DNA of 34,868 nt from Chloroflexota bacterium. Its GTDB lineage: Bacteria > Chloroflexota > Dormibacteria > CF-121. A program made the position numbers and the translations under genes. The DNA lies in assembly GCA_005881175.1 (NCBI GenBank), contig VBEN01000105.1, positions 1 through 34,868 on the forward strand, in the 5' to 3' direction. Under the pieces are notes generated by a model. That model searched no databases. It saw only the letters and a program-made list of their open reading frames with translations, and was not told the DNA's origin. Each line of letters starts with the position of its first letter. Position 1 is the first letter of the stretch. This document shows, piece by piece, positions 1-34,868 of this stretch.

Positions 1-543
1 GACGATCACGGCATTCGGCAGGTGCAGCTTCCGGATATATTCGACGAGTAATTTCTCGGCCGTGAGGTGGTCGACCGGAATATCGAAGAAGCCCTGGATG
101 GCGTCGGCATGGAGATCGAGCGCGATCACCCGGTTCGCACCGGCCAGCGTAATAATATCGGCCATCAACTTGGCGGAGATTGGATCACGCGCCTGGGTCT
201 TCTTTTCTTTGCGCGCATATCCGTAGTACGGAATGACGGCCGTGATGCGGCCGGCGGAGGCGCGGCGCAGCGCGTCGAGAATAATAAATAGCTGGATTAA
301 ATTCTCCGAGACCGGCTGGCAGGTCGGCTGGATCAGGAAGACGTCGGCTCCGCGAACGCTTTCCGCGATCTTGACGTCGTACTCGCCGTCGGCGAAGCGC
401 GTGATGCGCATGGCGGCGACGGGCTCGCCGAGCACTTCGCCGATCTTGCGCGCCAGCTCCGGGTTGGCATCGCCGGAGAGCAGCTTCAGCGCGCCCGGCT
501 GCCGGGGCGCCCCCTCGGGCGTCAGCGGCCGCGTCTCGGTCAC
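1..543 (-). CDS. prs: Ribose-phosphate pyrophosphokinase (PRPP synthetase), 3' end cut by window
   Basis: The enzyme makes PRPP from ribose 5-phosphate and ATP for nucleotide, His and Trp synthesis in the cytoplasm. Only the first 181 codons lie in the window, of about 310-320 usual for the family. After an N-terminal extension of about 18 residues the family pattern is clear: LLSGDANPELA, then RFADGEYDVKI, VFLIQPTCQPVSEN, YYGYARKEKK and DLHADAIQGFFDIPVDHL. The start chosen is GTG at 543, preceded by GGCGAG a few bases upstream. It lies 23 nt after the glmU stop on the same strand, so the two are probably co-transcribed. A glmU-prs order is common in bacteria, and the link is supply of activated sugars and nucleotides. 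Identification is secure; the C-terminal half, with the PRPP-binding loop, is outside the window. Confidence 0.95.
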   Translation of the reverse strand, partial: MTETRPLTPEGAPRQPGALKLLSGDANPELARKIGEVLGEPVAAMRITRFADGEYDVKIAESVRGADVFLIQPTCQPVSENLIQLFIILDALRRASAGRITAVIPYYGYARKEKKTQARDPISAKLMADIITLAGANRVIALDLHADAIQGFFDIPVDHLTAEKLLVEYIRKLHLPNAVIV

Positions 544-566
544 TCGCTCGCCGACTCTGGGCTGGG

Positions 567-2003
567 CTATTTCTTGGCCGCCTTCGACGCGTTCCGTCTG
601 GCTCGGCGCCGCGCCGTGTACCCCTCCACGATTTTCATATCAGCGCGGCCGATCGCCAGGCTCCCAGCGGGCACATCCTTTGTAACTACGGTATCAGCGG
701 CCGTGGTCGCGTCGCTTCCGACCCGTACCGGAGCGACGAAGATCGTGTCGCACGAGACATAGACGCCGTCGCCGATCTCGGTGACGTTCTTTTCGAATCC
801 GTCCCAGTTCGCCGTGATGCTGCCCGCGCCGATGTTCACGTTTGCGCCGACCACTGCGTCGCCGAGGTACGAAAAATGCGGCACGGCGCTCCCGGCGCCG
901 ATTTTCGAGTTCTTGATCTCTGTGTGGGTGCCGATGTGAACGCCTTCGGCCAGCTCCGTGCCGGGGCGCAGCCGGCTGAAGGGACCAATAGCCACGTTGC
1001 TGGCGATCTTGACATGCTCGAGATGCGAGCGCTCGGCCCGACAGCCATCGCCGAGGGTCGAATCGCGGATCTGCGTCATCGGGCCGAGCACGCAGTCTTG
1101 ACCAACTACGCTGTGGCCCGTGATCGTGCTGAACGGATGAATCACGGTGTCCTGGCCAATGCTCACGTCGGCGTCGACGAACGTCGAGCCGGGATCCGTG
1201 ATCGTGACGCCCCGCAACATCAGGTCATCCAGGATGCGCTCGCGCATGATGTGCTCCGCCTGCGCCAGTTGCCGCCGGTCGTTGATGCCCAGAATCTCCC
1301 GGGCGTCGCCCACGAGCATCGTGTCCAACTTGCCCTTGATCAGCGCGACGACGTCCGTCAGGTAATACTCGTGCGCCCTATTCTTGTTCTCGAGCTTTTG
1401 CAAGGCCGGCCACAGGTCGCGTCCGCGAAAGCAATAGACTCCCGAGTTGATCTCGTGGATTTGCTTCTCGGCGTCTGACGCGTCTTTTTCTTCGACGATG
1501 CGACGAAAGACCCCGTTGCGAGCGCGAATAATCCGGCCATAGCCACGCGGATCGTCGAGCATGGCGGTAAGCAGCGTGACGGCCGCCTCGGACGCGCGAT
1601 GCTCGGCGAGCAGTCGTTTCAGCGTCTCGCCGCGCAAAAGCGGCGCATCGGCATAAAGGACGATCACCGGGCCCGTCGTGCGGTGCTCGGCACTGACCTG
1701 GGAGAGTGCGTGTCCCGTGCCCAGTTGCTCGCGCTGCGGCACCGTCTGGCCCTCGCCGTTGAGTGCGGCCTGGATGCCGTCCTGACTGGGGTTGGTGACG
1801 ACAAGCGTTCGCTCCGGGTCGAGGACACGCGCCGCCACCATCGACCAGAGCAACATGGGCCGACCGGCGACCGGATGGAGCACTTTGGGAATTCGCGAGT
1901 TCATCCGGACTCCCTTGCCGGCGGCGAGCACCACCACCGTGACGCCCCCGCGCGTCTCCGACAAACGGGCCTGCTTAGACCCCGCGGATGCGTTCACGCG
2001 CAT
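567..2003 (-). CDS. glmU: Bifunctional GlmU: GlcNAc-1-P uridyltransferase / GlcN-1-P acetyltransferase
   Basis: GlmU acetylates glucosamine 1-phosphate and then uridylates it to UDP-GlcNAc, the precursor of peptidoglycan and other envelope glycans. The product has 478 aa, slightly longer than usual (about 455) because of an N-terminal extension of some 20 residues before the uridyltransferase motif LAAGKGVRMNS..PKVLH (residues 26-43). A GTG at codon 21 is a possible alternative start. The C-terminal half is a left-handed beta-helix of hexapeptide repeats. It carries HFSYLGDA, containing the expected acetyltransferase histidine, and NIGAGSITANWDG, a variant of the usual NIGAGTITCNYDG. The tail is rich in Arg, Ala and Lys. 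An extended -10 promoter sits just upstream; no Shine-Dalgarno sequence precedes the ATG. prs follows 23 nt downstream. Confidence 0.95.
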   Translation of the reverse strand: MRVNASAGSKQARLSETRGGVTVVVLAAGKGVRMNSRIPKVLHPVAGRPMLLWSMVAARVLDPERTLVVTNPSQDGIQAALNGEGQTVPQREQLGTGHALSQVSAEHRTTGPVIVLYADAPLLRGETLKRLLAEHRASEAAVTLLTAMLDDPRGYGRIIRARNGVFRRIVEEKDASDAEKQIHEINSGVYCFRGRDLWPALQKLENKNRAHEYYLTDVVALIKGKLDTMLVGDAREILGINDRRQLAQAEHIMRERILDDLMLRGVTITDPGSTFVDADVSIGQDTVIHPFSTITGHSVVGQDCVLGPMTQIRDSTLGDGCRAERSHLEHVKIASNVAIGPFSRLRPGTELAEGVHIGTHTEIKNSKIGAGSAVPHFSYLGDAVVGANVNIGAGSITANWDGFEKNVTEIGDGVYVSCDTIFVAPVRVGSDATTAADTVVTKDVPAGSLAIGRADMKIVEGYTARRRARRNASKAAKK

Positions 2004-2020
2004 GGGAGGAATTGGACCGG

Positions 2021-2029
2021 ATTATAGCA
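2021..2029 (-). promoter_or_regulatory. Extended -10 promoter of glmU
   Basis: Read on the minus strand the sequence is TTGCTATAAT. It contains a consensus TATAAT (2026-2021) with a TG one base before it, i.e. an extended -10. No good -35 is visible 16-18 nt upstream, which fits an extended -10 promoter. The -10 ends 17 nt before the glmU ATG. It would give glmU-prs its own promoter, separate from the HNH gene upstream. Confidence 0.55.
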
Positions 2030-2076
2030 ACGCCCTGACGGGCATAAATTCGTATTCCCGCCCTTTGGGCCTGAGC

Positions 2077-3285
2077 CTACGCGGACCTGGCTGCGGCCGG
2101 GATCTTCCCGGGTGGGGTTAGCTCGATGCGGCCGTCATTCCGGCGTTCCAGCTTCCACCCCTCCTCGTGGACCATCCGGTGATGGGTGCCGCAAACGAGC
2201 GCCAGGTTATCGAGCTTCGTTGGCCCGCTATTCGCCCAGAAGATCAGGTGATGCCCACTGCACCAGGGCGCCGGCCGGTCGCAGCCCGGAAAGATGCAGT
2301 GATGATCCCGGGCTACCAGCGCCCTGCGCGTGGACGGCGGGATCGTGCGGGCGGCGTGCGTGATTTCCTGCTCCAGCTCCCCGAGCCCGGTGATGCGCGT
2401 GATGGCGGCGTCGCAGGCAAGGCGGCGAACCGTCTCGGACGGAATCATTCCGCCCCACTCGAGTTCGCCGGCCGGCGCCCCGCGTATGCCGGCCAGCGTA
2501 TCGACGCTGGCCTTGATGATGAGTTGCGGCCGGGTGCCGGCACCGCCAGCGCTGGCCGTATCATTGCGCCGGCATAGCTCTTCGAGCGCATCCGCCTGCC
2601 GTTGTCCTACCGTGCGCTCATCACCTTTGCGCGGCTTGGCGAAGGGTTCGATAGCGGTGCGAATGATGGCCCCTGCCTCCGTGGTGACCTGACCCTCAAT
2701 CGGAACCAGGCCGTTGAAGGCTTCGCCGATGCGCAAGTAGCGGCGAGAATGCGCTCGATTGGCTTCGGTCAGTGCCGCATCGGCATCGACCCTGTGCTCG
2801 AAGTCCTTGGCCACGCCAACGAACTGACCTGGATCCATCGACTCCGCTGCTTTGAGGAGCGCTGTTTCAGCTTTCCGCACCTGGGCGGCGCCGACGTGTT
2901 CGGCGGCCCGGGCCATGGCCACGGCGTGCTGATAACCAATCTCACCCCGGGTAAGGGCCTCTTCGGTCCGAGGCAGCTCTTTTAGCTGGCGGGCGACTTC
3001 GACTCGTTCCGCGGCGGCGCCCCCCGAAAGCTTGCCATTCACTCGCAACCAGGGCACCATGCCGAGGAACCCGTCGGCTTTGTAGGCACCTGACTTCTCG
3101 AAGCGGCGGGTCGCCTCGGCCGTCGCCGCCTCAGTTCGGTCGATGATTTCGCGGCCTTTGATGATGACCTCCCCCAGCTGTCCGGCGGGTTGGTCGGCAA
3201 GCCAGAGCGGCAGGTCCCGCAACCCGGACGTGATCCGCTCGAGCGGGGTCTCGCTGGACCTGCACATGCTGCCATCGTGAGGCAC
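2077..3285 (-). CDS. HNH endonuclease signature protein with DUF222 (13E12-type) domain
   Basis: The 402-aa protein has an N-terminal helical DUF222 region (about residues 20-290) and a C-terminal HNH domain. The HNH part shows CIFPGCDRP, then the central GHHL, then LDNLALVCGTHHRMVH, so the two Cys-containing halves and the catalytic His are all present. DUF222-HNH proteins occur in many copies in Actinobacteria and related high-GC lineages, and their function is unknown; they are often called 13E12 repeat family or McrA-like. The first start is GTG at 3285; an ATG at 3267 is possible, and neither has a clear ribosome site. The gene stands alone between glmU and a glycosyltransferase on the same strand. 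Nothing around it suggests a restriction or phage system. It was probably spread as a dispersed family member. Confidence 0.85.
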   Translation of the reverse strand: MPHDGSMCRSSETPLERITSGLRDLPLWLADQPAGQLGEVIIKGREIIDRTEAATAEATRRFEKSGAYKADGFLGMVPWLRVNGKLSGGAAAERVEVARQLKELPRTEEALTRGEIGYQHAVAMARAAEHVGAAQVRKAETALLKAAESMDPGQFVGVAKDFEHRVDADAALTEANRAHSRRYLRIGEAFNGLVPIEGQVTTEAGAIIRTAIEPFAKPRKGDERTVGQRQADALEELCRRNDTASAGGAGTRPQLIIKASVDTLAGIRGAPAGELEWGGMIPSETVRRLACDAAITRITGLGELEQEITHAARTIPPSTRRALVARDHHCIFPGCDRPAPWCSGHHLIFWANSGPTKLDNLALVCGTHHRMVHEEGWKLERRNDGRIELTPPGKIPAAARSA

Positions 3286-3336
3286 CGTCGCGACAGCTGT
3301 ATGTCGTACCCTTCCGGGTTTTTCGAAAATTACTTG

Positions 3337-3350
3337 CAGACCGGAGTCTG
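3337..3350 (-). terminator. Possible hairpin terminator after the GT2 gene
   Basis: A perfect inverted repeat CAGAC-TCCG-GTCTG, read on the minus strand, lies 23 nt after the stop of the glycosyltransferase gene and is followed by CAAGTAATTTT. The T-run is short and interrupted, so intrinsic termination is plausible but not certain. On the plus strand a weak ACCC/GGGT hairpin with five Ts (3317-3330) lies beside it. Confidence 0.35.
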
Positions 3351-3372
3351 GTCGAAGAGCCCGCGCCGCGAC

Positions 3373-4311
3373 TCAGGCGGCCAGGTCGTCGGTGTCCGGC
3401 CGCCGCTCCTCCGCGGCCGTTCCGGGAGCGATCCGGTCGCGCAAGCTCGGGCCCAGTCGATGCAGACGGCGGCCGAGTTTGTAGCCATAGCGCTGCACGA
3501 CGTCCTCGACGGCCAAATACGGCAGCTGCTCCCAGGCCAGGCCCCTGATCAGGTACCAGACGGCCCGCTTCGTCAGGTGCCTCGAGTCCGGCCAGAGTGT
3601 GCCACCCGGATCGCCGAAATGTTCGTCCGTATAGCCCGTCATGAGCGCCAGCCGGTACGCGGCCTTCAGACTGGCGTGGACCCGCCTGATGACCAGGGCG
3701 TCGGGCGCGTACGCGATCGTGATGCTGGCCAGCACCGCCTGTCGCGCCCAGACGCGGTCTGCGCCGACCGGCAGATGCTCATTGAAGTGAATGCCGCGCC
3801 AGACGGAGCGGCGCACGGCGGCGTTGTCGATGAAGAACGGCAGGGACGCATAGCGAATGGCATCGCCGACCCGAATCCGGCGCCAGTGCGCTTCGCGGCA
3901 GAACCGCTGGCCGAGGCGGAAGCCGGACAGCGGATCGCTCTCCATCGAGGCTTCCTGCCGGCCGTAGACGCCACCGACCGAGGAGTCCATGAAGGGCGCG
4001 GTCAGGTGCGTGAGCCAGTCGCCATTTCCCGGCACCGCGTCCTGCGCCAGGAATACCACCACATCCCCGCGGGCTACCTCCATCGCCCGATTCCAGCTCT
4101 TGGGCCCGGCCGGTTCGGCGATCTCGACGAATCGGGCCAGCGGAAACTGGCTGACGATGTGGCGCGTGCCGTCGGTCGATCCCAGGTCGGCGCAGACGAT
4201 CTCCAGCGGCGCCTGGCCCTGGCCCATGATCCGGTGCAGGATGGTGCCGAAGGCGCGGCCGGCGTCCAGGGTTGGGATGACAATCGAGATCGACAGCGCC
4301 GGGTCGCCCAT
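3373..4311 (-). CDS. Family 2 glycosyltransferase (rhamnosyltransferase-like)
   Basis: The 312-aa cytoplasmic GT-A glycosyltransferase begins with ISIVIPTLDAG, the usual nucleotide-binding first strand. It then has DLGSTDGT (family consensus DSGSTDGT), SWNRAMEVARGDVVVFLAQDAVP (the DxD/QDA region near residues 77-100), and an acceptor-side segment around GADRVWARQAVLAS, where the family usually has an acidic catalytic residue. The order resembles bacterial rhamnosyltransferases and other O-chain transferases. A GTG one codon earlier (4314) is an alternative start. No partner genes in the same operon identify the donor or acceptor. The sugar transferred cannot be told from sequence alone. Confidence 0.85.
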   Translation of the reverse strand: MGDPALSISIVIPTLDAGRAFGTILHRIMGQGQAPLEIVCADLGSTDGTRHIVSQFPLARFVEIAEPAGPKSWNRAMEVARGDVVVFLAQDAVPGNGDWLTHLTAPFMDSSVGGVYGRQEASMESDPLSGFRLGQRFCREAHWRRIRVGDAIRYASLPFFIDNAAVRRSVWRGIHFNEHLPVGADRVWARQAVLASITIAYAPDALVIRRVHASLKAAYRLALMTGYTDEHFGDPGGTLWPDSRHLTKRAVWYLIRGLAWEQLPYLAVEDVVQRYGYKLGRRLHRLGPSLRDRIAPGTAAEERRPDTDDLAA

Positions 4312-4354
4312 CACGCGGTGTAACGGGCGCTCGGGGCCTTTCCAGCCCCCGGCG

Positions 4355-4864
4355 CTAGGCGAACCTCACACTGATGAAGTAGTAACTCGTGGGTGTCGTG
4401 CCATCACGTGGGCTGACCCCGAAGACCTTGAGCTGCCCTTTCTGTCCCGACACGGCGCCGGAGAAGCTGACGCTGACATCGAAGTGCCCGAAGTCGGGTT
4501 TGACGGCCGACGCGGTCGTGGTTGCTCGGCCCAGCTCGGCGCCGCTGGCATCGAGGACTACGGCAACCACCGTGCCCTTGTCGACGCTGGCCGTCCCCGC
4601 CACGTCTACTGGCGAGCTTATGGCGGTACCCCCGTCCGGGCTGTCGATGATGATCTTGAAGTTGTTCCGGATGGGGGTGGCCGCGGTGGTGGGAAGCGAA
4701 GAGCTGGCCGGTGACCCATCGGTCGAGGCGGAGGCGCTGGCCGAGGGCGATCCGGTAGAGGGCGATTCGGATTGAAGCACGTACGTCGTGCCGCCGTCGC
4801 TACCGCATCCGGCCAACCCAAGGCCTGTAAGCCCGAGGATCAGCGCTACCCCAAACCCCTTCAC
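4355..4864 (-). CDS. Lipoprotein with C-terminal Gmad2-like immunoglobulin domain
   Basis: A secreted lipoprotein of about 169 aa. The signal peptide is VKGFGVALILGLTGLGLAGCG, with lipobox LAGC, followed by a Ser/Thr/Pro-rich linker of about 45 residues. The folded part (from about IRNNFKIIIDSP) matches the Gmad2 pattern: I..SPDGGTAISSPVDVAGTA, then LDASGAELGR, FGHFDVSVSF, GQLKVFGVSPRDG and a final ISVRF strand. Gmad2 domains occur in spore-germination and envelope proteins and probably bind ligands outside the cell. The longest reading begins at ATG 4888, but a TATAAT overlaps that ATG, and GGAG lies 7 nt before GTG 4864, so GTG 4864 is preferred. It is divergent from the membrane protein at 5037. 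The exact role is unknown. Confidence 0.75.
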   Translation of the reverse strand: MKGFGVALILGLTGLGLAGCGSDGGTTYVLQSESPSTGSPSASASASTDGSPASSSLPTTAATPIRNNFKIIIDSPDGGTAISSPVDVAGTASVDKGTVVAVVLDASGAELGRATTTASAVKPDFGHFDVSVSFSGAVSGQKGQLKVFGVSPRDGTTPTSYYFISVRFA

Positions 4865-4887
4865 AAGACGGCTCCGAGCCAAGCGCA

Positions 4888-4893
4888 TTATAG
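4888..4893 (-). promoter_or_regulatory. -10 element TATAAT of the lipoprotein gene
   Basis: Read on the minus strand, CCCTATAATGCG gives a perfect TATAAT. It overlaps the first in-frame ATG of the lipoprotein reading frame. A transcript from it would begin about 7 nt downstream, after that ATG, and would carry GGAG 7 nt before GTG 4864. No convincing -35 is present. Confidence 0.45.
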
Positions 4894-5036
4894 GGCCGTT
4901 CCGCCGCCGCCGACGCCGCTCTTGACAAGGCGGAAGACGGGGCGCAAGGTGAGGCGGTCGAGCGGATCGAAACGGAGCGTGACCGACACGCCGTCCCGCT
5001 CGTTATAGGGGCTATCAAGGGAGCGGGAGGGGAGCG

Positions 5037-6149
5037 ATGAGTATCCAGGACGACTCGACAATGGTCGCCGTTGCGACGCCGCCAGCGCCGCCACCGGCCG
5101 AACTTGGGCAGCCAATTGCGCCGCGAAAGCGCCGTCGGCGGCCCCTGGTACTGGGGGCCGTTGGCGTGCTGGCCATTGCCCTCGTCGCTGGCGCTGTTGT
5201 CGCCAACGCCTCGCTGTCGCAAACCTACAGCGCGTCCCAGGCCGTCCAGGACTATTACGCGGCGATGGCCCATCGCAACGCCGACGGGATGCTGGCCAAC
5301 GCGACTTTCATCAGGGGGGATGGCTCGTACAGCTATTTCTTTGACAGGCCCGCCCTGCAGGGCATGCTCGAGCTGCCTGCGAACTCAGACATCCGCAATG
5401 TCAAGCTCACGTCTGACCGCCAGATCGACGGTTCGTCCCGGACCATCACCGTCTCGATGACCTGGAACGGCAAGGGCCGGTCCGAGACCCTGACGGTACG
5501 GAAGAATCCAGCGCAGACCCACTGGCTGTTCTATCAATCGTGGAAAGTCGAGATTCCATCAACCCGAATTCAAGTCAAGCTCCCCAACCAGAGCGGAATC
5601 GTGAGCCTCGATGGGATCCCGGGCTCGTCGGACAATCAGTCGGCGATCCAAGCCGTCCCCGGTTACCACCGGATCAGCATGGCCGAGACGGAGTTCTACG
5701 ACGCCAGCAGCGCGGACGTCGACGCGGTCGATCCCACGGCGAGTGTGACGCTTGAAGGCAAGATTCGCGCCTCCGCCCTCGAGGCCGCGCAAGCGTCCGT
5801 GAAGTCGGCGTTCAACAACTGCGATGCAGCCAAGTACGACGACTGCCTCAACCACACCTATCCGGCGCCCGATCAGAATTTCAGCTGGTACTTCAAGCTT
5901 CCCGGTTACGGGAACGTCAACTACGCGAGGTATGTCTACACCCTGAGGGGTGACCTCACGGCTGGAATGACCCTAACCATCGACGCGGAAAGCGGCAAAG
6001 CTTCGGTCAGCGGCACCTGCGCTACCGTGCTGACGGTCGACGGTAGCCGCCGCTACAACCTGAAGGGTGATTACACCGGGACGCTGACCTGGACCGGTGA
6101 CAGCTTCGCCTCACACGTCGTTGGAGGTTGCTCCGAGGTCAAAGGCTGA
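5037..6149 (+). CDS. Membrane-anchored extracytoplasmic protein of unknown function
   Basis: A 370-aa protein with a cytoplasmic N-terminus of about 35 residues that is Pro-rich and ends in the basic run PRKRRRRP, one membrane helix (about 36-58) and a large outside domain. After the helix comes SQAVQDYYAAMAHRNADGMLANATF, which resembles the helical start of the SnoaL/DUF4878-like lumenal domains of actinobacterial membrane proteins. A repeat-like second half (from about residue 230, LEGKIRASALEAAQASVKSAF) contains paired cysteines (NNCDAAKYDDC and later SGTCAT, GGCSEV), fitting disulphides outside the cell. The ATG follows the purine-rich GGGAGGGGAGCG, a good ribosome site. It is divergent from the Gmad2 lipoprotein, perhaps a functional pair. 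No enzymatic motif is seen. Confidence 0.7.
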   Translation: MSIQDDSTMVAVATPPAPPPAELGQPIAPRKRRRRPLVLGAVGVLAIALVAGAVVANASLSQTYSASQAVQDYYAAMAHRNADGMLANATFIRGDGSYSYFFDRPALQGMLELPANSDIRNVKLTSDRQIDGSSRTITVSMTWNGKGRSETLTVRKNPAQTHWLFYQSWKVEIPSTRIQVKLPNQSGIVSLDGIPGSSDNQSAIQAVPGYHRISMAETEFYDASSADVDAVDPTASVTLEGKIRASALEAAQASVKSAFNNCDAAKYDDCLNHTYPAPDQNFSWYFKLPGYGNVNYARYVYTLRGDLTAGMTLTIDAESGKASVSGTCATVLTVDGSRRYNLKGDYTGTLTWTGDSFASHVVGGCSEVKG

Positions 6150-6157
6150 CGCTCCTC

Positions 6158-6163
6158 TAAACT
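6158..6163 (+). promoter_or_regulatory. -10 element (TAAACT) of a leaderless MetE-like transcript
   Basis: TAAACT lies exactly 7 nt before the ATC codon where conserved MetE-family sequence begins. This is the same TANNNT-N7 spacing seen before the starts at 16969 (minus) and 32195 (plus). It sits only 8 nt after the stop of the preceding gene. No Shine-Dalgarno sequence lies between it and the codon. Confidence 0.45.
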
Positions 6164-6170
6164 CTCCAGC

Positions 6171-7124
6171 ATCAACGTCTACGCGTATCAGCACGGCATC
6201 TATCCACGGTCCGAGCAGGTCGTGGCGTCAACCCGCGGTCTCGACCGCGGCCGGGTGACGGCCGATGCCGTGGAGGCGGCCTTCGCCGAAGATCTCGCGG
6301 CGTTCGTCCGGGTGCAGCAGCAGGCTCGGCTGGACGTGTTCTCGGACGGTCTGCTGCGCTGGCAGGACATCTTCCGGCCGCTCATGGAAGCGGTCGGTCC
6401 GATCAAGCCCGAATCCCTGGTCCGCTGGTTCGACACCAACACGTTTTTTCGCGAGCCGGATCTCTCCGGCACGCTGCCTGGCGTCGATCGCGCAGACGGC
6501 CTGCTTCCGGACGCCTCCGTCCCCCGCCCGCGGGTCGCCACGCTGCCGTCTCCCTACATGTTCTCCCGCGCGGCGCGCACGGATCGGGACCGCAATCACC
6601 TGATGGTCGACCTCGCCGGCAAGGTCTTGCGGCCGGTGATCGATGCCGCGATTGCCGCCGGCTGCCAGCTCGTTCACCTCGAGGAGCCTTGGCTCGGCTA
6701 TTTCGGCATCGAGTCAAAGGACTGGGCGCCGCTGCATGAAGCTCTCGAGCTCTTGCATCGTGATCTTCGCGCGACCCTGGCCTTCCATATTTACTTCGGC
6801 GATGCCGGGCCGCATGTCGACCAGCTCCGCCGTCTGCCGGTCGACGCCATCGGCGTCGATCTGGTCGAAACCGACGTCAACGAGCTGGGCTCGGGCTGGG
6901 ACAAGGGCCTGGTCGCGGGCGTCATCGATGGGCGCAGCTCGATGCTCGAGTCGGTGGAAAACACCGTGGAGGTCGCCCGCCACCTCGCCGATACGGTTCG
7001 GCCACGCAACCTATATTTATCTTCCAATTGCGAACTCGCGTTTCTGCCCACCGTGGTCGCCGAGCGGAAGGTGCAGCGGCTGGGTGAAGCGGCCCGCAAG
7101 GTAAAACAGCTGGTGTCGGTATGA
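6171..7124 (+). CDS. MetE-family (UROD/MetE-like) methyltransferase homologue, first of a pair
   Basis: A TIM-barrel protein of the cobalamin-independent methionine synthase superfamily, about 300-317 aa, i.e. one barrel and not the two-domain MetE. The first canonical start is GTG 6222, but the frame is open from 6150 and encodes INVYAYQHGIYPRSEQ, the typical N-terminus of the family, ahead of it; the conserved part begins at ATC 6171. Numbering from GTG 6222, the Zn-site equivalents are H189 (FHIYFGD), Y191 where MetE has Cys, D213 where MetE has Glu, and C270 (SSNCELAF). VHLEEPWLG (151-159) corresponds to the substrate-binding DEP strand. It overlaps the next gene by ATGA. It may act with that partner in methyl transfer to a thiol, but the substrate is unknown. 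The lost ligands make an ordinary MetE reaction doubtful. Confidence 0.75.
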   Translation: MNVYAYQHGIYPRSEQVVASTRGLDRGRVTADAVEAAFAEDLAAFVRVQQQARLDVFSDGLLRWQDIFRPLMEAVGPIKPESLVRWFDTNTFFREPDLSGTLPGVDRADGLLPDASVPRPRVATLPSPYMFSRAARTDRDRNHLMVDLAGKVLRPVIDAAIAAGCQLVHLEEPWLGYFGIESKDWAPLHEALELLHRDLRATLAFHIYFGDAGPHVDQLRRLPVDAIGVDLVETDVNELGSGWDKGLVAGVIDGRSSMLESVENTVEVARHLADTVRPRNLYLSSNCELAFLPTVVAERKVQRLGEAARKVKQLVSV

Positions 7125-8311
7125 GCAGCACACTCGACCACAGGGCCCTGCTGACGCACGAGATCGGATCCCTGGACAAGCCGGCCTGGCGGGTGAAGGC
7201 CTACGCCGGCCAGCCGCTGAGCGATCGCGATCTCGAGGAAGCCCGCAGCTGGGGCGAGCGGCTCCAGGTCCCGAACTACGATCAGCTGATCGACCTGCTG
7301 CGTCACGCGCCCTTCAGCAAAGAACAGAAAACCGATCTCCAGCGCTGGTCCAGCCTCTACGCGCTGAAGCTCGAGGAGGGCGCCGGCCTCGACGTCGTCT
7401 ACGACGGCGAGCAGCAGCGCACCGAGATGTACGACTGGGCCGTCAGCCACAGCAACGGCTTCGAGCGCCGTGGCAGCGTCCGGGCGTTCGACAACAAGTA
7501 CTACACAAAGGCGGCTGTCGTCGCGCCGATCTCACTCAAGGCGCCGTTCCACAACGCCGAGTTCTCCTACCTGGTCTCGGTGGCCGGCGCCGAGCTGAAG
7601 ATCCCGGTGACCGGCGCCTACACCATTGCCGATTGGTCGTTCGATGAGCGCTACGACCTCGACACCGACCTGCGAGAGCCGGCCGCGGATCGACGCCGCA
7701 AGCACAAGGCCGCCCGCCGGGACTTCGTCCTGGAAATCGCCCGCAGTCTCATCCGGCCGAACCTGATGGCGCTGATCGGGCTGGGCGCCCGATGGATCCA
7801 GGTCGACGAGCCGGGGGCGTCGACCGAGCCCGATGAGCTGGATATCTTCGTCGACAGTTTCAATGCCAGCGTGGAGGATTTGAACGCCATGTTCTCCACC
7901 CACCTGTGTTTCAGCGACTACAACCTGTTCTTTCCCGCCATCGAGCGGATGTCGCAGTGCCGGCAATTTGCGGTCGGCTTCGCCAACTACGACAGCCGCG
8001 AACTCGGCACGTCGGATGCCCAGCGCCCCGGCTACCAGGTGATCAAGAAATTCCGAGATCTGCCGTACAAGCCGGCGCTCGGCCTGGGCGTGCTGGACAT
8101 TCACAGCGACTTCATCGAATCGCCCGAGCTGGTCCGCGACCGGGTGCTCTACGCGGTCAAGGTCTTCGACGATCCGGCGCGGATCCACGTCACCCCCGAC
8201 TGCGGGCTGCGGACCCGCTCCTGGGAGGTGGCGTTCAAAAAACTACGCAACATGACGGCGGGGGTCGCCCTGGCCCGCCGCGAGCTGGGTCTGCCAGACC
8301 CTCCCGCCTAG
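7121..8311 (+). CDS. MetE-family methyltransferase homologue, second of a pair
   Basis: A 396-aa single-barrel homologue of the catalytic domain of cobalamin-independent methionine synthase. Seen in order: LTHEIGSLDKPAWR at the N-terminus (family: GS.pRp), IQVDEPG (226-232), THLCFSD (260-266, zinc ligands H261 and C263), LGVLDIHS (322-329) and HVTPDCGLRTR (356-366, zinc ligand C361). The position aligned with the MetE zinc-ligand Glu (ITIETSRS) reads FAVGFANYD, so Gly286 replaces it; E294 or D291 nearby could substitute. Full-length MetE is about 750 aa with an N-terminal domain. This form resembles the short core methionine synthases of archaea and some bacteria, which do not use methyltetrahydrofolate. 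It is translationally coupled (ATGA) to the first MetE-like gene. No corrinoid protein or folate enzyme is adjacent. Confidence 0.8.
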   Translation: MSSTLDHRALLTHEIGSLDKPAWRVKAYAGQPLSDRDLEEARSWGERLQVPNYDQLIDLLRHAPFSKEQKTDLQRWSSLYALKLEEGAGLDVVYDGEQQRTEMYDWAVSHSNGFERRGSVRAFDNKYYTKAAVVAPISLKAPFHNAEFSYLVSVAGAELKIPVTGAYTIADWSFDERYDLDTDLREPAADRRRKHKAARRDFVLEIARSLIRPNLMALIGLGARWIQVDEPGASTEPDELDIFVDSFNASVEDLNAMFSTHLCFSDYNLFFPAIERMSQCRQFAVGFANYDSRELGTSDAQRPGYQVIKKFRDLPYKPALGLGVLDIHSDFIESPELVRDRVLYAVKVFDDPARIHVTPDCGLRTRSWEVAFKKLRNMTAGVALARRELGLPDPPA

Positions 8312-8326
8312 CGCCCCACCCGGGCC

Positions 8327-8357
8327 CCGCCGGGGCTCGATCCCGCAAGGTACGGGA
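8327..8357. other. Two small inverted repeats in the 70-bp intergenic gap
   Basis: The gap between the MetE-like pair and the acetyltransferase holds GCCCC-GCC-GGGGC and then TCCCG-N7-CGGGA (8341-8357). They could fold in RNA as a GC-rich terminator or attenuator, but no T-run follows. No promoter is evident. Confidence 0.3.
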
Positions 8358-8381
8358 CTTCACCAGGGTTGGAACCAGCCA

Positions 8382-8981
8382 GTGAGCGAACCGCAGCTGG
8401 CGGCGCCCTTTCAGGTCGATCGTCGGGCGGTGGTGGGCGAGATGCCAGGGCGGAAGATCAGCGACCCGAGCCTGACGATCGGGGCCCACGCCATCATCCG
8501 CTCCTTCAGCGTCATCTACGCCGGCTCCCGGATCGGCGCCCATCTCGAGACCGGCCACGGCGTGGTGATTCGCGAGGAAAACCGCATCGGTGACGAGTTC
8601 AGCATCTGGAACCATTCGACGGTCGACTATGGCTGCGTCATCGGCAGCCGGGTGCGGGTGCACACCGGCGTGTACATCGCCCAGTTCACCGTCATCGAGG
8701 ACGACGTCTTCCTTGCACCAGGGGTGATGATCGCCAACGATCGGCATCCGATCTGCCGGGACTGCATGCGGGGACCCACCATCAGGCGCGGGGCCCGGGT
8801 GGGCATCAACGCGACCCTGCTCCCCGAAGTCGTCGTTGGCGAAGCGGCGCTGGTCGGCGCCGGCGCCGTGGTCACCCGGGACGTGCCGGCGCGCGCCGTC
8901 GTAGTTGGCAATCCGGCGCGGGTGATCGGCAGCGTCGATCAGTTGACGCACTCACGTTCATATCTGGAGAGGATCGCGTGA
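8382..8981 (+). CDS. Left-handed beta-helix acyltransferase (sugar N-acetyltransferase-like)
   Basis: A 199-aa hexapeptide-repeat acyltransferase. Repeats such as IGAHAI, IGAHLE, IGDEFS, IGSRVR and VGEAALVGAGAVVTRDVPARAVVVGNPARVIG run through the protein. The C-terminal motif is typical of nucleotide-sugar N-acetyltransferases such as WbpD/WlbB and of maltose and galactoside acetyltransferases. The loop FLAPGVMIANDRHPICRD supplies the likely catalytic region. The start is GTG 8382. The stop overlaps the start of the DegT aminotransferase (GTGA), so aminotransferase and acetyltransferase would act in sequence to make an N-acetylamino-sugar. The 3-dehydrogenase (WbpB/FdtA type) expected in such pathways is not adjacent. 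The exact sugar cannot be told. Confidence 0.85.
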   Translation: MSEPQLAAPFQVDRRAVVGEMPGRKISDPSLTIGAHAIIRSFSVIYAGSRIGAHLETGHGVVIREENRIGDEFSIWNHSTVDYGCVIGSRVRVHTGVYIAQFTVIEDDVFLAPGVMIANDRHPICRDCMRGPTIRRGARVGINATLLPEVVVGEAALVGAGAVVTRDVPARAVVVGNPARVIGSVDQLTHSRSYLERIA

Positions 8982-10096
8982 CCACGGCGCTCAACGGCTC
9001 GGTCCGTTTCGTCGACCTCCACGCCCAGATCCGATCGCTGCAGCCGGCGCTGACCGAGGCGGTCCAGGCGGTGCTTGACCGTGGCGATTTCATCCTTGGC
9101 AAAGACGTCGAGCTCTTTGAGCAGGAATTCGCGGCCTACTGCGGCGTCCCCCATGCGGTTGGGGTCGACTCCGGGCTGTCGGCGCTCGAGCTGGCCCTGC
9201 GCGCGCTCCGGGTCGGCCCGGGCGACGAGGTCATCACCCAGGCCAATACCTTTATCGCGAGCGTCGGCGCCATCCTGGCAGTGGGCGCCCGGCCGGTGCT
9301 GGTGGACTGCGACGGTGACGGCGTCATCCGGCCCGGTGCGGTTCGGGCCGCGCTCACGCCACGGACGCGCGCCATCATGCCGGTCCACCTGTTCGGCCGC
9401 ATTTGCGACATCGAGGCGATCATGGCCGTCGCCGACGGCGCCGGCGTACCCGTGGTGGAGGATGCCTGCCAGGCGCATGGGGCTCTCCTCAACGGTCGCC
9501 GGGCCGGCAGCTTCGGTATCGCGTCGGCCTTCAGCTTCTACCCCGCCAAGAACCTCGGCGCGTTTGGGGATGGCGGAATGCTGGTGACGACATCGCGCGA
9601 GGTGGCCGACACGGTCCGCCAACTGCGCAACTATGGCCAGAAGACGAAGTATCAACACGTCAGTCTGCCCCTCAATCACCGGCTCGATACCATCCAGGCC
9701 GCCGTCCTTCGGGTCAAGCTGCCCCACCTCGACGGCTGGAACGCACGCCGCCAGTACCTGGCGGACGCCTACCGGGAGCACCTCGAGGGGCTCCCCATCC
9801 GCATCGCGCCGGCCGACGCAGAGGGCCGGCATGTCTACCACCTGTTCGTCATCGAGAGCGAGCAACGCGATCGGCTGCGCGACGCGCTGCAGGCTCGCCG
9901 GATCGAAACCGGCATCCACTACCCGGCGCCCCTCCATCTGCAGGTGGCCCTCAAAGATCTTGGCTACCCCGCGGGCGCGTTCCCGACAGCCGAGCGGCTG
10001 GCGGCCGAGAGCCTGTCCCTGCCCATGTACCCGGAGATGGCGCTCGCGCAGGTGGAGCTGGTGGCCGAGGGTATCCGCGCCGCCCTCGCTGGCTGA
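8978..10096 (+). CDS. DegT/DnrJ/EryC1/StrS family sugar aminotransferase
   Basis: A 372-aa PLP enzyme that transfers an amino group to a keto-sugar nucleotide in the cytoplasm. Motifs in order: FVDLHAQI at the N-terminus, GVDSGLSALELALRAL (phosphate and substrate loop), EDACQAHGA (161-169, Asp162 holding the pyridine nitrogen), SFYPAKNLGAFGDGG (186-200, Schiff-base Lys191), then NYGQKTKYQH and LNHRLDTIQAAVL, and the C-terminal THYPAPLHL-type sequence (here IHYPAPLHLQ). This is the 3-amino-sugar group (WbpE, FdtB, QdtB-like). The GTG start overlaps the acetyltransferase stop, and the stop shares one base with the next glycosyltransferase start (TGATG), so the three genes form a tight operon. 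The product is probably an acetamido sugar for a surface glycan. Confidence 0.9.
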   Translation: MTTALNGSVRFVDLHAQIRSLQPALTEAVQAVLDRGDFILGKDVELFEQEFAAYCGVPHAVGVDSGLSALELALRALRVGPGDEVITQANTFIASVGAILAVGARPVLVDCDGDGVIRPGAVRAALTPRTRAIMPVHLFGRICDIEAIMAVADGAGVPVVEDACQAHGALLNGRRAGSFGIASAFSFYPAKNLGAFGDGGMLVTTSREVADTVRQLRNYGQKTKYQHVSLPLNHRLDTIQAAVLRVKLPHLDGWNARRQYLADAYREHLEGLPIRIAPADAEGRHVYHLFVIESEQRDRLRDALQARRIETGIHYPAPLHLQVALKDLGYPAGAFPTAERLAAESLSLPMYPEMALAQVELVAEGIRAALAG

Positions 10097-10812
10097 TGTA
10101 TAAGGGCCAATCGATTGCCGTGATCCTTCCTGCCCTGAACGAGGGTGGAAAGATTGGCCGGGCGGTGTCCCGGATCCCACGCCCGCTGGTCGATGATGTC
10201 GTGGTCGTGGATGACGGTTCCAGCGATACCACGGCTGCGGAGGCAGAGGCGGCCGGCGCCCGGGTGCTGCGCCACGCCACCAACCGCGGCGTGGGCGCGG
10301 CGATTCGCACCGGCATCGAATGGGCGCAGGAGCAGGGCATCGCGCTGACCGGGATCATGGCGGGCGACGATCAGGACGACCCGAACGAGCTGGTCCGCCT
10401 CGCCGAGGCGATCGTGGATGGCGGCTATCAGTTCGTGCAGGGGTCCCGCTACCTGCCGCACGGACGGCGATTGAACCAACCGTTGAGCCGCACCCTGATG
10501 ACCCGCGGATATTCCGTGCTCTTCTCCATCGTTACGCTGCGCCGCATCACCGATGCGACCAACGGCTTCAAGCTGTTCCGCACCGAGATCTGCCGCGAGT
10601 GGCCGCTCAAGCAGTCCTGGCTGGATCGCTACGAGCTCGAGCCCTATCTGCTGTATGAGGCGATCCGGCGAGGCTGCAAGGTCTGCGAGGTGCCGGTGAC
10701 GAAGTATTACCCGCCTGACCGGTCGGTCGGGTACACGAAAATGAAGGCCTACCGCGACTGGTGGCGCATCGTGCGGCCCATGCTGTTGCTGACCGTTCGC
10801 ATCAAGCACTAG
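10096..10812 (+). CDS. Family 2 glycosyltransferase, dolichyl/polyprenyl-phosphate sugar synthase-like
   Basis: A 238-aa GT-A enzyme. It starts with IAVILPALNEGGKIGRAV, followed by VVVVDDGSSDTT, NRGVGAAIRTGIEWA and a variant DxD region GIMAGDDQDDPNE. The C-terminal part has GSRYLP and DATNGFKLFR. The arrangement matches DPM1-like enzymes and the undecaprenyl-phosphate sugar transferases that load a sugar on a lipid carrier at the inner face of the membrane. It lacks the two C-terminal membrane helices of some relatives. The ATG overlaps the DegT stop as TGATG, a re-initiation arrangement. It therefore probably uses the amino sugar made by the two upstream genes, or supplies lipid-linked sugar to the membrane transferases further along. 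Confidence 0.85.
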   Translation: MYKGQSIAVILPALNEGGKIGRAVSRIPRPLVDDVVVVDDGSSDTTAAEAEAAGARVLRHATNRGVGAAIRTGIEWAQEQGIALTGIMAGDDQDDPNELVRLAEAIVDGGYQFVQGSRYLPHGRRLNQPLSRTLMTRGYSVLFSIVTLRRITDATNGFKLFRTEICREWPLKQSWLDRYELEPYLLYEAIRRGCKVCEVPVTKYYPPDRSVGYTKMKAYRDWWRIVRPMLLLTVRIKH

Positions 10813-10820
10813 GGGTTTTT

Positions 10821-10856
10821 CCCTCCCCCCTTGTGGGGGAGGGTCCGGGTGGGGGG
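10821..10856. repeat. REP-like GC-rich palindromic element, copy 1
   Basis: A 36-bp element of the form CCCTCCCCCC-TTGT-GGGGGAGGG followed by a G-rich arm. It has a stem of about 9 bp and is preceded by five Ts. Thirty-four of its 36 bases match the copy inside iolB (23451-23486). It lies 8 nt after the stop of the GT2 gene and may also terminate its transcript. It is the intergenic reference copy of a dispersed repeat. Confidence 0.8.
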
Positions 10857-10909
10857 ATAATGTCTCTCATCGACATCTCATGTTCCCGAGTTAGCATCCG
10901 GGTGCGCCG

Positions 10910-12256
10910 GTGAGCAAGAAAACCGTCATCGTCCTTGGGATCGACGGCTATCTCGGTTGGGCCACCGCGCTGCATCTCTCCCAGGCCGGCCATGCCGTGG
11001 TCGGCATCGACAGCCTGGTGCGCCGCCGCTGGGACCGCGAGTGTGGAACCCAGAGCCTGATCCCGATCAAGACCATGCCCCAGCGCGTCAAGCTCTGGCG
11101 CCGCCTGACCGGCCACCGCATCGACTGGCGGCCGATGGACCTCTGCGATGCGCGCGCCGTCACCGAGCTGATCAGTGAGTTACAGCCCGACGCTCTGGTG
11201 CACTTTGCCGAGCAGCGCAGCGCGCCGTTCTCGATGGTCGATTTGCCGCACGCAACCCTCACCCAGGTCAACAACCTGGTCGGGACGCTCAACCTCCTGT
11301 TTGCGCTGCGCGACCACGCACCAAAGGCGCACCTCATCAAGCTGGGGACGATGGGCGAGTACGGCACCCCGAACATCGACATCGAGGAGGGCTTCCTCAC
11401 CATCACGCACAACGGCCGCCAGGATCGGCTGCCCTTCCCGATGCAGCCGGGCAGCTTCTATCACCTGTCGAAGCTGCACGACAGCCACAACATCCAGTTT
11501 GCCTGCCGGATCTGGGGACTGCGCGCCACGGACCTGCACCAGGGGGTCGTCTACGGCAATCACACGGACGAAGTCGCGATGGATGCCGGGCTCAGCACCC
11601 GCTTCGACTACGACGCGATCTGGGGAACGGTGCTCAATCGCTTCTGCGTCCAGGCCGCGCTCGGGCTGCCGCTGACCGTCTACGGCAAGGGCGGGCAGAC
11701 CCGCGGCTTCCTGGACATCCGCGACACCGTCGCCTGTGTCCGGCTCGCGCTCGAGAACCCGGCCAACGAGGGCGAGTACCGGGTCTTCAACCAGTTCACC
11801 GAACAGTTCTCGGTTAAAACGCTGGCGGAGAAGGTGCGCGATGCCCGCGCCGTCCACGGGCTGGCGACGAACATCGTTCACCTGCCCAACCCGCGGGTCG
11901 AGCGAGAGGAGCATTACTACAACGCCAAGCATCAGAAGCTGCTCGACCTCGGGTTACAGCCCCACTATCTCGGCGATACCCTGATCGAGTCCGTGATCGA
12001 CGTCGTCGAGCGGCACGCGTCCCGGGTCGATCCGGTGGAGTTGGAGCAACCGAACGTCGACTGGCGACGCGGCGGCACGGCGAACTGGCGCAAGCCGGTG
12101 AAGAAGGCCACTGTCGATCGGGATGCAAGCCAGCGGCCGGTGGTTGTCAGCTCAAAGGCCCCCTCCCCGACCCTCCCCGCAAGGGGGAGGGAGAAAGACC
12201 CGACTGTTCCCGCAAGGGGGAGGGAGAAAGAGCGCCGCGTCGCTCAGACCCGCTGA
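10910..12256 (+). CDS. sqdB: UDP-sulfoquinovose synthase-like NAD-dependent epimerase
   Basis: An SDR-family enzyme expected to convert UDP-glucose and sulfite to UDP-sulfoquinovose, the head-group donor of the sulfolipid SQDG. The NAD loop is a variant, VLGIDGYLGWATALHL (8-23). GTMGEYGTPNIDIEEG (146-161) and SFYHLSK (182-188, Tyr184/Lys188) match SQD1/SqdB, as do RFDYDAIWGTVLNRFCVQAA and YGKGGQTRGFLDIRDT with VFNQFTEQFSV. The C-terminal tail (about residues 418-448) is encoded by REP-like repeat DNA and reads SPTLPARGREK twice over; it is probably not part of the fold. The stop runs 13 nt into the convergent flippase gene. The start is GTG 10910. The GT4 sulfoquinovosyltransferase (SqdX/SQD2) that usually accompanies it is not in the window. 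Confidence 0.85.
   Translation: MSKKTVIVLGIDGYLGWATALHLSQAGHAVVGIDSLVRRRWDRECGTQSLIPIKTMPQRVKLWRRLTGHRIDWRPMDLCDARAVTELISELQPDALVHFAEQRSAPFSMVDLPHATLTQVNNLVGTLNLLFALRDHAPKAHLIKLGTMGEYGTPNIDIEEGFLTITHNGRQDRLPFPMQPGSFYHLSKLHDSHNIQFACRIWGLRATDLHQGVVYGNHTDEVAMDAGLSTRFDYDAIWGTVLNRFCVQAALGLPLTVYGKGGQTRGFLDIRDTVACVRLALENPANEGEYRVFNQFTEQFSVKTLAEKVRDARAVHGLATNIVHLPNPRVEREEHYYNAKHQKLLDLGLQPHYLGDTLIESVIDVVERHASRVDPVELEQPNVDWRRGGTANWRKPVKKATVDRDASQRPVVVSSKAPSPTLPARGREKDPTVPARGREKERRVAQTR
12159..12231. repeat. REP-like repeat, copy 2, with a 23-bp direct repeat, inside the sqdB-like 3' end
   Basis: C-rich and G-rich arms around GCAA (12159-12192) resemble the other REP-like copies in opposite orientation. 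The 23-bp unit at 12176-12198 recurs exactly at 12209-12231, 33 bp later. The repeat is translated in frame as the tail of the SqdB-like protein and ends just before its stop. Confidence 0.75.
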
Positions 12257-13251
12257 GCCTCGGCTTCAGCCGGCAGGGCGTCGTCGGGGGCGGGCCGGCG
12301 CCACTGCAGGAACGCCCAGCCAACCGCCGCCTGCGGCACCGACACCGTCAGGTCGACCAGGTGGACCGCAAGGCTCGTGGCCAGGGCGATCTGCGGCGGC
12401 CACCCAATCAGCGTCAGCCCGGCAGTCCACCAGAGCTGAGTGGTCCCAAGGCCGCCCAGCCCCTGGACCGGGACCGCGAAGAGCAGCGTTCGAATGCTCA
12501 GCGCAAACCACACCTGCACCAGCGAGATCGGCTGGTCGAGGGCGGCGAACAGCGCGAAATACTGCAGACCGGTCGCGATCCGCGCCGCCAGCGTTGCCGT
12601 GACCAGCAGCATCGGGCGGCTTCCGGAGCCCAGCTCCTCGATGGCGACGTGAAGCCGCTGGTGCAGGGTGGTAGGCAATGGCAAGCCCTCGAGCCAGGTC
12701 ACGATCAGGCGTCGGGATCGGGCCCAGAACAGCGCCGTCAGCCCGGCGCTGATCGACAGAGCGATCAGCAGGCCACCGATCAGCAGCGCTCTCGGCAGTT
12801 TCACGCCGGCCAGTGGGGCCGTTACCAGCGCGACCAGCACAAGGCTGGCCACATCCAGCAAGCGGCTCAAGACCGCCGCGCCGGCACCCACCGCGACCGG
12901 AGTCTTGAGCCGGGTGCGCGCCAGCCAGACGAACGCGGCGTCGCCGCTCGGGCCGGGCAGTATGAGGCTGGCTCCCCAACTCGCGAACGTGATGGCCAGC
13001 AGCGTGCCGCTGTTGGAGCGGTCGACGCTCAGCAGCAAGCGGTATCGCCAGGCTCGCGCCACGATGAAGCTGAACGCGCCGATGCCGGCCAATACGGCCA
13101 GCCCGGGAGAGATGTCCGACAGCGTCTCCAGCAAGTCCGCGGTTCGGATCGCTCGCAACACGAAGAACAGCAGGACCCCGCCGACCGCGACCGACACGGC
13201 TGCTCGGATCAATCCACGTCGTTGATGAGCGAACTCCCGGAGCCCCATCAT
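12244..13251 (-). CDS. Lysylphosphatidylglycerol synthase TM region / UPF0104 flippase-like membrane protein
   Basis: A polytopic membrane protein of about 335 aa with roughly eight hydrophobic segments. It has the family signatures WRYRLLLSV near helix 2, GASLILPGPSGDAAFVWL (around residues 95-112) and PVQGLGGLGTTQLWW towards the C-terminus. The family includes AglD, and the membrane part of MprF, which flips lipids; in glycan clusters it is usually annotated as a flippase. An upstream in-frame GTG (13275) is possible, but ATG 13251 is preferred because it leaves 2 bp before the divergent epimerase ATG. The 3' end overlaps the sqdB-like gene by 13 nt. Its neighbours point to transport of a lipid-linked sugar or of a glycolipid. 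Confidence 0.8.
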   Translation of the reverse strand: MMGLREFAHQRRGLIRAAVSVAVGGVLLFFVLRAIRTADLLETLSDISPGLAVLAGIGAFSFIVARAWRYRLLLSVDRSNSGTLLAITFASWGASLILPGPSGDAAFVWLARTRLKTPVAVGAGAAVLSRLLDVASLVLVALVTAPLAGVKLPRALLIGGLLIALSISAGLTALFWARSRRLIVTWLEGLPLPTTLHQRLHVAIEELGSGSRPMLLVTATLAARIATGLQYFALFAALDQPISLVQVWFALSIRTLLFAVPVQGLGGLGTTQLWWTAGLTLIGWPPQIALATSLAVHLVDLTVSVPQAAVGWAFLQWRRPAPDDALPAEAEAQRV

Positions 13252-13253
13252 CG

Positions 13254-14228
13254 ATGCCTGAACCAGTGAAGCCACAACGAATCCTGATCACCGGCGGCGC
13301 CGGGTTCATTGGCGTGCACACCGTGAACCGGCTGGCCGCGGAAGGGCTGGAGCTGCTGGTCATCGACGACCGCCGTCATGGATGCGGCGAACCGCTGCCG
13401 TCCAGCGTCCAGCTGGAGAAGGTCGACCTCAACAGCACCGGCGCCGCGGAGATCGTCGTCCGCTTCCGGCCCGACGCGATCATCCACCTGGCGGCGCAGG
13501 GTGGCGTCTCGCGCTCTGTCCGCGATCCCGCGGGTGATGCCATGGTCAACGTCGTCGCGACCGTGGCGTTGCTGCGCGCCAGCGTCGACGCCGGCTGCCG
13601 GCGCTTCATCTTCGCGTCGTCGGGCGGCGCGATCTACGGCCGGGCCCGGCGGCTGCCGACGCCGGAGCGCACCACCCCCGCCCCGCTCTCGCCGTATGGA
13701 GCCGCGAAGCTCGCCGCGGAAGGCTATCTCGGGATGTTCGGCCGCACGTTCGGACTGTCCACGCTGGCGCTGCGCTATTCGAATGTCTACGGCCCGTACC
13801 AGGATGGGACTGGTGAGGCCGGCGTCGTCGCCATCACCTGTGACCGGTTGCTGTCCGGGCGGCCGCCCGAGATCCGCGGCGACGGCCAGCAAACCCGTGA
13901 CTTCGTCTTCGTTGGCGACGTGGCCGAGGCCAACTGGCGCGCGCTGCAATCCCTCGCCGATGGCGGGATCAACATCGGGACGGGGGTAGGCACCAGCGTC
14001 CGAACCGTCGTCGAGGAGCTGGCCAGGCTCGCTCCTCAATTGGAGCGCCCGCACGTCGCTGCGAGATGGGCTCGCTCAAACCTTCAGGAGCTTTCAGGAA
14101 CGGGCCGCGCGTGGGTCGGCGCCCGCCACCGGCGGGCCAGCCGCAGCCGAAGCCAGACAAGGTCACGGATCGCGCGCAGGATCGGAATGAGGCGAGCCCC
14201 GGACCGGACGCCGGCGACGCGCGGATAA
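13254..14228 (+). CDS. UDP-glucose 4-epimerase-like SDR protein, C-terminus frameshifted
   Basis: An NAD-dependent epimerase/dehydratase. ITGGAGFIGVHTVNRL is the Rossmann loop, HLAAQGGVSRSV follows, and the catalytic pair is SPYGAAKLAAEGY (Tyr-x3-Lys). RYSNVYGPYQDGTGEAGVVAIT and GDGQQTRDFVFVGDVAEAN match GalE-like enzymes. Up to VEELARLA (about 14030) the frame is normal. After that the reading frame is Arg-rich and unlike any epimerase, while frame +1 encodes NWSARTSLRDGLAQTFRSF (14038 onwards), the usual C-terminal helix of the family, and stops at 14190. About 25-30 codons between the two segments are missing. The current stop (14228) lies deep in the antisense of the neighbouring GT2 gene. 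The protein may be inactive or altered. It would have made UDP-galactose or a similar hexose. Confidence 0.75.
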   Translation: MPEPVKPQRILITGGAGFIGVHTVNRLAAEGLELLVIDDRRHGCGEPLPSSVQLEKVDLNSTGAAEIVVRFRPDAIIHLAAQGGVSRSVRDPAGDAMVNVVATVALLRASVDAGCRRFIFASSGGAIYGRARRLPTPERTTPAPLSPYGAAKLAAEGYLGMFGRTFGLSTLALRYSNVYGPYQDGTGEAGVVAITCDRLLSGRPPEIRGDGQQTRDFVFVGDVAEANWRALQSLADGGINIGTGVGTSVRTVVEELARLAPQLERPHVAARWARSNLQELSGTGRAWVGARHRRASRSRSQTRSRIARRIGMRRAPDRTPATRG

Positions 14229-14830
14229 TGGCGCACCGGCACCTGCGCGATTCGCAGTCCGCTGCGCTGGGTCTTGAAGTAGAGCTCGGTGTTGAGCAGC
14301 GCGGATCTCGCCAGCAACGGCGCCGCGGCCTCCAGTACCTGGCGGCGCATCAGCTTGAGACCGCAATCGAGGTCGCGGACGCGCACGCCGTACAGGATGC
14401 GGACCAGCCGGTTGAAGACGCCCGCGATCACGAGTCGATACCCCGGGTCGGCGCGGCGCTGTCGCCAGCCGGCGGCCAGGTCGGCGCTTTCCATCAGCCC
14501 GGCGAGCGTGACGAGGTCGGCAGGATCGAACTGGCCATCACCGTCCATGAAGGCGACGTAGTCCGTGCGCGCCGATCGGAGCCCGTCGGCCACGGTGATG
14601 CCATAGCCCCGCTTGCCCTCGTGGCGGATCACGCGCAGCCGGCCGGCTTGCGCGCCCATCGCCCGGCGCGCCACCTCGACCGTGTCATCCGTGCTGCCGT
14701 CGTCGACCAGCACGATCTCCCAGTCCGGCGTGAGCCCGGAAAGCGTGCGGACCGATCCGCCAATCACCTTGACCATGTTCGCCGCCTCGTTGTGCGCCGG
14801 GATAACAAGCGTTAGCGACCCGTCGAGCAT
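14084..14830 (-). CDS. Family 2 glycosyltransferase, dolichyl-phosphate mannose synthase-like
   Basis: A GT-A transferase of about 248 aa. LTLVIPAHNEAANMVKVI is the first strand, then IVLVDDGSTDDTVEVA, RGYGITVADGLRSA, and DYVAFMDGDGQFDPADL with a clear DGDGQ (DxD) site. RVRDLDCGLKLMRRQVL and NTELYFKTQRSG follow in the positions typical of DPM1/polyprenyl-phosphate sugar synthases. The start chosen is ATG 14830, which has TACCCT 6 nt upstream, a leaderless promoter pattern. An ATG at 14866 is in frame but shares a CATG with the divergent membrane protein start. Its 3' end overlaps the damaged epimerase gene by 107-145 nt. Substrate unknown; it may load lipid carrier for the nearby GT39 and DUF2079 proteins. 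Confidence 0.85.
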   Translation of the reverse strand: MLDGSLTLVIPAHNEAANMVKVIGGSVRTLSGLTPDWEIVLVDDGSTDDTVEVARRAMGAQAGRLRVIRHEGKRGYGITVADGLRSARTDYVAFMDGDGQFDPADLVTLAGLMESADLAAGWRQRRADPGYRLVIAGVFNRLVRILYGVRVRDLDCGLKLMRRQVLEAAAPLLARSALLNTELYFKTQRSGLRIAQVPVRHYPRVAGVRSGARLIPILRAIRDLVWLRLRLARRWRAPTHARPVPESS

Positions 14831-14835
14831 GGGCA

Positions 14836-14841
14836 CAGGGT
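14836..14841 (-). promoter_or_regulatory. -10 element (TACCCT-N6-ATG) of the GT2 gene
   Basis: Read on the minus strand TACCCT is followed by GTGCCC and the ATG at 14830. The spacing is that of a leaderless transcript. No ribosome site lies before this ATG. Confidence 0.4.
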
Positions 14842-14864
14842 ACGAGAATGCGACACGGTCCGTC

Positions 14865-16361
14865 ATGAAAGCAGCGCCGCATGAGAAGACGATGAGACCG
14901 AAGATCGCTCGCCGCTTCCACTGGCAGCTGGTCGACGCGTTGCCATTGGTGCTGGCGTTGGTCGCCGCCGTCGCCTATGCATCGATCAGCGTTTACCGCC
15001 ACGATGTGTTCGCCAGCGGCGCCTTCGACCTCGGGGTGCAGGATCAGACGGTCTGGGGCTACAGCCGGCTGGAGATGATCCCCAACACCGTGGAGATGAT
15101 CCGCAACCTGCTGGGGGATCATTTCCATCCGATCCTGATGGCGATCGCCCCGCTCTACTGGATCTGGGACGACGTGCGCGTCCTGTTCATCGTCCAGGCG
15201 GTCCTGATCGCGGCCGGCGGGATCCCGATCTTCTGGTGGGCCCGCCAGCAACTTGGCCTGCTGCCGGCGATCGCCTTCGAGATCGCCTACCTCGTGTTCT
15301 GGGGCGTGCTGTCGGCGGTGGTCTACGACTTCCACCACATCGCGCTCGCCGTTCCTGCCGTGTCGTTTGGCTTGTACGCGGTGCTGACCAAGAACAACCG
15401 CTTGCTGTGGCCAATGGTGCTCCTCGGACTCCTGACCCGGGAAAACATCGCCCTGACGTTCGCGGCAATCGGGGTCTTTGTGCTGCTGGCGCAACGCCGC
15501 TGGCGGCTCGGCGCGGCGCTGGTCGCGGTGTGCGCCGCGTGGTTTGTCGCGGTGATCGAGGTCATCATGCCGGCCATCGCCGGCGTGCCGTATAGCCATT
15601 GGACGTATGACGCGCTGGGTCCCAGCCCGGTTGGCGCCCTGCTGCACATCGTGCGCCATCCGATCTCCAGCCTGGCGCTCCTCTTCGACAACACCATCAA
15701 GTTGAAGCTCTGGGCTGGGTTGTTCGGCGCCTGGCTGTTTCTGCCCGTCCTCTCCCCGCTCTTCCTGGTCGCTATTCCCGAGTTGCTGGAGCGCTTCTGG
15801 TCGTCGAACCCCGCGCTCTGGAGCGCCAGCTTTCATTACTCACTGGTGATCGCGCCGGTGCTCGCCTTTGCCAGCATCGACACGCTGGCCCGCATCCGGC
15901 GCATGCTTCCCCACCGTCTTTCTGAGCTCGCGGTGCGCGGTGTCTCGATCGCCGTCCTCGGGGCCGGCCTGATCCTGGCGTTCGGCATCGTTCGCCCGCT
16001 GGACGAGCTCGGGACCTACAGCTGGGCGGGGCAGGTCGCCCAGATCCAATCGTGTCTGGATGTGATCCCGGCCGATGCCAGCGTTTCCGCCTCGGACGCC
16101 CTGCTGCCCCACCTCAGCCATCGCCGCGAGATCTACCTGCTGACCATGAAGGCCGACGCCCAGTACGTTGCGATCGACCTCGCCTCTTACGGCGGCCACT
16201 TCTTCCCCGGAGAACAGACCCAGATCCGCGATACGATCACCCGCGCTTTATCCGGCGGCTATGGAGTCGCCTGCTCGAAAGGGACGACGGTGGTCCTGCA
16301 GCGCGGCGGCGGCAACCAATCACTGTCGCCGGAAATCGCGGCGTTCGTCGCCCAGAGCTAA
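14865..16361 (+). CDS. DUF2079 multi-pass membrane protein
   Basis: About 498 aa and 10 or more hydrophobic segments. Family features are FDLGVQDQTVWGYSRLE after the first helix, GDHFHPILMAIAPLYWI (the family has GDHF.PIL...P.Y) and VVYDFHHIALAVPAV. DUF2079 proteins are found in Actinobacteria, Chloroflexota, Cyanobacteria and Archaea; the fold resembles GT-C glycosyltransferases but no activity has been shown for most. The conserved acidic and His residues in the first outside loop would be the active site if so. Start ATG 14865 overlaps the opposite-strand ATG at 14866; ATG 14892 is an alternative. The stop overlaps the intradiol dioxygenase stop (CTAA, 4 nt). The C-terminal 100 residues (ASDALLPHLSHRREIYLL) look like an outside domain. 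Confidence 0.8.
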   Translation: MKAAPHEKTMRPKIARRFHWQLVDALPLVLALVAAVAYASISVYRHDVFASGAFDLGVQDQTVWGYSRLEMIPNTVEMIRNLLGDHFHPILMAIAPLYWIWDDVRVLFIVQAVLIAAGGIPIFWWARQQLGLLPAIAFEIAYLVFWGVLSAVVYDFHHIALAVPAVSFGLYAVLTKNNRLLWPMVLLGLLTRENIALTFAAIGVFVLLAQRRWRLGAALVAVCAAWFVAVIEVIMPAIAGVPYSHWTYDALGPSPVGALLHIVRHPISSLALLFDNTIKLKLWAGLFGAWLFLPVLSPLFLVAIPELLERFWSSNPALWSASFHYSLVIAPVLAFASIDTLARIRRMLPHRLSELAVRGVSIAVLGAGLILAFGIVRPLDELGTYSWAGQVAQIQSCLDVIPADASVSASDALLPHLSHRREIYLLTMKADAQYVAIDLASYGGHFFPGEQTQIRDTITRALSGGYGVACSKGTTVVLQRGGGNQSLSPEIAAFVAQS

Positions 16362-16969
16362 CCGTCGAGGATGAAGTCGAACGTCGCTGTCAGCCCTGTC
16401 GCGCTCGGCTGAACTTTCAGCAATAGACGCGCGTCGAAGATCGAGTCCTGCTGGTTTGCGCTGACTCCCGGGAAATAGAGTTGAGTCGTGAGCGCCCGAC
16501 TCCCCGGCGCCTGCACCTTCACGTGGATGTGCTCGGTGCGCCCCGGATACTCGCCAGGGACAATCGTCTCGAGCACGTACCGTCCATCGGGTCCGGAGCG
16601 TTGATTCCCACGAAGCCGATAGCCGGCGTTGTCGTAGGTGCCGCTCGAATCCGCCTGCCAGAAGTCGAGCCGCGCGCCAGAACTCGGGCGGCAATCGCGA
16701 CTCAGCACTCGACCCGACAGCGCCAGGCGGGTGCCCGCCATCCCGGCCTCGACCAGTGACGTGCGCATCGGCGAACCGGGCTTGAAGTACGGCCCTTCGG
16801 TCTGCGCCGGCGTTGGCTGACCGGAGCAAGCTCCCGACCCAGCAGCGGGCGCTGACGCCGCCGCGGTCGGCTTAACGGTCGTAACCGGGCCCGCGGACGG
16901 CTGACCTCCGCACGCCGTCATGAGAAGGATCACGCCGAGGATCCATGAGCGCCTCACCTGGAAGGTCAT
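16358..16969 (-). CDS. Secreted lipoprotein intradiol ring-cleavage dioxygenase
   Basis: A 203-aa protein with an N-terminal lipoprotein signal (RRSWILGVILLMTACGG, lipidated Cys20) and an Ala/Pro/Thr linker, then an intradiol dioxygenase domain. TEGPYF (57-62) is the family entry motif. The ferric iron ligands of catechol 1,2- and protocatechuate 3,4-dioxygenases are all visible: Tyr112 (GTYDN), Tyr141 (GEYPG), His147 and His149 (EHIHV). The catalytic core is therefore intact. Family members of this small exported type are poorly studied and may act on aromatic or lignin-derived compounds outside the cytoplasm. The ATG at 16969 has TAGGCT 7 nt upstream, so the mRNA is probably leaderless. No other aromatic-degradation genes are near. 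Confidence 0.85.
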   Translation of the reverse strand: MTFQVRRSWILGVILLMTACGGQPSAGPVTTVKPTAAASAPAAGSGACSGQPTPAQTEGPYFKPGSPMRTSLVEAGMAGTRLALSGRVLSRDCRPSSGARLDFWQADSSGTYDNAGYRLRGNQRSGPDGRYVLETIVPGEYPGRTEHIHVKVQAPGSRALTTQLYFPGVSANQQDSIFDARLLLKVQPSATGLTATFDFILDG

Positions 16970-16976
16970 GGGTGCC

Positions 16977-16982
16977 AGCCTA
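16977..16982 (-). promoter_or_regulatory. -10 element (TAGGCT-N7-ATG) of the dioxygenase gene
   Basis: On the minus strand TAGGCT is followed by GGCACCC and the ATG at 16969. This is the leaderless spacing seen before 32195. No Shine-Dalgarno is present. Confidence 0.45.
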
Positions 16983-17093
16983 CGCCGAGGAGGCCGTCTT
17001 CTCGCATGGACGTGCTTCGGCCAGCCGTGGTTCAGCTTGCTAGGCGGCGATCGGATTCGGTTTCATGGTCAGGTGCCTGTGAGAAGGCGACCC

Positions 17094-17801
17094 GTGGTGA
17101 AGTCGGCACTACTGGGTGCCGCCGCGGCCGCCCTGACGGTGAAGGCTGTCCTGGCGAGTCCGGTCGGCGTCGTGGCGCACGGCCCGCTCGACAAGCTCAA
17201 ACGCAACGTCGACGAGAAGAAGCAGCAGGCGCTCTCCCAATCCCGCCAGGCCCTCGATCAAGCCGGAGCGCGGCTGGTCGCCAGCATCGTGAACGTACCG
17301 ACCTCCGGGGCGGTCGTAACGCCAGCAGCTCCAAGGCCGAGTCCCGATAACCAGGTCCGGCCGTCGGGTGCCGCCGCCAGTGCCGAGCTGCCACCCGGGC
17401 GCCCGTACCGCCGCGCCTTTATTCGTCGCGTCCTCACCGAGGCGGCGCAGCGCCACCATCTGGACCCGAAGCTGGTCCTGGCGCTGGCCTATTGGGAGAG
17501 CGGCTGGGACCAGTCGAAGGTGTCGGCGGGCGGCGCCGTGGGCCTGATGCAGGTAGAGCCGGCGACGGCTGCGGAGGCCGGCCCCGGGCTGCTGGGCCGC
17601 CCCATCGATCTCGATGACCCGTATGACAACGCCGACGTCGGCGCAGCGATCCTGCGCGAGGACCTGGACAATTTCACGGACCCTGTGATGGCGCTCGCCG
17701 CCTACTATCAGGGCCCGACCAGCCTTCGGGAGAACGGCATGTTGCCCGATACCCAGCAGTATGTCCAGGGGATCCTCGACCTGGCGGGCCGAATCAGCTG
17801 A
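17094..17801 (+). CDS. Secreted lytic transglycosylase, SLT-type
   Basis: A protein of about 235 aa. From GTG 17094 the N-terminus is VVKSALLGAAAAALTVKAVLASP, a Sec signal peptide, and AGAAGG (17082-17087) sits 6 nt before it; longer readings begin at 16920 but have no signal-like start. A Lys/Gln-rich helical stretch (KLKRNVDEKKQQALSQSRQ) and a Pro/Ala linker follow. The catalytic domain then shows LVLALAYWESGWD (catalytic Glu about 135), SAGGAVGLMQVEPATA and NADVGAAILRED with AAYYQGP. The fold cleaves the MurNAc-GlcNAc bond of peptidoglycan to anhydro-muramyl products. The short size (SLT domain about 120 residues) resembles housekeeping cell-wall enzymes. It stands alone on the plus strand. 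Confidence 0.85.
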   Translation: MVKSALLGAAAAALTVKAVLASPVGVVAHGPLDKLKRNVDEKKQQALSQSRQALDQAGARLVASIVNVPTSGAVVTPAAPRPSPDNQVRPSGAAASAELPPGRPYRRAFIRRVLTEAAQRHHLDPKLVLALAYWESGWDQSKVSAGGAVGLMQVEPATAAEAGPGLLGRPIDLDDPYDNADVGAAILREDLDNFTDPVMALAAYYQGPTSLRENGMLPDTQQYVQGILDLAGRIS

Positions 17802-17829
17802 CGCCCTACCCGAGGGCGTATCGCACTCC

Positions 17830-17860
17830 TTGGAGAATTCTCATCCGGACCCCGTAGACT
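17830..17860 (+). promoter_or_regulatory. Possible promoter of the membrane protein gene at 17871
   Basis: TTGGAG (17830-17835) and TAGACT (17855-17860) are separated by 19 nt and lie just before the TTG start at 17871. Spacing is long and the -35 weak, so support is modest. Confidence 0.35.
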
Positions 17861-17870
17861 TGGCCCTCGG

Positions 17871-19406
17871 TTGCTGGCGTTTGCGCGGGGCTCTGTCCGA
17901 GCCTGGTCGACCAAACGGCGCGCGCTCTGGTTCGGGCTGGGCATCGCCGTCATCGCATGCTGTTTTCGCGCCAGCGTCATTGGTGATGGGGTCGGCTATT
18001 ACAGCTACCTTCCTTCGGTCGTTGCCCACGGTTCCTTCGACCTGGGCCCGGTGTTCGACCGGTTCATCGCCATCAATACGCCGGTCGCCCGCCAATTCCT
18101 CGAGATCACCCTTCCGAACGGCCTGACGGCAGATTACAAACCGATCGGGGCGGCGCTCCTGGCCCTGCCGTTCTATCTCATAACGCATCTTCTTTTCGTG
18201 CTCCTTGTCCCCGGCCACCAGGATCCCGATGTCGGCGCCGAGTATCAGCTCGCCTTCACGGCGGCATCGCTTTTTTACGCCGTGCTCACCACGGTCCTGC
18301 TCTATCGATTTGTTCGCTCGGTGTTCGGCCCGCGCCCGGCCCGGCTAGCGACGGTCGGGGTGGTGCTGGCCACGCCGCTGGTGGCCTATGTTCTCTTCGG
18401 CGCCTCCTACTCGCACACTTTCTCGGTGTTCACGATCACGGCCTTTGCCATCCTGTTGTACGCGACACGGGCCAATCGAACGCCCTGGCAGTGGTTCCTC
18501 GCCGGCTTGCTCGGCGGCCTGGCGACCGTCACGCACGTCCAGGAGGCGCTCTTTCTGGCGCTCGTTCCGGCCGAGGCCGTCTGGCAGGTGGCGCATCGGG
18601 CATGGAGCGCGCGACGGCTGACCGGCTACGGCCTGCTGGCGATCGGCGTGGCCTTACCAATCGTCCCGCAGCTCGCGGTCGACCAGGTGATCTTTCAGCA
18701 ATGGCTGCCTCAGCCCGCGCAGAACATCGTGTTCGACTTCACCCGCCCGCACCTTCTCGACCTGCTGGTTTCGACCCACCACGGTTGGCTGAGCTGGAGT
18801 CCTCTGGTGGCGGTGGCCTTGCTCGGTCTGCCAGCCGTCATCCGTCGACTCGAGTGGCTGGGCGTGACCTTGCTGCTGGTCGGCATCGGCGAATTCTGGA
18901 TCAACGCGTCGCTGTCGGACTGGTGGGGTGGAAACGCGTTCGGTGCCCGCCGGATGACGGATCAAAGCCTGCTGATCGGTCTGGGGCTGGCATCCAGCTG
19001 CGCCTGGTTGATTCGGCGCCGCCTTGCCAGGTTGGCGACGGCGCTGGTGGCAGCCGGCGTGTTGTGGACCGCGCTGCTGCTGGCCCAGTACTACTACGTG
19101 ATTCGAAAAGATGTCGGCCCGCCCTGGGGGGATTTTCTTCTCGGGCAGGTACAGGCGATCGCGTTCATCCCGCGCCTGTTTATCCAGGGGAGCGTGGTGC
19201 GCGAGGTCGCCGCTGGCTCCTGGCTGCTGGCCCTGTACACCGGCCTGGTGATCGCCGCCGTCGTCATTGTGGCCGTGAAGCTCGGGTTCTGGAACTCGCG
19301 GGGGATCAATGGCCGGGCCGACGGAGATACACCGAGTCCGGATAGTTCTGGAAGGCGAGCTCGTAATCTCGCGCCAGTACCGTCGCGATCTCCGGCCATT
19401 GGCTGA
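17871..19406 (+). CDS. Multi-pass membrane protein, GT-C-like (ArnT/PMT-type fold)
   Basis: A 511-aa integral membrane protein with about 11 hydrophobic segments. After the first helix is IGDGVGYYSYLPSVVAHGSFDL, an acidic first loop like the GT-C active-site loop, although the usual DE pair reads GDG here. Later motifs are GASYSHTFSVF, GLATVTHVQEALFL, HHGWLSWSPL and WWGGNAFGARRMTDQ. The last segment shows no domain I recognise. The function is inferred to be a lipid-linked sugar transferase from fold and neighbours. TTG 17871 is the only start near the conserved region. Its last 101 nt overlap, on the opposite strand, the GT39-like gene, and the C-terminal tail (GINGRADGDTPSPDSSGRR) is probably disordered. 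Confidence 0.65.
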   Translation: MLAFARGSVRAWSTKRRALWFGLGIAVIACCFRASVIGDGVGYYSYLPSVVAHGSFDLGPVFDRFIAINTPVARQFLEITLPNGLTADYKPIGAALLALPFYLITHLLFVLLVPGHQDPDVGAEYQLAFTAASLFYAVLTTVLLYRFVRSVFGPRPARLATVGVVLATPLVAYVLFGASYSHTFSVFTITAFAILLYATRANRTPWQWFLAGLLGGLATVTHVQEALFLALVPAEAVWQVAHRAWSARRLTGYGLLAIGVALPIVPQLAVDQVIFQQWLPQPAQNIVFDFTRPHLLDLLVSTHHGWLSWSPLVAVALLGLPAVIRRLEWLGVTLLLVGIGEFWINASLSDWWGGNAFGARRMTDQSLLIGLGLASSCAWLIRRRLARLATALVAAGVLWTALLLAQYYYVIRKDVGPPWGDFLLGQVQAIAFIPRLFIQGSVVREVAAGSWLLALYTGLVIAAVVIVAVKLGFWNSRGINGRADGDTPSPDSSGRRARNLAPVPSRSPAIG

Positions 19407-20691
19407 GCGCCTCCTCAGACGTGACGATCAGCTCTGGTCGCATCGCGTCGACCCGGTCGGCGACCGCCGACCCCGAGCCCAGCAGCACGACGTTGTTGTA
19501 GATCGGCGCCGTCGGCAAGCGGAGCGGTAGGTCCGCCAGCAGGTACAGCCAGGCGGATGACGACCAGATCACCGCGCTGGACTGGGACAGGCCGTGGTCA
19601 ACAAGCCACGCCGCCGTCGCCTCGTCGGCGGGGCCGCGGATGTCGAGTTGCGCGGACCACTCGGTTCGGTGCTGACTCAGCTGGGCCCCCGGCCAGGCGG
19701 CGTACGCCTGCAGCAAGTTGAAATCGGTTCCGGCCACCAGTGCCAGCGGCACGGTCACCGTGAACGCGGCGGCCAGCGGCGCCAATCGCCAGCGGAACGG
19801 CAGGCGGATTCCTCGTACGGACGCGAGCGCGAGGATGGTTGGGGCGAGCGCGGGCACCAGAAAATGCGGGTATGGCCGGTTCGCGATCGCGGACACCCCC
19901 AGGTCCGCGCAGGCCCACAGCCAGAGCGGCCAGGTCGGGCGCGGGTCATGCCGGGCGGTAAACGCGCCCACCAATGCCAGCGCCGGTCCGAGAAGACGTA
20001 GTCCGATGCCGAGCCCGGAGCTGGGCGCGCTGAAGGCGACATATCCCTGGTAGAAACCGACCAGAGCGAACGCGACCGCCGGGATGCCGGCCACGATCAG
20101 TGTCGGCGTCAGCCAGCAGGCGGCGACCGCGACGAAACCCAGGCCGTAGCCCAGCAGCGTGCGGCGCCTTACGCCGGGCAGGAGCGCGATGATCAACGCA
20201 AAGACGGCCGCATCAGAAAAGGCTGTCTGCTGAAACCCGACCCATGTCGTCGGTGCGATCAGCACGCTCTCCGGAACCAGCAGTTCCGCCTGGAAGAGCG
20301 GCAGCCCGATCGCGAGTGCGAAAGCGACGCTCGCGATCAGCGCCCGGCGTGGCGAGAGGAGCCGACCGGCGAGGATGGCAAGCGCGACGAAGGCCAGCAG
20401 CCCGCTGAGGAACGTCAGCGCATGAAAGCCGGCTTCCTGGGTGCCGAAGAGGCTGAGCGGCAGGGCGACGGCCCAGATGTGGAGGGGAGGCTTGTTCGTC
20501 CAGGCCTGTGTGTAGAGTGGCAGCCCATGCAGCACCGCCCGGGCGGTCGTCGCGTAGCCTGCCTCATCCGTGTACCAGTGCGGCTCAAAAAATGAGGGGA
20601 CCCGGCAAATCGTGTAGACGAGCAGGCCGGGCGCCAGCCAGGTCCAGCGGCGCCAGGACCCGGCCCCCCTGGCAGCCCGGGACTGGCTCAT
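19306..20691 (-). CDS. GT39/ArnT-like membrane glycosyltransferase
   Basis: About 461 aa with 10-12 hydrophobic segments. The first outside loop reads HWYTDEAGYATTARAVLHGLPLY and AWTNKPPLHIW, which match ArnT/PMT-type (GT-C) enzymes: an acidic DE pair for the lipid-phosphate sugar donor and a KPP motif. The C-terminal 120 residues form an outside domain (LLQAYAAWPGAQLSQH). Such enzymes move a sugar from a polyprenyl-phosphate carrier to lipid, glycan or protein outside the membrane. The donor may be made by the DPM1-like GT2 proteins at 10096 or 14084. An upstream GTG (20724) in the same frame is possible. It overlaps the preceding membrane gene by 101 nt, convergent. Confidence 0.8.
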   Translation of the reverse strand: MSQSRAARGAGSWRRWTWLAPGLLVYTICRVPSFFEPHWYTDEAGYATTARAVLHGLPLYTQAWTNKPPLHIWAVALPLSLFGTQEAGFHALTFLSGLLAFVALAILAGRLLSPRRALIASVAFALAIGLPLFQAELLVPESVLIAPTTWVGFQQTAFSDAAVFALIIALLPGVRRRTLLGYGLGFVAVAACWLTPTLIVAGIPAVAFALVGFYQGYVAFSAPSSGLGIGLRLLGPALALVGAFTARHDPRPTWPLWLWACADLGVSAIANRPYPHFLVPALAPTILALASVRGIRLPFRWRLAPLAAAFTVTVPLALVAGTDFNLLQAYAAWPGAQLSQHRTEWSAQLDIRGPADEATAAWLVDHGLSQSSAVIWSSSAWLYLLADLPLRLPTAPIYNNVVLLGSGSAVADRVDAMRPELIVTSEEALSQWPEIATVLARDYELAFQNYPDSVYLRRPGH

Positions 20692-20769
20692 CAACGTCGA
20701 AGTATCAGCCGGCTTGATAAACACCGAGTGAGGACACGATAAGGGACGGATGAGGCCGCTGGAGCCGTT

Positions 20770-21870
20770 CTAGGGCTGCGCACTCGCCCGCGCGGCCGCC
20801 AGATGCTCCCGGATGATGGCCTGGCAGAGCGCGACGTCCCGGGTGGCCTCGGCCGCGGTCGTGCGTGGCTCGCGATCTCTTACCACACAGTCGTAGAACT
20901 CGAGTAACTCCCGCTTGAACGATTCCTCATATGAAACGGTTTCCGCCGTCCGCCAGGAACGCGAATTATCCGCCCGCCCGCCTTCCAGGACCAGCTCTGT
21001 AGGCGCGCTACGCAGGAACGGCGACGGAAAGACCAGGGTAGCCCGGCCCTTGGGGCTGAAGAACGCGAATTCCTGACGGTAGCGCGCGACGCCATCCTGG
21101 ACGTTGACCCAGTGCATCGCCGCCGAGCTCTGGGCAAAGTCGAGAAAGACGCTGATGGAGGCCTCGCTGACGTTTGCGAAGCGCAACGCCGTCGGCTCGC
21201 CCAGCAGACCGCGCATCAAATTGATGTCGTGGATCATGCTGTCCAGCAGCGAGCGCCGGTACGCCGCGCGCAGGGCCGGATCGGTGATGCCGATCGCCGC
21301 CGTCACGCGCGCCTCGTCATCCGCCTGGAACGCGCTCAAGGTTCCGCCGTTGATGTCCGTGCCGCGGACGATCGGATAGTGCCCGATGTACCACTTCAGC
21401 GGGAACTCGGCCGTCGTCGAGCTGGCGAAGCGCAGCGGCGAAAAGCCGCGGAGTTCCTCGGCCATCCGCTCGACCGCAGGATCGTACCGCTTCATGTAGC
21501 CGACCATGATGCGGACCCCGGCTTGCTTTCCGGCACTGACGATCGACTGGCCTTCGGCCTCGGATAGCGCGATCGGCTTCTCCACGAAAACATGCCGCCC
21601 CGCCCGCGCCGCACTCACCACGATCGGCTCATGGCTGCCGGTCGTGAGCACCATCACGGCGTCCAGCGGCTCCTCGAGAAGCGCCGCCCAATCCGTGAAT
21701 CGCCGGCTGACGCCGTAGGCATCGCCAATCCGGTCCACCACAGTTCGGGACAGGTCACAGACCGCCACAATCTCGAAGCGGTCGTTGAGCTCCCGCAGAT
21801 AATGCAGGTGCATCACCTGTGCGATGAGTCCGCAACCGATGACGCCAACGCGGAGTCGAGCCTCAGCCAA
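20770..21870 (-). CDS. Gfo/Idh/MocA oxidoreductase, probable inositol dehydrogenase
   Basis: A 366-aa NAD(P)-dependent oxidoreductase. The Rossmann loop is VGVIGCGLIAQ (8-18); EKP is at 97-99 (Lys98 of the active site), and SLLDSMIHDINLM (208-219) gives the conserved Asp210/His214 pair of inositol dehydrogenases. It is divergent from iolE by only about 40 bp and shares a promoter region with it, so it probably oxidises myo-inositol (or scyllo- or D-chiro-inositol) to the inosose that feeds IolE. Substrate specificity is inferred, not shown: other Gfo/Idh/MocA members act on very different sugars. The start is TTG 21870; it lies 10 nt after TATAGT, so the mRNA leader is very short. Confidence 0.75.
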   Translation of the reverse strand: MAEARLRVGVIGCGLIAQVMHLHYLRELNDRFEIVAVCDLSRTVVDRIGDAYGVSRRFTDWAALLEEPLDAVMVLTTGSHEPIVVSAARAGRHVFVEKPIALSEAEGQSIVSAGKQAGVRIMVGYMKRYDPAVERMAEELRGFSPLRFASSTTAEFPLKWYIGHYPIVRGTDINGGTLSAFQADDEARVTAAIGITDPALRAAYRRSLLDSMIHDINLMRGLLGEPTALRFANVSEASISVFLDFAQSSAAMHWVNVQDGVARYRQEFAFFSPKGRATLVFPSPFLRSAPTELVLEGGRADNSRSWRTAETVSYEESFKRELLEFYDCVVRDREPRTTAAEATRDVALCQAIIREHLAAARASAQP

Positions 21871-21880
21871 GCTGGGCGCG

Positions 21881-21910
21881 ACTATACTCCGGTGGTCGAT
21901 GGCCGGTCAA
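21881..21910 (-). promoter_or_regulatory. Promoter of the oxidoreductase gene, overlapping the iolE -10
   Basis: On the minus strand TTGACC (21910-21905) and TATAGT (21886-21881) are 18 nt apart, a good sigma-70-type promoter. The plus strand carries TATACT at 21883-21888, sharing 4 bases, which could be the -10 of iolE. The two promoters therefore compete for one site. No clear plus-strand -35 is seen. Confidence 0.6.
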
Positions 21911-22860
21911 TGCGTCGCGTGTCCGCGAGGCCGGCGCATCTGACCGCATCGATTGCCATCGCCGGTGCCCCGGTCTCGTTCGGCGCCTTTGAGGTCACCG
22001 TCGGCGTGGATCCGCACGTGCCTGATGCCATCACGGTTCTCGACGCAGTGCAGCGCGCCGGGTACGCCGGCATCGACCTCGGGCCGCCTGGCTACCTGGG
22101 AGATGGCCGTGAGCTTTCCGATCGCCTTCAGCGCCGTGGCCTTTACCTCGCGGGCGGTTATATCGCGATGCCCTTCTCCGAATCCAATCGAATGCCGTCC
22201 GCTCTGGACGAACTGGCTCGCCTGCTCGATATCTTCGACGGCGTGAATGGCCAGGCCCCCAATCCGCCGCGAGCTACGCTCGCGGACGCCGGCTCTGACG
22301 CCCGCCGGCGGACGCCGGGGCGTGCGCATGACGATCCGTCCCTGATGCTCGATCAAGCCGGCTGGACAAGGTTCGCCGACGGCGTCGCCCGCGCCGCCGC
22401 GCTGGTTCGCCGGCGCGGTTACGAGCCGACCTTTCACCATCACGGCGCGAGCTACGTCGAAACGCCAGAAGAGATCGGCGAAATGCTCGCGCGGACCGAC
22501 GTCGGGCTCTGCCTCGATACCGGCCACCTGATCATTGGTGGCGGCGATCCCCATCAAGCCCTGAGCGATTGGGCCGCCCGGATCAATCATCTGCATCTGA
22601 AGGATGTTCGCCGGGCGGTGATCGATGGCGTGATCGCCAGGGAGGGCGTGATGATCGATTTCTGGCGTGAGGGTGCGTTCTGCCCGCTGGGCGAGGGTGA
22701 TCTCGACATCGACGCGATCCTGCGCGCCATCCGGGATCGGGGTTTTCGCGGCTGGCTCGTCGTGGAGCAGGACATGCTGCCCCGTCCGGACGTCTCACCC
22801 GATCGGGCCGCTCGCGACCAGCAAAAAAACCGGGAGTATCTTCGGGTCCGCGACTTGTGA
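21910..22860 (+). CDS. iolE: Inosose dehydratase IolE
   Basis: A 316-aa TIM barrel of the AP endonuclease 2 / xylose-isomerase-like family. It dehydrates scyllo-inosose to 3D-trihydroxycyclohexanedione. Recognisable parts are IAIAGAPVSFG (IolE starts with iaiaPisW), VQRAGYAGIDLGPPGYLGD, GLYLAGGYIAMPF, FHHHGASYVETPEEI, LCLDTGHLIIGGGDPHQAL, INHLHLKDVR (His and Asp metal ligands) and AFCPLGEGDLDID followed by WLVVEQDM. All match the IolE C-terminal half. A loop of about 35 residues near position 113-147 is rich in Pro, Ala, Arg and Asp and looks like a lineage-specific insertion. ATG 21910 is chosen; GTG 21892 and GTG 21919 are possible. The stop overlaps iolB (GTGA). Confidence 0.88.
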   Translation: MRRVSARPAHLTASIAIAGAPVSFGAFEVTVGVDPHVPDAITVLDAVQRAGYAGIDLGPPGYLGDGRELSDRLQRRGLYLAGGYIAMPFSESNRMPSALDELARLLDIFDGVNGQAPNPPRATLADAGSDARRRTPGRAHDDPSLMLDQAGWTRFADGVARAAALVRRRGYEPTFHHHGASYVETPEEIGEMLARTDVGLCLDTGHLIIGGGDPHQALSDWAARINHLHLKDVRRAVIDGVIAREGVMIDFWREGAFCPLGEGDLDIDAILRAIRDRGFRGWLVVEQDMLPRPDVSPDRAARDQQKNREYLRVRDL

Positions 22861-23675
22861 GCGACGGCGGCCTGGTTCGAAACGCGGGCGAAGGCGTCAA
22901 CCCGAAGACGGCGGGCTGGACCTACCTCTCGTTCCGCACCGTTGGCTGCCGCGCGGATGAAATCCTGGCCGGCGAGACCGGTGCGGACGAGACGGCACTG
23001 ATCTGGCTGGGCGGGCGCGCTGAGGTCGACGGCTTCGGCCAGGTTGGTGGACGCGACGACGTGTTCTCGGGATTGCCGTCGGCCCTGTTGCTCCCGCCAG
23101 GCGCCTCGTTCACGCTGCGGGCTCTCACCCCGCTCCACCTCGCCATCGTCTCGGCGCCGGCCGAGTCGGCACCCGCAGCGCGCCTAATCCGTCCCGAGGA
23201 TATGCGGGTGGAGATGCGCGGCACGGGCGTCACCCAGCGCAAAATCCACTGGATCCTGTCGGAAAAGGAACCCGCGGCCCGCCTGCTGCTGGTCGAGGTG
23301 CTGACCCCCGCCGGCCACTGGTCGACCTACCCGCCCCACAAGCACGACGAGCACACCCCGGGGGTGGAGCGCGCGCTGGAGGAGCTCTACTATTACCGGT
23401 TCAACCCCGAGCAGGGCTTCGCCTTCCAGGGCATCTACACGAAACCATCTCCCTCCCCCCTTGCGGGGGAGGGTCGGGGTGGGGGGTCTCCCCTCAATGT
23501 CTCGATCCGCGCCCACCACGATGATCTCGTCCTGGTTCCGCGCGGCTATCACGTCGTCTCCGCCGCGCCGGGATACGACTGCTATTACCTGAACGCGATG
23601 GCCGGCGCCGTTCGCGAGTGGCTCTTCACCACCGACCCCGACCACGAGTGGCTGATGGACTGGAAGAAAACATGA
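22857..23675 (+). CDS. iolB: 5-deoxy-glucuronate isomerase IolB
   Basis: A 272-aa cupin enzyme that converts 5-deoxy-glucuronate to 2-deoxy-5-keto-gluconate in the inositol pathway. Metal ligands are visible in STYPPHKHDEH (His161, 163 and nearby) and LEELYYYRF (Glu175/176), with HHDDLVLVPRGYHVV and YDCYYLNAMAG in the C-terminal cupin half. Residues 199-210 are encoded exactly by the 36-bp REP-like element, in frame, between the strands FAFQGIYT and VSIRAHHDD, where other IolB proteins have a short loop. The frame is kept, and all metal ligands survive, so the enzyme may remain active with an extra loop. GTG 22857 overlaps the iolE stop. The stop overlaps iolC (ATGA). Confidence 0.9.
   Translation: MSDGGLVRNAGEGVNPKTAGWTYLSFRTVGCRADEILAGETGADETALIWLGGRAEVDGFGQVGGRDDVFSGLPSALLLPPGASFTLRALTPLHLAIVSAPAESAPAARLIRPEDMRVEMRGTGVTQRKIHWILSEKEPAARLLLVEVLTPAGHWSTYPPHKHDEHTPGVERALEELYYYRFNPEQGFAFQGIYTKPSPSPLAGEGRGGGSPLNVSIRAHHDDLVLVPRGYHVVSAAPGYDCYYLNAMAGAVREWLFTTDPDHEWLMDWKKT
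23451..23486. repeat. REP-like palindromic element, copy 3, in frame inside iolB
   Basis: The 36-bp unit matches copy 1 at 10821-10856 at 34 of 36 positions and has the loop TTGC in place of TTGT. It is an exact multiple of three and codes for residues 199-210 of IolB. The hairpin arms are a C-tract and a GGGGGAGGG run. Confidence 0.85.
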
Positions 23676-24604
23676 CCGAGGTCGTGGTGATGGGCCGGCT
23701 GAGCGCCGACATCTATCCGACGCAGCTGCGCACCGCTTTACGCGACCAGCGCAGCTTCACCCGCTACGTCGGCGGCTTCGCCGGCAACGTGTGCACCGGC
23801 CTGGCCCGGCTGCAGGTGTCAACTGCCATTGTCAGCAAGGTGGGCAACGACGGACACGGCGAGTTCATCCGCGATTTCCTGTTACGTGAAGGCGTCGATG
23901 TCGGCTGGCTGGGCGTCGACCGCACGCTCAATACGCCGGTCGTCTTCTGTGAGATCTGGCCGCCGGATCGGTTTCCATTGCTGTTCTATCGAACCCCGAC
24001 CTGTCCGGATTGGGAGCTGACGGCGAGCGACTTCGACCTGGAGGCTGTCGCCAACGCGCCAGTCCTGCTGGTGTCCGGCACGGGGCTGGCGCGCGAGAAC
24101 AGCCGCCGGGCCCAGATGGCGGCTCTGGAGGGCCACCGGCATACGGTGATCTTCGACCTCGACTATCGCCCATCGTTCTGGCAAGAGGCGGCGGCGTATC
24201 GGGAGGCGGTCGCAGCCGCTCTACCTCATGCCGATATCGTCGTCGGTAATGAGGACGAGGTTCGAGCCGCCACCGGCCTGGTGGATCCACGAGCGGGCAT
24301 CGCCGCGCTGCGCGCGGCTGGGCCCCGCATCCTCGTGCTGAAGCGAGGCGGTGAAGGGGCCACGCTCTTCGAAGGTGATCGCGTCCTTGAAGCGGCCCCC
24401 GTGAAAATGGCAGTGGTCAACGGGCTGGGGGCCGGTGACGCGTTTCTGGCGGCCTTCACCCATGCTCTGCTGCGTGGCATGGACTTCGCCACCGCCCTGC
24501 ACCGAGCAAACCAGGCCGGGGCCATCGTCGCAAGCCAGATCCCCTGCTCGGAAGCCATGCCCTTCCTGAAAGACCTGGACGCGGCCGTCGCATCGGCGCC
24601 CTGA
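23672..24604 (+). CDS. iolC: 5-dehydro-2-deoxygluconokinase IolC
   Basis: A 310-aa PfkB-family kinase that phosphorylates 2-deoxy-5-keto-gluconate for aldol cleavage. RYVGGFAGNVCTGLARLQV (31-49) is the first PfkB signature, and VVNGLGAGDAFLAAF (248-262, catalytic Asp256) is the second. Other matching parts are SKVGNDGHGEFI, LNTPVVFCEIWPPDRFPLLFYR and IVVGNEDEVRAATG. The length is normal for a stand-alone IolC, without the fused C-terminal DUF2090 aldolase of some relatives. ATG 23672 overlaps the iolB stop. The aldolase role may be taken by the protein at 29077. Confidence 0.9.
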   Translation: MTEVVVMGRLSADIYPTQLRTALRDQRSFTRYVGGFAGNVCTGLARLQVSTAIVSKVGNDGHGEFIRDFLLREGVDVGWLGVDRTLNTPVVFCEIWPPDRFPLLFYRTPTCPDWELTASDFDLEAVANAPVLLVSGTGLARENSRRAQMAALEGHRHTVIFDLDYRPSFWQEAAAYREAVAAALPHADIVVGNEDEVRAATGLVDPRAGIAALRAAGPRILVLKRGGEGATLFEGDRVLEAAPVKMAVVNGLGAGDAFLAAFTHALLRGMDFATALHRANQAGAIVASQIPCSEAMPFLKDLDAAVASAP

Positions 24605-24635
24605 TGGTCACCTTGACGCCATAATTCCACGGCTC

Positions 24636-25541
24636 ATCGGAACCGCCATCAAGAATCCGCAGCCACACGACATCAAGGTCGGGCTCGTCGCGCCGCCGAC
24701 GGCGCTGCAGCATTTCCCGCCGGCCTTCGCGAACGGGTCGGGACCCTTTCGGTTCACCATCTACGCCTCGGAAGACGCGGCCCGGGCGGCCATCGATAAC
24801 CGCTCGGTCGACGGCGCCCTCATCTTCGGACCGGGCAGCGACCCGCGGCTGATCGTGGCCGGCGCGGCCGGTGATGCGGTAGTGGGCGTGATCACCGGCG
24901 CCTTTACGAACGTCTTCAAGGCGCAGGACCAGACGCTGACGGTCGAAACCGTCCATCCGTTTGCCAGCGCCGATCCGCACGGGTTGATCCTCTTCTTCGT
25001 CGTGCTGGCCGTCGTGGTCTCAACCCTGGTGGCAATGGCGGGGTTCGGATTGCGAAGCCAGAGCGGATTCGGTCTCCGGCTGATCATGGTCGTCGTTTAC
25101 GCCGTGCTGGCGGCGCTGGTCGGAATGGGTATGGCGCGCTGGATCGCGGGAGACTACGGCTCTGGATTCCGGGTCGCGACCGCCCTGGTCGCGCTGGGAT
25201 CAGCCGCCATCGGTGCGGTCGTTGCGGGCAGCGCCCGGTTGCTCGGGGCGCCCGGCGTCGTCCTTGCGGCGATCATCGTGGTGCTGCTCGACCTGGTCTC
25301 ATCCGGGGGTCCGCTCGGCAGCAACTTGCTGCCCGACTTCTATCGCTGGCTGGCGCCAGGGATGCCGGTGGCCCAGCTGTACAGCGCGATGCGGAGCGCG
25401 CTCTACTTCGACAACGGGGGCATCGCCATGCCGGTCGCCGTGTTGGGGGCGTGGCTCGCCGGTGGTGTTCTGCTGATGGCGCTTGCCGAGCTGATCCGGT
25501 CTCGATCGCACCCGCGGGTCGCGCCGGCACCCGCTCGATAA
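24636..25541 (+). CDS. ABC-2/YhgE-like multi-pass membrane protein, 5' end unresolved
   Basis: An outside domain followed by about six membrane helices. The first conserved part reads KNPQPHDIKVGLVAPPTAL and DGALIFGP, typical of the extracytoplasmic loop of YhgE/Pip or DUF3533 ABC-2-type transporters; the C-terminal part has SGGPLGSNLLPDFYRWLAPGMPVAQ, also conserved there. The usual N-terminal cytosolic and first membrane segment is missing. The frame is open upstream of the iolC stop but has no ATG, GTG or TTG until GTG 24855, which lies inside the conserved loop. ATC 24636 is given as the left border only because conserved sequence begins near it. The gene may be truncated, or start at a rare codon. 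It is followed 7 nt later by a TetR gene, which probably regulates it. Confidence 0.55.
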   Translation: MGTAIKNPQPHDIKVGLVAPPTALQHFPPAFANGSGPFRFTIYASEDAARAAIDNRSVDGALIFGPGSDPRLIVAGAAGDAVVGVITGAFTNVFKAQDQTLTVETVHPFASADPHGLILFFVVLAVVVSTLVAMAGFGLRSQSGFGLRLIMVVVYAVLAALVGMGMARWIAGDYGSGFRVATALVALGSAAIGAVVAGSARLLGAPGVVLAAIIVVLLDLVSSGGPLGSNLLPDFYRWLAPGMPVAQLYSAMRSALYFDNGGIAMPVAVLGAWLAGGVLLMALAELIRSRSHPRVAPAPAR

Positions 25542-25548
25542 CCGGCGC

Positions 25549-26175
25549 GTGACTCGAACCGGCCGGCGGCCCGGGGAAGCTGGCACGCGGGACAAGATCC
25601 TGGCGGCGGCCCGATCGCATTTCACCGATGTCGGCTTCGACGGCGCGACGATCCGGGGCATCGCGGCGGCTGCCAAGGTTGACCCCAAGCTCATCCTCCA
25701 CTACTTCGAATCCAAGGAGGGTATCTTCGTCGCCGCTGTCGACTTCCCCTTCGACCCAGCGGTCGCCATCCCTCCGCTGCTCGCGCCGGGACTCGACGGG
25801 CTTGGCTCGAGGCTGGTGCGCTTCTTTCTCGAAACCTGGGAGTCGCCGGCAGGCAGCCCCATGCTCGCCCTGATTCGGTCGGTGGTCTCCAGCGAGCGGG
25901 CGGCCACCCTGCTGCGCGGCTTCGTGACACGCGAGGTGCTGGCGCGATTGGCCAGGATTCTCGAGCTGGATCAACCGCATCTTCGCGCGACACTTGTGGG
26001 CAGCCAGCTTGTCGGGCTGGCGATGCTCCGTTATGTTGTGAAGGTGGAGCCGCTGGCCTCGGCTCCCGTCGCGCGCGTCGCGGCCTGGATCGGTCCGACC
26101 CTGCAGCGATACCTCACCGACCCGGCAGCGACCAGATCGGAGGGCCGGCCACGAAAAAGGACGGTGAAGACGTGA
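25549..26175 (+). CDS. TetR/AcrR-family transcriptional regulator
   Basis: A 208-aa repressor-type regulator. The N-terminal helix-turn-helix is TRDKILAAARSHFTDVGFDGATIRGIAAAAKVDPKLILHYFESKEGIF, split here by family positions: helix 1 at about 13-29 and recognition helix near PKLILHYF (45-52). The C-terminal ligand domain fits the TetR_C_17-type group (APGLDGLGSRLVRFFLETWE, ALIRSVVSSERAATLLRGFV). It lies directly downstream of the YhgE-like transporter gene and overlaps the DinB gene by GTGA. The likely target is that transporter operon, in response to a hydrophobic compound. The GTG start lies 7 nt after the upstream stop. Confidence 0.85.
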   Translation: MTRTGRRPGEAGTRDKILAAARSHFTDVGFDGATIRGIAAAAKVDPKLILHYFESKEGIFVAAVDFPFDPAVAIPPLLAPGLDGLGSRLVRFFLETWESPAGSPMLALIRSVVSSERAATLLRGFVTREVLARLARILELDQPHLRATLVGSQLVGLAMLRYVVKVEPLASAPVARVAAWIGPTLQRYLTDPAATRSEGRPRKRTVKT

Positions 26176-26711
26176 AGACCGACGCGCACAACCTCGTTCC
26201 CTTCTATGACGGATGGCGGCTCGCAAACGACCGCCTTACCGAACTGATCGGCTCGCTTACTCTCGAGCAGCTCGCGTTGAGGCCCGCGCCCGACCTCTGG
26301 CCGATCTGGGCGACCACGGCGCACCTCGCCGGAATGCGTGTCTACTGGTTGTGCACGATCCTCAAGGAGCCGGGAGCCGAACGGACGCCCTTTGGCGACC
26401 CGACTGGAGAGGGCTGGGAGGACGACCTGAGCCATCCGCGTGGGTCGAGCGAACTCACCTTCGCGCTCGAGTCAACCTGGGAGATCGTGCAGCGGTGCCT
26501 GGAGCGGTGGACGCCGGACATGCTTCAGGACGAATTCCGGCGAGAGTTCGATGGCAACATCCAGATCCATTCCCGGCAGTCGGTGCTGATGCGAATGATC
26601 ACGCACGACGGCTATCACTGCGGCGAGATCTCGCAGACGCTCGGAATGCATGGACTGAAGGAGCTCGACATCTGGACTGGTCGGGCTCGGCTATCTCCAT
26701 CGCGCGCTTAG
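26172..26711 (+). CDS. DinB-family four-helix protein
   Basis: A 179-aa DinB/YfiT-type protein. The metal-binding histidines expected from the family are seen in WATTAHLAGMRVYW (about residue 53) and in MITHDGYHCGEISQTLG (around 137-141). Family members include thiol transferases such as bacillithiol and mycothiol-dependent enzymes, and others are of unknown role. GTG 26172 overlaps the TetR stop, so it is co-transcribed with the regulator. The ATWETW-like region (ALESTWEIVQRCLERW) is helix 3. No nearby low-molecular-weight thiol genes point to a specific reaction. Confidence 0.85.
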   Translation: MKTDAHNLVPFYDGWRLANDRLTELIGSLTLEQLALRPAPDLWPIWATTAHLAGMRVYWLCTILKEPGAERTPFGDPTGEGWEDDLSHPRGSSELTFALESTWEIVQRCLERWTPDMLQDEFRREFDGNIQIHSRQSVLMRMITHDGYHCGEISQTLGMHGLKELDIWTGRARLSPSRA

Positions 26712-26764
26712 ACTGGTCCCGAGAAAGACGACGAGACGCTGCACCCGCCGCGCCCCCAGGTCTT

Positions 26765-27187
26765 TCAGCCGCGCTGCATGAACATCCAGCGATGGCCCTC
26801 AACGTCCTCGGCACGATACCGCTTGCCGTACTCGTCGGCCTCCGGCTCGCTGAGGATGGTGGCGCCCCGCTGCTTCGCCCTTGCGTAGTGGGCGTTCACG
26901 TCATCGACGTAGACCAGGACGCCGTCCACGATGTACGGCACGCTGGACCACTTCTGCGTCGGTTCGCATTCCGCCCGGTGGCGCCGCGGCGCCTGGTAGT
27001 CCGGGGTGGGCGTTGCCAGCATGATGACGCCCTCACCCGCCTGCATTTCGCCGTGGCTGAGCCGGCCGTCCTCTCCAACCATCCGGGTGCGTTCTCTGAA
27101 GCCAAACGCTGACGATAGCCAGTCCATCGCCTTTGGCCCGTCTTCGTAGGCGATCATCGGGATGACGTCGGGATAAGTGGCTGCCAT
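26765..27187 (-). CDS. VOC (glyoxalase/bleomycin-resistance-like) superfamily protein
   Basis: A 140-aa PhnB/glyoxalase-like protein. YPDVIPMIAYEDGPKAMDWLSSAFGF is the typical start of the first beta-alpha-beta-beta-beta module, and DGVLVYVDDVNAHYARAKQRGATIL with YRAEDVEGHRWMFMQ make the second. Metal ligands fit His (LSHGE) and the terminal GHRW His, although a third is not obvious. Its ribosome site GGAGGG overlaps and follows the iolD stop (12-nt gap), so it is the last gene of the gntR-aldolase-iolD unit. A role in inositol breakdown is only suggested by position. Confidence 0.8.
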   Translation of the reverse strand: MAATYPDVIPMIAYEDGPKAMDWLSSAFGFRERTRMVGEDGRLSHGEMQAGEGVIMLATPTPDYQAPRRHRAECEPTQKWSSVPYIVDGVLVYVDDVNAHYARAKQRGATILSEPEADEYGKRYRAEDVEGHRWMFMQRG

Positions 27188-27199
27188 CGCTGAACCCTC

Positions 27200-29080
27200 C
27201 TACAGGTACTGCCGTTCCTTCTTCTTCGATGCTTCGTAACTTTCGCGGGCTGCCTTCACGGCGTCGACGCTCGCCACCTCCGAGACGGGCACATCCCACC
27301 AGCTCTCGTAGGTGGGCACGGCCTCATACCGGTCGACCTCGATGCAGATTACCGAAATTCGATCGGTCCGTTTCGCGTCATTCAGTGCCGAGCGCAGCTC
27401 CTCGATGGTCTTGACCCTGACGGCCACCGCGCCCAGGCTGGCGGCGTTCGCAGCCAGGTCGATTGGCAAGACCGCGGCCGGCGCCTTTTCGCTGTCGAGG
27501 CCGATCGACCCATTCTTGCGGAACCGGTACTGCGTGCCAAACCCGTCCGTACCCAGGGACCGCGAGAGCCCGCCGATCGAGTTGAAGCCATGGTTGTCCA
27601 CCAGGACGATGATGAGCTTGATCCCCTCCTGGAGCGCCGTCACGATTTCGCTGTTCAGCATCAAGTACGACCCGTCGCCCACTAGGGAAAAGACCTCCCG
27701 ATCGAGCGCGGCCATCTTGACGCCCAGCGCGCCGGCGATCTCGTAACCCATGCAGGAGTAGCCATACTCGACGTGGTACTGCTTGGGATCGCGGCTACGC
27801 CAGAGTTTGTGCAGGTCACCCGGCATCGAACCGGCGGCGCAAACCACGACGTCGCGCGGGCCGGCCGCGTCGTTGACCGCACCGATCACCTCGCTCTGGG
27901 CGGGCAGGGGCTGATGCGCCAGCCCATACAGGCGACCGACCTCCTTGTTCCATTCCTGATTGAGCCGCGCGGCCTGTTCACGATAGGCGGCATCGACCTG
28001 ATAGCCCTTCAGCCGGCCCGCCAGCGCCTCGATGCCGGCACGGGCGTCGGCGACCAGTGCGACCGCGCCATTCTTGGCGGCATCGAAGTCCAGCACATTC
28101 AGGTTGATGAAGGCAACGTCCGGGTTGGCGAAGATCGTGTGCGAAGCCGTGGTGAAGTCGGTCCAACGGGTACCGATCCCCAGCACGACATCCGCCTCGC
28201 GCGCGACCCGGTTCGCCGCCAGCGTCCCGGTCGCCCCGACAGCGCCCAGATTCGACGGGTCATCATAGGGCAGCGATCCTTTCCCGGCCTGCGTCTCCCC
28301 TACCGGGATCCCGGTCGCATCCACCAGCCTGCGCAACGCCTCGGTCGCCTCGGCATAAATGACGCCGCCGCCGGCGACCACCATGGGCCGGCGAGCGCCA
28401 CGGATCAGCGCCGCCGCCCGGTCGAGGGCGCTGACATCCGGCGACATCCGCGCGATGTGCCAGACGCGTTTGTGGAGGAACGCGTCCGGATAGTCGAAGG
28501 CCTCGGCCTGCACATCCTGCGGCAGGCTGAGCGTAACGGCGCCCGTCTCGGCCGGATGGGTCAGCACCCGCATCGCCTCGAGCGCGGCTGGGATCACCTG
28601 CTCGGGGCGTGTGATCCGGTCCCAGTAGCGAGAAACCGGTTGAAAGCAGTCGTTGACCGAGACATCGCCTCGCCAGGGCACCTCGAGCTGTTGCAGGACC
28701 GGGTCCGCCGGCCTCGAGGCGAACACGTCGCCGGGCAAGAGCAGCACCGGAATGCGATTGATGGTGGCGAGCGCCGCTCCAGTGATCATGTTTGTCGCCC
28801 CCGGTCCGATCGAACTGGTGCAGGCCAGGATGCCGAGCCGGTTCTTCATTCGCGCGTACCCCACTGCCGCGTGCACCATCGCTTGCTCATTGCGGCCCTG
28901 GTAATACGTCATCAAGTCGGGACGCTCGTAAAGCGCCTCCCCGACGCCGGCTACATTGCCGTGGCCGAAAATCCCGAAGCATCCGTTGACGAAGCGATGC
29001 TCGATGCCGTCACGCTCGACGTATTGCGCGCTGAGAAATCGCACCAGCGCTTGCGCCATCGTCAAACGAGTTACCGTCAT
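27200..29080 (-). CDS. iolD: 3D-trihydroxycyclohexane-1,2-dione hydrolase IolD
   Basis: A 626-aa ThDP-dependent enzyme that opens the ring of the IolE product to give 5-deoxy-glucuronate. The N-terminal domain holds GCFGIFGHGNVAGVGEAL and YYQGRNEQAMVHAAVG with the conserved Glu (NEQ). A middle domain has PMVVAGGGVIYAEA and VGETQAGKGSLPYDDP. The C-terminal ThDP-magnesium site is GDGSYLMLNSEIVTAL with a later NHGFNSIGGL, the usual GDG..N pattern. The length is normal for IolD (about 620-640). The start ATG at 29080 overlaps the aldolase stop (ATGA), and the VOC gene follows. Expression would depend on the GntR-type regulator at the head of the operon. Confidence 0.93.
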   Translation of the reverse strand: MTVTRLTMAQALVRFLSAQYVERDGIEHRFVNGCFGIFGHGNVAGVGEALYERPDLMTYYQGRNEQAMVHAAVGYARMKNRLGILACTSSIGPGATNMITGAALATINRIPVLLLPGDVFASRPADPVLQQLEVPWRGDVSVNDCFQPVSRYWDRITRPEQVIPAALEAMRVLTHPAETGAVTLSLPQDVQAEAFDYPDAFLHKRVWHIARMSPDVSALDRAAALIRGARRPMVVAGGGVIYAEATEALRRLVDATGIPVGETQAGKGSLPYDDPSNLGAVGATGTLAANRVAREADVVLGIGTRWTDFTTASHTIFANPDVAFINLNVLDFDAAKNGAVALVADARAGIEALAGRLKGYQVDAAYREQAARLNQEWNKEVGRLYGLAHQPLPAQSEVIGAVNDAAGPRDVVVCAAGSMPGDLHKLWRSRDPKQYHVEYGYSCMGYEIAGALGVKMAALDREVFSLVGDGSYLMLNSEIVTALQEGIKLIIVLVDNHGFNSIGGLSRSLGTDGFGTQYRFRKNGSIGLDSEKAPAAVLPIDLAANAASLGAVAVRVKTIEELRSALNDAKRTDRISVICIEVDRYEAVPTYESWWDVPVSEVASVDAVKAARESYEASKKKERQYL

Positions 29081-29970
29081 AACCTTCCCTTTTCGGCAAC
29101 GATCGCCGCCGCGGCGTCGACGGCGCGAGCGACATCGCCGTCTTTGGGATACAGCAAGGTTCGACCGGCCACCAGGCCGCGAACCTGCGGGATGGCCATC
29201 GCCCGCTTCCAGTTGGCAAACGTCTTCGCTGGATCGTCGCCGGGATCTCCGCCGAGCAGCAACGTGGGCAGCGTGGTGGCGCGCATCACCCGGTCGAGGT
29301 CATCGACGACCGGGAGTTTCAGCCACAGGTACCCCGACGTGGTGCCCAGACCCGAGACGACCGTGATGGCGCGAATCAATGAGTCCGCATCGGCGCGGTT
29401 GCGCACCCGCCCGTCATCGACCTCACTGGCGAAGACCTCGATCATCGCGGGGAGCTTACGGGCGGACAGCTCATCGATGGCGTGCGCGCACGAAGCCAGC
29501 GTCCGCAGCGCTTCTGCTTCATCGGCCACGCGGACCATCATCTTGCCCCCATCCAACCCCGCCGCCATGATCCCCTCCACGGTGTAGGCGGTGAACCGGT
29601 CGTCCAGCTCGAATCGGAAACCGGTCAGTCCGCCACGGTTCATGGACCCGAACACGACCTTGCCCTCGAGCGCCCCGAGCAACGCCAGGTCATCGATGAT
29701 GTCCGCCGTGCCCAGGATGCCGTCGACGCCCGGTCGTCCCAGCGCCGTCAGCAGCCGGCGCAACAACTCGCCTCGGTCCGCCATCGCCATCGGGTCGGCG
29801 CCAACTTTGAGCACGCCGCGCGCCGGGTGATCGGCCGCGATCAGGAACAGTGATCCACGTTCGAGCAGCGGCCGGCGGCGCCGCTTCGCCAGCGCCCGGT
29901 GCACGGCGTCCGGATCGGTGGCGCGGATCTCGGTAAGGCGGGCGAGCAGTTCGGCGGGGGCGACGGTCAC
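29077..29970 (-). CDS. Cgl0159-type (beta/alpha)8 aldolase of the inositol pathway
   Basis: A 297-aa TIM-barrel protein of the deoxyribose-phosphate aldolase-like Cgl0159 family. LFLIAADHPARGVL, DGILGTADIIDDL, VFGSMNRGGLTGFRFELDDR, GGKMMVRV (Lys143) and YLWLKLPVV (Lys218) line the barrel; Lys143 or Lys218 may form the Schiff base. GLVAGRTLLYP near the end looks like a phosphate-binding loop. In actinobacterial inositol clusters this family sits beside iolC and iolD. It probably cleaves 2-deoxy-5-keto-gluconate 6-phosphate to dihydroxyacetone phosphate and malonate semialdehyde, replacing IolJ. The GTG start overlaps the gntR stop (GTGA) and the stop overlaps iolD (ATGA). Confidence 0.8.
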   Translation of the reverse strand: MTVAPAELLARLTEIRATDPDAVHRALAKRRRRPLLERGSLFLIAADHPARGVLKVGADPMAMADRGELLRRLLTALGRPGVDGILGTADIIDDLALLGALEGKVVFGSMNRGGLTGFRFELDDRFTAYTVEGIMAAGLDGGKMMVRVADEAEALRTLASCAHAIDELSARKLPAMIEVFASEVDDGRVRNRADADSLIRAITVVSGLGTTSGYLWLKLPVVDDLDRVMRATTLPTLLLGGDPGDDPAKTFANWKRAMAIPQVRGLVAGRTLLYPKDGDVARAVDAAAAIVAEKGRL

Positions 29971-30728
29971 GTTCTCGAGTCTGCCACGACGCTCATCTCG
30001 AAGGAATACCGCTCCGCCGGGTAGATGTGCGATCCATACTCGACCGGCTGGCCGGCATCGTCGTAGCTGATGCGCCGCATCGTGAGTAGCGGCGCACCAG
30101 GGCCCAGCTTCAGCAACCTGGCTTCCCGGGGCCGGGGGCTGCGCGCCCCGATTGACTGCGAGGCGAGCCGCAGATGGATGCCACTCTGGCGCAGCAGCCG
30201 GTAGAGGCCGGTGAGCTTGAGACCTTCCTCGGTCACCACCTCCTTGAGCGCCAACGGCACGAAGTTGCGCATCAAGGAAATCGGTTGGCCACTCGCAAGC
30301 CGCAATCGCTCGAAGTGCAGGACCCGCGTTTCCCCGGATAGCTGCAGGCCGGTCGCCACGTCGAGCGGAGCCGGGACGACTTCATAAGCTAGCAACCGCG
30401 TAGTCGGCGCCTGCCCGGCCTCCGTCAGATCGTCGTACAGACTGCTGAGGCGGACCGGCCGCCGCACGCGGACCGGAACCACCAGCGTGCCGATGCCGTG
30501 CCGGCGAATGACCAAACCCCTGTTCGCCAGGACGGCGATCGCGCGGCGCACGGTGGGTCGGCTCACTCTGAGTTGCCGGGCGAGCTCGATTTCATTCTCC
30601 AGGTGGGATCCGGAGGAGAGCGAGCCCGAACGGATCGCCGTCTCCAGGTTCTCGGCCAACTGGTAATACAGCGGTACCGGGCTCGCCCGGTCGAGAGCGG
30701 CGTCCGTCAGTCCCCTTCGAGCCCCCAT
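29967..30728 (-). CDS. GntR-family regulator, HutC/UTRA type, of inositol genes
   Basis: A 253-aa repressor-type regulator. The winged helix has PLYYQLAENLETAIRSG, LENEIELARQLRVSRPTVRRAI (recognition helix) and IRRHGIGTLVV. The UTRA ligand domain follows: LSGETRVLHFERLRLASGQPISLM, LYRLLRQSGIHLRLASQSIGA and PLLTMRRISYDDAGQPVEYG. It is the first gene of the aldolase-iolD operon and faces the ABC transporter genes. A perfect palindrome between the two is its likely operator, and the inducer is probably an inositol metabolite. ATG 30728 is chosen over TTG 30737; GAGGGG lies directly before it. Confidence 0.9.
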   Translation of the reverse strand: MGARRGLTDAALDRASPVPLYYQLAENLETAIRSGSLSSGSHLENEIELARQLRVSRPTVRRAIAVLANRGLVIRRHGIGTLVVPVRVRRPVRLSSLYDDLTEAGQAPTTRLLAYEVVPAPLDVATGLQLSGETRVLHFERLRLASGQPISLMRNFVPLALKEVVTEEGLKLTGLYRLLRQSGIHLRLASQSIGARSPRPREARLLKLGPGAPLLTMRRISYDDAGQPVEYGSHIYPAERYSFEMSVVADSRT

Positions 30729-30740
30729 TCCCCTCAAGCC

Positions 30741-30758
30741 TGCGGCCTATCGGCCGCA
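30741..30758. other. Perfect inverted repeat in the gntR 5' region
   Basis: TGCGGCC-TATC-GGCCGCA is a perfect 7-bp inverted repeat with a 4-base centre, located 13 nt before the gntR ATG. It would form an RNA hairpin in the gntR leader or act as a second operator. It is different in sequence from the palindrome at 30766. Confidence 0.5.
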
Positions 30759-30759
30759 G

Positions 30760-30789
30760 AAACTAGTTGTCATGACAACCTGACCTCAA
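30760..30789 (-). promoter_or_regulatory. Promoter of gntR operon enclosing the operator
   Basis: On the minus strand TTGAGG (30789-30784) and TAGTTT (30765-30760) are 18 nt apart. The spacer holds the full 14-bp palindrome. A bound regulator there would block this promoter, giving autoregulation. Confidence 0.45.
30766..30779. promoter_or_regulatory. Palindromic operator GTTGTCATGACAAC
   Basis: A perfect 14-bp palindrome between the gntR gene and the binding-protein gene. Operators of GntR/HutC regulators are palindromes of this size and often of the form TTGT-N-ACAA. It lies within the gntR promoter spacer and over the -35 region of the plus-strand promoter. One site could thus control both directions. 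Confidence 0.7.
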
Positions 30790-30792
30790 TAC

Positions 30793-30798
30793 TATAGT
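30793..30798 (+). promoter_or_regulatory. -10 element TATAGT of the ABC transporter operon
   Basis: TATAGT is 49 nt before the binding-protein ATG, and its -35 zone falls on the palindrome at 30766-30779. The leader ends in GGAGGAGG, a strong ribosome site at 30834-30841. Confidence 0.55.
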
Positions 30799-30847
30799 GG
30801 GGGTTCGGCGCATGAGCGGGATCGACAACCTCGGAGGAGGAAAGGGA

Positions 30848-32170
30848 ATGCAGCGAATTACCCGGCGTGAATTTGTCAAACGGACCGCGGTGACGAGTGC
30901 CGCGTTCACCTCACTTCCGGCCATCCTGGCAGCGTGTGGGACGAGCACCGGCACCTCGAACAAGCCGTCGAAACTGGTGATCGCGGCGGTCAAGGGCAAC
31001 GAGGACGCGCCCTTGAAGAAGGTGGTTGGAAAATACAAGTCCGAGACCGGCATCACCATGGAGGTCGTCGAGTTCCCCTACGACCAGCTGTTCGAGAAGC
31101 TGGTCACGACCTTCCAGGCCAACGGGTCCTCTTACGACCTCTGCATGATGGACGACCCCTGGATGCCGAAGTTCGGCACCATGGGCGCCCTCCAGCCACT
31201 CGACTCGAACTTCGGGTTCACGCGCGACTCGGACATCCCCACCGTGGTGTATGACGTCGGTACGTGGCCGCCGCCGCACGGCCCCGTTCCGCCCACCGAG
31301 CAGGGCAAGACCCAGCATCTCTACGGCATCACGATCGTCGGAAATGTCGAGATGTTCATGTACCGCAAGGACAAGTCCGATGCACCGAAGTCCTGGGACG
31401 ACGTGCTCAGCAATGCCGCCAAATACAATGCGGCAAACTTCTACGGGTACGTTATCCGCGGCAAAGCCACCAACCCCGTGAGCAGCGACTCGCTGCCAAT
31501 CCTCTGGTCGTTCGGCGGCAATATTTTCGACGACAACTGGAAGGTCCAGCTGGACACGCCGGCCTCCATCGATGCCGTCACCTTCCTCACTCGCAGTCTG
31601 AAGAAGTACGCTGAGCCCGGCGCGGAAAACACCGATGCCGCGGACCGGTCACGCTTGATGGCCATCGGCCAGGCTTACCAATCCACCGTCTGGCCGGGCG
31701 AGATCACCGACATCGTCGAGGACCCCAGCGTTTCCCAGGTGAAGGGGAAGGTTGCGTATATCCCCATCCCGCAGGGCAAGAGCGGCAAGGGTCTCGGCAT
31801 GATGGGCAACTGGCTGCTCGGCATCCCCAAGGGTTCGAAGAACGGTTCAGCCGCCGCCGATTTCATCAAGTGGATGCTGAAGACGGACAACATGCGCAAC
31901 TACGTCGCCAACGGCGGGATCCCGATCCGCAAGAGTATCCTCAACGATTCGTCGCTGGCATCGGCGAATCCCTACTTCCAGGCGCTGGCCCAGTCGTTCG
32001 ATGCCGTGCCCAACTGGCGGCCCCGCACCGATCAGTGGAACGCGGTCGAGACCTCCTACGGCACCGCGATGAACGCGGCCGTGGCCGGCCAGATGTCGCC
32101 GCAAGCAGCGATGCAAAAGGCCGCCGGGGAGATCCGGACCACGATGAAAGCCGCTAATTACCCGTCCTGA
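30848..32170 (+). CDS. ABC sugar (probably inositol) substrate-binding lipoprotein
   Basis: A 440-aa extracellular binding protein of the MalE/UgpB type (family 1 solute-binding proteins). The signal RRREF-like start (ITRREFVKRTAV) suggests Tat export, followed by LPAILAACG with the lipidated Cys30. Inside are IAAVKGNEDAPLKKVVGKYKSETG, SYDLCMMDDPWMPKFG, LYGITIVGNVEMFMYRKD and SWDDVLSNAA, then GMMGNWLLGIPKGSKN, all typical of sugar-binding proteins of this class. The ATG is set by GGAGGAGG upstream. It precedes two permeases and iolI. Binding of inositol or a related polyol is an inference from the locus. Confidence 0.9.
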   Translation: MQRITRREFVKRTAVTSAAFTSLPAILAACGTSTGTSNKPSKLVIAAVKGNEDAPLKKVVGKYKSETGITMEVVEFPYDQLFEKLVTTFQANGSSYDLCMMDDPWMPKFGTMGALQPLDSNFGFTRDSDIPTVVYDVGTWPPPHGPVPPTEQGKTQHLYGITIVGNVEMFMYRKDKSDAPKSWDDVLSNAAKYNAANFYGYVIRGKATNPVSSDSLPILWSFGGNIFDDNWKVQLDTPASIDAVTFLTRSLKKYAEPGAENTDAADRSRLMAIGQAYQSTVWPGEITDIVEDPSVSQVKGKVAYIPIPQGKSGKGLGMMGNWLLGIPKGSKNGSAAADFIKWMLKTDNMRNYVANGGIPIRKSILNDSSLASANPYFQALAQSFDAVPNWRPRTDQWNAVETSYGTAMNAAVAGQMSPQAAMQKAAGEIRTTMKAANYPS

Positions 32171-32181
32171 CCGACCCGTCC

Positions 32182-32187
32182 TACATT
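32182..32187 (+). promoter_or_regulatory. -10 element (TACATT-N7-GTG) before the first permease
   Basis: TACATT is followed by 7 nt and GTG 32195, the leaderless pattern also seen at 6158 and 16977. It would give the permeases an internal promoter in addition to read-through from the binding-protein gene, 24 nt upstream. Confidence 0.45.
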
Positions 32188-32194
32188 TGACGAT

Positions 32195-33127
32195 GTGAGC
32201 CGCCTGGTCGCTGAAATCCCGGCCCCAACCGGCACCGAGCCGGTACGGGCCGGGCGCCGCCGGCGGGGCCGGCAGGAGCGGCTCGCTTACATGATCCTGC
32301 TGCCCGCGCTGGGGACGGTCTTCGTGATCGTGACCATCCCCTTCGTGATCGCGGTGTTTCAGTCCATCAGCAGCGACGATGGCACGCTGATCGGCTTGAG
32401 CAACTACGGGCGAGCCCTGAGCAACCCTCTGCTGTACGAAGCGCTTCGGGCCACCGGCTTCTATGCCCTGATCGTCCTACCCACGGAGATCCTGCTCGGT
32501 CTCGCGTTCGCCTTGCTGGTCCATCGCACCGTCCGCCGTCCCGGGCTGCGCGCCACCTTGTACGTGCTGGCCGTGCTGCCCCTGGTGGTGCCGCCGGTCG
32601 CCGTCGGCGTGGTGGCCCGGCTCATCTACGCCCCCGGCTACGGCGTGCTGAACTATCTATTGCAGTCGGCTGGCATCACCCATTCAGAGATCCAGTGGCT
32701 GGGCGTCCCAATCCTGGCGATGGGCTCGGTGGCCACCGTCGACATCTGGCAATGGACGCCATTCGTGTACCTGGTTCTGTTTGCGGGACTGCAGACGGTG
32801 CCCCGGGAATCCGTGGAGGCGGCTCAGGTGGACGGCGCCACCTGGTGGACGCAGTTCATCTACATCGAGCTGCATTACCTGTGGCCGCTCTTTCTGTTGA
32901 TCCTGTTCTTTCGGACCGCCGACGTCCTGCGCGTCTTCGACCACGTCTTCATCCTCACCGGGGGCGGGCCGGGCACGACCACCCAGCTGCTGAGTCTCTA
33001 CATGTACCGGATCGAATTCAAGTTTTTCGACGCCGGACAGGCGGCCGCCCTGGCGGTGCTGGTACTGGTATCGATCAGCATTCTGTATGCGCTGGTCACC
33101 CGGGCGCTGCCCCTGGAGCGCGCCTGA
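32195..33127 (+). CDS. ABC sugar transporter permease, MalF/UgpA type
   Basis: A 310-aa permease with six membrane helices. The basic N-terminus RRRRGRQERLAYMILLPALG precedes helix 1. The cytoplasmic EAA loop, which docks the ATPase, reads VEAAQVDGATWWTQFIYIELHYLWP. It ends with RALPLERA. The stop overlaps the next permease start by one base (TGATG). Together with the binding protein it forms a polyol importer. No ATPase gene is in the window, so a shared MsiK/UgpC-type ATPase encoded elsewhere is likely. GTG 32195 has no Shine-Dalgarno but a TACATT at leaderless spacing. Confidence 0.9.
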   Translation: MSRLVAEIPAPTGTEPVRAGRRRRGRQERLAYMILLPALGTVFVIVTIPFVIAVFQSISSDDGTLIGLSNYGRALSNPLLYEALRATGFYALIVLPTEILLGLAFALLVHRTVRRPGLRATLYVLAVLPLVVPPVAVGVVARLIYAPGYGVLNYLLQSAGITHSEIQWLGVPILAMGSVATVDIWQWTPFVYLVLFAGLQTVPRESVEAAQVDGATWWTQFIYIELHYLWPLFLLILFFRTADVLRVFDHVFILTGGGPGTTTQLLSLYMYRIEFKFFDAGQAAALAVLVLVSISILYALVTRALPLERA

Positions 33128-33984
33128 TGCGCCGTCGCCGCCGGCGAAGCGCGGCGGTTTGGGCCCGGGTCGCCCTGATCACCGTCGGCCTGGCGGTCGC
33201 AGGGCTTCTTTACGCCTTTCCCCTGTACTGGCTGGTGGTGACCTCGCTCAAAAGCAAGGCCGAGCTGTACACGTCGATCACGTTGTTTCCTCGCAGTCTG
33301 ACCCTGGAGTCCTACGGCAACGTGCTGATCGACAGCGGGTTCTGGATGCTGCTCCGCAACAGCGTGATCGTCTGCCTGTCCACGGTCATCGTCACCATTG
33401 CCGTTGGGCTGGTCATCACGTACCCGCTCACCCGGCTGCCTGTCCCTCCCCGCCTGCGCGTCGGAGTCCTGAACTGGGCCCTCTCCCTTCGCTTTCTGCC
33501 GCCGATCGCGGTCGTCATCCCGTACTTCGCCATCGTCCGCACGCTGCAGATCTATGACCAGCCCATCGCGCTGATCGGCATCTACTCGCTCTTCAACCTG
33601 CCCTTCGCCATCTGGATGCTGAAAGGATTCCTGGCAGAAATCCCGCTCGAGGTCGAGGAGGTCGCCCTGGTGGACGGCGCCAATCGCTGGACCGCGTTCC
33701 TACGGGTGTTGCTGCCGCTGGCCGCACCGGGCATCATGGCCGCCGGCATCATCGTGTTCACCTTCGCCTGGAGCGAGTTCCTGTTTGCCCTGATCCTGAC
33801 CGCCACTCCAAACGCCCAGACCTTCCCCGTCGGTGTGCAGGGACTGGTGACCCAGTTCGCCATCATCTGGAATCAGATGGCAGCCGCCGGCGTGATCGCC
33901 ATGTCGGTGCCATTGGTACTCATGGTGGTGGCCCGCAAGTATATGGTGGCCGGCCTGACCTTCGGCGTCATCCGCGAGAAGTGA
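33127..33984 (+). CDS. ABC sugar transporter permease, MalG/UgpE type
   Basis: A 285-aa permease with six membrane helices. The start is basic (MRRRRRRSAAVWARVAL), and the first outside loop is YAFPLYWLVVTSLKSKAELY as in MalG-type proteins. The EAA loop is LEVEEVALVDGANRWTAFLRV with LPLAAPGI. The ATG overlaps the previous stop, and the stop overlaps iolI (GTGA), so all four genes are translationally coupled. It is the second half of the channel for the sugar bound by the upstream lipoprotein. Confidence 0.9.
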   Translation: MRRRRRRSAAVWARVALITVGLAVAGLLYAFPLYWLVVTSLKSKAELYTSITLFPRSLTLESYGNVLIDSGFWMLLRNSVIVCLSTVIVTIAVGLVITYPLTRLPVPPRLRVGVLNWALSLRFLPPIAVVIPYFAIVRTLQIYDQPIALIGIYSLFNLPFAIWMLKGFLAEIPLEVEEVALVDGANRWTAFLRVLLPLAAPGIMAAGIIVFTFAWSEFLFALILTATPNAQTFPVGVQGLVTQFAIIWNQMAAAGVIAMSVPLVLMVVARKYMVAGLTFGVIREK

Positions 33985-34778
33985 CCGCAGCGGTCTATTT
34001 GAACGGCGCCACCTTGATGACGACGCCTACCCAGCGGGTCCTGGAGATTGCCCGCGACACCGGCTATGCCGGCATCGAGGCGCGCGCCGAACGGTTGCTC
34101 GGCGATAGCGCCGAGGTCCGCGCGACGGCAGAGGTCGCTCGGCCGAGAGACGTCCTCACGCTGAATGGGGTGGCACTAACCGTGCGGGCCGACGGCCGCA
34201 TGGATCGACAGCGTTTGGAAACAGACCTGGGGCCGCGGCTCCGCATCTGCGGCGAGGTTGGGTCACCGTACCTGCTCGCCATCCCACCCCGGGCACCCGG
34301 ACTTGCCACCCGTAAGGCCATCGCCGGAACCCGCGACGCGCTTAGGCTCGCCCGCGACCGCGCCGACGCCGTGGGCATCCGGATCGCGTTCGAGTTTCTG
34401 GGCTTTGCGGACTGTCCGATCAACACGCCGGCAATCGCCGCCGAGACGGTCGAGGGGATCGATGCCATCGACCTCGTCCTGGATTCCTGCCACTGGCATG
34501 CCAGCGGTAGCCAACAGCTGGAGGGTTACCCGGTAGATCGGGTGGTGCTCGTGCACCTCAACGACGCGCCGGACAAGCCGCCGCGCGAGATCGAAGATGC
34601 GGATCGACTGCTCCCCGGCGAGGGCGTGATCAAACTTACGGAGCTGACGCGGCAGCTCCAGACGCGTGGCTTTTCGGGCCCCTGGAGCCTGGAGACGTTC
34701 AACCCTGGCTACTGGAAAGGCGATCCGCGGGCCATCGCGGGCCGCGGGCTCCAGGCCGTAACTGCGATCCTCCCCTGA
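33981..34778 (+). CDS. iolI: Sugar phosphate isomerase/epimerase-like TIM barrel, probably inosose isomerase IolI
   Basis: A 265-aa AP-endonuclease-2-family barrel. RVLEIARDTGYAGIEARAERLL is the first substrate strand, IRIAFEFLGFAD carries the metal-binding Glu, LVLDSCHWHASG has Asp and His ligands, and VVLVHLNDAPDKPP followed by DRLLPGEGVI is the IolI signature (NDA.DKP, R..PG.GVI). IolI interconverts inososes, e.g. 2-keto-myo-inositol and 1-keto-D-chiro-inositol. It is distinct from IolE (21910), which has the CPLGEGD and EQD motifs. GTG 33981 overlaps the permease stop. The transporter-linked position suggests uptake of more than one inositol isomer. Confidence 0.78.
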   Translation: MTAAVYLNGATLMTTPTQRVLEIARDTGYAGIEARAERLLGDSAEVRATAEVARPRDVLTLNGVALTVRADGRMDRQRLETDLGPRLRICGEVGSPYLLAIPPRAPGLATRKAIAGTRDALRLARDRADAVGIRIAFEFLGFADCPINTPAIAAETVEGIDAIDLVLDSCHWHASGSQQLEGYPVDRVVLVHLNDAPDKPPREIEDADRLLPGEGVIKLTELTRQLQTRGFSGPWSLETFNPGYWKGDPRAIAGRGLQAVTAILP

Positions 34779-34868
34779 CGGCGAGGTCTGGTCTCAGCGA
34801 AGCCACCATCGCGCGAGACGGCGAGGCGCCGCCGATGCGCTGCCGACGGCAGGCCAGATCGACCTGAG
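34779..34868. other. Unassigned end of window
   Basis: The last 90 bp hold no supported gene. On the minus strand a short open frame reads AAPRRLARWWLR and stops near 34796. It could be the 3' end of a gene entering from the right, but 24 codons are too few to tell. No promoter or hairpin is clear. Confidence 0.3.

Follow-up and report, generated by a model that had tools for sequence, protein, structure and literature searches.

A dispersed palindromic repeat family of Chloroflexota with intergenic copies and with in-frame copies inside iolB and other genes

Palindromic elements inserted in frame into genes are known in Rickettsia and Wolbachia, and intragenic REPs have been described as well (PMC3733652, PMC2229807, PMC3767692). 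The Rickettsia and Wolbachia elements occupy intergenic positions and are also read in frame in conserved genes of metabolism and information processing, their inserts are solvent-exposed, and variant copies appear at or near the same site of orthologous genes (PMC3767692, PMC2229807, PMC10969869). In Rickettsia japonica this pattern of different copies in the same loop has been seen for RPE-4, RPE-6 and RPE-7, the choice between hot spot and divergence being left undecided there (PMC3767692). The GTAG/CGTC REPs are dispersed palindromes of 20-40 bp, one end of which carries a conserved tag. Some of them lie inside ORFs, where related species may share the site, and the CGTC REPs are without a dedicated transposase (PMC3733652). 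ERIC and Correia MITEs are non-autonomous and able to fuse in frame with host ORFs (PMC2229807). The Chloroflexota element described here resembles each of these systems in the respects just listed. However, RPE are rickettsial and ~100-150 bp long (PMC2229807, PMC3767692), whereas our element is ~40 bp, GC-rich, of unrelated consensus and read in five frames. Unlike in REPs, its conserved end is a G-rich tail without GTAG or CGTC, and no Y1/RAYT gene accompanies it in 15 congeneric genomes; compared to ERIC/Correia MITEs, it is shorter and lacks terminal inverted repeats apart from the hairpin. It behaves as RPE and intragenic REPs do, yet it is neither an RPE nor a classical REP, and we consider it a new family.

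The window analyzed here is a stretch of 34,868 nucleotides, contig C100 of a draft MAG (2.88 Mb, 246 contigs). It contains an iolB gene (Table 1) with an intact reading frame, whose product scores 266.7 bits against the TIGR04378 equivalog (cut-off 205). The 36-mer at 23451-23486 is in frame and encodes PSPLAGEGRGGG within IolB; its coordinates, its 34/36 identity to the intergenic copy, the residues that it encodes and the intact frame were all reproduced as given in the initial annotation. The insertion had been put at 12 residues without frame change; the frame is kept, but 13 residues (39 bp) have been added with respect to both the empty congeners and the PDB structure 2QJV, in the alignment to which the insert appears as a 13-residue gap. 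In the same way, the element is present but its full conserved unit is ~40 bp rather than 36. The PF04962 match runs across the insert and the invariant residues of IolB are intact. The AlphaFold2 model (mean pLDDT 92.3) matches 2QJV with a TM-score of 0.89, and residues 202-208, with pLDDT <50, belong to a loop that joins strands 188-194 and 214-220. In this model the insert forms a disordered loop that links two cupin strands. The enzyme carrying it most likely stays active. Together with the comparison of empty and filled congeners, the model bears out the proposal that a palindromic repeat has here turned into protein sequence between cupin strands. Upstream of iolB, the TIGR04379 match of the iolE-like ORF begins only at residue 148, and the true start of this gene is probably further downstream.

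Table 1. Coordinates of the features discussed (positions of the window unless another sequence is named)
Feature	Position	Strand	Evidence or remark
Intergenic copy	10821..10856	+	1 mismatch to search pattern
Two tandem 33-bp inverted-orientation copies of a related palindrome	12166..12231	+	repeat/inverted-pair detection, translation
iolE-like ORF, overlaps iolB by 4 bases	21592..22860	+	TIGR04379, 142.6 bits, under cut-off 290
iolB, 5-deoxy-glucuronate isomerase with insert at residues 199-210	22857..23675	+	TIGR04378, PF04962, fold
Stretch with 39 extra bases (13 residues)	23446..23493	+	codon/DNA alignment vs G003, G010, G001, G015
Complete repeat unit, ~40 bp	23448..23487	+	consensus TCTCCCTCCCCCCTTGYGGGGGAGGGTCGGGGTGGGGGGT
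Hairpin, 9-bp stem CCCTCCCCC / GGGGGAGGG, loop CTTGC	23451..23473	+	predicted fold
Conserved G-rich 3' tail TCGGGGTGGGGGGT	23474..23487	+	consensus of 132 copies
iolC N-terminal kinase, overlaps iolB by 4 bases	23672..24604	+	TIGR04382, 319.8 bits, cut-off 300
G001 post-iolB copy	L033 ~2271-2306; around G001:C162:13193-13228	same orientation as iolB copy	

Loop length varies among distant IolB proteins and the element contains many runs of G and C, so one might think of a low-complexity loop that simply differs in length, or of an assembly artefact, with no repeat insertion at all. This reading is hardly conceivable and is refuted by the multi-copy family to which the element belongs. The 36-mer (<=3 mismatches) has 25 copies in its own genome, well beyond the two of the window, and in its exact form recurs at unrelated loci, against 0 matches of a reversed control pattern; the two window copies compare to 0 matches in 100 shuffles, which excludes chance. 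Furthermore, the same iolB site is filled in four separate assemblies with diverged flanks.

In order to delimit the repeat unit we have used 132 copies from seven congeneric genomes, in which information content per position drops to ~0 outside the unit of Table 1. On its 5' side the consensus reads TCT, and at its 3' end stands the G-rich tail. Copies picked by the G arm and tail alone nearly always had a C arm able to pair over 9-10 bp; random upstream sequence mostly gave 2-5 bp of pairing. The consensus and the C arm kept in these blindly picked copies indicate that the unit consists of a hairpin plus a conserved G-rich tail. The loops vary by subfamily (e.g., CTTGY, GCTTGC, TCGAY). No separate terminal inverted repeats beyond the hairpin were present in the consensus, and no target-site duplication could be clearly defined from the empty sites, whose sequences are too diverged. 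A literature search with the element and peptide strings found no match.

The G arm plus tail was found in 18/18 genomes of this Chloroflexota family and in 5/92 other genomes of the class, with one copy each. Scanning the phylum, we have found the hairpin-plus-tail architecture at low copy, with loops of their own, in a few other Chloroflexota families; genomes with such copies include G143, G163, G227, G338 and G344, some clustered. The intergenic copy of the window, with no same-frame coding potential on its two sides, has an ortholog in G011, where the sequence on either side is conserved too. General concerted evolution of the family was considered and rejected, since orthologous copies often retain their own subfamily loop, a comparison that is biased by retrieval at <=3 mismatches.

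The element had been called REP-like in the initial annotation, and this is appropriate insofar as it is, like REPs, a ~40-bp dispersed multi-copy palindrome, mostly outside genes and at times in tandem arrays. However, it seems very improbable that the element is a REP of the classical sort, moved by a REP-associated tyrosine transposase (RAYT): neither a GTAG nor a CGTC tag is present in the 132-copy consensus, and Y1_Tnp/RAYT (PF01797) was detected in 0/15 congeneric genomes (75-95% complete), while five control genomes were positive. For these two reasons the element can be described as REP-like only, not as a strict REP.

Whether a copy lies in frame within a gene was decided by the codon likelihood on both its flanks. 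By this measure 39/132 copies are in frame and intragenic, in 28 gene clusters, and the other 93 were not so called. At random positions the corresponding figure is 316/467, that is, copies are depleted 2.3-fold in coding sequence (Fisher p ~6e-15). A second set consisted of 60 interior copies from G015, G016, G005 and G013 and, in small number, from G000 and G004; 13 of them were in frame, versus 134/207 random positions. The call is conservative, since an acyl-CoA synthetase copy (L015) falls below the threshold although PF00501 spans it. The insertion in iolB is thus not unique and, with ~30% of sampled copies in frame inside genes and in-frame elements known elsewhere, the earlier opinion that an intragenic copy is unusual is not supported. 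In its own genome, genes with in-frame copies include (by Pfam) argH, aroE, an AMP-binding synthetase, a GcvT-like oxidoreductase, lysE and an ArsP_1 permease, at whose site an old degenerate copy exists also in G007; in congeners they include ddl, an Lhr-type helicase, cysS, dnaG, gcvT, tilS and the 2-oxoacid dehydrogenase E2. Pfam domains span or flank the inserts, and those of DnaG, CysS, TilS and E2 sit between domains. As with RPE, the copies are in frame in conserved genes that stay open (IolB, ArgH, AroE, CysS, Ddl, DnaG, Lhr, GcvT and others), in a loop by the model in IolB and in linkers by Pfam boundaries in DnaG, CysS, TilS and E2.

A way to approach translation of the inserts is to look at the frames used. 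Five of the six are used as coding frames, but the PSPLAGEGRGGG frame accounts for 17/30 gene-cluster/frame combinations (binomial p ~8e-7) and the frame containing Cys and Trp for 0/30. This preference points to selection on the encoded peptide, although it could stem in part from an insertion target that is itself biased in codon phase. Together with the intact downstream coding sequence, the frame bias is the best sign, if an indirect one read from sequence, that the inserts are translated. Openness of the element in all six frames was rejected as a special adaptation, as 78% of shuffles with the composition of the 36-mer are equally open. Elsewhere in the window, a UDP-sulfoquinovose-synthase-like ORF has its C-terminus extended by the two tandem copies of a related palindrome, which are translated in frame as PSPTLPARGREKDPTVPARGREKE within its tail. 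This tail contains KAPSPTLPARGREKDPTVPARGREKE, a second repeat-derived protein segment in the window; the tails of this ORF are shorter in G007 and G011.

Several loops hold different copies in different species. The AroE, ArgH and acyl-CoA synthetase loops contain repeat variants in most congeners. In the AroE linker they were found in 9/12 species, among which G006 and G007 have double copies and G014 uses another frame; the ArgH site ahead of EDIHM and the acyl-CoA synthetase site ahead of YTSGTTG present a similar pattern, and the frame of the CysS copy in G011 differs from that in G006. In-frame tandem doubles that give two peptide repeats were seen at L192 (aroE, G007), L190 (aroE, G006) and L274 (cysS, G011). 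One possibility is that these loops are hot spots of repeated, independent insertion, as opposed to places where an ancestral insertion has since diverged or lost part of its sequence. Hot spots are favored by the acs, aroE and cysS sites, where the copies differ in loop subfamily and frame and, in one case, are in opposite orientation; on the other hand, some "empty" argH and aroE sites keep tail-like remnants, which fit ancestral insertion and decay, and the iolB insert is common to a supported clade, which again fits an ancestral insertion. We regard the hot-spot reading as plausible, though short of probable.

At the iolB site the insert is present in G000, G007, G011 and G014, a clade with 100/100 support, and absent from G003, G010, G001 and G015, so that presence and absence do vary among sister species. 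G002 has a divergent form of the insert, and in G011 and G014 there are 21 further bases that resemble a degenerate inverted tail. The element itself varies at 1/36 positions among the four species, versus 24% in the rest of iolB, and 0/232 other 36-nt windows of the gene are equally conserved. Third positions vary at 0/12 in the element (window copy plus L027, L028 and L029) versus 52% elsewhere in iolB. This synonymous near-invariance exceeds plain neutral expectation and may reflect homogenisation, nucleic-acid constraint or assembly smoothing. Along the last of these lines, the genomes of the congeners are drafts in many pieces, all of them apparently MAGs, in which assembly could homogenise short repeats.

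Could the iolB copy be kept for a function of the nucleic acid, a hairpin or G-quadruplex that sets the stability or relative expression of the iolE-iolB-iolC mRNA, with the peptide as a by-product? The near-invariance just described would fit, and so would G001, in which iolB has no insert and a perfect copy in the same orientation is found directly 3' of the iolB stop, ahead of iolC. The G arm and tail (23465-23486) also form a canonical G-quadruplex motif (G5-A-G3-TC-G4-T-G6), the sequence of which is retained in 114/132 copies. However, the element is missing from G003 and G010 both at the iolB site and in the sequence covered immediately past iolB, substitutions among copies show no clear confinement to quadruplex-neutral positions, and the AroE and ArgH insert variants diverge more between species. 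The RNA hairpin anticipated in the initial annotation is indeed predicted (-24.4 kcal/mol), but its stability is no better than that of same-composition shuffles (z -0.47). Taking both sides into account, we find such a function of the iolB copy distinctly unlikely. It is unlikely too, if marginally less so, that the invariance comes from a hairpin or G-quadruplex in the iolB-iolC message gained on two occasions (within iolB in four to five species and between iolB and iolC in G001), or else from a RAYT-free system that rewrites copies to the consensus.

The family is widespread and has intergenic as well as in-frame intragenic copies; its presence at a given site differs by species, and the hairpin is kept. 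In our view the iolB element is very probably a member of this dispersed, non-autonomous palindromic repeat family, which is tolerated in loops and linkers. Repeat copies would enter the genome by some mechanism, those that break genes would be purged, and in-frame copies in surface loops and interdomain linkers would survive as flexible proline/glycine-rich peptides. The iolB insert would date back at least to the ancestor shared by G000, G007, G011 and G014. Against this explanation we count that no mobilising enzyme was found (Y1_Tnp being absent from the 15 congeneric genomes), the synonymous near-invariance in iolB, the draft-MAG assemblies and the want of a clear target-site duplication.

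With this family, protein-coding palindromic repeats are extended to soil Chloroflexota, in a lineage whose genome is GC-rich. Its spread without a detectable RAYT makes the mobilisation of the repeat a testable question. The many presence/absence contrasts in essential enzymes provide, in addition, a natural test set for the tolerance of proteins to mobile DNA in their loops.
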